Positions 1 through 52,079 of a stretch of 52,079 nucleotides of DNA are shown here, piece after piece. Below the pieces are notes generated by a model, which saw nothing but the letters and a program-made list of their open reading frames with translations, was not told the DNA's origin and made no database searches. The translations under genes were made by a program, and so were the position numbers. Each line of letters begins with the position of its first letter. Positions within the stretch are counted from its first letter, which is position 1. Source of the DNA: Cyanobacteria bacterium M_DeepCast_200m_mx_001 (GTDB lineage: Bacteria; Cyanobacteriota; Cyanobacteriia; PCC-6307; Cyanobiaceae); the NCBI GenBank assembly GCA_016882415.1, contig VGQL01000002.1:1-52079 (forward strand). Reading direction: 5' to 3'.

Positions 1-552
1 GATCCCGGCCCCCCCGCCGACGGGGAGGACCACACCCCGCCCCTGCCGCTGGAGCCCGATGGCCGCGTCACCGCCACCACCCTTCCCCGCGACCCCCTGC
101 TGCAGCTGCGCTGGTGGACCCACCTGGACCGGGCCCTGCGCCGCCGCCTGCGCAACCTCTCCCACGCGGTGAACGTGGAACTGCTGCGGGTTGGACTGGC
201 CCAGGGGCTGCTGCCCATGGGACTGCTCGATGCGGTGCTCGACGGCCAGCTGGAGGCGCTGCCGGCCCCCGCCAACCTGCTGCGCCTGCCCTTGCCCCTG
301 CCGGAGGGTCAGGGACTGGCGGAGGGGTTGCCCAGCCAGGTGCTGGCGCTGCTGTTGCGCTGCGGCGATCTCGAGTTTGAGCAGCCCCGCTTGCGCAGTT
401 GTCGCAAACGACTCGAGCAGCGCCGGCGTGCATTGCGCACAATGGCCAAACGCTATGGCGGCTGGCAGCGCCGGCTGCGGGCGCTCCAAGCCGAACAGCA
501 GTGGTTTCAGGACAGTGCCCCACCCCCGATCCCCCCGGCGCCCCAGCGCTGA
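1..552 (+). CDS. Conserved hypothetical protein, 5' end cut off
   Basis: The reading frame is open from the first base of the window and stops with TGA at 550-552, so the N-terminus lies outside. The visible 183 residues are Arg-, Leu- and Pro-rich and mostly helical in character. They include a stretch HAVNVELLRVGL, then LEFEQPRLRSCRKRLEQRRR, and a basic coiled-coil-like tail ending near WQRRLRALQAEQQW. No catalytic motif is visible. It resembles the unknown protein that I recall preceding recG in cyanobacteria, but I cannot assign a function. It overlaps the likely recG start by about 50 bases, so the two are probably co-transcribed. Confidence 0.7.
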   Translation, partial: DPGPPADGEDHTPPLPLEPDGRVTATTLPRDPLLQLRWWTHLDRALRRRLRNLSHAVNVELLRVGLAQGLLPMGLLDAVLDGQLEALPAPANLLRLPLPLPEGQGLAEGLPSQVLALLLRCGDLEFEQPRLRSCRKRLEQRRRALRTMAKRYGGWQRRLRALQAEQQWFQDSAPPPIPPAPQR

Positions 553-3002
553 GGCCGGAGGCCTGGTTCCGCCCGCTGCAGCAGGGTCTGCTGCTGGAGG
601 CGGACCGGGGCTTCGGTGATCTGCAGGGGCGCCGCGAACCCTTCCATGGCTTCCTGGCCCGGGAACTGCGCCAGCCCCCCAGCGGCCTCACCCCGGCCCA
701 GGCCCAGCCGCTGCTGGAGTTGGCGGATCGCTTCGATGGCTATGGGGCCCTGACCCTGGCCCAACGGCAGGCGCTGGTGCGCCGCACGCGCCAGCAGCTG
801 CATGAGCTGCAGCGCAGCCTGGAACCCCCCAGCCCCGTGGCCCCGCCGCGCCTGAAGCTGGTGTCCAACGCCGCTGCAGCGCCCGCGGCGGACCGCACCA
901 TCCTCCCCGACACGCCCCTGGCGGATGTGCGGGGGGTGGGGCCCAAGCTGGCCGCCAAGCTGGCGGCCCTGGATCTCTGGCTGGCCCGGGATCTGGTGCG
1001 CTATTACCCGCGCGACTACCTCGATTACGCCCACCTGGTGCGCATCGCCGCCCTGGAGCCCGGGCGCACCGCCACCATCGTGGCCACCGTTCGGCGCAGC
1101 CACAGCTTCACCAGCCCCCGCAACCCCAACCTCTCGATCCTGGAGCTGCAGCTGGTGGATGTCACCGGCCGGCTCAAGGTGTCGAAGTTCTTCGCGGGCA
1201 AACGGTTCAGCTCCCCGGGCTGGCTGAAGCTGCAGCAGCGCCAGTACCCCCCGGGGGCCACGGTGGCGGTGAGCGGTCTGGTGAAGGAGACCCCCTACGG
1301 CCCCGCCTTTCAGGATCCGCTGATGGAGGTGCTGGCCAGCCCCTCCGCCCCGGTGCGCAGCGAACAGATCGGGCGCCTGCTGCCCGTCTATGGGCTCACG
1401 GAGGGCCTCAGCGCCGATCGGCTGCGGGCGCTGATGCGGCCCGTGGTGGTGGCCGCCCGCGCCTGGGGGGATCCCCTGCCCGAGGCCCTGCGCCAGCGCC
1501 TGGGTTTGCTGCCCCTGGGGGAGGCCCTGCAGCAGATTCACGCCCCCGACCACCAGGCCAGCCTCAGCGCCGCCCGGCGCCGGTTGGTGTTCGATGAGTT
1601 TCTGCTGTTGCAGCTGGGCCTGCTGCAGCGGCGCCACGCCCTCACCAGCCGGCCGGCGCCCGCCTTGATGGCCCCGGAGGGTGCCCTGCTGCAGGCCTTC
1701 CTGGAGTTGCTGCCCTTCCCCCTCACCGGCGCCCAACGGCGCGTGCTGGCGGAGATCCGCGGCGAACTGCAGCGGGATCGCCCCATGGCCCGGCTGGTGC
1801 AGGGGGATGTGGGCAGTGGCAAAACCGTGGTGGCCATTGCGGCCCTGCTCACCGCCATCGAGGCCGGGTGCCAGGGGGCCCTGATGGCCCCCACGGAGGT
1901 GCTGGCGGAACAGCACTACCGCAAGCTCTGCGAGTGGTTGCCGCAGCTGCACGTGAGCTGCGCCCTGCTCACCGGCTCCACCCCGGCCCGGCGCCGCCGC
2001 GCGCTGCTGGCGGATCTGGCCAACGGCAACCTCCAGATGCTGGTGGGCACCCATGCCCTGCTGGAGGACCCCGTTCAATTCCAGCGGCTGGGGCTGGTGG
2101 TGGTGGATGAGCAGCACCGCTTCGGCGTGCACCAGCGCAACCGCTTGCTGGATAAGGGTCTGCAGCCCCACCTGCTCACCATGACGGCCACGCCGATCCC
2201 CCGCACCCTCGCCCTGTCGCTGCATGGCGACCTGGAGGTGAGCCAGATCGACGAACTGCCCCCGGGCCGCACCCCCATCCGCACCAGCCTGCTGTCGGCG
2301 GGGCAGCGCCAGGAGGCCTACGACCTGATCCGCGAGCAGGTGGCCCTGGGGCAGCGGGCCTATGTGGTGCTGCCCCTGGTGGAGGAGTCGGAGAAGCTCG
2401 ATCTGCGCTCGGCGGTGGAGGTGCATGGGCAACTCAGCCGTGAGGTGTTCCCCGACCTCAGCGTGGGGCTGCTGCACGGCCGCCTCTCCAGTGCCGACAA
2501 ACAGGCGGCGATCACCGCCTTTGCGGAGGGCCGCAGCCAGGTGTTGGTGAGCACCACCGTGGTGGAGGTGGGGGTGGATGTGCCCGCCGCCAGCGTGATG
2601 CTGATCGACCATGCCGAGCGTTTCGGCCTCGCGCAGCTGCATCAGTTGCGGGGCCGCGTCGGCCGGGGGGCGGCCGCCTCCCATTGCCTGCTGGTGCATG
2701 ACAGCCGCCAGGCCCTGGCCCGCCAGCGGCTGGAGGTGCTGGTGCGCTCCACCGATGGCTTTGAGATCGCCGAGATGGATTTGCGCCTGCGGGGGCCCGG
2801 CCAGGTGCTGGGCACCCGCCAGAGCGGCCTTCCAGACCTGGCCCTGGCCAGCCTCACCGAGGATGGCGAGGTGCTGGAGCTGGCCCGCAGCATCGCCCAG
2901 GAGCTGTTGCACAACGACCCGCAGCTCGCCCAGGCCCCCGCCCTGGCGGCGGTGCTCAGCGACCAGCGCCATCGCCTGGCGTCGGGGGGGCGGCTCAACT
3001 GA
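501..3002 (+). CDS. recG: ATP-dependent DNA helicase RecG
   Basis: RecG remodels stalled replication forks and Holliday junctions. The protein shows, in order, a cyanobacterial N-terminal extension (WFRPLQQGLLLEADRGF), the wedge/OB region with DVRGVGPKLAAKL, Walker A GDVGSGKTVVA, the RecG form of the DEAD box DEQHRFG, motif III MTATPIPRTLAL, and the C-terminal helicase motif QLRGRVGRG. The start is uncertain. The frame is open further back to a TTG at 399, but that lies deep inside the upstream gene. GTG 501 is the best conventional codon before the conserved WFRPL block and gives 833 residues. Its stop TGA shares a base with the ATG of the next gene (TGATG), which suggests translational coupling. 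Confidence 0.93.
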   Translation: MVSGQCPTPDPPGAPALRPEAWFRPLQQGLLLEADRGFGDLQGRREPFHGFLARELRQPPSGLTPAQAQPLLELADRFDGYGALTLAQRQALVRRTRQQLHELQRSLEPPSPVAPPRLKLVSNAAAAPAADRTILPDTPLADVRGVGPKLAAKLAALDLWLARDLVRYYPRDYLDYAHLVRIAALEPGRTATIVATVRRSHSFTSPRNPNLSILELQLVDVTGRLKVSKFFAGKRFSSPGWLKLQQRQYPPGATVAVSGLVKETPYGPAFQDPLMEVLASPSAPVRSEQIGRLLPVYGLTEGLSADRLRALMRPVVVAARAWGDPLPEALRQRLGLLPLGEALQQIHAPDHQASLSAARRRLVFDEFLLLQLGLLQRRHALTSRPAPALMAPEGALLQAFLELLPFPLTGAQRRVLAEIRGELQRDRPMARLVQGDVGSGKTVVAIAALLTAIEAGCQGALMAPTEVLAEQHYRKLCEWLPQLHVSCALLTGSTPARRRRALLADLANGNLQMLVGTHALLEDPVQFQRLGLVVVDEQHRFGVHQRNRLLDKGLQPHLLTMTATPIPRTLALSLHGDLEVSQIDELPPGRTPIRTSLLSAGQRQEAYDLIREQVALGQRAYVVLPLVEESEKLDLRSAVEVHGQLSREVFPDLSVGLLHGRLSSADKQAAITAFAEGRSQVLVSTTVVEVGVDVPAASVMLIDHAERFGLAQLHQLRGRVGRGAAASHCLLVHDSRQALARQRLEVLVRSTDGFEIAEMDLRLRGPGQVLGTRQSGLPDLALASLTEDGEVLELARSIAQELLHNDPQLAQAPALAAVLSDQRHRLASGGRLN

Positions 3003-3727
3003 TGGCCCCGCGTCCTTGGAGCCACATCCCCATCGCCGACAACGGTGAGCCCCTGCAGGCGCTGCCCGCGGCCCTGTTTCGGCTGGAACCCCACCCCTAT
3101 GTCGCCGTCGGTGCCCCCTATGGCGAGCAGGCCTCGCCGTTTCGGCTGCGGCAGGGGGTCATCGATCGCCTGCTCACCGCCCAGCACTGGCTCCAGGATC
3201 AGCACCCCCAGTGGCGTCTGGCGGTGTTTGACGCCTGGAGGCCCCTGGAGGTTCAGCACTTCATGGTGCAGCACGCCATCCGCGGCGAGTGCGCGCGACT
3301 CGCTGTCGATCCGGAACAGCCCAGCCCCCAGCGGGAGGCGGTGGTGGCCGAGGTGGGCCGCTTCTGGGCTCCCCCCAGCGCGGACCCGCGCACCCCACCC
3401 CCCCACAGCACCGGTGCGGCGGTGGATCTCACCCTGATCACCGCCAACGGCGAGCCGCTGCCGATGGGATCGGAGATTGATGCCATCGGGGCCGTCTCCG
3501 AGCCCGACCATTTCCAGCGGCGGGCTGCCGATCTACCCGCCGGCCCGGAGCGGGAGCAATGCCTGCGCTGGCACGGCCACCGGGAGGCCCTGGCGGCGGC
3601 CATGGCGGCCGCCGGCTTCGCCCGGCACCCCAATGAGTGGTGGCACTTCAGCCACGGCGATCAGCTCTGGGCCTGGCTGCAGCAGCGGCCCCAGGCGATC
3701 TACGGCCGCTGGGGCCTCAGGGGGTAG
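3002..3727 (+). CDS. M15-family D-alanyl-D-alanine dipeptidase (VanX/DdpX-like)
   Basis: A 241-residue zinc peptidase of the M15D type, which cleaves D-Ala-D-Ala dipeptide. The zinc-site motifs are visible: PHSTGAAVDL around residue 137 (the S-x-H-x-x-G-x-A-x-D pattern) and NEWWHFSHGD near residue 214 (the E-x-x-W-H pattern). FDAWRPLEVQ near residue 78 carries the conserved Arg region. No signal peptide is evident, so it is probably cytoplasmic, as in VanX and DdpX. The ATG overlaps the recG stop by one base. No vanH or vanA ligase partner is nearby, so the likely role is peptidoglycan dipeptide recycling rather than resistance. That role is inferred. Confidence 0.88.
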   Translation: MAPRPWSHIPIADNGEPLQALPAALFRLEPHPYVAVGAPYGEQASPFRLRQGVIDRLLTAQHWLQDQHPQWRLAVFDAWRPLEVQHFMVQHAIRGECARLAVDPEQPSPQREAVVAEVGRFWAPPSADPRTPPPHSTGAAVDLTLITANGEPLPMGSEIDAIGAVSEPDHFQRRAADLPAGPEREQCLRWHGHREALAAAMAAAGFARHPNEWWHFSHGDQLWAWLQQRPQAIYGRWGLRG

Positions 3728-3730
3728 CGC

Positions 3731-5524
3731 TCAGGACCCGGCGCCCAGCAGGGCAACAACCTGATCACGCCCCAGCCTGTGCACGTAGTCCCCGAAGCTG
3801 CGGCGCCCCCCGACGGCCTTCCAGCCCAGCAGCAGTGGCTCCAGGGTGGTCTCCAACCGCTCCAGCGGCATCCGCTCCAGGTAGGGCTCCGCCAGCCGCT
3901 GCAGGTTTGGGGTGCCCCCGAGCCACAGCTGGTATTGGTTGACGCCATCGCCCACCAGGCCCAGCTCCGCCATGTAGGGACGGGCGCAGCCGTTGGGGCA
4001 GCCGGTCATGCGCACCAGGATTGATTTGCCGATCTCCAGGCGCCGCAGTTGGGCATCGAGGCGATCCAGCACGTCCGGGAGAATGCGCTCCGCCTCTGTC
4101 ACCGCCAGGCCGCAGAGGGGCAGGGCAGGGCAGGCGATCGCATGGCGCGCCAGCAGGGAGGGCTCCTCGGGGGTGGTGATCCCCAGGGCCGCCAGCGCCT
4201 CCCGCAGGGTGCTGCGCTGGGCGGTGCCGATGTTGCACAGCAGCAGATCCTGGTTGGGGGTGAGCCGCACCTCCAGTTGGTAGGTGGCCACCAGCTCCCG
4301 CAGGCCGCGCTTGAGTGCGCCGGAGAGGCGTCCACACAGCAGCGGGATGCCCACAAACCAGAGGCCGGAGCTCTGCCGGTGCCAGCCCAGGTAATCCTCC
4401 AGCTTGGCCTTGGGCTCCAGCCGCATCCCCTTGATCGGATGGTGGAAGTACTTCGCCTTGAGCTCCGCCTTGAACCAGGCGATGCCCTGGTCGTTGATCA
4501 GGTATTTCATCCGCGCGTGGCGGCGGGTCTGGCGGTCGCCGTAGTCCCGCTGCAGCGCCAGGATCGCCTGCACCAGGTCGAGCACGTGCTCCGCCTCCAC
4601 GTAGCCGAGCGGATCGGCGGTGCGGGCGAAGGTTTCCTCCTTGTTGTGGGTGCGCCCCATGCCGCCCCCCACGTAGACGTTGCAGCCCTTGAGGGCTCCG
4701 CTGGCGTCGGCGAAGGCCACCAGGCCGATGTCCTGGGTGAGCAGATCCACCGAGTTGTCACCGGGCACGGTGACGGCGCACTTGAACTTGCGTGGCAGGT
4801 AGGTGCCGCCATAGAGCGGTTCGCTGGCGTCGCCGCTGAACACGCCCCCCGCCTGCTGCCGTTCCCGCACCTGCTTGACGGCCTTGCGGGGCTTGAGGCG
4901 ATAGCTCAGCTCCCCATCCACCCAGAGGTCGAGATAGGCCCCCTCGGCCGCCTGGGGGGCGAGGGTGTCAGCGATGTCATCCGCCAGCTGCCGCGCCGCC
5001 GGATAGGCGCCCTTCTCGTAGGGGGCGGCGGGGCTCATCACGTTGCGGTTGATGTCTCCGCAGGCCGCGAGGGTGGAGCCCATGGCGCGCACGATCGAGC
5101 CGATCACCTCCTTGAGGTGTTGTTTGCGCACGCCGTGCAGCTGGAACGCCTGGCGGGTGGTGGCGCGCATGGTGCCGTTGCCCAGCCGGTCCGCCAGCTC
5201 GTCGAGGGCCAGGTAGAGGGAGGCGGGGATGCGGCCACCGGGGCTGCGCAGCCGCAGCATCATCTGCCAGTCCTTGTCCTGCCCCTTCTGGCGGTTGTCG
5301 CGGTTGTCCTGTTGATAGCTGCCGTGGAACTTCAGCAGCTGCACGGCCCCATCGGTGAAGTTGGGCTGTTCATTGCCCAGCTCCTCCAGCAGTGGATTCC
5401 GCAGGTAGTCGCTGTCGGCCTTGAGCTGCTCAAACTTGCTGCGCTCGGCCCCGGTGGCGATGCAGGGGGAAAACTGCCGTTCTGTCCCTGCCGTCACGGT
5501 CACACGCTGCTCTGCTGCCGACAT
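3731..5524 (-). CDS. sir: Ferredoxin-dependent sulfite reductase
   Basis: Reduces sulfite to sulfide in assimilatory sulfur metabolism, taking electrons from ferredoxin. The [4Fe-4S]/siroheme ligands are visible as the pair ACPALPLCG (C-x5-C) and TGCPNGCARP (C-x3-C) near residues 475-520. Siroheme-binding Arg/Lys segments appear in MRATTRQAFQLHG and the MGRTHNKEETFART region. Translation from ATG 5524 gives 597 residues. A GTG at 5542 is in frame, but the MSAAEQRVTV start looks more natural. It converges on the M15 dipeptidase with a 3-base gap and is divergent from glyS across 94 bases. Confidence 0.95.
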   Translation of the reverse strand: MSAAEQRVTVTAGTERQFSPCIATGAERSKFEQLKADSDYLRNPLLEELGNEQPNFTDGAVQLLKFHGSYQQDNRDNRQKGQDKDWQMMLRLRSPGGRIPASLYLALDELADRLGNGTMRATTRQAFQLHGVRKQHLKEVIGSIVRAMGSTLAACGDINRNVMSPAAPYEKGAYPAARQLADDIADTLAPQAAEGAYLDLWVDGELSYRLKPRKAVKQVRERQQAGGVFSGDASEPLYGGTYLPRKFKCAVTVPGDNSVDLLTQDIGLVAFADASGALKGCNVYVGGGMGRTHNKEETFARTADPLGYVEAEHVLDLVQAILALQRDYGDRQTRRHARMKYLINDQGIAWFKAELKAKYFHHPIKGMRLEPKAKLEDYLGWHRQSSGLWFVGIPLLCGRLSGALKRGLRELVATYQLEVRLTPNQDLLLCNIGTAQRSTLREALAALGITTPEEPSLLARHAIACPALPLCGLAVTEAERILPDVLDRLDAQLRRLEIGKSILVRMTGCPNGCARPYMAELGLVGDGVNQYQLWLGGTPNLQRLAEPYLERMPLERLETTLEPLLLGWKAVGGRRSFGDYVHRLGRDQVVALLGAGS

Positions 5525-5587
5525 CCGACCGTAGCGAAACACCGTTCCCAGCTGGCTTGGACAGGGCTCCTCGCGCTGATCCCTTCA

Positions 5588-5601
5588 ATACAGTGGGCGG
5601 C
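5588..5601 (+). promoter_or_regulatory. Candidate -10 region of glyS (ATACAGTGGGCGGC)
   Basis: TACAGT at 5589-5594 fits the TANNNT -10 pattern and lies 25 bases before the glyS GTG. The whole 14-mer recurs exactly upstream of glpX at 19334-19347. No convincing -35 hexamer is visible, so this is a motif-based guess. Confidence 0.4.
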
Positions 5602-5618
5602 TGCTGTGGCCTGCCTGC

Positions 5619-7784
5619 GTGTCGACCTTTCTGCTGGAGATCGGGACCGAGGAGCTGCCGGCAGACTTTGCCCGCCTCGCCCTGCCCCAGCTGGAGCAGA
5701 TGCTGCGGCGCGATTTCCAGGAGGCCCGCCTCGGCCATGGCGCGATCCACTGCACCAGCACCCCCCGCCGCCTGGCGGTGACGGTGGAGCAGATGGAGGC
5801 CCGCACGCCCGACCTCCAGGAGGAGCGCAAGGGCCCCCCGGCCGCCCAGGCCTTCCGGGATGGGGTGGCCACGCCGGCCGCCGTGGGTTTCGCCAACCGC
5901 TGCGGCCTGGCGGCTGAGGCCCTGGAGGTGCGGGACACCCCCAAGGGCCCCTTTGTGTTCGCCACGGTGCTGGAGCCCGGACGCTCCGCCCAGGAGCTGC
6001 TCACCGCCTGGATCCCCCAATGGATTCAGGGGCTGCAGGGGCGCCGCTTCATGCGCTGGGGGGAGGGGGAGAGCCGCTTCTCCCGACCCGTGCGCTGGCT
6101 GGTGGCCCTGCTGGATGGCGCCGTGCTGCCCGTGGTGCTGGAGGGCAGCGACCCCCCGGTGCGCGCCGGCAACCTGAGCCGCGGCCATCGGCTCCTGGCG
6201 GCCTCGGTGCCGGTCGACCATGCCGACACCTACGCCCACTGCCTGGCTGCCGTGGGGGTGCAGGTGAACCGCGACACGCGCGGCCAGTGGATCCGCACCG
6301 CCGTGGAGCAGGCCGCCGCCCGGCTTGAAGCCGAGCCGGACTGCCCGACAGCCCTTTACGACGAACTCACCGATCTGGTGGAGGCACCACTGCTGATCGA
6401 GGGGCAGATGGATGCCCATTACCTGGATCTCCCGGCCGAGGTGCTCAGCACCGTGATGCGGGCCCACCAGCGCTACGTGCCGCTCTACCGCCGTGATGCG
6501 GCCCGCGATCCCCTGGCCCTCGACGCCCGCGCCAGCCTGCTGCCCCGTTTCCTCTGCATCGGCAACGGCCTGCCGGAGGCCAGCCCCACGGTGCAGCGGG
6601 GCAATGAACGGGTGCTCAAGGCCCGCCTGGCGGATGCGGAGTTCTTTGTTCAGGCCGACCGTGCCGTCCCGAGCATCGACCGCCGTGACCAGCTGGCCCG
6701 GGTGACCTTCGCGGAGGGGCTCGGCTCCCTGCTGGATCGCGTCGAACGGCTGGAATGGTGCACCGATGTGCTGCTGGAGCAGCTGGGCATCGGCGGCGCC
6801 ACCGCCGTGGCCGCCCGCCGTGCCGCCCACCTGTGCAAGCACGATCTGGTGAGCCAGATGGTGGGTGAATTCCCCGAACTGCAGGGGGTGATGGGCGGCA
6901 AGTACCTCCTGGCTGAGGGGGAGAGCCGCGAGGTGGCCCTGGCGGTGCTGGAGCACTACCTGCCCCGGGGTGCCGGTGACGCCCTGCCCGACTCCGAGGC
7001 CGGCGCGGTGGTGGCCCTGGCGGAACGCCTGGAGCTGCTGTTGAGCATCTACGCCAAGGGGGAGCGGCCCAGCGGCTCCTCCGACCCCTACGCCCTGCGC
7101 CGGGCGGGCAATGGTCTGCTGCAGATCCTCTGGAGCCGTGGCTGGTCCCTCGATCTGCTGGCGTTCCTGGAGCGGGCCACGGCCCACTGGGCGCAGCTGT
7201 TGCCGGCCTTCGGGGTGGATGCCCGGGCCCTGGCCCTGGAGCTGGCGGAATTCCTACGCCAGCGGCTGCTCAGCCTGCTGGAGGAGGCGGGGGTGGATCC
7301 TGATCTGGTGCAGGCGGTGGCCGGCGACACGGTGCCCCTGGAGCGGGTGCTCCGCGATCCCGCCGATGCGCGCCAGCGGGCCGATCTGCTGGTGGCCCTG
7401 CGGGCCAGCGGTGCGCTCGCGGCGGTGCAGGCGGTGGTGACGCGGGCCGCGCGCCTGGCGGAGAAGGGCAGCCTGCCGGCCTCGGTGCTCTCCGCCAGCG
7501 GGGTGGTGGATGCCGGCCTGTTTGAGCAGCCCAGTGAGGCGGGCATGCTGGCGGTGCTCAACGGCCTCGAGCCCATTGCCACCGGTGGCGCGAGCGATCG
7601 CTACGGCCGCCTGGCCGCCGGGCTCAGCGCCGGAGCCGCCGCCCTGGCTGCTTTCTTCGATGGCGACCAGAGCGTGATGGTGATGGCCGACGATCCGGCG
7701 ATCCGCAGCAACCGCCTCAATCTGCTGGCGGTGCTGCGCAATCAGGCGTCGGTGCTGGCCGACTTCAGCCGCCTCAGCGGCTGA
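5619..7784 (+). CDS. glyS: Glycyl-tRNA synthetase beta subunit
   Basis: The beta chain of the bacterial alpha2-beta2 glycyl-tRNA synthetase, which binds tRNA-Gly and supports charging by the alpha subunit. The 721-residue length fits the family. It opens with the characteristic LLEIGTEELPADFARLALPQL, contains TSTPRRLAVTVE and RFMRWGEGESRFSRPVRWLVAL, and has HD-like and anticodon-binding regions toward the C-terminus (KYLLAEGESREVALAVLEHY, then SDPYALRRAGNGLLQIL). The start is GTG 5619. The alpha subunit gene (glyQ) is not in this window. The 3' end overlaps convergent chlP by 11 bases. Confidence 0.96.
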   Translation: MSTFLLEIGTEELPADFARLALPQLEQMLRRDFQEARLGHGAIHCTSTPRRLAVTVEQMEARTPDLQEERKGPPAAQAFRDGVATPAAVGFANRCGLAAEALEVRDTPKGPFVFATVLEPGRSAQELLTAWIPQWIQGLQGRRFMRWGEGESRFSRPVRWLVALLDGAVLPVVLEGSDPPVRAGNLSRGHRLLAASVPVDHADTYAHCLAAVGVQVNRDTRGQWIRTAVEQAAARLEAEPDCPTALYDELTDLVEAPLLIEGQMDAHYLDLPAEVLSTVMRAHQRYVPLYRRDAARDPLALDARASLLPRFLCIGNGLPEASPTVQRGNERVLKARLADAEFFVQADRAVPSIDRRDQLARVTFAEGLGSLLDRVERLEWCTDVLLEQLGIGGATAVAARRAAHLCKHDLVSQMVGEFPELQGVMGGKYLLAEGESREVALAVLEHYLPRGAGDALPDSEAGAVVALAERLELLLSIYAKGERPSGSSDPYALRRAGNGLLQILWSRGWSLDLLAFLERATAHWAQLLPAFGVDARALALELAEFLRQRLLSLLEEAGVDPDLVQAVAGDTVPLERVLRDPADARQRADLLVALRASGALAAVQAVVTRAARLAEKGSLPASVLSASGVVDAGLFEQPSEAGMLAVLNGLEPIATGGASDRYGRLAAGLSAGAAALAAFFDGDQSVMVMADDPAIRSNRLNLLAVLRNQASVLADFSRLSG

Positions 7785-9141
7785 GGGCCGGCTCCCGGGT
7801 TTCGGTGTCCTTGGCGTCGCCCTTCTGGCCCCGCACCCGGATGCCACCCTTGATGGTGCTCACCGCGAGCATGGCGTTCACCTCCGCCTCATCGCGCACG
7901 GCACTGGGCACGGGCTTGTACCCCTGGGGAGCCAGGGCATTGCCCCGCAGCACTGACCCCAGGGTGAGCAGCGTCAGCTTGAGCTGCTGCCAGGGGTTCA
8001 TCATCACCACCCGCTTGTAGAGGTAGCTGTCGAAGGTGAGGCGCTGCACGTCCTTGTCATCGCACATCTCCACGAAGGCCTCGCGGGCCGCATCGTTGCG
8101 GTAGAAGATGTTCTGGAGGATCTCCAGCACCTTGTAGGTGGCGCCGTACTGGCGATCCCATGTCCTGATGTACTTCTTGAGATCCGCCTCGCTGGGCACG
8201 CGGCTGCCCCCCTGGCTGGCTTCCACGATCTGCTCGGCGCACATGCGGCCGCTCTTGGCGGCGAAGTAGATGCCTTCGCCGGAGCTTTTGGTGACGTAGC
8301 CGGCGGCATCACCCACCAGGGCCATGCGCCCCACCACCCGGCGCGGCCGGGGGTGCTCGGGGATCGGGTGGGCCTCCACCTTGATCACTTCACCATTCAC
8401 GAGACGCTTCTTGGCCCGTTCGCGGATGCCCTCCTGCAGGCTCTTGATCAGGCCCTGGTTCTCCTGCATCGTGCCGGTGCCCACGGCTACGTGGTCGTAT
8501 TTGGGGAACACCCAGGCGTAGAAGTCGGGGGACACATCGGTGCCCACATACATCTCCGCCAGGCTTTCGTAGTACTTCATCTCCTCCGGCGGCAGCTTGA
8601 TGCGCTCCTGGAAGGCGATGGCCACGTTGTAATCGCCGGCGTCCATGGCCTTGGCCACCCGGCTGTTGGCGCCGTCGGCGCCGATGATCACGTCCACCTC
8701 GAGGGTTTTGGTGTCGCCGGTGGCCTCCCCTTCGCTGTAGTCGGAGTAGGTGAGGGTGTAGGGGCCCTGGCGGTTGGCACCGGTGTCGATCTTGGTCACC
8801 AGGCCATTCACCAGCTGGGCCCCCAGTTCGGCGGCACGGTTGCGCAGGAAGGCGTCCATCACCTCACGCCGGCACATGCCGATGTATTCGTTCTCGTTCT
8901 CGAGATTGATGTCCACCTCCCGGTTGGAGGGGGAGATCATCTTCATGTTGCGGACCTTGCGGTCGATGATCGATTCCGGCAGGTCGAACTCGGCCACCAT
9001 GCACAGGGGAATGGCCCCACCGCAGGGTTTGGCGTTGTCGAGCTTGCGCTCGAAGATCCAGGTCTGAATGCCCGCCTTGGCCAGCACTTCGGCAGCACAG
9101 GATCCGCTCGGGCCGCCGCCCACCACCGCGACTCGCAACAT
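7774..9141 (-). CDS. chlP: Geranylgeranyl diphosphate/chlorophyllide reductase
   Basis: A flavoprotein that hydrogenates the geranylgeranyl chain to phytyl for chlorophyll, tocopherol and phylloquinone. The N-terminus MLRVAVVGGGPSGSCAAEVL is the dinucleotide-binding Rossmann motif and fixes the start at ATG 9141, giving 455 residues. The frame continues upstream, but only as low-complexity sequence. ADGANSRVAKAMDAGDYNVAIA and VGDAAGYVTKSSGEGIYFAAKSG are the second and third FAD-contact regions. A TAGCTT hexamer at 9182-9177 could be its -10 element. It converges on glyS with an 11-base overlap. Confidence 0.96.
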   Translation of the reverse strand: MLRVAVVGGGPSGSCAAEVLAKAGIQTWIFERKLDNAKPCGGAIPLCMVAEFDLPESIIDRKVRNMKMISPSNREVDINLENENEYIGMCRREVMDAFLRNRAAELGAQLVNGLVTKIDTGANRQGPYTLTYSDYSEGEATGDTKTLEVDVIIGADGANSRVAKAMDAGDYNVAIAFQERIKLPPEEMKYYESLAEMYVGTDVSPDFYAWVFPKYDHVAVGTGTMQENQGLIKSLQEGIRERAKKRLVNGEVIKVEAHPIPEHPRPRRVVGRMALVGDAAGYVTKSSGEGIYFAAKSGRMCAEQIVEASQGGSRVPSEADLKKYIRTWDRQYGATYKVLEILQNIFYRNDAAREAFVEMCDDKDVQRLTFDSYLYKRVVMMNPWQQLKLTLLTLGSVLRGNALAPQGYKPVPSAVRDEAEVNAMLAVSTIKGGIRVRGQKGDAKDTETREPALSR

Positions 9142-9226
9142 CTTGAAACCCGCTCCACCAAACGGTTGTTGGGCCGAAGCTAACACCGCTGCGCGGGCCA
9201 CCGCTGGCGGCTTCGGGCCCCGCCGG

Positions 9227-9232
9227 TAGCAT
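9227..9232 (+). promoter_or_regulatory. Candidate -10 hexamer TAGCAT
   Basis: A TANNNT hexamer lies in the gap between chlP and the VanY-like gene. If used, transcription would begin near 9239. That leaves about 55 bases before ATG 9294 but only about 7 before the alternative ATG 9246, which favours the later start. Confidence 0.35.
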
Positions 9233-9293
9233 CGCTCCATCCGTGATGTCCGGGAGATCAGGCTTGCCCAGCTCCGGACGGGCCCCGAACACC

Positions 9294-10052
9294 ATGCCGC
9301 CGGACCGCCGTCCCGTCGCATCCCTGCGGGCGGTGGATCCCCTCGAGCCTGCGGAGATCCCCCTGGCCCGTCGCACGGTGCCGAAGGCGCTGCAACGCCG
9401 CTTCAGCTGGCGTACGGCCCTGCTGGGGGCGGGGGGCGTGGTGCTGGTGGCCACCGCGGCCGCCCTGCTGATGCCCCAGCCGGTGCGGCGCCTGTTGGCC
9501 CCTCCGCCCGTGCAGGGGCTCAAGGCGCGGTTGAGCCTCGATGGCCGTCTGCTCGGCCACTTCCCCTACGCCGAGGTTCCCGCCGCCGATCTGGTGAGCA
9601 TCGTGCCGGGGATGGCCCTGCACCGCGATGCCGCCGAGGCCCTGCAGGCGATGCAGGCGGCGGCGGCGGCCGAGGGCATCGACATCCGCGTGCTCAGCGC
9701 CTTCCGCTCCATTGCCCTCCAGAAGCAGATCTTTTTTGATGTGAAGTCGGAGCGCAATCAAAGCTCCCTCGAACGGGCCCAGGTGAGTGCCCCTCCGGGG
9801 TTCTCCGAACACAGCACCGGCTATGCGGTGGATCTGGGCGATGGCCGCGCCCCCGGCACCAACCTCTCCCCCAGCTTTGACGAAACCGCAGCCTTCCATT
9901 GGCTGCAGGCCCATGCCAACCGCTTCCATTTCCACCTCTCGTTTCCCCAGGCCAACCGCCAGGGGGTGAGCTACGAACCCTGGCACTGGCGGTTTGAAGG
10001 CTCCGCCGAAGCCCTGCGGGTGTTCGAGGCGGCCCAGCGGCTGCAGCGCTGA
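9294..10052 (+). CDS. Membrane-anchored D-alanyl-D-alanine carboxypeptidase (M15B, VanY-like)
   Basis: Trims the terminal D-Ala from peptidoglycan stem peptides in the periplasm. A single hydrophobic segment (residues about 38-57, TALLGAGGVVLVATAAALLM) anchors the protein. The catalytic domain follows, with LSAFRSIALQKQIF, the zinc/active-site motif SEHSTGYAVDLGD and the second motif YEPWHWRFEGS. The start is not certain: GTG 9243 and ATG 9246 are in frame, but the -10 candidate at 9227 favours ATG 9294. The stop overlaps the ATG of the U32 gene by one base (TGATG). Confidence 0.88.
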   Translation: MPPDRRPVASLRAVDPLEPAEIPLARRTVPKALQRRFSWRTALLGAGGVVLVATAAALLMPQPVRRLLAPPPVQGLKARLSLDGRLLGHFPYAEVPAADLVSIVPGMALHRDAAEALQAMQAAAAAEGIDIRVLSAFRSIALQKQIFFDVKSERNQSSLERAQVSAPPGFSEHSTGYAVDLGDGRAPGTNLSPSFDETAAFHWLQAHANRFHFHLSFPQANRQGVSYEPWHWRFEGSAEALRVFEAAQRLQR

Positions 10053-12604
10053 TGGGGCCCACGCCCGAACTGCTGGCCCCGGCGGGCTGTTGGGCCTCCC
10101 TGCGGGCGGCGGTGGCCAATGGCGCCGACGCGGTCTACTTCGGCGTCGACCGGTTTAATGCCCGCCTGCGGGCCGAAAACTTCCGCCTCGAGGATTTGCC
10201 GGAGGTGATGGCCTGGCTGCACCGGCGTGGCGTGAAGGGTTTCCTCACGCTGAATGTGCTGGTGTTCACCCACGAGCTGCCGGCCGCCGCGGAGCTGCTG
10301 CTGGCGGCGGCCAGCGCCGGTGTGGATGCGCTGATCGTGCAGGACATCGGCCTGGCGGTGCTGGCGGCCCAGCTGACGCCCGAACTGGCGGTGCATGGCT
10401 CCACCCAGATGTCGATCACCAGCGCCGCCGGGGTGGCCATGGCCGCTGAACTGGGGGCGGTGCGGGTGGTGCTGGCGCGGGAACTGGGCCTGCGGGATCT
10501 GGAGCGGCTGCAACGGCAGCTGCAGCAACGGGGGCTGGCCATGCCCCTGGAGGTGTTTGTGCACGGGGCCCTATGCGTGGCGTATTCCGGCCAGTGCCTC
10601 ACCAGCGAAGCCCTGGGCCAGCGCAGTGCCAACCGCGGCGAATGCGCCCAGGCCTGCAGGCTCCCCTACCAGCTGGTGGTGGATGGTGTGGCCCGCGATC
10701 TCGACGACCGCCGCTACCTGCTCTCCCCCCAGGACCTCGCCGCCTGGGAGCTGCTGCCCCAGTTGCAGCGGGCCGGTGTGGCGAGCCTCAAGATCGAAGG
10801 CCGCCTCAAGGAGGCCTCCTATGTGGCGGCGGTCACGGAGGCCTATCGGCGTGGTCTCGATCAGTTGGGGCTGGAGCCGGCCGACCCTGCACGGCTCGAT
10901 ACCCGGGGCTGTGCCGCCGTGCGCCGTCAGCTGGAGCTGAGCTTCTCGCGGGGTCTGGGCACCGGTTGGTTGGAGGGCATCGACCACCAGCGGCTGGTGC
11001 AGGGCCGCTGGAGCAAGAAACGGGGCCCCCTCGTGGCTCGGCTGGTGGCGCTGGAGCCCCGCGGCGTGTTGGTGCTGCGCAGCGACCAACCGCTCAAGCC
11101 CGGTGATGGGGTGGTGCTGGAGCTGCCCGGCCGCGACCCCCTGCAGCCGCCCCAGGAGGTGGGGGGGCGGCTGATGCGCGTGGACCCGAGGCCCCGGGGC
11201 TGCATCGCCGTCACCCTTGGTCCGGGCCGGATTGCGCTGGAGGGCCTGGCCCCCGGGGCCCCCTGCTGGCTCAGCAGTGATCCCCAGCTCGAGAGCCAGC
11301 TGCAGCGCTTGGCGGAGCGGCCAGCCCCCGAGCGCACCCGGGCCCTCCGCCTGCGGGTCCATGGCCGGGCCGGTGAGCCCCTGCGGCTGGAGGTGCTGGA
11401 GGCGGAGGGGTTGCCCCATGGGGCCTGGACCGTGGCGTCCCAGCAGCCGCTCGAACCCGCGCGGGATCAGGGCCTCGATGCTGAACGGCTGCGCCAGCAG
11501 CTGGGGCGCCTGGGGGGCACCCCCTGGCACCTGGCGGCTCTGGAGCTGCAGCTGGAGGGGGCCCTGTTCCTGCCCCTGGCCCAGCTCAATGCCCTGCGCC
11601 GCCGCCTGGTGGATCAACTGGCCGAGGCCCTCGAGGCCAACGCCGCCCCTGGGACGTCAGCGCCGCAGGCCGCTCCCCCCCAGGCGGCCGCCGTGCTGGA
11701 GCCGCTGCTGCAGCGGGCCCGGGGCGCCGACAGCACACCAGCGGCCTGCGAGTCCGATGGCCCGTCGCTGACGGTGCTGGCCCGCAGCCTGGAGCAGCTG
11801 CAGGCTCTGCGGGGCCAAGCCGTGGATCGGGTGATCGTCGAACTGGAGCAGCCCGCCGAGCTGCGCCAGGCCGTGGAGCTGGGGCGGGGCCACTGGCCCG
11901 GGGGCATCTGGTTGGCGGGACCTCGCATCTGCCGCCCCGATGAGGCCTGGACCCTCGAACCCCTGCTGCGGGCCGCCCCCGATGGCTACCTGGTTCGCAA
12001 TGCCGACCAGCTGGAGCGCCTCACCCCCCATGCCCCCTGCCAAGGGGATTTCTCCCTCAACGTGGCCAACCCCCTGGCGGCCCACTGGCTGCTCAAGCGC
12101 TGGGGATTGCAGCGGCTCACCGCCAGCTACGACCTGGCCCTCGAGCAGCTCCTGGATCTGGTGGCCGGCTGCCCCGCCGGCAGCCTCGAGATCACCCTGC
12201 ACCAACACATGCCGCTGTTCCACATGGAGCACTGCCTGTTCTGCGCCTTTCTCTCCGACGGCCACGACCACACCGATTGCGGCCGCCCCTGTGAACACCA
12301 CACCGTGCTGCTGCGGGACCGCAGCGGAGCCGAGCACCCCCTGCGGGCCGACCTGGGCTGCCGCAACACCCTGTTCAATGGCCGCGCCCAGACGGCGGCC
12401 GAGGCGCTGCCCCAGCTGCTGGCCGCCGGGGTGCGCCATCTGCGCCTGGAGCTGCTGCAGGAATCGGCGGCCGATGTGCAGCGCCGGGTGCAGCTCTACG
12501 GCCAGGCCCTCGCCGGCCAGATCAGTGGCCGCGAGGTGTGGCAGCGGGAGCAGCTGGAGAACCGCCTGGGGGTGACCCGCGGCACCCTGCTGGAGCGCCG
12601 CTGA
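10052..12604 (+). CDS. U32-family protein (RlhA/YdcP-like) with DUF3656-type C-terminal part
   Basis: U32 proteins are annotated as peptidases, but several bacterial members act in hydroxylation of rRNA or tRNA bases. The N-terminus ELLAPAGCWASLRAAVANGA and AVYFGVDRFNAR is the TIM-barrel start. EVFVHGALCVAYSGQC near residue 168 is the U32 signature with its two Cys, followed by SANRGECAQACRLPY and ASLKIEGRLKE. Further Cys cluster near the C-terminus (MEHCLFCAFL, then TDCGRPCEHH), consistent with the Fe-S ligands proposed for this family. The protein has 850 residues and a long linker, longer than E. coli RlhA as I recall it. Whether it modifies rRNA is inferred from family membership. It is coupled to the carboxypeptidase upstream. 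Confidence 0.9.
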   Translation: MGPTPELLAPAGCWASLRAAVANGADAVYFGVDRFNARLRAENFRLEDLPEVMAWLHRRGVKGFLTLNVLVFTHELPAAAELLLAAASAGVDALIVQDIGLAVLAAQLTPELAVHGSTQMSITSAAGVAMAAELGAVRVVLARELGLRDLERLQRQLQQRGLAMPLEVFVHGALCVAYSGQCLTSEALGQRSANRGECAQACRLPYQLVVDGVARDLDDRRYLLSPQDLAAWELLPQLQRAGVASLKIEGRLKEASYVAAVTEAYRRGLDQLGLEPADPARLDTRGCAAVRRQLELSFSRGLGTGWLEGIDHQRLVQGRWSKKRGPLVARLVALEPRGVLVLRSDQPLKPGDGVVLELPGRDPLQPPQEVGGRLMRVDPRPRGCIAVTLGPGRIALEGLAPGAPCWLSSDPQLESQLQRLAERPAPERTRALRLRVHGRAGEPLRLEVLEAEGLPHGAWTVASQQPLEPARDQGLDAERLRQQLGRLGGTPWHLAALELQLEGALFLPLAQLNALRRRLVDQLAEALEANAAPGTSAPQAAPPQAAAVLEPLLQRARGADSTPAACESDGPSLTVLARSLEQLQALRGQAVDRVIVELEQPAELRQAVELGRGHWPGGIWLAGPRICRPDEAWTLEPLLRAAPDGYLVRNADQLERLTPHAPCQGDFSLNVANPLAAHWLLKRWGLQRLTASYDLALEQLLDLVAGCPAGSLEITLHQHMPLFHMEHCLFCAFLSDGHDHTDCGRPCEHHTVLLRDRSGAEHPLRADLGCRNTLFNGRAQTAAEALPQLLAAGVRHLRLELLQESAADVQRRVQLYGQALAGQISGREVWQREQLENRLGVTRGTLLERR

Positions 12605-12862
12605 GGCGGCGAAAGGCCCTGCGATAGCATCACGCGACGCACCGTTGGACCATCGGCTTCGGCACGCCGAGACCGCATTCAGTGAGCCACTCCGTGGCGG
12701 ATCAATCCTTGATCCAGTAGTTGATCAACCCTTGATCACCATCTTTGATCCGAGCGTTTTGGATTGAGGCTCTGATCACGATCCGGGAGATCCACTGATG
12801 ACATCCCGCTGCACGGAATCCGCCGTTGATTCCGTTTCCATCCTGTTCCTCCCCATCTCCCC
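12605..12862. other. Intergenic region before typA with TTGATC repeats
   Basis: This 258-base gap has a candidate -10 TAGCAT at 12625-12630. From 12699 to 12792 it has eight GATC sites. Four of them are direct repeats of TTGATC[A/C] at 12709, 12721, 12732 and 12745, spaced 11-13 bases apart. GGATCAATCCTTGATCC (12699-12715) is a perfect 7-base inverted repeat with a 3-base centre, and TTGATCAA at 12721-12728 is palindromic. No coding potential is apparent. Confidence 0.6.
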
Positions 12863-14671
12863 ATGAGCGGCCAGCACCCGGGTACACCGATCCGCAACAT
12901 CGCGATCATTGCCCACGTTGACCACGGCAAAACCACGCTCGTGGATGCGCTGCTGGCCCAATCGGGCATCTTCCGCGACAACGAGGCGGTGCCCACCTGT
13001 GTGTTGGACTCCAACGACCTGGAGCGGGAGCGCGGCATCACGATCCTCTCCAAGAACACCGCCGTGGATTACGACGGCATCCGGATCAACATCGTGGACA
13101 CCCCGGGCCACGCCGATTTCGGTGGTGAGGTGGAGCGGGTGCTGGGGATGGTGGATGGCTGTCTGCTGATCGTGGACGCCAACGAGGGCCCCATGCCCCA
13201 GACCCGCTTTGTGCTCAAGAAGGCCCTGGAGAAGGGCCTGCGCCCGATCGTGTTCGTGAACAAGATTGACCGGGCCCGCGTCGATCCGGAGCAGGCGGTC
13301 GACAAGGTGCTTGACCTGTTCCTGGAACTGGGTGCCGACGACGACCAGTGCGACTTCCCCTACCTGTTCGGCAGTGGCATGGGCGGCTACGCCAAGCCGG
13401 ACATGAAGACCGATAGCGAGAACATGCTGCCGCTGTTCGAAGCGATCCTGCGCCATGTACCGCCGCCGGTGGGTGATCCCGAGAAGCCCCTGCAGCTGCA
13501 GGTGACCACCCTCGACTACAGCGATTTCCTGGGCCGGATCATGATCGGCCGCATCCACAACGGCACCATCCGCGCCAACCAGCCCGTGGCCCTGCTGCGG
13601 GACGACGGCAGTGTCAAGCGCGGGCGCATCAGCAAGCTGCTGGGCTTCCAGGGGCTGCAGCGGGTGGAGGTGGAGGAGGCCCGCGCCGGTGATCTGGTGG
13701 CGGTGGCCGGTTTCGACGAGGTGAACATCGGCGAGACCATCGCCTGCCCCGACAACCCGGAGGCCCTGCCCCTGATCAAGGTGGACGAACCCACCCTGCA
13801 GATGACCTTCGTGGTCAACGACTCCCCCTTCGCGGGCAAGGAGGGCAAATTCGTCACCAGCCGCCAGGTGCGCGACCGGCTCCAGAAGGAACTGCTCACC
13901 AATGTGGCCCTGCGGGTGGAGGACACCGATTCCCCGGACCGCTGGGCCGTCAGCGGCCGCGGTGAGCTGCACCTGGGCATCCTGATCGAAACCATGCGCC
14001 GCGAGGGCTACGAGTTCCAGGTGTCCCAGCCCCAGGTGATCTTCCGCACCATCGACGGCACCCCCTCCGAGCCCTTTGAAACCCTGGTGCTGGATGTGCC
14101 GGAGGAATCCGTCGGCGCCTGCATCGAGAAGCTCGGCATCCGCAAGGCCGAGATGCAGAACATGGAGAACACCAACGACGGCCGCACCCAGCTGGAGTTC
14201 GTGGTGCCCTCCCGGGGCCTGATCGGCTTCCGCGGCGAGTTCATCCGCGCCACCCGCGGTGAAGGGATCATGAGCCACTCCTTCCTCGATTACCGCAAGA
14301 TGCAGGGCGACTTCGACGCCCGCCGCAATGGCGTGCTGATCGCCTTCGAGGAGGGCACCGCCACCTTCTATGCCCTGAAGAACGCCGAGGACCGCGGCCA
14401 GTTCTTCATCACCCCGGGCACCAAGGTGTACAAGGGCATGATCATCGGCGAGAACAACCGCCCCCAGGACCTCGAGATCAACGTCTGCAAGACCAAGCAG
14501 CTCACCAACATGCGCTCCGCCGGCGCTGAGGAACTCGACACCCTGCAGGCCCCCCTGCAGATGACCCTGGAGCGGGCCCTGGAGTACATCGGCCCCGATG
14601 AGATGCTCGAGGTCACCCCCGAGTCGATCCGTCTGCGCAAGCTTCCCGCCAAGAAGCCCGCCAAGCGTTGA
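12863..14671 (+). CDS. typA: Ribosome-associated translational GTPase TypA/BipA
   Basis: A 602-residue GTPase of the EF-G-like family that acts on the ribosome in stress adaptation and subunit assembly. The G motifs are all visible: AHVDHGKTT (G1), RGITI (G2), DTPGHADF (G3), NKID (G4) and a G5 region near [12 protein letters not shown] domain III/V-like segments follow ([20 protein letters not shown], then [12 protein letters not shown]). The C-terminus ends in a basic KKPAKR tail. The start at ATG 12863 follows the GATC-rich leader. The DUF309 gene begins about 30 bases after the stop. Confidence 0.97.
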
Positions 14672-14703
14672 GCGCTGCGCTCGATCCCGACGAGCAACCG
14701 CTG

Positions 14704-15054
14704 ATGTCCGACCCCCGCTTTGGGCAGGCCGTGGACCTGTTCAACGCGGGGGAGTGGTACGCCTGCCACGACGGTTTTGAGGAGCTCTGGCACGAATGCC
14801 AGGGCCCCAGCCGCAGGGCCCTGCAGGGCATCCTGCAGATCGCGGTGAGCCAGTTGCACCTGCAGCGGGGCAACCTGCGCGGCGCCACCGTGCTGCTGGG
14901 CGAGGGGCTCGGCCGGCTCCAGGCCTATGGCCCCGTGCAGCTCGGTCTCGACCTCGACCACCTGCGCCAGGGCGCCCAGGCCCTGCTGCGGGCCCTGCAA
15001 CAGCAGCAGTCCGTGGCAAGCCTGCCGCCGCCGCAGCTGCGGACGGCCCGATGA
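14704..15054 (+). CDS. DUF309 domain protein
   Basis: A small helical protein of about 116 residues. The family hallmark is visible as FNAGEWYACHDGFEELWHECQGPSRR, the HE/HD-containing helix typical of DUF309, followed by LQGILQIAVSQLHLQRGN. The biochemical function of the family is unknown to me. ATG 14704 is chosen. A TTG at 14668 overlapping the typA stop is an in-frame alternative and would add 12 residues. The stop overlaps the next ATG by 4 bases (ATGA), so it is probably co-translated with the Lpt genes, although no functional link is known. Confidence 0.8.
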   Translation: MSDPRFGQAVDLFNAGEWYACHDGFEELWHECQGPSRRALQGILQIAVSQLHLQRGNLRGATVLLGEGLGRLQAYGPVQLGLDLDHLRQGAQALLRALQQQQSVASLPPPQLRTAR

Positions 15055-15605
15055 CGCGGGATACGATGGCCGCCAGTACAGCGGACGGGCACCGGGTGAG
15101 CAGCGGACCCCAGCAGATGCACCGCTCCACCTGGGCTTCCGCCGGGTTCGCCGCCCTGGCTCTGGCCCTGCTGGCGCCGATCTCCGCCCGCGGCAACACC
15201 CTCCAGGGGCCGTCCCAGCCCACCCCCTTGCCGGTGCAGCCGGCCGCAGCGACGGAACAGCCCGCCCCGCCGGCCCGCGTGCGCACGGGGCTGGTCACGA
15301 TTGAGTCCGACCTGCAGCGCGCGGACCAGTCCACCGGCGTGATCACCGCCAGCGGCAACGTGCGCATCGTGTACCCCGATCAACGGGTGGTGGCCACCGC
15401 CCGCCAGGCGCAGTATTTCAGCCGTGAGGGCCGCGTGGTGCTCAGCGGTGATGTGGACATCGTCCAGGAGGGCGGCAACCTGCTGCGGGCCGAACGGGTG
15501 ATCTACCTGGTGGAGCGTGACCGCCTGGTGGCGATCCCCCCCACCGGTCAGCAGGTGTACAGCCGCGTCAGCCTGCCGGCGCGGCAGCGGCCCGCCAAGC
15601 CATGA
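15051..15605 (+). CDS. lptA: LptA/OstA-like periplasmic protein
   Basis: A predicted LPS-transport bridge protein. After a signal peptide (WASAGFAALALALLAPISARG) and a Pro/Ala-rich linker comes an OstA-N/LptA beta-jellyroll: VTIESDLQRADQSTGVITASGNV, RIVYPDQRVVATARQAQYFSREGRVVLSGDVDIVQEGG, then LLRAERVIYLVERDRLVAI. ATG 15051 overlaps the DUF309 stop (ATGA). ATG 15117, immediately before the signal peptide, may be the true start, because the first 22 residues are not signal-like. The stop overlaps lptB by 4 bases. The gene symbol rests on the fold and on adjacency to lptB. Confidence 0.85.
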   Translation: MTRDTMAASTADGHRVSSGPQQMHRSTWASAGFAALALALLAPISARGNTLQGPSQPTPLPVQPAAATEQPAPPARVRTGLVTIESDLQRADQSTGVITASGNVRIVYPDQRVVATARQAQYFSREGRVVLSGDVDIVQEGGNLLRAERVIYLVERDRLVAIPPTGQQVYSRVSLPARQRPAKP

Positions 15606-16330
15606 GCCTGGAACTCAACCGGGTGGCCCTCACCATCGGGGGACGCCCCCTGGTGAAGCAGGTGAGCCTCAGCCTTCAGCCCGGGGAGGTGGTGGGTCTG
15701 CTGGGCCCCAACGGCGCCGGCAAAACCACCACCTTCAACCTGGTCACCGGCCTGCTGCGGCCCGATTCCGGTGATGTGGTGATGAACGGCGCCAGCATCG
15801 CCGACCTGTCGATGCCCCTGCGGGCCCGGGAGGGCATCGGCTATCTGCCGCAGGAGGCCAGCGTGTTCCGCAACCTCAGCGTGCGCGACAACCTGCTGCT
15901 GGCCCTGCAGGAAAGCGGCCTGCCCCCGGGGGAGCGGCGCCAGCGGGCCGAGCGCCTGATCGACGACTTCCACCTCAGTGCCTTCGCCCACCGGCGCGGC
16001 TTCCAACTCTCCGGGGGTGAGCGCCGCCGCTGCGAGGTGGCCCGCGCCCTGGCGGTGGGGGAAGCGGGCCCCCGTTATTTGCTCCTCGATGAGCCCTTCG
16101 CCGGGGTGGATCCGCTGGCGGTGGCCGATCTTCAGGAGCTGATCGCCAGCCTGCGGGACCGCGGCATGGGCATCCTGATCACCGACCACAACGTGCGCGA
16201 GACCCTGGCCATCACCGACCGGGCCTACATCCTCACGGAGGGCAGCATCCTGGCCAGCGGCTCCTCCCGGGAGATGGCCAGCGATCCGCTGGTGCGGCGC
16301 CACTACCTCGGGGAGGACTTCCGGTTGTGA
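15602..16330 (+). CDS. lptB: LPS export ABC transporter ATPase LptB
   Basis: The cytoplasmic ATPase that powers LPS extraction from the inner membrane together with LptF/G. The 242-residue ABC domain has Walker A GPNGAGKTTTFNLVTG, the Q-loop at YLPQEASVF, signature LSGGERRRCEVARAL, Walker B YLLLDEPFAGVDP and the H-loop ITDHNVRETL. These, with the LptB-typical VFRNLSVRDN segment, separate it from branched-chain amino acid ATPases. ATG overlaps the lptA stop (ATGA), and its own stop overlaps the permease start (GTGA). Confidence 0.95.
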   Translation: MSLELNRVALTIGGRPLVKQVSLSLQPGEVVGLLGPNGAGKTTTFNLVTGLLRPDSGDVVMNGASIADLSMPLRAREGIGYLPQEASVFRNLSVRDNLLLALQESGLPPGERRQRAERLIDDFHLSAFAHRRGFQLSGGERRRCEVARALAVGEAGPRYLLLDEPFAGVDPLAVADLQELIASLRDRGMGILITDHNVRETLAITDRAYILTEGSILASGSSREMASDPLVRRHYLGEDFRL

Positions 16331-17532
16331 CCCCCACCCCCTCCCCGCTCGCCGCCCTGCTGCATCGCCCCCTGGAGCAGCTCCGCCGCCAGTGGCTGCG
16401 CATTCCCCTGCTGGACCGCTGGCTCACCTCCGAGTTGATCGCGCCCCTGCTGTTCGGCATCGCCGCCTTCACCGCCGTGTCCCTGTCGGTGGGGGTGGTG
16501 TTCGAGCTGGTGCGGATGGTGGCCGAATCGGGCATGCCGCTGCTGGCGGCAGGCCAGGTGCTGGCCCTGCGGCTGCCCGGCTTCCTGGTGCTCTCCTTCC
16601 CGATGGCCACGCTGCTGGCCACCCTGCTGGCCTTCAGCCGGCTCTCCGCCAACAGCGAGCTCACGGCCCTGCGCAGCCTCGGCGTCAAGACCTGGCGGAT
16701 GGTGTTGCCGGCCCTGGTGCTGGCCCTGTTGATGAGCCTGCTCACCTTCGTGTTCAACGACGTGATCGTGCCGGCGGCCAACACCGCCGCGTCGCTCACC
16801 TTTGATTCCGCCCTGGGTCGGGCCCTCTCCGCGAAAACCGGCAAGAACATCGTCTACTCCCGCTTCGGCCCCATCGCCCCCAAGAGCCCCGGCGATCCGC
16901 AGGAGGATGGCCTCACCCAGCTCTTCTACGCCCGGGAATTCAAGGACGGCACCATGAGCCAGGTGACGGTGCTGGATCTCTCGCGGGCCAGCATGCAGCA
17001 GGTGCTCACCGCCCGGTCGGCCGTGTGGGACGAGCGCAAGGCGATGTGGGAGTTCCGCAACGGCAGCATCCTCACCGTTGACCCCGACAGCGATATCACC
17101 ACCTCGGCCAAATACACGAGCTACTTCTATCCCTTTGTGCGCACCCCCATCGATGTGGCGGAGCTCCCCAGCGACGCCGCCCAGATGACCGTGGGCCAGG
17201 CCATGCGGGCGGAGGCCCTGCTCAGCCAGGCCGGAGACCAGAAGGAGGCCCGACGCCTGCGGGTGCGGATCCAGGAGAAGTTCGCCTTCCCCACCATCTG
17301 TCTGGTGTTCGGGCTGATCGGCAGCAGCCTGGGGGTGCGCCCCAACGCCCGCACCAGCCGCAGCCAGGGCTTCGGCATCAGCGTGCTGCTGATCTTCGGC
17401 TACTACCTGATGAGCTTCATCTTCAGCTCCCTGGGGATCAAGGGCACCCTGCTGCCCTTCTTTGCCGCCTGGATGCCGGTGTTCATCGGCCTGGCGGGCG
17501 GTCTTCAACTGTTGCGACAGGCCAGCCGCTGA
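16327..17532 (+). CDS. LptF/LptG-family permease
   Basis: The inner-membrane permease partner of LptB. The 401-residue protein has the family layout. Three N-terminal membrane segments are visible ([62 protein letters not shown]). A periplasmic jellyroll-like domain follows, then C-terminal membrane segments ([53 protein letters not shown]). The conserved cytoplasmic [15 protein letters not shown] loop is present. Only one permease is seen here, so it may serve as both F and G, as is common in cyanobacteria (inference). It starts at GTG 16327. Confidence 0.92.
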
Positions 17533-17597
17533 AGCCGCTCGCCCAACCCGTCCTGCACGGCAGACTGGGCGCCGGTCTTCCTGCAGCCCTCCCCGAC

Positions 17598-18515
17598 GTG
17601 TCCGATCCGGTACTGGCCCTGGGCCTCGGCGCCTTTGCCCTGCTGCTGCTGGCCTTGCCGCTGTCGTTCTGGAGCGTCAGCAGCGCCGGCCAGGGCAGCA
17701 CCGTGGTGCGTCTGCTGGTGGCGGCCGCCAACCTGGCCCTCACCGCCCAGCTGGTGCTGCGTTGGTGGCAGTCGGGCCACTTCCCGATCAGCAACCTCTA
17801 CGAATCCCTCTGTTTCCTCGCCTGGGCCAGCACCCTCACCCAGCTGCTGGTGGAGCGCAGCTACCCCAGCCCGGTGGTGGCCGCCGCCGCCACCCCCATG
17901 GCCCTCGGCGGTGTGGCCTTCGCCAGCTTCGCCCTGCCCGATCAGCTGCAGCAGGCCGCGCCCCTGGTGCCGGCCCTGCGCTCCAGCTGGCTGGTGATGC
18001 ACGTGAGCGTGATCATGGTCAGCTATGCCGCCCTGCTGGTGGGCTCACTGCTCTCCCTGGCCGTGCTGGTGACCGACCGGGGCCAGCAACTGGAGCTGCG
18101 CAGCAGCTCCATCGGCAGCGGTGGCTTCCGCCAGGCGGAGCTGGCCGGTGTGGCCGGCGGCGCCGGCTTCAACTTCAGCAGCGGCAGCCTCTCCCTGAGC
18201 GAGCAGCTCGACAGCCTCAGCTACCGCACGATCACCGTGGGCTTCCTGCTCTTGTCGGTGGGCATCGTCAGCGGAGCCGTGTGGGCCAATGAGGCCTGGG
18301 GCAGCTGGTGGAGCTGGGATCCGAAGGAAACCTGGGCCCTGATCTGCTGGCTGGTGTACGCCGCCTACCTGCACACCCGCCTGAGCCGCGGCTGGCAGGG
18401 CCGCCGGCCCGCCCTGGTGGCGGTGGCGGGCTTCGTGGTGATCTGCGTCTGCTACATCGGCGTCAACCTGCTGGGCATCGGTTTGCACAGCTACGGCTGG
18501 TTCCTGAGCGCCTAA
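17598..18515 (+). CDS. ccsA: Cytochrome c biogenesis protein CcsA (often labelled CcsB)
   Basis: A membrane subunit of the system II cytochrome c maturation complex, which delivers heme to apocytochromes in the thylakoid lumen. The diagnostic tryptophan-rich heme-handling motif [19 protein letters not shown] is present near residue 235. Conserved His residues occur in [14 protein letters not shown] and in the C-terminal [12 protein letters not shown]. About eight hydrophobic segments are visible. The start is GTG 17598, 65 bases after the permease. A bidirectional hairpin terminator follows the stop. Naming differs between databases (ccsA or ccsB). Confidence 0.94.
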
Positions 18516-18522
18516 ATCAAAA

Positions 18523-18540
18523 GGGGCCCTGAGGGGCCCC
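18523..18540 (-). terminator. Rho-independent terminator of rpe, shared with ccsA
   Basis: GGGGCCC (18523-18529) pairs with GGGCCCC (18534-18540) around the loop TGAG. Read on the minus strand it is followed by a TTTTGATTT tract, which makes it a good terminator for rpe. On the plus strand the T-tract is absent, so ccsA termination here is weaker. Confidence 0.75.
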
Positions 18541-18566
18541 CTGTGTTGCGTTGGGCCCTGGGGGCC

Positions 18567-19250
18567 TCAGGCGGCCACCGCCACGGGGCGCTTGCTGTTG
18601 CGGATGCCGGTGATGGCGTCGGCGTAGCTGGGCTGGTTGAACACGCCCGAGCCGCTCACGATGGCGTTGGCGCCGGCTTCGATCACCTTCCAGGCGTTCT
18701 CGGCCTTGATGCCGCCGTCCACCTCGATCCAGGGGTCGAGGCCCTTGGCATCACAGAGGCGGCGCAGGTCGCGGATCTTCTGCACCTGGCTCTCAATGAA
18801 GCTCTGGCCCCCGAATCCGGGGTTCACACTCATCACCAGCACCAGGTCGCACAGCTCCAGGCAGTACTCCAGGGTGTCGATCGGGGTGCCGGGGTTGAGC
18901 ACGGCGCCGGCCTTCTTGCCCAGATCCTTGATCTGGCCCAGGTTGCGGTGCAGGTGGGTGCAGGCCTCCACCTGCACCGAAATGATGTCAGCGCCGGCCT
19001 TGGCGAAGTCCGCCACGTACTTCTCCGGCTCCACGATCATCAGGTGCACGTCCAGGGGCTTCTGGGTGACCGGCCGCAGGGCCTCCACGATCATCGGGCC
19101 GATGGTGATGTTGGGCACGAAGCGGCCGTCCATCACATCCACGTGAATCCAGTCGGCACCGGCGGCGTCCACGGCCCGCACGTCCTCCCCCAGTCGGGAG
19201 AAATCGGCGGAGAGGATCGAAGGGGAGATCACCAGGGGCTTGGTGCTCAT
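18567..19250 (-). CDS. rpe: Ribulose-phosphate 3-epimerase
   Basis: Interconverts ribulose-5-phosphate and xylulose-5-phosphate in the Calvin and pentose phosphate pathways. The 227-residue TIM barrel shows [32 protein letters not shown] with the metal-binding His and Asp, [23 protein letters not shown], and [24 protein letters not shown] 19250 gives the standard [12 protein letters not shown] start. The frame is open further upstream without resembling the family. A TACAAT -10 candidate sits at 19285-19280. Confidence 0.97.
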
Positions 19251-19279
19251 GGGTGCCACCGGGGGGACAGAGAACGGGG

Positions 19280-19285
19280 ATTGTA
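19280..19285 (-). promoter_or_regulatory. Candidate -10 hexamer TACAAT of rpe
   Basis: On the minus strand TACAAT lies about 30 bases before the rpe ATG, within TTCTACAATCCCC. Five of six positions match the TATAAT consensus. No clear -35 hexamer is visible. Confidence 0.5.
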
Positions 19286-19333
19286 GAAGCGGCCTTCGGG
19301 CAACCCCCGCGGCGGGCCTCTTGGGAAGCACTG

Positions 19334-19347
19334 ATACAGTGGGCGGC
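19334..19347 (+). promoter_or_regulatory. Candidate -10 region of glpX (ATACAGTGGGCGGC)
   Basis: TACAGT at 19335-19340 fits TANNNT and would give a leader of roughly 115 bases before the glpX GTG. The 14-mer is identical to the one before glyS. Confidence 0.4.
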
Positions 19348-19463
19348 GCTCAAAGCCCGAGAGGGCCTGCAGCTGCTGGACTGTCGGCTGGTTCCCCCAG
19401 GCGCCAAGCGTCAGCTGCACCCCCTCCCGCCTGCGCTACCCCCTTCCCTTTGCCGGATCTGAC

Positions 19464-20468
19464 GTGGATCGCACCCTGATTCAGGAAATTCTCGAGGTTG
19501 TTGAACAGGCCGCGATCGCGTCCGCGAAACTCACCGGCATGGGCCTCAAGAACGAGGCCGACGCCGCCGCCGTGGAGGCCATGCGCGAGCGCATGGGCAA
19601 GATCCAGATGCAGGGCCGCATCGTGATCGGTGAAGGCGAGCGCGACGAAGCCCCGATGCTTTACATCGGTGAAGAGGTGGGTAGTGGCACCGGCCCCGGC
19701 GTGGATTTCGCCGTGGACCCCTGCGAAGGCACCAACCTCTGCGCCAACAGCCAGCGCGGCTCCATGGCCGTGCTCGCCGCCTCCGACCGCGGCGGGCTGT
19801 TCAACGCCCCCGACTTCTACATGAAGAAGCTGGCTGCCCCCCCGGCGGCCAAGGGCAAGGTGGACATCCGCAAGTCCGCCACCGAAAACATCAAGATCCT
19901 CAGCGAGTGCCTCGGCCTGCCCGCCGATGAACTGGTGATCGTGGTGATGGACCGCGCCCGCCACAAGGATCTGATCAAGGAGATCCGCGCCACCGGCGCC
20001 CGCGTGCAGCCCATTTCCGACGGTGATGTGCAGGCCGCCATCGCCTGCGGTTTCGCCGGCACCGGCACCCACTGCCTGATGGGCATCGGCGCCGCCCCCG
20101 AGGGCGTGATCTCCGCCGCCGCCCTGCGGGCCCTCGGCGCCCACTTCCAGGGCCAGCTGGTGTACGACCCCGCCGTGGCCCAGACCTCCGAGTGGGAGGG
20201 GCTCACCAAGGAGGGCAACCTGGCCCGCCTGGCGGAGATGGGCATCAGCGATCCCGACAAGGTCTATGAAGCCGAGGAGCTCGCCAGCGGTGAGAACGTG
20301 ATGTTCGCCGGCAGCGGCATCACCGATGGTCTGCTGTTCGACGGCGTCAAGTTCGAGAAGGACTGCACCCGCACGAGCTCCCTGGTGATCAGCACCCTCG
20401 ACAACACCGCACGGTTCACCACCACCGTGCACATCAAGGACGGCGCCAAGAGCATCGCCCTGCGCTGA
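19464..20468 (+). CDS. glpX: Class II fructose-1,6-/sedoheptulose-1,7-bisphosphatase
   Basis: The bifunctional Calvin-cycle phosphatase of cyanobacteria, removing phosphate from FBP and SBP. The 334-residue protein has the metal-site motifs [19 protein letters not shown] (near residue 55) and VDPCEGTN (near residue 88), plus [21 protein letters not shown] and the C-terminal [10 protein letters not shown]. The start is GTG 19464, with Val read as fMet before DRTLIQEIL. It sits opposite rpe and upstream of hemA, with an 80-base hairpin-rich gap between. Confidence 0.96.
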
Positions 20469-20483
20469 GCGAACCCGCTCCCG

Positions 20484-20528
20484 AGCCGTCTATCCCTGCC
20501 CCGGTGGCGGGGGAGACGGCTTCCGTCT
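20484..20528 (+). promoter_or_regulatory. Two mutually exclusive hairpins between glpX and hemA
   Basis: AGCCGTCT (20484-20491) pairs with AGACGGCT (20514-20521), enclosing a GC-rich inner stem. AGACGG (20514-20519) can instead pair with CCGTCT (20523-20528). The two structures share the AGACGG segment and end about 20 bases before the hemA ATG. This geometry would suit attenuation or control of translation, but no ligand or leader peptide is evident. Confidence 0.45.
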
Positions 20529-20548
20529 CTTGTCCCAACACACCGTCC

Positions 20549-21853
20549 ATGCACATTGCCGTCGTCGGCCTGAGTCATCGCACGGCCCCGGTGGAGATCC
20601 GGGAGCGGCTCAGCATCGCCGAGCAGAGCATGGAGGAGTCGCTCCAGCGCCTGCGCTCCGACGAGCAGGTGCTGGAGGCCTCGATCCTCAGCACCTGCAA
20701 CCGGCTGGAGATCTACACCCTGCTGCGCCACCCGGAGCTGGGGGTCAGCGCCGTTGGCAGCTTCCTCAGCGACCTCTCCGGGCTGCAGGTGGAGCAGCTG
20801 CTCCCCCACCTGTTCACCTACCACCATGACGAGGCGGTGGCCCACCTGATGCGGGTGGCGGCCGGCCTCGATTCCCTGGTGCTCGGCGAGGGCCAGATCC
20901 TCTCCCAGGTGAAGAAAATGGTGCGCCTCGGCCAGGAGCACCAATCCATCGGTCCGATCCTCAACCGCCTGCTCAACCAGGCGGTGAGCACCGGCAAGCG
21001 CGTGCGCACCGAAACCAACCTGGGCACCGGCGCCGTCTCGATCAGCTCCGCCGCCGTGGAGCTGGCCCAGCTCAAGGTGGGCCAGGCCCGCGGTGTCGAC
21101 GACCTGGTGCCCCTCGACCAGGAGCAGATCGCCGTGGTGGGGGCGGGGCGCATGGCCCGTCTACTGCTGCAGCACCTGCAGGCCAAGGGGGCCCCGGGGG
21201 TGGTGCTGCTGAACCGCACCGTGGAACGGGCGGAGCTGATGGCGGCCGATTTCCCGGCGCTACCGGTGCAGTGCCGGCCCCTCGCCGACCTGGACCACTG
21301 CCTGAGCACCTGTTCCCTGGTGTTCACCAGCACGGCCGCCGACGAGCCGATCATCGATGCGGCCCGGCTGGGCAAACTCAACCGCCGCTCCGCCCTGATG
21401 CTGGTGGACATCGGTGTGCCCCGCAACATCGCCGCGGATGTGAGCGCCCTGCAGGGGGTGGCCTCCTTCGATGTGGACGACCTGCAAGAGGTGGTGGCCC
21501 GCAACCAGGAGGCCCGCCGTGAGATGGCGGCTGAGGCGGAGCTGCTGCTGCAGGACGAGGGCCGTCAGTTCCTCGACTGGTGGGATGGCCTCGAGGCGGT
21601 GCCGGTGGTGAATCGTCTGCGCACCCAGCTGGAGGACATCCGCGAGCAGGAGCTGCACAAGGCCCTGAGCCGCATGGGGCCGGATCTCTCGGCCCGGGAG
21701 CGCAAGGTGGTGGAGGCCCTGAGCAAGGGCATCATCAACAAGATCCTGCATACCCCCGTGACCAACCTGCGGGCCCCGCAGCCGCGTCAGCAGCGACACA
21801 TCGCCATGCAGGTGCTGCAGGACCTGTTCGACCTCAACGAACCTCCTAGCTGA
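20549..21853 (+). CDS. hemA: Glutamyl-tRNA reductase
   Basis: Reduces glutamyl-tRNA to glutamate-1-semialdehyde with NADPH, the first committed step to heme, chlorophyll and bilins. ATG 20549 gives MHIAVVGLSHRTAPVEIRERL and 434 residues. The catalytic Cys lies in LSTCNRLEIY near residue 50. GEGQILSQVKKMVRLG and the NADPH-binding GAGRMARLLLQHL follow, then DIGVPRNIAADV and the C-terminal dimerisation helix. The frame extends further upstream, but only through the hairpin region. Confidence 0.97.
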   Translation: MHIAVVGLSHRTAPVEIRERLSIAEQSMEESLQRLRSDEQVLEASILSTCNRLEIYTLLRHPELGVSAVGSFLSDLSGLQVEQLLPHLFTYHHDEAVAHLMRVAAGLDSLVLGEGQILSQVKKMVRLGQEHQSIGPILNRLLNQAVSTGKRVRTETNLGTGAVSISSAAVELAQLKVGQARGVDDLVPLDQEQIAVVGAGRMARLLLQHLQAKGAPGVVLLNRTVERAELMAADFPALPVQCRPLADLDHCLSTCSLVFTSTAADEPIIDAARLGKLNRRSALMLVDIGVPRNIAADVSALQGVASFDVDDLQEVVARNQEARREMAAEAELLLQDEGRQFLDWWDGLEAVPVVNRLRTQLEDIREQELHKALSRMGPDLSARERKVVEALSKGIINKILHTPVTNLRAPQPRQQRHIAMQVLQDLFDLNEPPS

Positions 21854-21854
21854 T

Positions 21855-21897
21855 CGCGACAGGACACGGTGTCCTTCGCGACACCCCCATTTGGGTG
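21855..21897 (+). terminator. Tandem hairpins after hemA
   Basis: Just after the hemA stop, CGCGA and AGGACA pair with TGTCCT and TCGCG (21855-21880, one bulged C). A second stem follows, CACCC (21882-21886) with GGGTG (21893-21897) around a 6-base loop. A short mixed T-rich stretch follows (AATCTTGTGCTGTTTTG). A terminator is likely, although there is no continuous U-tract. Confidence 0.5.
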
Positions 21898-22024
21898 AAT
21901 CTTGTGCTGTTTTGAAGGGACCAACAGGGCAGTTCCTTCAGTTTTCAGCCAATCTGCAGAAACGCGCCCGGGCCCCCCTTCCCATCGCTTACGGTGCTGC
22001 CGCACAGGGCAACTGGGAGCTGGT

Positions 22025-23320
22025 ATGAAGCGCGTTCTGGCCATCATTCTCGGCGGCGGCGCCGGCACCCGCCTCTACCCGCTCACCAAGATGCGTGCCA
22101 AGCCCGCGGTGCCGCTGGCGGGTAAATACCGGCTCATTGATATTCCGATCAGTAATTGCATCAACTCGGGCATCATCAAGATGTACGTGTTGACCCAGTT
22201 CAACAGCGCCTCGTTGAACCGTCACCTCACCCAGAGTTACAACCTCTCCGCCGGATTCGGCCAGGGGTTCGTGGAGGTGCTGGCCGCCCAGCAGACGCCG
22301 GAGAGCCCCAGCTGGTTCGAGGGCACGGCCGATGCGGTGCGCAAGTACCAGTGGCTGTTCCAGGAGTGGGATGTGGACCACTACCTGATCCTCTCCGGCG
22401 ACCAGCTCTACCGGATGGATTACAGCGCCTTTGTGGACCACCACATCAGCACCGGCGCTGACGTCAGCATCGGCGCCCTGCCGGTGGATGCCGCCCAGGC
22501 GGAGGGCTTCGGCTTGATGCACACCAACGACCACGGCCGCATCCAGGAGTTCCGCGAGAAGCCCAAGGGTGAGGCCCTCAAGGCCATGTGGGTGGACACC
22601 TCCCGGCTGGGACTCAGCGCCGATGAGGCCCTCAAGCGCCCCTATCTCGCGTCGATGGGGATCTATGTGTTCAGCCGCGACACCCTGTTCGACCTGCTGG
22701 CCCAGAACCCCACCGCCACCGACTTCGGCAAGGAACTGATCCCCGCCTCCCTGCAGCGTGGTGACCACCTGCAGAGCTACCTGTTTGACGACTACTGGGA
22801 GGACATCGGCACCATTGGTGCCTTCTACGAGGCCAATCTGGCCCTCACGGCCCAACCCAACCCCGCCTTCTCCTTCTACGACGAGAAGTTCCCGATCTAC
22901 ACCCGGCCCCGCTACCTGCCCCCCAGCAAGATGCTGGACACCCAGGTGACCGAGTCGATCATCGGTGAGGGCTCCATGCTCAAGGCCTGCAGCATCCACC
23001 ACTGCGTGCTGGGGGTGCGCTCCCGGGTGGAGGACGAAGTGGTGCTCCAGGACACCCTGGTGATGGGCAACGACTTTTTTGAATCCTGTGAGGAGCGCGC
23101 CGTGCTGCGGGAACGGGGCGGCACCCCCCTGGGGGTGGGCCGGGGCACCACGGTGAAGCGCGCCATCCTCGACAAGAACGCCCGCATCGGCCGGGACGTG
23201 ACGATCGTCAACAAGGACCGGGTGGAGGAGGCTGATCGCCCCGAGCACGGCTTCTACATCCGCAACGGCATTGTGGTGGTGGTCAAGAACGCCACCATCC
23301 CCGACGGCATGGTGATCTGA
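22025..23320 (+). CDS. glgC: Glucose-1-phosphate adenylyltransferase (ADP-glucose pyrophosphorylase)
   Basis: Makes ADP-glucose, the committed precursor of glycogen. In cyanobacteria it is activated by 3-phosphoglycerate and inhibited by phosphate. ATG 22025 gives [20 protein letters not shown] and 431 residues. Visible elements are the nucleotide-binding [38 protein letters not shown] (the glucose-1-phosphate Lys region), and a C-terminal beta-helix with [14 protein letters not shown] just upstream is a fair ribosome binding site. A TACGGT hexamer at 21990-21995 may be the -10. Confidence 0.97.
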
Positions 23321-23430
23321 GCGGCGCCAACGTCGACCCGTCGGTGCCGAGCCGTTGACAGTTGCCAACGGGCGGCTGCACAGCCCCCGCACGCTCGCCA
23401 CACTGCAGTGAATCCTGGAGGCATCCAGCC

Positions 23431-24825
23431 ATGGACAAGGCCCACTTCGGCCTGATCGGTCTTGGGGTGATGGGCGAAAACCTGGTGCTCAACGCTGAGC
23501 GCAACGGGTTTTCCAGCGTCGTCTACAACCGCACCTACGCCAAGACCGAGGAGTTCCTGGCGGGGCGCGGAGCCGGCAAGCGGATCATCGGCGCCACCTC
23601 CCTGGAGGACTTCATCGCCAAGCTGGAGCGGCCCCGCCGCATCCTGATGATGATCAAGGCGGGCGATCCAATCGACGCCATGATCCAGCAAATCTCCCCA
23701 CTGCTTGAGGAGGGGGATCTGCTGATCGATGGCGGCAATTCCCTCTACACCGACACCGAGCGGCGGGTGGCGGAGCTGGAGAGCCGCAGCTTCGGCTACA
23801 TCGGCATGGGGGTTTCCGGAGGGGCGAAGGGGGCCCTGGAGGGGCCGAGCATGATGCCCGGCGGTACCCGTGCCGCCTACGACGCCATTGAGTCGTTGGT
23901 GTGCAAAATGGCCGCCCAGGTCGACGACGGCCCCTGCGTCACCTACATCGGCCCCGGTGGCGCCGGTCACTTCGTCAAGACCGTCCACAACGGCATCGAA
24001 TACGGCGTTGAGCAGATCCTGGCCGAGGCCTACGACCTGATGAAGCGCTGCTCCGGCATGGATGGCGACGCCATGGCCGCCGTGCTGGCCCAGTGGAACG
24101 GCACCGAGGAGCTCTCCTCCTTCCTGGTGGAGATCACCGAGATCTGCCTGCGCACCAAGGATCCCGCCGATGGTGGCGATCTGGTGGAGAAGATTGTGGA
24201 TGCGGCCGGCCAGAAGGGCACCGGCCTCTGGACCGTGGAGAGCGCCCTGCAGATGGGGGTGCCCGTGCCCACCATCTATGCCGCCCTCAACGCTCGGGTG
24301 CTCAGTTCCATGCGGCCGGAGCGGCTGGCGGCCGATGGGCTGGTGCCGGCTCCGGCGCTGCAGCCCGTGGCCATCGATGCCCTGATGGATGCCTGCGTGC
24401 TGGCCTCCATCGCCAGCTATGCCCAGGGGATGGCGCTGCTGCAGGAGGCCTCCAAGCTGCACAGCTATGCGCTGGACATGGCGGCGATCGCCCAGATCTG
24501 GAAGGGGGGTTGCATCATTCGCGCCCGGCTGTTGCAGCGGATCCAGAACGCCTACACCGCCCAGGCCAACCTCCCCAATCTGATGGTGGACCCGTGGTTC
24601 GTGGAGCAGATCCGCCGGCGGCTGCCCGGCCTGCGTCAGGTGGTGGCCACCGCCGCCCATGCCGGCGTGCCGGTGCCGTGCCTCGGCAGTTCCCTCGATT
24701 ACATCGACAGCTATTTCACCGGTCGCCTACCCCAGAACCTGGTGCAGGCCATGCGTGATTGCTTCGGCTCCCACACCTACGAGCGGGTGGACCAGCCCGG
24801 CAGCTTCCACACCGAGTGGATGTGA
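23431..24825 (+). CDS. gnd: 6-phosphogluconate dehydrogenase (decarboxylating)
   Basis: Oxidises 6-phosphogluconate to ribulose-5-phosphate, yielding NADPH and CO2 for night-time metabolism. The 464-residue protein starts at ATG 23431 behind GGAGG at 23417-23421. The NADP-binding GLGVMGENLVLNAERNG, GDLLIDGGNSLY, and FVKTVHNGIEYGVEQ with the catalytic Lys and Glu are all present. The substrate loop reads GVSGGAKGALEGPSMMPGG, where most bacterial enzymes have SGGEEGAR. I recall the same change in Prochlorococcus and Synechococcus. The pgl gene begins 1 base after its stop. Confidence 0.97.
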   Translation: MDKAHFGLIGLGVMGENLVLNAERNGFSSVVYNRTYAKTEEFLAGRGAGKRIIGATSLEDFIAKLERPRRILMMIKAGDPIDAMIQQISPLLEEGDLLIDGGNSLYTDTERRVAELESRSFGYIGMGVSGGAKGALEGPSMMPGGTRAAYDAIESLVCKMAAQVDDGPCVTYIGPGGAGHFVKTVHNGIEYGVEQILAEAYDLMKRCSGMDGDAMAAVLAQWNGTEELSSFLVEITEICLRTKDPADGGDLVEKIVDAAGQKGTGLWTVESALQMGVPVPTIYAALNARVLSSMRPERLAADGLVPAPALQPVAIDALMDACVLASIASYAQGMALLQEASKLHSYALDMAAIAQIWKGGCIIRARLLQRIQNAYTAQANLPNLMVDPWFVEQIRRRLPGLRQVVATAAHAGVPVPCLGSSLDYIDSYFTGRLPQNLVQAMRDCFGSHTYERVDQPGSFHTEWM

Positions 24826-24826
24826 G

Positions 24827-25549
24827 ATGACCCCACCCACCACCTACCGGTTGGACGTGGTCAGCGACGCCAACCTGCTGGCGAAGCGCTGTTCAGAGCA
24901 GGTGGCCTCCCTGATCGACCTGGCCCTCGACGAACGGGATCGGGCCCACATCGCCCTCTCCGGCGGTTCCACCCCGGCAGCGGCCTATCGGCTGCTCAAC
25001 CGGGAACACCTGCCCTGGTCGCGGGTGGATGTGGTGCTCGGCGATGAGCGCTGGGTGAGCGCCAGCGATCCCGCCAGCAATGCCCGCATGCTGGCGGAAA
25101 CCCTGCTCAACCCTGAGGGGCCGGGGGGGCAGGCCCGTTTCCATCCGGTGCCCACCCAACTGGAGAGCCCCCAGGCGAGCGTGGACGCCTTTGAGCAGTA
25201 CGTGCGGCAGCTGTGCCCCGGGGATCCCCCCTGTTTTGACGTGATGCTGCTGGGCCTCGGCGATGACGGCCATACCGCGTCGTTGTTTCCCGGCACCGCC
25301 GCCACCCAGGAGCGGCAGCGGGCCGTCACCATCGGCGCCGGCAAGGGGATGGAGCGCATCAGCCTCACGGCCCCCGTGCTGAGCGCGGCCCGCCAGGTGA
25401 TCTTCCTGGTGAGTGGAGCCGCCAAGCGCCAGGCGCTGCAGCGGCTGTTGGATCCGGCGGAATCGGCGCAGCGCACACCGGCCCGGTTGGTGCAACCCCG
25501 TTCGCCGGTGTTGGTGCTCGCCGACGCCGACGCTGCGGCAGGGTGTTGA
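24827..25549 (+). CDS. pgl: 6-phosphogluconolactonase
   Basis: Hydrolyses 6-phosphogluconolactone, the step before Gnd. The 240-residue protein of the glucosamine-6-phosphate isomerase-like fold has IALSGGSTPAAAYRLL, VDVVLGDERWVSASDPASN, and the signature LGLGDDGHTASLFPG. ATG 24827 lies one base past the gnd stop, indicating one operon. The stop overlaps the next gene's GTG/TTG start region by 7 bases. Confidence 0.95.
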   Translation: MTPPTTYRLDVVSDANLLAKRCSEQVASLIDLALDERDRAHIALSGGSTPAAAYRLLNREHLPWSRVDVVLGDERWVSASDPASNARMLAETLLNPEGPGGQARFHPVPTQLESPQASVDAFEQYVRQLCPGDPPCFDVMLLGLGDDGHTASLFPGTAATQERQRAVTIGAGKGMERISLTAPVLSAARQVIFLVSGAAKRQALQRLLDPAESAQRTPARLVQPRSPVLVLADADAAAGC

Positions 25550-26118
25550 TCGCTGCGGCCCTGTCCATGCTCACGCCCCTGTTGATCGCCAGCGGCGACG
25601 GATTTGCCGGCTGGCAGCCCCTCAACGACACGATCATGGGGGGGCGCAGCCAGGGCAACTGCCAGGCCAGCTCCGCCGGTCTGCTGATGGATGCGCTGGT
25701 GGAACCCGAGGGGGGCGGCTTCGTGAGTTGCCGTTCACCGGTGTACACGCCGCCGTTGGACCTCTCCGCCTACGGGGCCCTGCAGCTGGAACTGGATGGC
25801 GACGGACGCCGCTACAAGCTGGCGGTGGCCTGCCGTGATGGGGTGGCGGGGCTCACTGAGCTGATCCCGGGGGGATTGCGCTGGGTGGCTGAGTTTTCCA
25901 CCCAGAGCAGTGGCACCTCGGTGGTCACCATCCCCTTCAACCGCCTCACCCCCAGTGTGCGGGCCACCCCCGTGGGGTTGCCCCTGCGCTTTGACGCCGC
26001 CGGCATCACACGGCTGCAGATCCTGCATTCGAAGTTCGGCGACATCGGTGGACGCAACCCCGGCTTCCGCCCAGGGGAGCTGCGCCTGCTGGTGCGTGCG
26101 ATCCGTGCCGTTCCCTGA
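25543..26118 (+). CDS. CIA30-family protein
   Basis: A 191-residue protein of the CIA30 (complex I intermediate-associated protein 30) family, whose jellyroll fold resembles carbohydrate-binding domains. FAGWQPLNDTIMGGRSQGN near residue 20 is the family's W..ND..MGG.S motif. LPLRFDAAGITRLQIL and [23 protein letters not shown] match its C-terminal part. Family members assist assembly of NDH-1 or photosynthetic complexes, but the role here is unproven. It starts at GTG 25543, overlapping pgl. ATG 25567 is an alternative. Confidence 0.85.
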   Translation: MLIAAALSMLTPLLIASGDGFAGWQPLNDTIMGGRSQGNCQASSAGLLMDALVEPEGGGFVSCRSPVYTPPLDLSAYGALQLELDGDGRRYKLAVACRDGVAGLTELIPGGLRWVAEFSTQSSGTSVVTIPFNRLTPSVRATPVGLPLRFDAAGITRLQILHSKFGDIGGRNPGFRPGELRLLVRAIRAVP

Positions 26119-26521
26119 CGCCGCCGTGGCCCTGACGCCTGATGCGCCGCTGCTGGAGCTGCTGGCCAAAGCCGCGGATGTCTGCCTCAAACCCGCTCGC
26201 CATGCGGTGCGCTTCACCGGCCCCGAGCCCAGCACCATCGGCGACTGCAGCGATTGCTGCCTGCGCATCGAAGCCCGGGATGAAGCGGGAGGCCGCCTGC
26301 CCGAGCGCGACCTGGAGCTGGAGATCTACCGCAGCGGCGCCGACCTCAACCTGATGCTCACCCGGCTGGGGGATGAGCAGGCTCCCCTGCTCTGGCATGG
26401 CAGCCATGCGGTGTGGATGCGGGCCAGCAGCGGTGAGCGCTGCGAACGCCCCCCCGACGGCGCCCCCCTGGAGGGGTTCTGCCGGCGGGTGCGGGCCCTG
26501 CTCAGTCCACAGGATCCGTAA
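26105..26521 (+). CDS. Conserved hypothetical protein, about 138 residues
   Basis: No start ATG is available. GTG 26105 and GTG 26126 ([18 protein letters not shown]) are the plausible starts, and GTG 26096 lies further inside the upstream gene. The protein has a [13 protein letters not shown] segment, [36 protein letters not shown] and a C-terminal FCRRVRALL, but no membrane segment or known catalytic motif. It overlaps the CIA30 gene and converges on ilvD with a 20-base overlap. Function unknown. It is likely translated because the frame keeps the GC-biased codon pattern of its neighbours. Confidence 0.7.
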
Positions 26522-28175
26522 CGGCCCCCTTGCTGCTGGAGCTCACCAGGCGGGCGTATTTGCCCAGCACTCCGGTGCGGTAGCGGGGCTCCGGGGCCAC
26601 CCAGGCCTGTCGGCGCCGGTCCAGTTCAGCGGCGTCCACGTTCAGCTGGATCAGCAGCTGATTGGCATCCACGGTGATGCTGTCGCCCTCCTGCACCAGG
26701 CCGATCGTGCCGCCCACCGCCGCCTCAGGGGCGATGTGGCCGATCACCAGGCCGAAGGATCCACCGGAGAAGCGGCCATCGGTGATCAACGCCACCGAAT
26801 CCAGCAGCCCCTGGCCCACGATGGCGGCCGTGGGGCTGAGCATCTCGCGCATGCCGGGTCCGCCCACGGGGCCCTCATTGCGCACCACCACCACATCACC
26901 GGGGTTGATGCGCTTGTCGAGGATCGCCGCCAGGCAGGTTTCCTCGCTTTCGAACACCCGGGCCGGGCCCGTGATCACCGGATTCTTGACACCGCTGATC
27001 TTGGCCACGGCCCCCTCCTCCGCCAGGTTGCCCTTGAGGATCGCCAGGTGCCCCTTGGCATAGAGGGGATGGCTGAGGGGGCGAATCACGTCCTGACCGG
27101 CGGGGGGCTCGGAGGGCACATCCGCCAGCACCTCCTGGAGGGTTTTGCCCTCGATGGTGCGGCAGTCGCCGTGGAGCAGCCCCGCATCCAGCAGCAGCTT
27201 CATCACCTGCGGAATGCCGCCGGCCCGGTGCAGGTCCACCGTCACGTAGCGGCCACTGGGTTTGAGGTCGCAGATCACCGGCACCCGCTGGCGAATCGCT
27301 TCAAAGTCGTCGATGCTGAGCTCCACCCCGGCGGTGCGGGCCACCGCCAGCAGGTGCAGCACCGAGTTGGTGGATCCCCCCACCGCCATGATCACGCTGA
27401 TGGCGTTTTCAAAGGCCTTGCGGGTGAGCAGGTCGCGGGGGCGGATGTTGGCCGCGATGGCCTCCGCCAGCACCTCGGCGCTGCGGGCGGCGCTGTCGGC
27501 CTTCTCGGGGTCCTCCGCCGCCATGGTGGAGCTGTAGGGCAGGCTGAGCCCCAGCACCTCAAAGGCGGCGCTCATGGTGTTGGCGGTGAACATGCCGCCG
27601 CAGCTGCCGGCCCCCGGGCAGGCGTTCTTCTCGATGGCGGTGAGCTCCTGCTCGTCGATGCGGCCACCGCTGTACTGACCCACCGCCTCGAACGCACTCA
27701 CCACCGTGAGGTCACAGGCGCCGAGCTTGCCCGGCTTGATGGTGCCGCCGTAGACAAAGATCGACGGGATGTTCATGCGCGCCATGGCGAGCATGGCGCC
27801 GGGCATGTTCTTGTCGCAGCCGCCGATGGCCAGCAGGGCATCCATGCTCTGGCCGTTGCAGGCGGTTTCAATCGAGTCGGCGATCACCTCGCGGCTCACC
27901 AGGGAATACTTCATCCCTTCGGTACCCATGGAGATGCCATCGCTCACCGTGATGGTGCCGAACAGCTGTGGCATCGCCCCGGCTGCGTGGGCCGCCTCCT
28001 CGGCACGGCGCGCCAGATCGTTCAACCCCAGGTTGCAGGGGGTGATGGTGCTGTAGCCGTTGGCGATGCCGATGATCGGCTTGTTGAAGTCGCCGTCACC
28101 GAAGCCCACCGCCCGCAACATGGCGCGGTTGGGGGAGCGTTGGATCCCCTGGGTGATCGCGGCGGAGCGGAGCAT
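26502..28175 (-). CDS. ilvD: Dihydroxy-acid dehydratase
   Basis: Dehydrates 2,3-dihydroxy acids to the 2-oxo acids of valine, leucine and isoleucine. From ATG 28175 it has 557 residues. Fe-S ligands are seen in [14 protein letters not shown] and [36 protein letters not shown] and [21 protein letters not shown] complete the family pattern. The frame is open upstream of 28175 without family similarity. An AACCTA/TAGGTT hexamer at 28204-28199 could be a -10 element. Confidence 0.97.
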
Positions 28176-28218
28176 GGCTGCGGCGGAGTCGTTCCAGCAA
28201 CCTACCGAGCGGTGTGGC

Positions 28219-28515
28219 TCAGTTTTGGGGGGTGAGACCCTCGAGCTGCCGGCGCACATCGTCGATGGCCTGGTTCAGCTGTTGCACCTTGTCCTGCAAT
28301 TCGATCTCCCGGCCTGGCCGCAGTCCGTCGTGCTGCAGATCCAGGGCCCCATCGTCGGGGCCGGAAAGGCGGCTGAGGCGCAGGTTGCGCTCCTGGCGGC
28401 TGCGCTGCTGGCGCCGTTCCGCTTCCGACAGCAGCCACCAGGCCAGGCCGGCGGCGCCGATCACCGCGCCGGCCACCAGGGTGCCGAGGGATCCGGAGCC
28501 GCTGTCTCGTGCCAT
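28219..28515 (-). CDS. Small membrane-anchored hypothetical protein
   Basis: A 98-residue protein starting at ATG 28515. A Gly-rich hydrophobic segment ([20 protein letters not shown], residues about 10-29) forms one membrane anchor. A basic stretch ([20 protein letters not shown]) and a C-terminal coiled coil ([24 protein letters not shown]) follow. No known domain is recognised. It lies between ilvD and the upp-like gene on the same strand. Confidence 0.7.
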
Positions 28516-28545
28516 CGCTGTGGGGGTCGGGCCTGTGCTGTCGCC

Positions 28546-29214
28546 TCAGCCTACGAAGCCTGAGCCGCTCAGGCCACACAGACGGTCCCCGGGATCCCCC
28601 AGACCCGGCAGGATCCGCTGCTCCGGGTCCAGCTCCGCATCAATGCAGCCGGTGTAGAGGGTCAGGTCGCCGTAGCGCTCCCCCAGGCGCTTCAGCCCCG
28701 GGCTGGAGGCCACGCAGGTGATCACCCGGACCCGCACCCCCTGCACCCCGCGGCGTTCCAACTGCTCCAGCACATGCAACAGGCGGGAGCCGGTGGCCAC
28801 CTGGGGGGCGAACACCAGCACCCCGGCCCGGTCGGGGATGCTGCCGGGCAGGCCGTTGAAGGGGCTGCTCACGGTTCCCGTGGCGGTTTGCTCCAGGGCC
28901 ATCGGCGCCAGGGCGGCATGGGGTAACACCGAGCGGGCCCCCTCCCACAACCCCAGGCCCCCACGGAGCAGGGGCACCGCCAGCAGCGGCACCGAGGCAT
29001 CCACCACCGTGCCCTCGGTGGGGGCGAGTGGGGTCTGCACGGCCACCCGTTGGTAGGGGATCCAGTCGCGCAGGGCCTCGTACGTGAGCCAGCGCCCCAG
29101 TTCGGCCATGGCGGTGCCAAAGAGGGCGGATGGGGTGTCCTGATCGCGCAGCAGGGTGAGCCAGTGGCCAATCAGGGGATGGGGTGGCACCACCACGCGC
29201 AGGGCTTTGCTCAT
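28546..29214 (-). CDS. upp: Uracil phosphoribosyltransferase-like protein
   Basis: UPRT salvages uracil to UMP with PRPP. From ATG 29214 it has 222 residues. Family features are VVVPPHPLIGHWLTLLRD at the N-terminus, AELGRWLTYEALRDW, VPLLRGGLGLWEGARSVLPHA and the uracil-binding C-terminus ILPGLGDPGDRLCG. The PRPP loop, usually DPMLATGGSA, here reads APQVATGSRLLHV, lacking the acidic residue and the second Gly of the pair. That makes catalytic activity less certain. An alternative view is a diverged regulator or an inactive paralogue. Confidence 0.8.
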   Translation of the reverse strand: MSKALRVVVPPHPLIGHWLTLLRDQDTPSALFGTAMAELGRWLTYEALRDWIPYQRVAVQTPLAPTEGTVVDASVPLLAVPLLRGGLGLWEGARSVLPHAALAPMALEQTATGTVSSPFNGLPGSIPDRAGVLVFAPQVATGSRLLHVLEQLERRGVQGVRVRVITCVASSPGLKRLGERYGDLTLYTGCIDAELDPEQRILPGLGDPGDRLCGLSGSGFVG

Positions 29215-29270
29215 CGGTCGCGCTGGGGCCGCCGCCTGCAATAACTTGAGCGCCCCAAGCTAGTGGTGCC

Positions 29271-29822
29271 GTGGAACCCTTCCCCCTGCCGCGAAGGCTG
29301 CTGAGCGGCCTCGCCCGTGGCGGATGTGCCCTGGCGTCACTGCTGCTGCCGTTGCTGCTGCCTCTGCTGCTGCTGGCCTGGGCGCCGCTGCCGGTGGAGG
29401 CGATCACCGCACCGGAATTGCGCGGCGGGCGCAGCCTGCAGGATCTGCAACCCGACATGCACGGCCGCAATCTGCAGCAACAGGAATTTCTCAAGGCCTC
29501 CCTGGAGGGGTTCGACCTCAGCGACACGGATCTGCGCGGGGCCGTGTTCAACACCGCCAACCTTCAAAACGCCAACCTGCGCGGCGCTGATCTCGAGGAT
29601 GCCGTGGCCTTCGCCAGCCGCTTCGATGGTGCCGACCTCAGCGGCGCCGTGCTGCGCAACGCCATGTTGATGAACAGCAAGTTCACCGCCGCGCTGATCG
29701 AGGGGGCGGATTTCACCGACGCGGTGCTGGATCTACCCCAGCAGAAGGCCCTCTGCGGCCGCGCCTCCGGCACCAACCCCCGCACCGGGGTGGACACCCG
29801 TGACAGCCTCGCCTGCCGTTAG
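29271..29822 (+). CDS. Exported pentapeptide-repeat protein
   Basis: The 183-residue protein begins at GTG 29271 with a long hydrophobic signal sequence (ALASLLLPLLLPLLLLAWAPLPVEA, residues about 20-44), so it is exported, probably to the thylakoid lumen. Two runs of A(D/N)LXX pentapeptides follow: FDLSDTDLRGAVFNTANLQN with ANLRGADLEDA, then ADLSGAVLRNAML. They form a right-handed beta-helix. The C-terminus carries two Cys (ALCGRASGTN and the terminal SLACR) that could form a disulfide. Cyanobacterial lumenal homologues exist, but no function is assigned. Its stop lies about 25 bases before the cobalamin riboswitch. Confidence 0.85.
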   Translation: MEPFPLPRRLLSGLARGGCALASLLLPLLLPLLLLAWAPLPVEAITAPELRGGRSLQDLQPDMHGRNLQQQEFLKASLEGFDLSDTDLRGAVFNTANLQNANLRGADLEDAVAFASRFDGADLSGAVLRNAMLMNSKFTAALIEGADFTDAVLDLPQQKALCGRASGTNPRTGVDTRDSLACR

Positions 29823-29846
29823 GGCGGCTCCGGTGGGGACGGCCTA

Positions 29847-29980
29847 CATTGCAGGTGTCCGGTTCCCCGGGGGATCAGCCCAGGGAGGTAACGGGGAAAG
29901 TCCGGTGGAAAACCGGCGCTGTCCCGCAGCTGTGAAGGGTGGTTCGCCTTCGGCGACAGCCCCAGCCAGAACGCCCGCCG
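29847..29980 (+). ncRNA. Cobalamin (B12) riboswitch
   Basis: The conserved core is directly readable: GGGGAAAGTCCGGTGGAAAA (29893-29912), then CGCTGTCCCGCAGCTGTGAA (29917-29936), a variant of the B12 box, followed by AGCCAGAACGCCCGCC closing the core. It lies 47 bases before the hupE ATG, so the expression platform must involve the hupE translation start or a short stem in between. Translational control is the likelier mode (inference). Families under this switch usually import cobalt or corrinoids or make B12. Confidence 0.93.
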
Positions 29981-30026
29981 GCGCTGACCAAACCCTTCAA
30001 TCCCCTGGCGCGGACCAGGCCTCCGG

Positions 30027-30632
30027 ATGACCCAACGCCCCACCTGGCTGCTGCCCGTCAGCGCCGCCGGCCTGCTGCTGCTCTCCGCGGCTCCGGCATC
30101 CGCCCACCACCTGATGGAGTTGTTCCATCAGCAGCAACCCACCCCCCTGGCGGGGCTGCTCAGTGGCCTGGGCCACCCCCTGCTGGGTCCGGACCACCTG
30201 CTCTTCCTGCTGGCCCTGGCCCTGGTGGGTCTGCAGCGCTCCAGCCGTTGGATGCTGGGTCTGTTGGCTGTTGGATTGCTGGGCACCCTCCTGGGCCTGC
30301 TCACCCCCCAGCTGCCCGCCGCCGAGCTGTTGGTGGCCCTCACCCTCGTGGTGGAGGGGCTGGTGGTGATCGGCCGGCTGCCCGCCCCCCTGTTGGTGCC
30401 CTGCTTCGCCCTCCACGGCTACGTGTTGAGCGCCGCCGTGGTGGGTTGGGACACCGGTTCGGTCGGTGCCTATCTGGTGGGTCTGTTGCTGAGCCAGGGG
30501 GCCCTGCTGCTGCTCTCCCTGGGGCTGTTGCGTCGCACCGCCGCCGCCCTGGCCCCCACGACCCGCACCCTGTTGGCCGGAGGCCTGATGGGCATCGGCG
30601 CGGCCTTCGGCTGGTCGTTGCTCGTTCCCTAG
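30027..30632 (+). CDS. hupE: HupE/UreJ-family cobalt (or nickel) transporter
   Basis: A 201-residue membrane protein with a cleavable signal (LLPVSAAGLLLLSAAPASA) followed by HHLMELF. The family motif HPxxGxDH appears as HPLLGPDHLLFLLALALVGL near residue 50. About six membrane helices follow. HupE proteins are secondary metal carriers for Ni2+ or Co2+. Placement right behind a cobalamin riboswitch points to cobalt uptake for B12 rather than nickel for hydrogenase or urease, and no such genes are nearby. It is followed 13 bases later by a CobW-type GTPase. Confidence 0.9.
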   Translation: MTQRPTWLLPVSAAGLLLLSAAPASAHHLMELFHQQQPTPLAGLLSGLGHPLLGPDHLLFLLALALVGLQRSSRWMLGLLAVGLLGTLLGLLTPQLPAAELLVALTLVVEGLVVIGRLPAPLLVPCFALHGYVLSAAVVGWDTGSVGAYLVGLLLSQGALLLLSLGLLRRTAAALAPTTRTLLAGGLMGIGAAFGWSLLVP

Positions 30633-30645
30633 ATCCCCGTCCCCC

Positions 30646-31728
30646 GTGACTCCCTTCTCCGCTGGCCGCGTGCCGGTCACCGTGGTGACCGGCTTCCTCG
30701 GTGCCGGCAAATCCACCCTGCTGCGTCAGCTGCTGATCAGCAGCGGCCTGCGCTTGGCCGTGCTGGTGAACGAATTCGGGGAGGTGGGCATTGACGGCGA
30801 GCTGATCCGCAGCTGCCGCGTCTGCCCCGAGGATTCCCCCGAGGACTCCCCAGCCCCCGTGGTGGAGCTGGCCAACGGCTGCCTCTGCTGCACCGTGCAG
30901 GACGAATTCCTGCCCACCATGCAGCTGCTGCTGGAGCGGGCCCATCAGCTCGACGGCATCGTGGTGGAGACCAGCGGTCTGGCCCTGCCCGTGCCCCTGG
31001 TGCAGGCGTTCCAGTGGCCCGAGATCCGCACCCGCACCCGGGTGACCGGCGTGGTGACCGTGGTGGATGGTGAAGCCCTCGCCCAGGGCAGTGTGGTCGG
31101 GGATCCTGCTGCCCTTGAGGCCCAACGGTTGGCGGACCCCAGCCTGGACCATCTCAATGACCTGGAATCCCTCTTCGCCGACCAACTGGAGGCGGCGGAT
31201 CTGGTGTTGCTGAGCCGGGCTGATCGGCTGGAGATGTCGGTGCTGGAGAGCCTCAAGTCACGGCTCGCCGACCAGTTGCGGCCGGGGGTGGCGGTGCTGC
31301 CGATGGAACGGGGCCAGGTGCCCGCTGCCCTGCTGTTCGGTCTGGAGCGCCCCGATGGCGATCACCACCCGGGCCACCACGAACACGATCACGACGACCA
31401 TCACCACCACCATGACCACACCCATGTGGCGATGCAGTCGGCGGTGCTGCACTGGCCCGGCCCCCTGCAGCGCGAGGCGCTGGAGCGGTTGCTCCCCCAG
31501 TTGATCCAGGACCACCAGCTCCTGCGCCTGAAGGGTCGGGCCTGGTTGCCGGGCAAGCCCCACCCCCTGCAGATTCAGGCGGTGGGCCCCCGACTCGAGT
31601 GCTGGTTTGATCCGGTGACCCGCGCTGACGGCGACCCTGACCAGGGGCTGCAGTTGGTGGCCCTGGGGCTGGATGTGCCGGCCCAGACCCTCCAGGAGCA
31701 ACTGCAGCAGGCCCTAATCCAGGGGTAG
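30646..31728 (+). CDS. cobW: CobW-type G3E GTPase, putative cobalt chaperone
   Basis: A 360-residue metallochaperone of the COG0523 family. Visible motifs are Walker A GFLGAGKSTLL (near residue 15), LVNEFGEVGIDGE, the metal-binding CxCC in ANGCLCCTVQDEF, and VETSGLALP. The guanine-specificity motif is probably at LSRADRL. Residues about 239-260 (31360-31425) hold 13 His in 22, a metal-storage loop between the GTPase and CobW-C domains. GTG 30646 starts 13 bases after hupE, so the pair is one transcription unit under the B12 riboswitch. That context favours cobalt over zinc (inference). Confidence 0.92.
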   Translation: MTPFSAGRVPVTVVTGFLGAGKSTLLRQLLISSGLRLAVLVNEFGEVGIDGELIRSCRVCPEDSPEDSPAPVVELANGCLCCTVQDEFLPTMQLLLERAHQLDGIVVETSGLALPVPLVQAFQWPEIRTRTRVTGVVTVVDGEALAQGSVVGDPAALEAQRLADPSLDHLNDLESLFADQLEAADLVLLSRADRLEMSVLESLKSRLADQLRPGVAVLPMERGQVPAALLFGLERPDGDHHPGHHEHDHDDHHHHHDHTHVAMQSAVLHWPGPLQREALERLLPQLIQDHQLLRLKGRAWLPGKPHPLQIQAVGPRLECWFDPVTRADGDPDQGLQLVALGLDVPAQTLQEQLQQALIQG

Positions 31729-32127
31729 GTCCCCCTTGGCGCAGATCCCGTCCCAGCAGAGGGAACCAGGCTCCCGCCAGACGGGTTGCACGCTGCGGCG
31801 CACCCCGTTGCCCCCACTCACGGTGATGCTGCCGCGGCCATCACTGCGGAATTCGAGCCGCTTGGTCCCCACCTGCAACCACCAGTGCTCGCCGAACCGC
31901 TGGATCGTCATCGTGCAGGGGCTCCAGCCCCCCTCGCCGATGCGGCACTCCAACGGCACCGTGAGGGCCGCCTGGGCGCCGGCAGCCGCCCCTGGCACCA
32001 GCGGGGCCAGCAGCGCCAGGCAGGTTCCGAGGCGGACAACGGCGGGCAACGGTTCGCGAGATTGGGGGCTCTCTCCAAACTGACCAGAGCCGTGGCCGTC
32101 GTCAGCCGGCCTGCCAAGATTTAACAA
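31714..32127 (-). CDS. Small secreted hypothetical protein
   Basis: The frame is 137 codons from TTG 32127. A second in-frame TTG at 32049 lies closer to the signal peptide VVRLGTCLALLAPLVPGAAAGAQA and could be the real start, giving about 111 residues. The mature part has four Cys (LECRIGEGGWSPCTM and SLCWDGICAKGD), probably forming disulfides, and a beta-rich WWLQVGTKRLEFRSDGRGSITV. No known domain is recognised. It overlaps the 3' end of cobW by 15 bases (antisense) and is divergent from purS. Confidence 0.65.
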   Translation of the reverse strand: MLNLGRPADDGHGSGQFGESPQSREPLPAVVRLGTCLALLAPLVPGAAAGAQAALTVPLECRIGEGGWSPCTMTIQRFGEHWWLQVGTKRLEFRSDGRGSITVSGGNGVRRSVQPVWREPGSLCWDGICAKGDLPLD

Positions 32128-32143
32128 TCCTCGTGGAGCGCAG

Positions 32144-32413
32144 GTGCCCGTCTACTCCGCCCGTGTGCTGGTCTCGTTGCGGCCGTCGGTGCTCGACCCG
32201 GCGGGTGAGGCCACCCGCGCCGCCGCCGCCCGCCTCGGGGTCACGGGCGTCAGCACCCTGCGCATCGGCAAGGCGGTGGAGGTGGAGCTGGAGGCCCCCG
32301 ACGCCGCCGCAGCCCGGGCCCAGCTGGAACTGCTCAGCGACCGCCTGCTCGCCAACCCGGTGATTGAAAACTGGACCCTGGAACTCAAGGGTGACACCGC
32401 CGCGGGAGCCTGA
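32144..32413 (+). CDS. purS: Phosphoribosylformylglycinamidine synthase subunit PurS
   Basis: The small subunit of the three-part FGAM synthase of purine synthesis, bridging PurQ and PurL. The 89-residue protein has ARVLVSLRPSVLDPAGEATRAA, VSTLRIGKAVEVELEA and LLANPVIENWTLEL, all typical of PurS. The start is GTG 32144 and purQ follows 3 bases after the stop. PurL is not in the window. Confidence 0.95.
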   Translation: MPVYSARVLVSLRPSVLDPAGEATRAAAARLGVTGVSTLRIGKAVEVELEAPDAAAARAQLELLSDRLLANPVIENWTLELKGDTAAGA

Positions 32414-32416
32414 GCC

Positions 32417-33070
32417 ATGAGCCTCGGTGTGGTGGTGTTCCCCGGTTCCAATTGCGACCGGGACGTGCAGTGGGCCGCCCAGGGCTGCCTGGGGATTGAG
32501 ACCCGCTTCCTCTGGCATGAGGAGCGGGACCTCAGCGGCCTGGATGCCGTGGTGATCCCCGGCGGTTTCAGCTACGGCGATTACCTGCGCTGCGGTGCCA
32601 TTGCCCGGTTCGCCCCGGTGCTGCAGGAGGTGAAGGCCTTCGCAGAGCGCGGGGGCCGGGTGCTGGGCATTTGCAATGGTTTTCAGGTGCTCACCGAAAT
32701 GGGTCTGTTGCCCGGCGCCCTCACCCGCAACCAGAAGCTGCACTTCCTGTGTGAGCCGGCCGAGCTGGAGGTGCAGCCCGGCCGTTGTGCCTGGCTCCAG
32801 GGGTACAGCAGTGGCCAGCGGCTCAGCTTCCCCATCGCCCATGGTGAAGGCCGTTACCAGGCGGACCCTGAACTGCTGGAGCAGCTGCAGCAGAACGGCC
32901 AGGTGGTGCTGCGCTACACCCGCAACCCCAATGGCTCCGTGGGGGATGTGGCGGGGCTCAGCAACCCCCAGGGCAATGTGCTGGGTCTGATGCCCCACCC
33001 GGAACGGGCCTGTGATCCGGCCACCGGCGGTGTGGATGGTCGGGCTCTGCTGGCGAGTCTGCTGGGCTGA
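32417..33070 (+). CDS. purQ: Phosphoribosylformylglycinamidine synthase subunit PurQ
   Basis: The glutaminase subunit that releases ammonia for FGAM synthase. The 217-residue class I amidotransferase has [33 protein letters not shown], the nucleophile Cys in [10 protein letters not shown] near residue 88, and the catalytic His/Glu in [10 protein letters not shown] near the C-terminus. It starts at ATG 32417 directly behind purS. Confidence 0.97.
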
Positions 33071-33124
33071 GGGGGCAACTCCCTTCCGGACGGGCCAACG
33101 CCTGGCCTGCCAGGCCAATAAAAA

Positions 33125-33144
33125 AGGGGCCCCTGGGGGCCCCT
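33125..33144 (-). terminator. Terminator of the peroxiredoxin gene (facing purQ)
   Basis: AGGGGCCCC (33125-33133) is complementary to GGGGCCCCT (33136-33144). On the minus strand the stem is followed by TTTTTTATTGG, a good U-tract. On the plus strand the tract is missing, so termination of purQ is less efficient, although the hairpin is shared. Confidence 0.8.
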
Positions 33145-33162
33145 GGGCGGCGATCAACGCGC

Positions 33163-33753
33163 TCAGTTGACGGCGGCGAAGAACTCCTTGCTCTTCACGG
33201 GATCGGGATTCATGGTCTTTTCGCCGGGGGTCCAGTTGGCGGGGCAGACCTCGTCGGGGTGGTTGCGGATGTGCTGGAAGGCCTGCAGCAAGCGCAGGGT
33301 TTCGTCCACGCTGCGACCGACGGGCAGGTTGTTGATGGTGGATTGCATGATCACGCCATCGGGATCAATGATGAACAGGCCGCGCAGGGCCACGCCGGCG
33401 TCCTCATCGAGCACCTCGTAGGCCCGGGCGATGTCCTTCTTGAGGTCGGCCACCAGGGGGTAGGCGATATCGCCCAGTCCGCCATTCTTGCGGTCGGTCT
33501 GCACCCAGGCCAGGTGGGAGAACTGGCTGTCGACGGACACGCCCAGCACCTCACAGTTGCGGCTGGAGAAGTCGCTGTAGCGATCCGAGAAGGCGGTGAT
33601 CTCCGTGGGGCAGACGAAGGTGAAGTCCAGCGGGTAGAAGAACAGCACCACGTACTTGCCGCGGTAGGAGGAGAGGGTCACCTCCTTGAATTCCTGGTCC
33701 ACCACAGCGGTGGCGGTGAAATCCGGAGCTTGCAGACCGACGAGCCTGGACAT
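33163..33753 (-). CDS. 2-Cys peroxiredoxin
   Basis: A thioredoxin-dependent peroxidase that reduces H2O2 and organic peroxides. The 196-residue protein has the peroxidatic Cys in [17 protein letters not shown] near residue 48 and the resolving Cys in [13 protein letters not shown] near the C-terminus, so it is a typical 2-Cys Prx. The sequence ends [10 protein letters not shown] without the YF tail linked to over-oxidation sensitivity. The upstream side holds the inverted repeat GATAGC-N10-GCTATC at 33866-33887. The order peroxiredoxin-palindrome-small gene suggests control from the shared divergent region (inference). Confidence 0.96.
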
Positions 33754-33865
33754 AGTCGCTGAAGAGGGTGATCAGGCGGCTTGGTGCGGTTCGGGCCGAT
33801 TCAGGGGACAACCCTTGTGCAGGGGAACATCCGCCTTGAACAAGGCGTACTCGATCCGACTACCA

Positions 33866-33887
33866 GATAGCACGGGTACAAGCTATC
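33866..33887. promoter_or_regulatory. Inverted repeat in the divergent promoter region of the peroxiredoxin gene
   Basis: GATAGC (33866-33871) and GCTATC (33882-33887) are perfect 6-base arms around a 10-base centre, with arm centres 16 bases apart. It lies about 110 bases before the peroxiredoxin ATG and 60 bases before the opposite small gene. It looks like a dimeric regulator site, but chance cannot be excluded. Confidence 0.4.
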
Positions 33888-33946
33888 ACGCTTCGACAGC
33901 GGTCGGTCGCCATAGGCTTATGGAACTAAAGAAGCGACCACCGCCG

Positions 33947-34255
33947 ATGTCCTGGGACCCGTCCCTGCTGCGCAAATACAACATCACCAGCCACTTTCGC
34001 CTGCTCAACCAGGTGCGCAGTGAGCTGCGGGAACAGCCCATCCAGCGTCCCCTCTCCGGTACCCGGCCCGAACCCTCCTCCCGCCGTGGTGGCGCCAGCC
34101 GTTCCGCGGAGGCCGGCGGCCGCCGCCGCTCGAGCTCCGGCCGCGCAGCCTCCGCCCCCCCAGCCCCTGTTTCCCAGGCCCCATCGCCGGAGAGCAGCTT
34201 CGATCCGATCGTGCTGGTACCGGTGATCACCGACGCCTTTGAGGCCCATTCCTGA
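33947..34255 (+). CDS. Conserved hypothetical protein (MSWDP family), about 102 residues
   Basis: The N-terminal 30 residues (MSWDPSLLRKYNITSHFRLL and NQVRSELREQ) look well conserved and helical. I recall close relatives in marine Synechococcus and Prochlorococcus. The middle is a low-complexity, Arg/Ser/Pro/Ala-rich region (GGRRRSSSGRAA), probably disordered. The C-terminus ends in a hydrophobic FDPIVLVPVITDAFEAHS. ATG 33920 (MELKKRPPP) is an upstream alternative, but the TAGGCT hexamer at 33913-33918 would leave no leader for it. Function unknown. Confidence 0.7.
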   Translation: MSWDPSLLRKYNITSHFRLLNQVRSELREQPIQRPLSGTRPEPSSRRGGASRSAEAGGRRRSSSGRAASAPPAPVSQAPSPESSFDPIVLVPVITDAFEAHS

Positions 34256-34287
34256 GGGGTCGCAGCGCAGGTCCTATGACAACAAAA

Positions 34288-34307
34288 AGCCCCGCCGAGG
34301 CGGGGCT
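34288..34307 (-). terminator. Rho-independent terminator after tRNA-Met
   Basis: AGCCCCGCC (34288-34296) pairs perfectly with GGCGGGGCT (34299-34307). On the minus strand the stem runs into TTTTTGTTG. It sits 16 bases past the 3' end of the tRNA and may also stop transcripts of the small gene on the plus strand. Confidence 0.85.
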
Positions 34308-34322
34308 GATGGAAACACACGA

Positions 34323-34396
34323 TGGCTCGGGGGAGACTTGAACTCCCGACCTTGGGGTTATGAATCCCACGCTCTAACCAGCTGAGCTACCGAGCC
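34323..34396 (-). tRNA. tRNA-Met (CAT), elongator type
   Basis: On the minus strand the 74-base cloverleaf begins GGCTCGGTAGCTCAGCTGG and ends with acceptor CCGAGCC plus discriminator A. The D-loop GGTTAGAGC, the anticodon loop TTCATAA with anticodon CAT, and the T-arm GGGAGTTCAAGTCTCCC are all readable. The acceptor begins with a normal G-C pair, unlike the mispaired initiator tRNA. An Ile tRNA with a lysidine-modified CAT anticodon is the only alternative. CCA is not encoded. Confidence 0.93.
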
Positions 34397-34407
34397 GCGG
34401 TGAAGCC

Positions 34408-34413
34408 ATTGTA
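34408..34413 (-). promoter_or_regulatory. Candidate -10 TACAAT of tRNA-Met
   Basis: On the minus strand CTCTACAATGG lies 11 bases before the tRNA 5' end. The same CTACAAT string precedes rpe. No good -35 is visible. Confidence 0.5.
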
Positions 34414-34432
34414 GAGGACGGTGCCAGCGGCC

Positions 34433-35470
34433 TCAGGCCCGTGGTGGCAGGAACTGCAGCGGGTTCATGGCGCCGCGGCCCGGGGGCAGAATCTCGAAAT
34501 GCAGGTGTGGGCCGGTGCTGCGGCCGGTGCTGCCCATCAGCGAAATCACGCTGCCCTGGTTCACCTGGTCGCCGGGGCGCACCAGGATGCGGCTGTTGTG
34601 GGCATAGCGGGTGAGGGAGCCGTCGCTGTGCTGCACCTCCACCAGATAGCCGTAACCGCCGTCATTCCAGCCGGCGGAGACCACCTGGCCGGAGCGGGCC
34701 GCCAGGATCGGTGTACCCACGTTGTTGGCGATGTCGATGCCCTTGTGCATCCGCCCCCAACGCCAGCCGTAGCCGGAGGAGAACACCCCCTGGGTGGGCC
34801 AGATCCAGCCGGTGTCGGCGAAGGGCTGACCGCCCCCGAAGCCGGTGCCATCACCCAGGCCGAAATCGGGGCTGTCGGGCCAGCTGAGTCCGCCGGAACC
34901 CACCGGTTTGAGGCCCAGCAACAGGCGGCTGCGGCCAGGGGAAGACTGGGCCAGGCGAATCTGGGTGCCGACCACCAGCCGGGCGGCGCGCAGACCGGGA
35001 TTGAGCTGCAGCAGCTCGCTGATGCTGAGGTTGTAGCGCTGGGCGATCTTGATCAGGCTGTCACCGAACCGCACCCGGGCCGGTTCCTGGGGTTCGGGCG
35101 GCGCCGCCAGGGGCGGGGTGCGCCGCAGTTCACTGGTGTCAATCTCGGCCAGTTGCTTGGCCTGTTTGATCGACAGGCTCGGCAGCACCAGCCAGTCGCC
35201 GCTGCTGAAGCGGTGATCCTCATCAACCTCGTTCAGCCGGGCCAGCTTGCTTTCATCCTGGGCGAGCTGGGAGGCCAGATCCTCGAGGCTGATGCTCTGG
35301 CGCACTTTCACCCACAGCCGATCAGTCGCCGCCGGCAGGGCGGCGATCCACCCATCCGTAGGCAGTGCGACCGGACGGGAATCAGCCAGGGAAGGAATGA
35401 CCGCCGTGCCGGCGACCGCAAGGGCCGCTGTGCTGGCGAGGGTGGTCAGTCCAAAATGGACAGGCTTCAT
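34433..35470 (-). CDS. LysM and M23 peptidoglycan peptidase
   Basis: A cell-wall endopeptidase or septation activator. From ATG 35470 it has 345 residues: a signal peptide (VHFGLTTLASTAALAVAGTA), a first LysM-like region (VKVRQSISLEDLASQLAQDE), a second LysM (VRFGDSLIKIAQRYNLSISE), a Pro/Gly linker, and an M23 domain. The M23 motifs are GWRWGRMHKGIDIANNVGTPI with the zinc His and Asp, YAHNSRIL, and GPHLHFEIL with H-x-H. All LytM zinc ligands appear intact, so it is probably catalytic and not a NlpD/EnvC-type pseudoenzyme. Confidence 0.92.
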   Translation of the reverse strand: MKPVHFGLTTLASTAALAVAGTAVIPSLADSRPVALPTDGWIAALPAATDRLWVKVRQSISLEDLASQLAQDESKLARLNEVDEDHRFSSGDWLVLPSLSIKQAKQLAEIDTSELRRTPPLAAPPEPQEPARVRFGDSLIKIAQRYNLSISELLQLNPGLRAARLVVGTQIRLAQSSPGRSRLLLGLKPVGSGGLSWPDSPDFGLGDGTGFGGGQPFADTGWIWPTQGVFSSGYGWRWGRMHKGIDIANNVGTPILAARSGQVVSAGWNDGGYGYLVEVQHSDGSLTRYAHNSRILVRPGDQVNQGSVISLMGSTGRSTGPHLHFEILPPGRGAMNPLQFLPPRA

Positions 35471-35527
35471 GCAGTTTGGCCAGAGGTCAAAACCCGGTGG
35501 AGAAGCCAACATCCCCGAGTCGACACG

Positions 35528-35556
35528 AAAGTAACGGCCTGAACACTGCCTGGCAA
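35528..35556 (-). promoter_or_regulatory. Candidate promoter of the M23 peptidase gene
   Basis: On the minus strand TTGCCA (35556-35551) and TACTTT (35533-35528) are separated by 17 bases. The predicted start near 35520 leaves a leader of about 50 bases. The -35 matches consensus in 4 of 6 positions and the -10 is weaker. Confidence 0.35.
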
Positions 35557-35602
35557 GTTGCCGTGGTCACTCTTTCGATTGACCAAAGGAAAAGATCCTG
35601 TG

Positions 35603-36076
35603 TTATGGGGCCTGGAGCTGCCGTAGGGCCTCAAACAGCACCACCCCAACGGCGGTGGCCAGGTTGAGGCTGCGGACCCCGCCGCCCCGGTCCACCCCGC
35701 CGGCCATGGGGATGGTGAGCCGGGCATCCGCCGTGTCCAGCACGGCCTGGGGCAGACCGCTGGTCTCCTGGCCGAACAGGAGCCAGTCGTCGTCGCGGTA
35801 GCGCAGCTCGGTGTAGGGCCGGCTGGCATGGCGGCTCAGGGCCAGCAGCCGGCCCCCACGCTGCACGTGCAGGGCCCTGAAGGTGTCCCAGTCGCTGTGG
35901 CGGTGAAGATCCACCCAGGGCCAGTAATCGAGGCCCGCCCGCCGCACGGTGCGATCACTGAGCTCAAACCCCAGGGGCTCCACCAGGTGCAGTTCGGTGC
36001 AGGTGGCGGCGCAGGTGCGGGCCACATTGCCGGTGTTGGGTGGAATCTCCGGTTGGAACAGCACCAGCCTTGGCAT
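35603..36076 (-). CDS. trmL: tRNA (cytidine/uridine-2'-O-)-methyltransferase TrmL
   Basis: A SPOUT methyltransferase that 2'-O-methylates the wobble base of tRNA-Leu. From ATG 36076 it has 157 residues. The SPOUT motifs are visible: LFQPEIPPNTGNVARTCAAT, LVEPLGFELSDRTVRRAGLDYW, LFGQETSGLP and RSLNLATAVGVVLFEALRQL. It begins one base after the cobU stop, so the two are probably co-transcribed, with no evident functional link. Confidence 0.93.
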   Translation of the reverse strand: MPRLVLFQPEIPPNTGNVARTCAATCTELHLVEPLGFELSDRTVRRAGLDYWPWVDLHRHSDWDTFRALHVQRGGRLLALSRHASRPYTELRYRDDDWLLFGQETSGLPQAVLDTADARLTIPMAGGVDRGGGVRSLNLATAVGVVLFEALRQLQAP

Positions 36077-36077
36077 C

Positions 36078-36665
36078 TCAGGCCTCCGGCACTGGCACGC
36101 CCAGCTGCAACAGGTCCAGGGCACGGCCCCCCACCACCAACCAGGCCTCGGACGCCAGGGGCATCAGGCGTTGCTGCAGGGCACCCAGGCGGTCGCGGAA
36201 CAGCCCACCGATGGCCGTGGGCGGGACCACACCCCAGCCCGTCTCCTCCACCACCAGCAGCAGCGGCGGCCCCGGGGCCGTCAACAGGGCCACCAGACGA
36301 TCGCAGCGCTGGCGCCAGGGGCTATCGCCCTCCTCCAGATGCCACGCCAACCAGCTGCCCAGGGAGTCGATCAACAGCAGCTGATCCCGGCCGGGATGCT
36401 GGGGTTGAAGCCTCGCCTCCAGGGCCTGCTCCAGTTGCGGGCCCACCTCCAGGGTGCCCCAGCCTGGGGGGCGCCGCAGCCGGTGGCTCTCCACCCGCTG
36501 CGTCCAGGCGCCATCGGAGCCGTCCGCCGTGCCTCCAGTGGCCACGTACAGCACCGGCAAGGGTTGTTGACTGGCCAGATGCTCCGCCCAGCGGCTCTTG
36601 CCACCCCGGCTCGGCCCAGACACCACCACCAACTGGCGTGGCCCGGGCTGGGGTTCAGCCCCCAC
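36078..36665 (-). CDS. cobU: Adenosylcobinamide kinase / guanylyltransferase CobU
   Basis: Phosphorylates adenosylcobinamide and transfers GMP to it in the nucleotide-loop assembly of cobalamin. The 195-residue protein has P-loop VVVSGPSRGGKSRWAEHL, VLYVATGGTADGSD, RVESHRLRRPPGW with the guanylylation His, LLIDSLGSWLAW, and VVEETGWGVVPPTAIGGLFRDRLG. The start is GTG 36665, overlapping the pxcA stop by 11 bases. It is 4.4 kb from the riboswitch unit. Confidence 0.93.
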   Translation of the reverse strand: MGAEPQPGPRQLVVVSGPSRGGKSRWAEHLASQQPLPVLYVATGGTADGSDGAWTQRVESHRLRRPPGWGTLEVGPQLEQALEARLQPQHPGRDQLLLIDSLGSWLAWHLEEGDSPWRQRCDRLVALLTAPGPPLLLVVEETGWGVVPPTAIGGLFRDRLGALQQRLMPLASEAWLVVGGRALDLLQLGVPVPEA

Positions 36666-37797
36666 CGTTCATGTTGCGCAGCGTGGCCACAGCCGAGGGG
36701 GACACCCGGTTGAGGTAGCGGAAGATCCAGTACTTGAAGATCGTGGCCAGCACCACCGGGAAGGTGGCGATGAACAACATGATGAAGTTCTCCTCCGCCG
36801 GCAGGCCCAGGTGTTGGGCGATGCCATCCAGCAGCACGGTCCAGCCCTCAGGGCTGTGGAACCCCACGAAGATGTCGGTGAACAGGATGATCGTGAAGGC
36901 CTTGGCGCTGTCGCTCAGGCCGTAGACCACCTCATCCATGAAGCCACGCAGCACCTGCAGGTCCCGCTGGCCCACCAGACACACAAAGGCGAAGCCCACC
37001 AGGGCCGCCAGGTCCGCCAGCACGTTCTTGGTGGCCTCCAGGCTCTCCTGGTCCGCTTCGGTCTTCAGTTCTGCGGCCCGCACGGACAGGGCTGAGCGGA
37101 CCTCGTCACGGCTGGGGGCCTCACGCCCCTCCAGCAACGCATCGAACTCCAGCTCCTGCTGATAGAGCCGCAGCCGGTTGACGGCCTTCTCCTGCAGGTG
37201 CGGCTTGGTGTAGCTGATGAAGGGGATCTCGGGGGCGTAGCGGTCCAGCAGGGGTGAGATCAACACCGACCGGCTCACCTGCTGCACGATCAGCGGCACC
37301 AGAATCAGCAGCAGCAGGATCCGCAGGGACACCAGCGTGGAATCGCGGCGGCGCCTGAACCCCTCGACCACGAAGGTTTCGGCCTCCGGATCCAGCTGAC
37401 GGCGCACCCCATCCACCACCCCCAGCAGGCTGCGGGGCAGCAGCTCCGGGGAACGGGAGATGGATGGCAGCGAGCTGCGGCGCCCATACCGGGACAACAC
37501 GGTTTCGATCAGCTGCAGCTGGCGCAGTTCCTGGCTGTCGAGCTCGGCCCGACGGGCTTCGAGGCCGGAGAGGGTGGTCTGGCAGAGCTCCAGGGCGGCC
37601 CGGAAGCGCCGCAGCATCTGGGCCTGGGTCTGGCGGGGAATGCTGAGCTGAAGCTCCGGCCGCACCGGCCGATCGTTGTAGTACTCGAGCTCGAGGCTCT
37701 GAATCAGCAGGGCGGCTTCATAGGCGCGCTCCAGGTAGACGCTGAGGTCGTTGGTGCTGGCGCGATCAAAGGCCCCCATCCAGTCCGTCAACCCCAT
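36655..37797 (-). CDS. pxcA: Proton extrusion protein PxcA (CemA family)
   Basis: An inner-membrane protein needed for light-driven proton extrusion, homologous to chloroplast CemA. The 380-residue protein has a long N-terminal helical domain, then membrane segments VSLRILLLLILVPLIVQQVS, VLADLAALVGFAFVCLVGQRD, AFTIILFTDIFVGFHSPEGW, and ENFIMLFIATFPVVLATIFKYWIFRYLN. FVGFHSPEGWTVLLDGI and the C-terminal KYWIFRYLNRVSPSAVAT are CemA hallmarks. It starts at ATG 37797, 18 bases after the psb32 gene, within a reverse-strand run. Confidence 0.95.
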   Translation of the reverse strand: MGLTDWMGAFDRASTNDLSVYLERAYEAALLIQSLELEYYNDRPVRPELQLSIPRQTQAQMLRRFRAALELCQTTLSGLEARRAELDSQELRQLQLIETVLSRYGRRSSLPSISRSPELLPRSLLGVVDGVRRQLDPEAETFVVEGFRRRRDSTLVSLRILLLLILVPLIVQQVSRSVLISPLLDRYAPEIPFISYTKPHLQEKAVNRLRLYQQELEFDALLEGREAPSRDEVRSALSVRAAELKTEADQESLEATKNVLADLAALVGFAFVCLVGQRDLQVLRGFMDEVVYGLSDSAKAFTIILFTDIFVGFHSPEGWTVLLDGIAQHLGLPAEENFIMLFIATFPVVLATIFKYWIFRYLNRVSPSAVATLRNMNGGG

Positions 37798-37815
37798 CGT
37801 TGGTGCGTGTTGGCC

Positions 37816-38508
37816 TCAGCGGGAGAACACCCACCAAGTGATCATCGGCACCAGTGTGCCAACCACCAGCAGAACGACCACCCACAGCAGGGCATTGCTG
37901 GAGGCGGTCTCCTCCCGGGTGGGGATGTTGGTTTCAATGGGCAGTCGCTCCTGGAGCTGCGGCGGGCCCGGGTCCGCCTCCCCCTGCAGCACGGCGCCGA
38001 GCCGATCCAGCGCATCCAGGCTGGCCTGGCGATACCGGGCCCCCTCCCGCAGGGGCAAGCCCATGGTGCTGATGGCGGTGCTGGAGAGCAGCGCAGGGTT
38101 GAGGCGCTCCTGCAGGCCGGTGGAGGCCACCACGGCGGCGCTGTTGTTCTGGGACTCAATCAGCAGCAGCAGCTGTTCGGCCCCGCCGTTGCCCCCCCAA
38201 CGCTCCAACAGCCCCTGGCCCAGTTGATCCAGGCTGAGGCCGTAATCCAGGCGCCGCAGGGTCACCAGACGGGCGTCGAGGTCGGGGCCACTGAAGCTCT
38301 CCAGGCGGCGGTCCAGCTCCGTGCTGGCGGCACGGCTGAGTAGATCCGCGCTGTCCACCACATGGCTGGCGGGGGCCTGGGGGGTGAAGTCGGCCACACC
38401 GGTGGCCCAGGCGGCCGGGGCCAGGCCCAGCGCAGCGAGCCACAGAAGGCTGGTCAGCAGCACTCCCCAGAGCTGGCGGCGAAGGCGATCCCCCACGGAA
38501 TTCAGCAT
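37816..38508 (-). CDS. psb32: TPM-domain protein, probable photosystem II repair protein Psb32
   Basis: The 230-residue protein has a signal peptide (LWGVLLTSLLWLAALGLAPAAWA), a TPM domain opening with HVVDSADLLSRAASTELDRRLESFSG and continuing to LLLIESQNNSAAVVASTGLQERL, and a C-terminal membrane anchor (ALLWVVVLLVVGTLVPMITWWV). This is the layout of Psb32/TLP18.3, which protects and helps repair photosystem II in the lumen. The symbol is assigned by architecture. Other TPM proteins share the fold. Confidence 0.85.
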   Translation of the reverse strand: MLNSVGDRLRRQLWGVLLTSLLWLAALGLAPAAWATGVADFTPQAPASHVVDSADLLSRAASTELDRRLESFSGPDLDARLVTLRRLDYGLSLDQLGQGLLERWGGNGGAEQLLLLIESQNNSAAVVASTGLQERLNPALLSSTAISTMGLPLREGARYRQASLDALDRLGAVLQGEADPGPPQLQERLPIETNIPTREETASSNALLWVVVLLVVGTLVPMITWWVFSR

Positions 38509-38528
38509 GCACTGGCCCCAGTCTGCCT

Positions 38529-39011
38529 TCAGTCCGCCAGGCTGTCGCGGTGCAACAGGCCGATCACCTCCTCGATCGTGGCCAGCCGCTCGGCGGAGAT
38601 CCCCAGGTGGTGGGAGAGCTGGGTGAGAAACCGTCGTTCATCGCTGGTTTTCACCTCATCGGCGAGGGTCAGCTGTACCGCCACCGCCAGGGCCGTCTGC
38701 CGTTGCTCGGCGCTGAGCAACGGCACCGCCTGTTGCACCAGGGCCGGCCAGCCGTCGCTGCGCAACAGGCTGAGCAGTTGGTCGAGCAGGGCCCCCATGG
38801 CATCGGGGCCCAAGCCGCGGAAGGGATGCCGGAACTCGAGCTGTTGCCGCAGCGCCCGTGCCTCGACGGCCGTGAGTTCCCCATCACAGGTGATGGCGGC
38901 CAGGGCGATGGCGGCAAAGGCCTCAGCGGCAGTGGCGAGGCCCACGGCCCCTGGCCGCGGAGGGCTGGACACGGCAGGGGTCATCGAAGGGCTCATCAGA
39001 GGACGGACCAT
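38529..39011 (-). CDS. TerB-family tellurite-resistance-like protein
   Basis: A 160-residue helical protein of the TerB fold. The acidic metal-binding motifs appear as AAITCDGELTAVEARAL near residue 41 and LADEVKTSDERRFL near residue 116. The function in cyanobacteria is unknown, and the tellurite label is historical. It lies 20 bases upstream of psb32 on the same strand, and a shared transcript with psb32 and pxcA is plausible. ATG 39011 is used, with an in-frame Met at MSPSM also possible. Confidence 0.85.
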   Translation of the reverse strand: MVRPLMSPSMTPAVSSPPRPGAVGLATAAEAFAAIALAAITCDGELTAVEARALRQQLEFRHPFRGLGPDAMGALLDQLLSLLRSDGWPALVQQAVPLLSAEQRQTALAVAVQLTLADEVKTSDERRFLTQLSHHLGISAERLATIEEVIGLLHRDSLAD

Positions 39012-39100
39012 CGGGTTGGGCCCATTTCAGCAAGTTCGCGGGTCGGCGCGAGGGCCTGTGTGGCTGTGACAACGTGAGGGCAGCTGAGCCAATCGGCCCC

Positions 39101-39766
39101 ATGGGCACGGCCGCCCGCATCACCCTGGCCGCCGGTGTTCTGGGGCTCGGGCTGAGCATCGCCAACCAGCTCACCGCTCCGGAGCTCAGCCCCGCCCTGG
39201 AACGGGCGGCGGTGCTGGGCAGCTTTCTGGCGGTGGGGCTGATGCTGGTGTCGATCCTGTGGACCCGGGCCATGCCGGTGGCCCCGGAGCGGGTGGACCT
39301 GGAGGGGGAACAGGGGCTGGAACTGGCGGCCGAGCTGCCGGAGGCGCTGCGCCAGGAGCTGGCCTGGGGCAGCCAGATGTTGCTCACGGCCACACCCGCG
39401 GCCTCCCTGTTGCTGCACTGGCGCGGTCAAACCCTGCTGCGAAGAGGGGTGCTGGCCCCCGTGCCAGCCCCATTCAGCCCCGGGCCCATCTGCCGCCGGG
39501 CCTGGAGCACCCAGGCCGCCATCGGCCTGGTGAACCTGAAGCTGTATCCGGGCCGTGGGGAATTCCGCGGCTTGCCCGATGGCATTCCAGCCCTGATCGT
39601 TCAGCCCCTGGGGGAGGAGGGGGTGCTGCTGGTGGCGGGCTGGTCACCCCGCTGCTTCAGCCGCAGCGATGAGGCCTGGCTGGAGGGCTGGGCCCGCAAG
39701 CTCAGAACTGCACTGGAGCCGATCGGCGCTGCGCCTTCCCCCCCCGCTGCTGGGGAGGGATCGTGA
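39101..39766 (+). CDS. CCB-type cofactor assembly protein of complex C (cytochrome b6f), subunit B family
   Basis: Assists covalent attachment of the extra heme ci to cytochrome b6. The protein starts with two membrane segments (ITLAAGVLGLGLSIANQL and VLGSFLAVGLMLVSILW). The CCB2/CCB4-type soluble part follows: VDLEGEQGLELAAELPEALRQELAWGSQML, LLLHWRGQTLLRRGVL, GLVNLKLYPGRGEFRGLP, and SDEAWLEGWARKL. ATG 39101 gives 221 residues. GTG 39074 is an in-frame alternative. Its 3' end overlaps lptC on the opposite strand by 65 bases. The family assignment is by recalled pattern. Confidence 0.85.
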   Translation: MGTAARITLAAGVLGLGLSIANQLTAPELSPALERAAVLGSFLAVGLMLVSILWTRAMPVAPERVDLEGEQGLELAAELPEALRQELAWGSQMLLTATPAASLLLHWRGQTLLRRGVLAPVPAPFSPGPICRRAWSTQAAIGLVNLKLYPGRGEFRGLPDGIPALIVQPLGEEGVLLVAGWSPRCFSRSDEAWLEGWARKLRTALEPIGAAPSPPAAGEGS

Positions 39767-40892
39767 AGCGCGAGTTCACCCGTGCCCCCGGGGCGGTGAA
39801 CACCGCCACGCCGTCGGCGCCGATGCGCCCCCGCAGCAGCCCAGCCCGGGTGATCTGGCTGTAGCTGGAGCGGCGCAGTTCCACAGCCCCCTGGGCCTGG
39901 AAGCGCCCCGTGGGCCAGTTCCAGAGGCACTCCTGGGCCCTGAGTTGCTCGTCCGGTTGCTGTATCTGGCAATCACCATCCAACGCCACGGTGCTGCTGG
40001 CCAGGTTCACCCGCCAGCGGTTGGCACGGCCCTGCAGCTTGTTGAAGGCCCCCTGCACCGGTTGGTCACTGCTGAGCAGTTGGGTGTTGATGGCCCAGCG
40101 GGTGGTGCGGGCGTTGAGCCAACCCTGCCGTTGGGGATCACGCACCTGCACGGGCCCCAGCAGATCCACATAGCCCTGGCGGATGTTGCCCTTCAGACCC
40201 TGGGCGCGGAGTTCCAACTGCGACGGCCCCTCACGGCGCACCCCCCGCACCGGTTCAGGGGCCACCAGATCCCCCTGGTCGGGCCGCCAGTTCACCCAGG
40301 CGGTCTGCACCCGCAGTGGGGCCCCCTGCGGGGCCGGCTTGGCCCCGGCTTTGTCTGGGGTGGGTTGCTGCCAGTGCTCGAGCACCGGGGATCCGCGCAG
40401 TTCCAGTTGGTCCGCCTTGATGCGATAGCGGGCCAGGCCCGCCTGGATGCGGGTGCGGCGATCCAGGGCCGAGGGGCGCCGGTCGATCACCATGAGGTCC
40501 TGGCGGGGGATCCAGCGCACCTGGTCGCCCGCAATGCGCACGGGATTGGCCCCCAGCAGGGTGATCTGCACATCCCCCTCCAACTGGATCGCCTGCCCAT
40601 CGCCGATCACGGTGCCGCTGAGGGCCCGCACCGTGATGTGGGGTTTGCCCTGTTTGTAGATCGTGCCCCGGGGCTGGCGGGCCTGGGCCAGCTGCCGGCC
40701 GATGTCGTAGCGGGCCTCGGGGCTGATCAGCTCCCAGGCGGGGGCCCCGAGGGCATCCCGCTGGCGCAGGTCGAGGGCCCGGAACACGAAGGGTTCCTCC
40801 GGGGGCTGGGGCCGCGGAGCCGTGGTGCATCCCCCCAGCACCAGGCCCAGGGCACCGACACCGATCCAACGCCACGGGAGCATGCCGTTCAC
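39702..40892 (-). CDS. lptC: LptC-family LPS export lipoprotein
   Basis: A bitopic or lipid-anchored periplasmic LPS-transport protein. The N-terminus WIGVGALGLVLGGCTTAP is a lipoprotein signal with lipobox LGGC. The following 370 residues are repeated beta-strand segments of the LptC/OstA type (PRGTIYKQGKPHITVRAL, QAIQLEGDVQITLLGANPV, LELRAQGLKGNIRQGYVDLLGPVQV). It is longer than proteobacterial LptC, as I recall cyanobacterial members being. GTG 40892 overlaps the metG stop (GTGA). ATG 40883 is an alternative. The partner lptA/B/F cluster lies 23 kb away. Confidence 0.86.
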   Translation of the reverse strand: MNGMLPWRWIGVGALGLVLGGCTTAPRPQPPEEPFVFRALDLRQRDALGAPAWELISPEARYDIGRQLAQARQPRGTIYKQGKPHITVRALSGTVIGDGQAIQLEGDVQITLLGANPVRIAGDQVRWIPRQDLMVIDRRPSALDRRTRIQAGLARYRIKADQLELRGSPVLEHWQQPTPDKAGAKPAPQGAPLRVQTAWVNWRPDQGDLVAPEPVRGVRREGPSQLELRAQGLKGNIRQGYVDLLGPVQVRDPQRQGWLNARTTRWAINTQLLSSDQPVQGAFNKLQGRANRWRVNLASSTVALDGDCQIQQPDEQLRAQECLWNWPTGRFQAQGAVELRRSSYSQITRAGLLRGRIGADGVAVFTAPGARVNSRFTIPPQQRGGKAQRRSAPVQF

Positions 40893-42451
40893 AGGGGTTC
40901 GTCCAGCTCCAGTCGCGCCATCACAGGCGAGGGCTCCGGCAGGGGGGCCCACGACTGCAGCCCACCCCAGTGCAGCCGTTGGGTCCAGTCGGCGCTGGCG
41001 CCCGGGCCGGAGTCCGCCTCCGCTTCCCCCAACTGGCTGAGCATGCGCTGCGAGAGATCCGGCAGCAGGGGCGCCAGCAGCAGGGCCACGATCCGTGCCG
41101 CCTCCAGCACCGCATAGAGATCGGCCCCCACCTGCTCGGCTTGGCCCTCCTGTTTCATGCGGCTCCAGGGGGCCTGGTCGTTCAGGTAGCCGTTGGCGGC
41201 GATGGCCAACTGCAGGGCGGCCTCGGCGGCGGAGCGGAAATCGAGTTGTTCGAGCCCAGCCAGCACCGTGGTTTGTGCCATCTGCGCCGCTTGGGCCAGG
41301 GGGTGGTTGAGCTGGGCGCCAGCACCCGCCGGGGGCACCGCCTCCGCAAACCAGCGCCGTGCCATGGAACTGGTGCGGTTGAGCAGGTTGCCGATGGTGT
41401 TGGCCAGGTCGTTGTTCACCAGGTCGATGAAGCGCTGCTGTTGAAAGTCCCCGTCTTCGCCGAAGGGGATGTCCCGCAGCAGGTACCAGCGCACGGCATC
41501 GCGGCCGCAGCGCTCCAGCAGCACCTCCGGATCCAGCACGTTGCCGAGGGATTTGCCCATCTTCTGCCCCTCCCGGGTGAGAAAGCCATGGCCGAAGACC
41601 CTCTGCGGCAGGGGCAGCCCCGCCGACAGGAGCATCGCCGGCCAGTAGACGGCATGGAAGCGCAGGATGTCCTTGCCGATCACGTGCACCGCCGCGGGCC
41701 ATCCCCGCGCCAGGGCCTGATCCAGGTCGGGGCTGTCCCCCTCCTCCAACAGGGCGGTGATGTAGCCGAGCAGGGCGTCAAACCACACATAAAAGGTGTG
41801 GCCGTCGTGGCCGGGCACCGGGATGCCCCAGGGCAGGTTCACCCGGGAGATGGAGAAATCCCGCAGGCCCTGCCGCACGAAGTTCTCCACCTCGTTGCGG
41901 CGGCTGCTGGGCTGGATGAACCCCGGCTGGGCGATCAGGGCCTCGATCTGCTGTTGATAGCGGGACAGGCGGAAGAACAGGTTGAGCTCATCGCGCCATT
42001 CCAGGGGGCGCCGGTGAATCGGGCACTCGGGGGCCTCGGCGCTGGCGGGGTCGTCCTTGAATTCCTCGCAGGCCACGCAATACCAGCCCTGCTGGCGGCC
42101 CTCAACGATGTCGCCGTTGGCCTCCACCCGGGCGAAGAACTGCTCCACGATGCGCCGGTGCCGTGGATCGGTGGTGCGGATCAGCCGGTCGTTGCTGATC
42201 TGCCAGCGGCGCCAGAGCTCGCGGTACTGGCTGCTGACGGCGTCGCAATGGGCCTGGGGGCTGAGGCCCGCCGCCTCGGCGGTGCGTTGAATCTTCTGGC
42301 CGTGTTCATCGCAGCCGGTGATGAACAGCACCGGTTCACCCTTCAACCGTTGAAACCGCGCCAACGCGTCACAGGCGAGCGTGGTGTACGCGCTGCCCAG
42401 ATGCGGCTTGTCGTTGACGTAGTAGAGCGGGGTGGTGAGGGTGTAGGTCAT
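40889..42451 (-). CDS. metG: Methionyl-tRNA synthetase
   Basis: Charges tRNA-Met. From ATG 42451 it has 520 residues. The HIGH-equivalent appears as PLYYVNDKPHLGSAYTTLACD, with GCDEHGQKIQRTAE following. The KMSKS-equivalent is KMGKSLGN in FLTREGQKMGKSLGNVLDP. The zinc knuckle region has CVACEEFKDDPASAEAPECPIH. There is no C-terminal tRNA-binding (EMAP) domain, so it is the short form. The frame stays open far upstream only as antisense to the flavoprotein gene. Confidence 0.97.
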   Translation of the reverse strand: MTYTLTTPLYYVNDKPHLGSAYTTLACDALARFQRLKGEPVLFITGCDEHGQKIQRTAEAAGLSPQAHCDAVSSQYRELWRRWQISNDRLIRTTDPRHRRIVEQFFARVEANGDIVEGRQQGWYCVACEEFKDDPASAEAPECPIHRRPLEWRDELNLFFRLSRYQQQIEALIAQPGFIQPSSRRNEVENFVRQGLRDFSISRVNLPWGIPVPGHDGHTFYVWFDALLGYITALLEEGDSPDLDQALARGWPAAVHVIGKDILRFHAVYWPAMLLSAGLPLPQRVFGHGFLTREGQKMGKSLGNVLDPEVLLERCGRDAVRWYLLRDIPFGEDGDFQQQRFIDLVNNDLANTIGNLLNRTSSMARRWFAEAVPPAGAGAQLNHPLAQAAQMAQTTVLAGLEQLDFRSAAEAALQLAIAANGYLNDQAPWSRMKQEGQAEQVGADLYAVLEAARIVALLLAPLLPDLSQRMLSQLGEAEADSGPGASADWTQRLHWGGLQSWAPLPEPSPVMARLELDEPL

Positions 42452-42523
42452 CGGCCGGATCTTACGCAGCCCTTTCCGCCCGGGCCCTGAGCTGCGAGCC
42501 TTGGCGGGCGAGACGCTGGGCCG

Positions 42524-44332
42524 ATGCCCCTGGAAGCGAAGGCCGTGCCCCTGGTGGTGTGGGGAGGGGGTACCGGAGCGGTGGCGGCGGCCCTGCAGGC
42601 CGCCCGGGGCGGTGCCCACACCCTGCTGCTGACGCCGGGGCCCTGGCTGGGGGGCATGGTGAGTGCCGCCGGAGTCTGCTGCCCCGACGGCAACGAACTC
42701 ACCCCCTGGCAGACGGGGCTCTGGGGCGCCTTTCTGCGGGAGCTGCAGCGCCGCGAACCCAGCGGCCTCGACCACAACTGGGTGAGCTGTTTCGGCTATC
42801 GGCCCGCCACCGCCGAAGCGATCCTGCGGCAGTGGTGCCACCAGGAGAGCCGGCTGGAGTGGTGGCCGTCGGTGCAACTGCTGGCGGTCCAGCGGCGGGG
42901 GGCGCGCATCGAGGCCCTCGATCTGCAGCGCCAGGGCCGGACGGTGCGGGTGGAGCTGGAGCTGCTGATTGACGGCAGCGACCTGGGGGACACCTTCCCG
43001 TTGGCGCAGGTCGACCACCGCTTCGGCTGGGAGCCGCGGGAGCGCTGGCAGGAACCGAGTGCCCCACCCCAGCAGGACCTCGAGACCGATCCCTTTTTTC
43101 TCCAGCAGCCGGTGCAGTCCCCTACCTGGGTGGCCATCGGGCAGCTGCAGGAGCGGCCGGCGGCCCCCCTGCTGGAGCGTCCGCTACCGCCACCGTTTGA
43201 GGGGGCCACCCGGGCCTTCGGCCTGGAGCGCACCATCACCTATGGCCGCCTGCCCGAGGGGCTGGTGATGCTCAACTGGCCCCTGCATGGCAACGACTGG
43301 CATGGCCAGCTGCCGCAGCTGTTCGATCCGGATCCCGGCCGCCGGGCTGACGTTGAGCGGCAGATGCGGGAGCACAGCCTGGCCTTTGCCAACGCCCTGG
43401 AACAGGCCTCCCAGGGATGGCTGCAACTGGCCCATTGCTTCCCCGAGGCAACGGCCGACGGGGCGGCCCTGACGGGCCCCTCCCCCCTGGCCCTGATGCC
43501 CTACTGGCGCGAAGGGCGCCGGTTGGTGGGGCTGGAGGTGGTCACCGAGGGGCAGTTGCTGCCCCTTGGGCCCGGCCAGTCGATCGCCCCCCTACCGATG
43601 GATGCCAATGGGGCGCTGGGTTCCGTGGCGGTGGGCAACTACGCCAATGATCACCACTACCCCGGCCCGGACTGGCCGCTGGCACCCAAGAGCTGCCGCT
43701 GGGGTGGCCGCTGGAGCGGCACCCCCTTCTGCATTCCCTTCGGGGCGCTGCTGAGTGCGGATGTTGAGAATCTGCTGGCGGCGGATAAGGGTTTCAGCAC
43801 CAGCCACATGGCCAATGGCGCCACACGCCTGCAGCCCCTGATCCTGAATGTGGGTCAGGCGGCCGGAGCCGCGGCGGCCCTGGCCCTCAGCCGCGGGGTG
43901 CCGCCCGCGGCCTTGCCGGTGCGCGCTGTGCAGCAGCAGCTGCTGCACGATCCCCTGGCTCCTGCCGCAGTGGTGCCCCTGTGGGACACCCCCTGGCACC
44001 ACCCCGACTGGCGTCGCCGTCAGTTGGCGGTGCTGGATGACCCCTCCCTGCTGGCCGCTGATGGGGGCTGGTGTGGCGCAGGCTCGACGGCCGATGCCGG
44101 AAGCGCGGTGCCGTGCGAACCCCACGAGCAGCTCTGGCCTGGCACGGTGCACCCTGACGGCAGCGGGGGCTTCAGCCTCGAGCGACCCGATGGCGAGCGC
44201 TGGCCCTTGATCACCCTCGAGCCGGCTCTGCATCGATGGCTTCAGGGGCTGGATCGTCCGGTGCCCGCCGCTCTGGTGGGTTGCCGCAACGGCGCCGGCC
44301 CCTGGCTGCGGGTGTCGCGCCTAGCGGGCTGA
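42524..44332 (+). CDS. FAD-dependent oxidoreductase (FAD_oxidored family)
   Basis: The 602-residue flavoprotein begins with a Rossmann motif VVWGGGTGAVAAALQAARGG and LGGMVSAAGVCCPDGNELTPW, as in the FAD_oxidored group found with sugar- or thiazole-type oxidases. YANDHHYPGPDW, CIPFGALLSADVENLLAADKGFSTSH and LQPLILNVGQAAGAAAALAL match the second half of the family. No signal peptide is evident. The substrate is unknown. It is divergent from metG and converges on the RNase II-family gene with a 12-base overlap. Confidence 0.88.
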   Translation: MPLEAKAVPLVVWGGGTGAVAAALQAARGGAHTLLLTPGPWLGGMVSAAGVCCPDGNELTPWQTGLWGAFLRELQRREPSGLDHNWVSCFGYRPATAEAILRQWCHQESRLEWWPSVQLLAVQRRGARIEALDLQRQGRTVRVELELLIDGSDLGDTFPLAQVDHRFGWEPRERWQEPSAPPQQDLETDPFFLQQPVQSPTWVAIGQLQERPAAPLLERPLPPPFEGATRAFGLERTITYGRLPEGLVMLNWPLHGNDWHGQLPQLFDPDPGRRADVERQMREHSLAFANALEQASQGWLQLAHCFPEATADGAALTGPSPLALMPYWREGRRLVGLEVVTEGQLLPLGPGQSIAPLPMDANGALGSVAVGNYANDHHYPGPDWPLAPKSCRWGGRWSGTPFCIPFGALLSADVENLLAADKGFSTSHMANGATRLQPLILNVGQAAGAAAALALSRGVPPAALPVRAVQQQLLHDPLAPAAVVPLWDTPWHHPDWRRRQLAVLDDPSLLAADGGWCGAGSTADAGSAVPCEPHEQLWPGTVHPDGSGGFSLERPDGERWPLITLEPALHRWLQGLDRPVPAALVGCRNGAGPWLRVSRLAG

Positions 44333-46267
44333 CGCCACCAGGCGTAACTGATCCCGCAGGGAATCCACCAGTTGGACCCGCAGCAGCAGCGCGCCACCGG
44401 GTTCCTGGCGGGGGGGGCACTCCGCCGCCAGATCCATGGCCAGCTCCTCCACACGCACCAGCCCCAGGCGGTCCTGGGGGCGCAGCCAGCGCAGGAATTC
44501 AGCCCGCCATTGGCCGCTGCGATGGGCTTCGAACCACACCTGCTGCCAGTGGCGGTTGTCCTCACGGCTGATGGCGATGCCCTCCCGCACCGCACCATCC
44601 ACAGCCTCCAGCAGGGGTTCGAGCTCAGGGGCCGACAGTGGCGCCGCGCCCCCCTTCCAGGCGGCCAGCTGACGCTGCACCAGCAGATCGCCGTAGCGCC
44701 GGATCGGTGATGTGGCCTGCACGTAGGCCGGCAGCCCAAGGCTGAAGTGCGGTGCCGGAGCGGTACCCATCAGCCCCCGGCTGAGGCAGCGCTTGATGGC
44801 CGCAAACCGCACCGGCCCGTCCGGCAGGGCCTCCAATTCGGCCGCCGGCGGTAGCTCCGCCGGCAGTTGGCTGCGAAACGGCAACGCCAGGCCGTGCTCC
44901 ACCGCCAGTTGCGCCGCCACCGCCCCGGCCAGGATCATGGCCTCGGCCACCATCGCCCGGGCCGTTCCGGTTTCGGTGATCTCCAGGCGGGCCTGTCCGT
45001 CCCGGCAGCGGATGCGTCCCTCGGCCACGTCCATCTGCAGGGCACCCTGGCGCAGGCGCCACTGGCGGCGGCGCTCCAGCAGGCGCTCCAGGGCCGCCAG
45101 ATCGGCCTCCTGGGGCGGTGCCAGCTCGATCAGATCATCCGCATCGGCGTAGCTGAGCCGGTAGGTGGGGCGCACCCAGCTGCGCTCAAGGCCGCAGGCC
45201 TGGATGGCCCCATCTCCATTGAGCTCCACCCAGGTGCTCCAGGCGGCGCAGCGGACCCCGGCCCGGAGGCTGAATGGTCCGGTGGAGAGTGCTTCCGGAA
45301 ACATGGGCAGGATGCCCTGGGCCAGGTAGAGGCTGCTGCCGCGGCGCCGCGCCTCCTGATCCAGCGGGGAATCCCAGGCCACCAGCCGGCCCGGATCCGC
45401 CACATGGATCCAGAGGCGCCCTTCCCCCGGCCCCTGCGGTTCGAAGGCCAGGGCGTCATCGATGTCCCGGGTGTCGTCGTCATCGATGGTCACGCAGCGC
45501 TGGGCCGTCAGATCCAGCCGCAGCGCATCCCCGGGCAGGCTGTGGTCCGCCAGCTCCAGCAGCCGCTGCGCCTCCTGCTCGAGTTCGTCGGAGAAGCCGT
45601 TGCTCCAGGTGGTGCCCGCCAGGGAGGTGAGGTGATGGGGATCCCAGTGCTGCAGATCCACCAGCAGGTGACGCACCTGTCCCCGGTCAATCCCCTGCTC
45701 CGTACCCAGGTGCAGAGCGGTGAGGCTGCGCCGCAGGGCCGGCTCCAGCTGGGCCTCCACGCGCTGGCCGGAGGCCAGTTGTTGGAGCTGCGCAATGCGA
45801 TCCTGCTCCAGCGGCTGGAGCGTGGCCCATGGCAGCGGTTCCCGGGCCTTCAGCAGCGCCAGCCAGCGCCGTTCACGGGCCTCCTGCAGCCGCAGACGGT
45901 GCCGATCGCGGCGCAGGCTGCGCAGATCGTTCAGGGGTCTGGCCTGCACCTCCCCGTGCCGCCAACGGAACAGCAGCTGCTCGCCCTGGAGTTCCAGCCA
46001 ACAGCAGGCCAGCTGCAGGGGTTGGTGATGGCCGCAGACCAGGTCGGCGAACTCCTCCAGGGGCATCGGCGTCGCCGATTCCAGCAACAGCAGCCATGCA
46101 GCCCCCAGGGCCCTGCGGCCGGGCCGTTCCGCCTGCAGGGCTTCGGCGCTGATGGCCCATGGCAAAGCCCCCAGGCGCCGAGAGGGCTCAACGCCGGGGG
46201 GCAGGGGGCTGAGCCGTTCGATCTGGCGGAGGGGCAGCGACTGCTCCCGACCGTCGAAACCCACCAT
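44321..46267 (-). CDS. RNase II/RNB-family ribonuclease
   Basis: A 3'-5' exoribonuclease. The RNB catalytic motif is CVTIDDDDTRDIDDALAFE, with the four metal-binding Asp intact. GRLWIHVADPGRLVAWDS and TSPIRRYGDLLVQRQLAAW complete the domain. From ATG 46267 it has 648 residues. The frame reads on upstream without a stop to 46390, encoding RCGDLVGVQDTRGAQLGVIT, which resembles the family's N-terminal SH3/S1-like strand. No ATG, GTG or TTG is there, but CTG 46372 lies 9 bases past a GAGGG (see findings). It converges on the flavoprotein gene. Confidence 0.92.
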   Translation of the reverse strand: MVGFDGREQSLPLRQIERLSPLPPGVEPSRRLGALPWAISAEALQAERPGRRALGAAWLLLLESATPMPLEEFADLVCGHHQPLQLACCWLELQGEQLLFRWRHGEVQARPLNDLRSLRRDRHRLRLQEARERRWLALLKAREPLPWATLQPLEQDRIAQLQQLASGQRVEAQLEPALRRSLTALHLGTEQGIDRGQVRHLLVDLQHWDPHHLTSLAGTTWSNGFSDELEQEAQRLLELADHSLPGDALRLDLTAQRCVTIDDDDTRDIDDALAFEPQGPGEGRLWIHVADPGRLVAWDSPLDQEARRRGSSLYLAQGILPMFPEALSTGPFSLRAGVRCAAWSTWVELNGDGAIQACGLERSWVRPTYRLSYADADDLIELAPPQEADLAALERLLERRRQWRLRQGALQMDVAEGRIRCRDGQARLEITETGTARAMVAEAMILAGAVAAQLAVEHGLALPFRSQLPAELPPAAELEALPDGPVRFAAIKRCLSRGLMGTAPAPHFSLGLPAYVQATSPIRRYGDLLVQRQLAAWKGGAAPLSAPELEPLLEAVDGAVREGIAISREDNRHWQQVWFEAHRSGQWRAEFLRWLRPQDRLGLVRVEELAMDLAAECPPRQEPGGALLLRVQLVDSLRDQLRLVASAR

Positions 46268-46376
46268 CAGCCGGGCTTTGCTGCCCTGGATGGCGGTGAT
46301 GACACCCAGTTGGGCACCGCGGGTGTCCTGGACGCCGACCAGATCGCCGCAGCGGAGCTGGATGGCCGCCAGGGAA

Positions 46377-46598
46377 TCAGCCCTCGGGATTCACGAAGGG
46401 CAACAGCGCCACGATGCGGGCACGCTTGACCGCGTTGGTGAGGTCCCGCTGCTGCTTGGCGGTGAGGCCCGTCAGGCGGCGGGGCAGGATCTTGCCGCGC
46501 TCGGTGATGAATTTCTTGAGCAGATCGACGTCCTTGTAGTCGATCGGGTCACCGGGTTTGATCGGTGACAGACGCTTTTTAAAAAAGGAACTGGCCAT
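46377..46598 (-). CDS. rpsR: 30S ribosomal protein bS18
   Basis: A 73-residue basic ribosomal protein starting at ATG 46598. [27 protein letters not shown] and the C-terminal [15 protein letters not shown] are the family signature. It is transcribed with rpmG upstream and probably with the RNase II-family gene downstream, which begins about 5 bases after its stop if the CTG start is real. In most bacteria S18 pairs with S6, so the rpmG-rpsR arrangement here is cyanobacterial in style. Confidence 0.97.
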
Positions 46599-46646
46599 GG
46601 CTGAACGGAGTGGGAATTACGGCAGACAGCGATCAATCCGCTGAGA

Positions 46647-46841
46647 TCACTTGATCTCTTTGTGGACCGTCGACTTGTTGCAGTGGGGGCAGAACTTCTT
46701 GAGTTCGATCCGTTCAGTGGTGTTGCGGCGGTTCTTCTGGGTGGTGTAACGGGACACACCCGGGGACCGCTTGGCGGGGTTGGACCGGCATTCCGTGCAC
46801 TCGAGGGTGATCACGATCCGGACGCCCTTGTTCTTAGCCAT
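46647..46841 (-). CDS. rpmG: 50S ribosomal protein bL33
   Basis: A 64-residue protein starting at ATG 46841 with [19 protein letters not shown]. The zinc-ribbon Cys pairs are CTEC and CPHC, so this is the Cys-containing (C+) form. [21 protein letters not shown] is diagnostic. The 48-base gap to rpsR indicates one operon. It is divergent from pheT, and an ACCATA/TATGGT hexamer at 46891-46886 could be the -10. Confidence 0.97.
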
Positions 46842-46927
46842 AAAGGACGTTGCGCCGCTTGAGCGAAGCGTGTGGACAGCTGCCAACCATACCTGGTCAC
46901 CTGTCCAGCCCTGGCGGGGCCGGTCCT

Positions 46928-46933
46928 TAGAGT
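46928..46933 (+). promoter_or_regulatory. Candidate -10 hexamer TAGAGT of pheT
   Basis: TAGAGT lies 24 bases before the pheT ATG in the rpmG-pheT divergent gap. The same hexamer precedes apcD at a similar distance. No -35 element is clear. Confidence 0.4.
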
Positions 46934-46957
46934 CGGCGCCATTGCGAACGGTTGTCG

Positions 46958-49420
46958 ATGCGGGTCTCGCTCCAATGGCTGCGGGAGCTTGTGGCCTGCA
47001 CCCTGCCCGTCGAAGACCTGGCGGAGCGCCTCTCCGTGGCCGGCTTCGAGGTGGAGGAGATCGAGGATCTGGCGGCCCGTGCCGCTGGGGTGGTGGTGGG
47101 CCACGTCGATGCCCGGGAACAACACCCCAATGCCGACAAGCTCAGCGTCTGCACGGTGTCGATTGGTGAGCCGCAACCCCTCCAGATCGTCTGCGGCGCT
47201 TCCAATGTGAGGGCTGGAATCCATGTGGCCGTGGCCACGGTGGGCTCCCACTTGCCGGCGGTGAACCTCACCATCAAGCCCGCGGAGCTGCGGGGGGTGG
47301 CCAGCAGCGGCATGATCTGCTCGCTCGCGGAGCTCGGGCTCGTCGACACCAGCAACGGGATTGTCGTGCTGGAGGAGGCCCTCACCGAGGTGCCGCCCCT
47401 GGGCACTGCGGTGGGCCCCCTGTTCGGCCTCGACGACCAGGTGCTGGAGCTGGCGATCACCGCCAACCGCCCGGATGGCTTGTCGATGCAGGGCATTGCC
47501 CGTGAGGTGTCGGCCCTCAGCGGTTCTGCTCTCACCCTGCCCGCCGCCGCCCCGACCGTGGCCAGCCAGCCGCTGCCGGTGCCCCCGGCGGTGGCCACCC
47601 GGATGGAGCAGGGCGGCCTCTTCAGCATCACCGGCTTGAAGGATGTAAAGGTTGAGCCGTCACCGCGCTGGTTGCAGCAACGGCTTGAGCGCGCCGGCCT
47701 GCGTCCGATCAACACGGTGGTGGATATCACCAACCTGGTGATGCTCGAGCTGGGACAGCCCCTGCACGCCTTCGATGCCGAGCGCCTGGCTGCTCTGGCG
47801 GATGGATCCCTTGACCCCGCCCTGCTGGACCTCCGCCATGGCCACCCTGGGGAGCCATTCACGGCCCTCGATGGCACGGCGCTGAGCCTCACCCCGGACG
47901 CCTGGGTGGTGGGCTACGGCGACCACCCCATCGCCCTGGCCGGTGTGATGGGTGGTGAAACCTCCTGCGTGCAGGAGGGAACCACGCAGATCTGGTTGGA
48001 GGCGGCCCTGTTCGCCCCCCAGACCGTGCGCCGCAGCGCCCGCAGCGCCGGAATGCGCACCGACGCCAGCGCCCGCTTTGAAAAGGGGCTGCCCCTTGAA
48101 ATGACCCTGTTGGCGGCGGATCGAGCCGTGCAACTGCTGCAGGAGATCGCTGGCGCCACGGTGGTGGGCCGCTGGCTGCACCAACGGCCCGCCCAGCCCC
48201 GCTCACCCCTGGAGCTGCGGCGCGACGCCCTGCACAATCTGTTGGGGCCCGTGCAGCTGGCGGATGGCAGCAGCGGCGACCTGGAGGATGGCGAGATTGC
48301 GCAGATCCTCACCGCCCTCGGATGCAACCTCGAGGCCCTCGACGAGGGCTGGCGCGTGGCGGTGCCGCCTTCGCGGGCCATGGACCTCCAGCGGGAGGTG
48401 GATCTGATTGAAGAGGTGGCCCGCCTGGTGGGCTACGACCGTTTCGCCAGCCATCTCCCCGATCCCATCTGCCCCGGCGGCCTCACACCGGCCCAACAGG
48501 CCGAGCGCCGCCTGCGCCGTCAGTTGGTGGCGGCGGGCCTCCAGGAGACCTGCACGTTGTCCTTGGGGCCCGCCAGTACGGAACGCCCCGGCGCCGATCC
48601 GCAGCGGCGGGTCCCCCTGGCGAATCCTCTGCTGGCGGATTACAGCCACCTGCGCGACAGCCTGCTCGATGAGTTGCTGCTGGCGGCCCAACGCAATCTG
48701 CAGGCGGGGCAGGACGGTTTCTGGGCCTTCGAAATCGGCCATGTGTTCGATGCCGCCGCCCAGGGTGATCGCCAGACCCTGCAGCTGGCGGGAGTGATCT
48801 GTGGGTCCCGGCAGGCGGAACTTTGGAGCAGTGGCGGCAGGGCCGTTCCCCCGGATTATTTCCAGGCCCGCGGACTGCTGCAACAGGCCCTGGAGGCTCT
48901 CAAACTGCCCCTGGAGGATCGGCGCCTCAGCGATCAACCCCTGTTGCATCCGGGCCGGGCGGCCCAGGTGGTGGTCGAGGGGCGCCCCGCCGGCTGGTTC
49001 GGCCAACTGCATCCGGAACTCTGCGACCGCTTTGATCTGCCGGCGGCCAGTTATGGCTTCCAGCTGGCCCTGCCTCCCCTGCTGGCCGCCGCCACCCGCG
49101 CCAACCGCTGGCAGCCCGCCTTCTCGGCCTATCCCACCGTGCCGGCTTCGGAGCGGGATCTGGCGGTGGTGGTGCCCCGTGGCACCGCCAGCTCCCAGCT
49201 GCTGCAGGCCATCCGCAAGGCGGGCAAACCGCTGCTGGAGCAGGCCGTGGTGGTGGACCGCTACGAGGGCGAGCAGGTGGGCGACGGCCGCTGCAGCCAG
49301 GCTTTCCGCCTGCGCTACCGGGACAGCCAGCGCACCCTCACCGATGCGGAGGTTGAGACGGCCCACCAGGCCATCCGATCGGCCCTGGAGAGCCAGTTCG
49401 GCGCCGAACTGCGCGCCTGA
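46958..49420 (+). CDS. pheT: Phenylalanyl-tRNA synthetase beta subunit
   Basis: The large subunit of the alpha2-beta2 PheRS, carrying editing and tRNA-binding functions. From ATG 46958 it has 820 residues. The order of domains is an N-terminal [12 protein letters not shown], the EMAP-like tRNA-binding region ([31 protein letters not shown]), the B3/4 editing domain ([21 protein letters not shown]), B5, the catalytic-like core, and a C-terminal ferredoxin-fold anticodon-binding domain ([18 protein letters not shown]). TTG 46952 is an unlikely alternative start. It abuts rlmD on the opposite strand with no gap. Confidence 0.96.
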
Positions 49421-50812
49421 TCAGCCCCCATCCCGCTCCAACAGGGCCACGCATTCCACATGGCTGGTCTGGGGGAAGAAATCCACCGGCTGCAGGCGGG
49501 TCACCCGATAGTCCGCCGTCGCAGCCAGGTGCCCCAGGTCGCGGGCCAGGGTGGCGGGATTGCAGCTGATGTAGGCCAGCCGGGGGGGCGGTGTTGCGCA
49601 GATCGCCTCCAGGGTGCCCTCGCTGAGCCCCTTGCGCGGGGGGTCCACCACCAGGCCATCGGCGCCGTTGAGCTGATCCCGCAGCAGGGCTGACACATCC
49701 CCCTCCAGCAGGGTGACGCCTTGCAGCCCATTGCGTTCGGCATTGGCACGGGCCTGCTCCACCGCCTGATGGTGCAGTTCAAGACCGACCACCGTGGCCC
49801 CTGCGGCCGCCAGGGGCAGGGCGAAGGTGCCGATGCCGCAGTAGGCATCCACCAGCCGTGGCCCCCGATCCGCCGCGAAGAACTGAGCCAAGAGGGGCAC
49901 CAGCCGCTCCGCCTGGGGCGTGTTCACCTGAAAGAACGTGTCCGCTGCAATGTGCAGCGCCAGGCCCGCAAAGCGCTCCAGCAGCCAGGGGCGGCCTCGC
50001 ACCACCCTGGTGTTGGGTCCGAGCACCACATTGGTGGCCCTGGGCTGCAGGTTGAGTCCCACCCCCACCACCGCGGGCCAGCGTTCCATCCACTCCTCAG
50101 CGAGCTGCTCCACCCCGGGCAGCTCGGCGTGGCTGCTCACCAGGGTGATCAACACGTCGCCGCTGTGGTGGCCCACCCGCAGGGCCAGGTGTCGCAGGCC
50201 CCCCTGGTCGGTGAGATTCACATCCACGGGCCAATCGGTCTGAGCCAGATCCCGCTTGAGGGGCTCCACCAGTTGGTCGATGCGGGGATCCAGCACCGGA
50301 CAGCGGTTCATGTTCACGATGCGGTGGCTGCCGCGCCGGTAGTAGCCGGCGCGGATCTGGCCTTCGCTCCCCCGTTCCAGGGGGATGAGGGCCCGATTCC
50401 GATACCCCAGGGGTGCCTGAGCGGCCCAGATGGGGTCGGGTGCCAGGCTCAATCCCCCCAGCCGCCGCAGGGCCTCCAACACCAGCTGCTGCTTGAGCTG
50501 GGCCTGGACCCCGTCATCGCAGTGCTGCAGGCTGCAGCCGCCGCAGTGGTCCGCCAGGATGCAGGGGGGACGGCGACGGTGAGGGCTGGCGGTGAGCACC
50601 GCTGTGAGATCCGCCTCCAGATGGCGCTTTGCCTGGCGGCGCAGGCGAGCCTGCACCCGTTCCCCCGGCAGGGCCCCGGGGACGAACACCACCAGATCGT
50701 TCCAGCGTCCCACCCCCTGGCCGTCGTGGCCAGTGCCGTCGATGGCGAGTTCGAGGCTCTGCCCCAGCTTCAGAGCGGCTTGCACCACGGGGCCCAACGG
50801 TTGCACCTGCAT
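49421..50812 (-). CDS. rlmD: 23S rRNA (uracil-C5)-methyltransferase RlmD-type
   Basis: Methylates a 23S rRNA uracil, by family U1939. From ATG 50812 it has 463 residues. A TRAM-like N-terminal domain ([18 protein letters not shown]) is followed by the Fe-S cluster Cys in [17 protein letters not shown] and NRCPVLDP. The SAM domain follows with [30 protein letters not shown] and the catalytic [14 protein letters not shown]. Whether it acts on U1939, U747 or tRNA cannot be told from the sequence alone. Confidence 0.9.
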
Positions 50813-50871
50813 CGACCCTATCGGTGCGTAAACACCTGGCAGGGGCAAGGCTGTGCTGCGCTAAGGCTCGA

Positions 50872-50877
50872 TAGAGT
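50872..50877 (+). promoter_or_regulatory. Candidate -10 hexamer TAGAGT of apcD
   Basis: TAGAGT sits 22 bases before the apcD ATG in the 87-base gap to rlmD, in a context (GATAGAGTGCC) like that before pheT. No -35 is clear. Confidence 0.4.
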
Positions 50878-50899
50878 GCCGTGGCAACAGGTGGTTTCG

Positions 50900-51394
50900 A
50901 TGAGCGTCGTACGCGATCTGATCCTGCAAGCAGACGATCAGCTCCGCTACCCCACCGGCGGAGAGCTGCGCTCAATGGTGGAATTTCTCTCCACCGGCCC
51001 CAGCCGCATGGCGGTGGTGCGGGTGCTCACGGAGAGTGAAAAGAAGATCGTCGATGAGGCGGCCCGCCAGTTGTTTGGCCGACGGCCGGAATACGTGGCC
51101 CCCGGTGGCAACGCCTACGGGCAGAAGCAGCGGGCCCAGTGCCTGCGCGACTTCAGCTGGTACCTGCGACTGGTCACCTACGGCGTGCTGGCCGGCAGCA
51201 CCGAGATGATCCAGAAGATCGGCCTTGAGGGTGCCCGCGAGATGTACAACAGCCTGGGTGTGCCCATGCCCGGCATGGTGGAGTCCATGCGCTGCCTGAA
51301 GGAGGCGTCCCTGGTGCTGCTGGGCAGTGACGAAGCGGCCGTGGCGGCACCCTATTTCGACTTCCTGATTCAGGGCATGCAAACCCCCTGCTGA
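50900..51394 (+). CDS. apcD: Allophycocyanin alpha-B chain
   Basis: A minor phycobilisome core protein, one of the terminal emitters that passes energy to the photosystems. From ATG 50900 it has 164 residues. [51 protein letters not shown] with the phycocyanobilin-binding Cys near residue 80, and VREMYNSLG-type [18 protein letters not shown] match alpha-B rather than ApcA, where the N-terminus differs. It stands alone, as apcD usually does. A strong terminator follows. Confidence 0.94.
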
Positions 51395-51418
51395 CGCCGC
51401 GGCCGACAGCAAGACAGC

Positions 51419-51439
51419 GGGGCCACTGGCCCCTTTTTT
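51419..51439 (+). terminator. Rho-independent terminator of apcD
   Basis: GGGGCC (51419-51424) pairs with GGCCCC (51428-51433) around the ACT loop, directly followed by six T (51434-51439). It is one of the clearest terminators in the window. Confidence 0.9.
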
Positions 51440-52079
51440 GGTGTCGCCTTAGTCTCTGTTTCTTATCTTACTGAGACTAGGTCTGTGTCTCAGGCAAGAG
51501 CAATAAGTTTGATTTTCGGATCGTTTGCTGAGTTGTCCCCAAGCCGATGGGTCAGGTCAGACGGTCGACAGGATTGGCGTCGGGCCAACCTCACCATCGC
51601 GAATCGCTCTTCATTCTCGTCTGCGACTGGTGATGGGTTGCAGGGTAATCCTGTCATGCGACGCGTGTTACCAGGGCGTGTCGCTTTTGGACGTCGCCAG
51701 CAAGATCCCAAATGAGGCGTACCTGTGTCTACAGCAGGTACGCGATTGCAAAAACGATTGCAGGTACTGAAGGATTGATGCCTGTCCAAGCCGCTGGACA
51801 ACGTCGACGCGGGCCTCTGGACTGCTTGTCGACAAGCTGAGCCCAGGATCACCCCGCAAAATACCGAAAAAGTGTGATCGTCGAGGCAGGACGAGTAGAG
51901 CAATCGTTGCAAGCAGAAATGCAGGTTTTTGCAAAATTGATGCTGAAGGCGCCTGGGCAGAATTCAGAGATCGGGGGGTGTCGAAGTGATCTCAAAAAAA
52001 TTGCCTGACTAGACCAAGCTTGCGACGAAAACGAGACAATCTAGGCAGCTCGGCGGTAGCGTTCCTTGAGAAATTGGTA
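51440..52079. other. Lower-GC region after apcD without a convincing gene
   Basis: About 640 bases to the window end. Sampled lines are roughly 45-55% GC, against about 70% in neighbouring genes. Open frames are short and lack recognisable domains or family-like composition. The region holds three GAGAC/GTCTC arms (51450-51493) and short direct repeats: CGATTGCA at 51743 and 51755, and GCAGGTAC at 51734 and 51760. It could be an unrecognised promoter region, a decayed gene, or the edge of an accessory island beyond the window. Confidence 0.55.

Follow-up and report, generated by a model that had tools for sequence, protein, structure and literature searches.

A cobalamin riboswitch with a covarying P13/L13 hairpin upstream of hupE-cobW, a predicted cobalt import and delivery unit of picocyanobacteria

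Introduction

HupE/UreJ permeases are widely used in cyanobacteria, where they form separate nickel and cobalt branches (Zhang 2009, PMC2667541). A cobalt role for marine cyanobacterial HupE proteins under a B12 riboswitch was predicted by Rodionov 2003 and is taken up in later reviews (cited here through PMC4284471 and PMC7689651). In Synechocystis PCC 6803, either cobalt or methionine cures the defect of a hupE (slr2135) mutant (PMC4284471, PMC7689651). CobW is established in other bacteria as the supplier of Co(II) to CobNST (PMC7689651), and the neighbouring locus numbers of a UreJ-HupE (AM1_5965) and a CobW (AM1_5964) in Acaryochloris point to the same pair of genes elsewhere (PMC11633204). 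Our literature search found no paper on a riboswitch-hupE-cobW unit in cyanobacteria as such, but cyanobacterial HupE under a B12 switch has precedents, which the initial annotation of the DNA did not mention.

Here, we describe such a unit in a stretch of 52,079 nt (the window) from a picocyanobacterial genome. As in the marine loci of Rodionov 2003, at least as the citing papers present them, a cobalamin riboswitch lies upstream of a HupE/UreJ permease to which cobalt transport is assigned. The locus differs from the marine HupE loci, in most of which (Synechococcus) no cobW follows, in having cobW after hupE and in its UPRT-pentapeptide-purS neighbourhood. Synechocystis slr2135 likewise encodes a cyanobacterial HupE; it is known from mutant work, our locus from its sequence. 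We contribute a tally of riboswitch targets across the genus and evidence from covariation for the P13/L13 expression platform.

Results

Riboswitch aptamer and layout of the locus

The leader of hupE contains a full-length match to the cobalamin riboswitch family RF00174 (model positions 1 to 189), which scored 54.1 bits (E = 9e-11) against a gathering score of 31.5 bits (Table 1). This covariance-model search confirmed the initial annotation of the DNA, which had read a cobalamin riboswitch upstream of hupE from the letters alone. The distances given there, 47 nt from the end of the B12-box to the hupE ATG and 13 nt from the hupE stop to the cobW GTG, are exact. In addition to the full-model score, the leader has the features expected of a family member, namely an L5 that equals the published consensus UCCCG and a P13 hairpin downstream of the aptamer. 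At L5, TGTCCCGC is invariant in the aligned leaders of the genus and is retained in the wider set. Given the E-value and the presence of the riboswitch in 24 of the 25 genomes of the genus, a chance match is excluded. The home genome, a partial assembly (62.9% complete), contains a single RF00174 site. Elsewhere in the window, we noted a Met-type tRNA gene (anticodon CAU).

Table 1. Features of the hupE-cobW locus and its surroundings, in window coordinates
Feature	Coordinates	Strand	Basis
UPRTase-family protein	28546..29241		below TIGR01091 upp cut-off
Pentapeptide-repeat protein	29271..29822		
Cobalamin riboswitch aptamer (RF00174)	29842..29996	+	cmscan
L5 UCCCG, candidate kissing-loop partner	29922..29926	+	sequence reading; published L5 consensus UCCCG (PMC10653944)
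B12-box AGCCAGAACGCCCGCC	29964..29979	+	sequence reading, RF00174 alignment
P13/L13 expression-platform hairpin CCTGG-CGCGGA-CCAGG (L13, 30009-30014)	30004..30019	+	conserved, covarying in relatives
hupE, predicted cobalt permease, 201 aa	30027..30632	+	PF04955
cobW, predicted Co(II) metallochaperone GTPase, 360 aa, GTG start	30646..31728	+	TIGR02475, PF02492, PF07683
tRNA gene, CAU anticodon	34323..34396	-	RF00005 alignment

Riboswitch targets within the genus

In total, we detected 46 RF00174 sites in the genus. When these sites were joined with the HupE matches, 44 of the 46 had a hupE gene on their own strand no more than 300 nt downstream; counted by gene, 44 of the 53 HupE matches in the genus had a riboswitch so placed. 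Nearly all hupE1 loci of the genus keep one succession, from UPRT through the pentapeptide protein and the riboswitch to hupE and cobW, and both the UPRTase-family and the pentapeptide-repeat protein are conserved neighbours of the unit in many picocyanobacteria.

The searches also returned other arrangements. In L118:1677-5424, and likewise in L015, L025, L028, and L030, a second cobalamin riboswitch lies between a second COG0523 GTPase and a second HupE; this GTPase scores below the CobW cut-off, and a Fur-family regulator lies alongside. With ZnuA, an ABC ATPase, and also an OprB/SLH porin nearby, the second-HupE locus of L118 looks like a zinc-uptake locus. A cobalamin riboswitch at L118:1677-1822 directly precedes the OprB/SLH porin gene, the ATG of which follows L13 by three bases, making the porin a candidate for a B12-controlled channel of the outer membrane. 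A weak cobalamin riboswitch at L114:1349-1495 (33.6 bits) has a P13/L13-like hairpin, CTCGG-CGAGGA-CCGAG, but the 300 nt downstream of it contain no HupE. At L005:1655-2281, a HupE of a third type that is also preceded by a riboswitch carries an in-frame stop after nine codons, and the open reading frame that follows resembles a ZIP-type transporter by eye; in the HupE query alignment, the L005 sequence was joined by hand across this stop and used as a search seed only.

Conservation in a wider set of cyanobacteria

Among 80 HupE loci from named genomes, the riboswitch core was found in 75 by pattern, a sample of which was checked with the covariance model, and in two more by the covariance model itself. 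Three Prochlorococcus hupE loci (L079, L080, and L096) had no cobalamin riboswitch reaching the gathering score. Of the 80 loci, 47 have a cobW gene directly after hupE. The initial annotation had proposed a search for the riboswitch-hupE-cobW order in other Synechococcus and Cyanobium genomes, and this search found it: the 47 loci come from Vulcanococcus, Cyanobium, the WH5701-like lineage, and a small number of further Synechococcus lineages (e.g., TMED19), and they share the UPRT-pentapeptide-purS neighbourhood. The downstream cobW is missing from most marine Synechococcus, WH7803 included, and from every Prochlorococcus locus examined. An even sample of other cyanobacteria yielded five further HupE loci with a riboswitch; the riboswitch-hupE-cobW order is present in L124 and L126, from two other cyanobacterial families, with a long gap of about 650 nt between riboswitch and hupE in L126. 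In L055:3480-3854, two cobalamin riboswitches stand back to back in opposite orientation, and hupE lies downstream of one of them.

A covarying hairpin between the aptamer and the start codon

The hairpin CCTGG-CGCGGA-CCAGG between the aptamer and the hupE start codon is the P13/L13 expression platform. Folding of the single leader sequence gave no excess stability (z = -0.95) and did not recover this hairpin; we relied on comparative covariation instead. In 82 leaders, of which 54 were distinct, the three loop-adjacent pairs of P13 are always complementary, two of them while varying between G-C and A-U or between C-G and U-A, and the fourth pair is formed in 83%. A set of 31 distinct sequences had 96.8% of its cells paired and 27 cells changed on both sides, compared to a shuffled mean of 8.1. 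The covariation score was 0.606 (shuffled, 0.268), and 0 of 500 shuffles scored as high, counts that are not probabilities because the sequences are related. Sliding the partner by one base abolished the signal.

The loop itself reads CG[A/C/T]GGA in the leaders, with the single exception of CTCGGA. The distance from L13 to the ATG is 11 to 13 nt in the hupE1 and hupE2 genes fetched from the genus and 12 nt at the home locus. The usual L13 of marine picocyanobacteria is CGAGGA, with a start codon approximately 6 to 10 nt downstream, so that the loop appears to be the Shine-Dalgarno sequence (GAGGA) itself. In other cyanobacterial families, the equivalent of L13 is CTGCGAGGTACAG or similar, mostly directly before the start. 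L5 (UCCCG) can pair with L13 as U-A, C-G, C-G, bulge, C-G, G-C, with one bulged base. Because L5 does not vary, covariation is uninformative for this contact, and we infer a kissing interaction from complementarity; kissing loops with a bulge are on record in env8HyCbl and in one other corrinoid riboswitch (PMC10653944). As kissing partner, the loop of the GGUGcaAauCC stem was considered and replaced by the published definition of L5 as UCCCG (PMC10653944).

Mode of control

Like the translational riboswitches env8HyCbl and E. coli btuB (PMC10653944), the present platform has a P13 near the start codon, which a candidate L5-L13 kissing contact would stabilise; it differs from them in its hairpin sequence and in the weak Shine-Dalgarno core (GGA) carried by L13. 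Given the covarying P13, its nearly fixed spacing directly before the start codon, and the lack of a terminator-like site in window 29780-30700, translational repression by a ligand-stabilised P13 is the best reading of the mechanism. The initial annotation had also favoured translational control, from the short distance to the hupE start; its conclusion stands on this other evidence, the distance alone being a weak argument. With GCGGA in L13 of the home lineage and the ATG 12 nt away, direct Shine-Dalgarno sequestration would be weaker than in the marine relatives. In a lineage in which the core is only GGA, the hairpin may act more by blocking ribosome loading than by direct masking.

With the same riboswitch and genes, control could instead lie mainly in early termination of transcription or in decay of the message, and not in the access of ribosomes. 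Some cobalamin riboswitches act on transcription (PMC10653944), termination has been postulated in PCC 7002, and an Anabaena cobalamin riboswitch produces large changes at the mRNA level (PMC10878165). However, the lack of a terminator-like site around the leader and a start codon that directly follows P13 at nearly the same spacing in dozens of loci make predominantly transcriptional control unlikely. Under translational repression, effects on mRNA at the home locus are also possible.

Pathway context and ligand

We surveyed the corrinoid pathway by family searches in the 25 genomes of the genus. Matches to the cobaltochelatase CobN occurred in all 25 (23 above the cut-off; 1634 bits in the home genome), and MetH was found in 23. 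The same searches detected CbiM, the ECF cobalt/nickel component, in 0 of 25 genomes, MetE in 0 of 25, and BluB above its cut-off in 0 of 25. On contig C6 of the home genome, metH and cobN adjoin. Because BluB was not found, adenosyl-pseudocobalamin is the likely natural ligand, in keeping with the mention of pseudocobalamin in the initial annotation; corrinoid riboswitches respond to several corrinoids (PMC9600662). Because no MetE was found, the lineage probably needs a corrinoid for methionine. Pseudocobalamin is most likely the corrinoid that the organism makes, and its methionine synthesis appears to depend on this cofactor; the gene set fits cobalt import for pseudocobalamin that is used by MetH.

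Identity and metal of HupE and CobW

Curated family models bear out the identities proposed for both proteins, a HupE transporter and a CobW GTPase. HupE matched PF04955 with 67.2 bits (cut-off, 23), has the signature HPxxGxDH as HPLLGPDH at residues 50 to 57 (from the alignment), and has a signal-like N terminus. CobW matched the NCBIfam CobW equivalog TIGR02475 with 347.8 bits (cut-off, 332.1) and comprises the domains PF02492 and PF07683; its translation contains the P-loop GFLGAGKS, a CxCC motif (as GCLCC), and a His/Asp-rich stretch.

The home CobW thus shares with CobN-associated CobW (TIGR02475; PMC7689651) a score above the cut-off, the CxCC motif, the His/Asp-rich region, and a CobN encoded in the same genome; it differs in that its gene adjoins an importer gene rather than cobN, and its role is predicted. 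Given the functional diversity of COG0523 proteins (PMC7689651) and a score that exceeds the CobW cut-off modestly, the protein might be a zinc or general metallochaperone that sits in the operon by happenstance. We consider this quite improbable, since the equivalog cut-off is passed while the ZigA model falls far under its own, CobN is present throughout the genus, and hupE is followed by a high-scoring CobW (496 bits) in another family.

For HupE, the riboswitch, the distribution of CobN and CbiM in the genus, and the Synechocystis genetics support import of cobalt rather than nickel, as the initial annotation had supposed. Permeases of the HupE/UreJ type in hydrogenase or urease clusters are regarded as nickel permeases (PMC4284471), but it is very improbable that this HupE mainly imports nickel (e.g., for urease) under an incidental B12 switch, given a riboswitch kept upstream of HupE both within the genus and outside it, the downstream CobW, the rescue of Synechocystis mutants by cobalt or methionine, and the absence of the CbiM alternative from the genus by family search.

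Discussion

The aptamer, the gene identities, the conserved and covarying P13/L13 hairpin, the conservation of gene order, and the pathway context are computational observations. The hupE-cobW pair under a B12 switch is real, conserved, functional-looking, and ordinary in kind. On the evidence of sequence comparison, a corrinoid-sensing (B12-type) riboswitch in the hupE-cobW 5' leader very probably mediates a corrinoid-triggered translational shut-off of cobalt import and delivery. In the proposed mechanism, a corrinoid cofactor, most likely adenosyl-pseudocobalamin, would bind the aptamer, and L5 (UCCCG) of the ligand-bound aptamer would kiss L13 (CG(C)GGA, with one bulged base). This contact would stabilise the short P13 hairpin directly before the hupE start and block ribosome loading. 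At high corrinoid, HupE, and with it Co2+ import, would be lowered; CobW, presumably co-transcribed and predicted to deliver Co2+ to CobN, would be lowered too, through translational coupling or message decay. When the cofactor is short, the hairpin would open and cobalt import would resume.

More tentatively, the nearly exclusive placement of B12 riboswitches upstream of HupE may mean that a corrinoid is the main gauge of cobalt in the genus; the switch would also reach the second HupE of the zinc-uptake-like loci in genus-mates, which might tie zinc and cobalt supply together.

The covarying P13/L13 hairpin is a concrete, mutable element with which translational control can be probed. A cobalt, not nickel, assignment is supported for a protein that is usually annotated as a nickel permease and, in a picocyanobacterial lineage without detected MetE, cobalt import is tied to corrinoid sensing.
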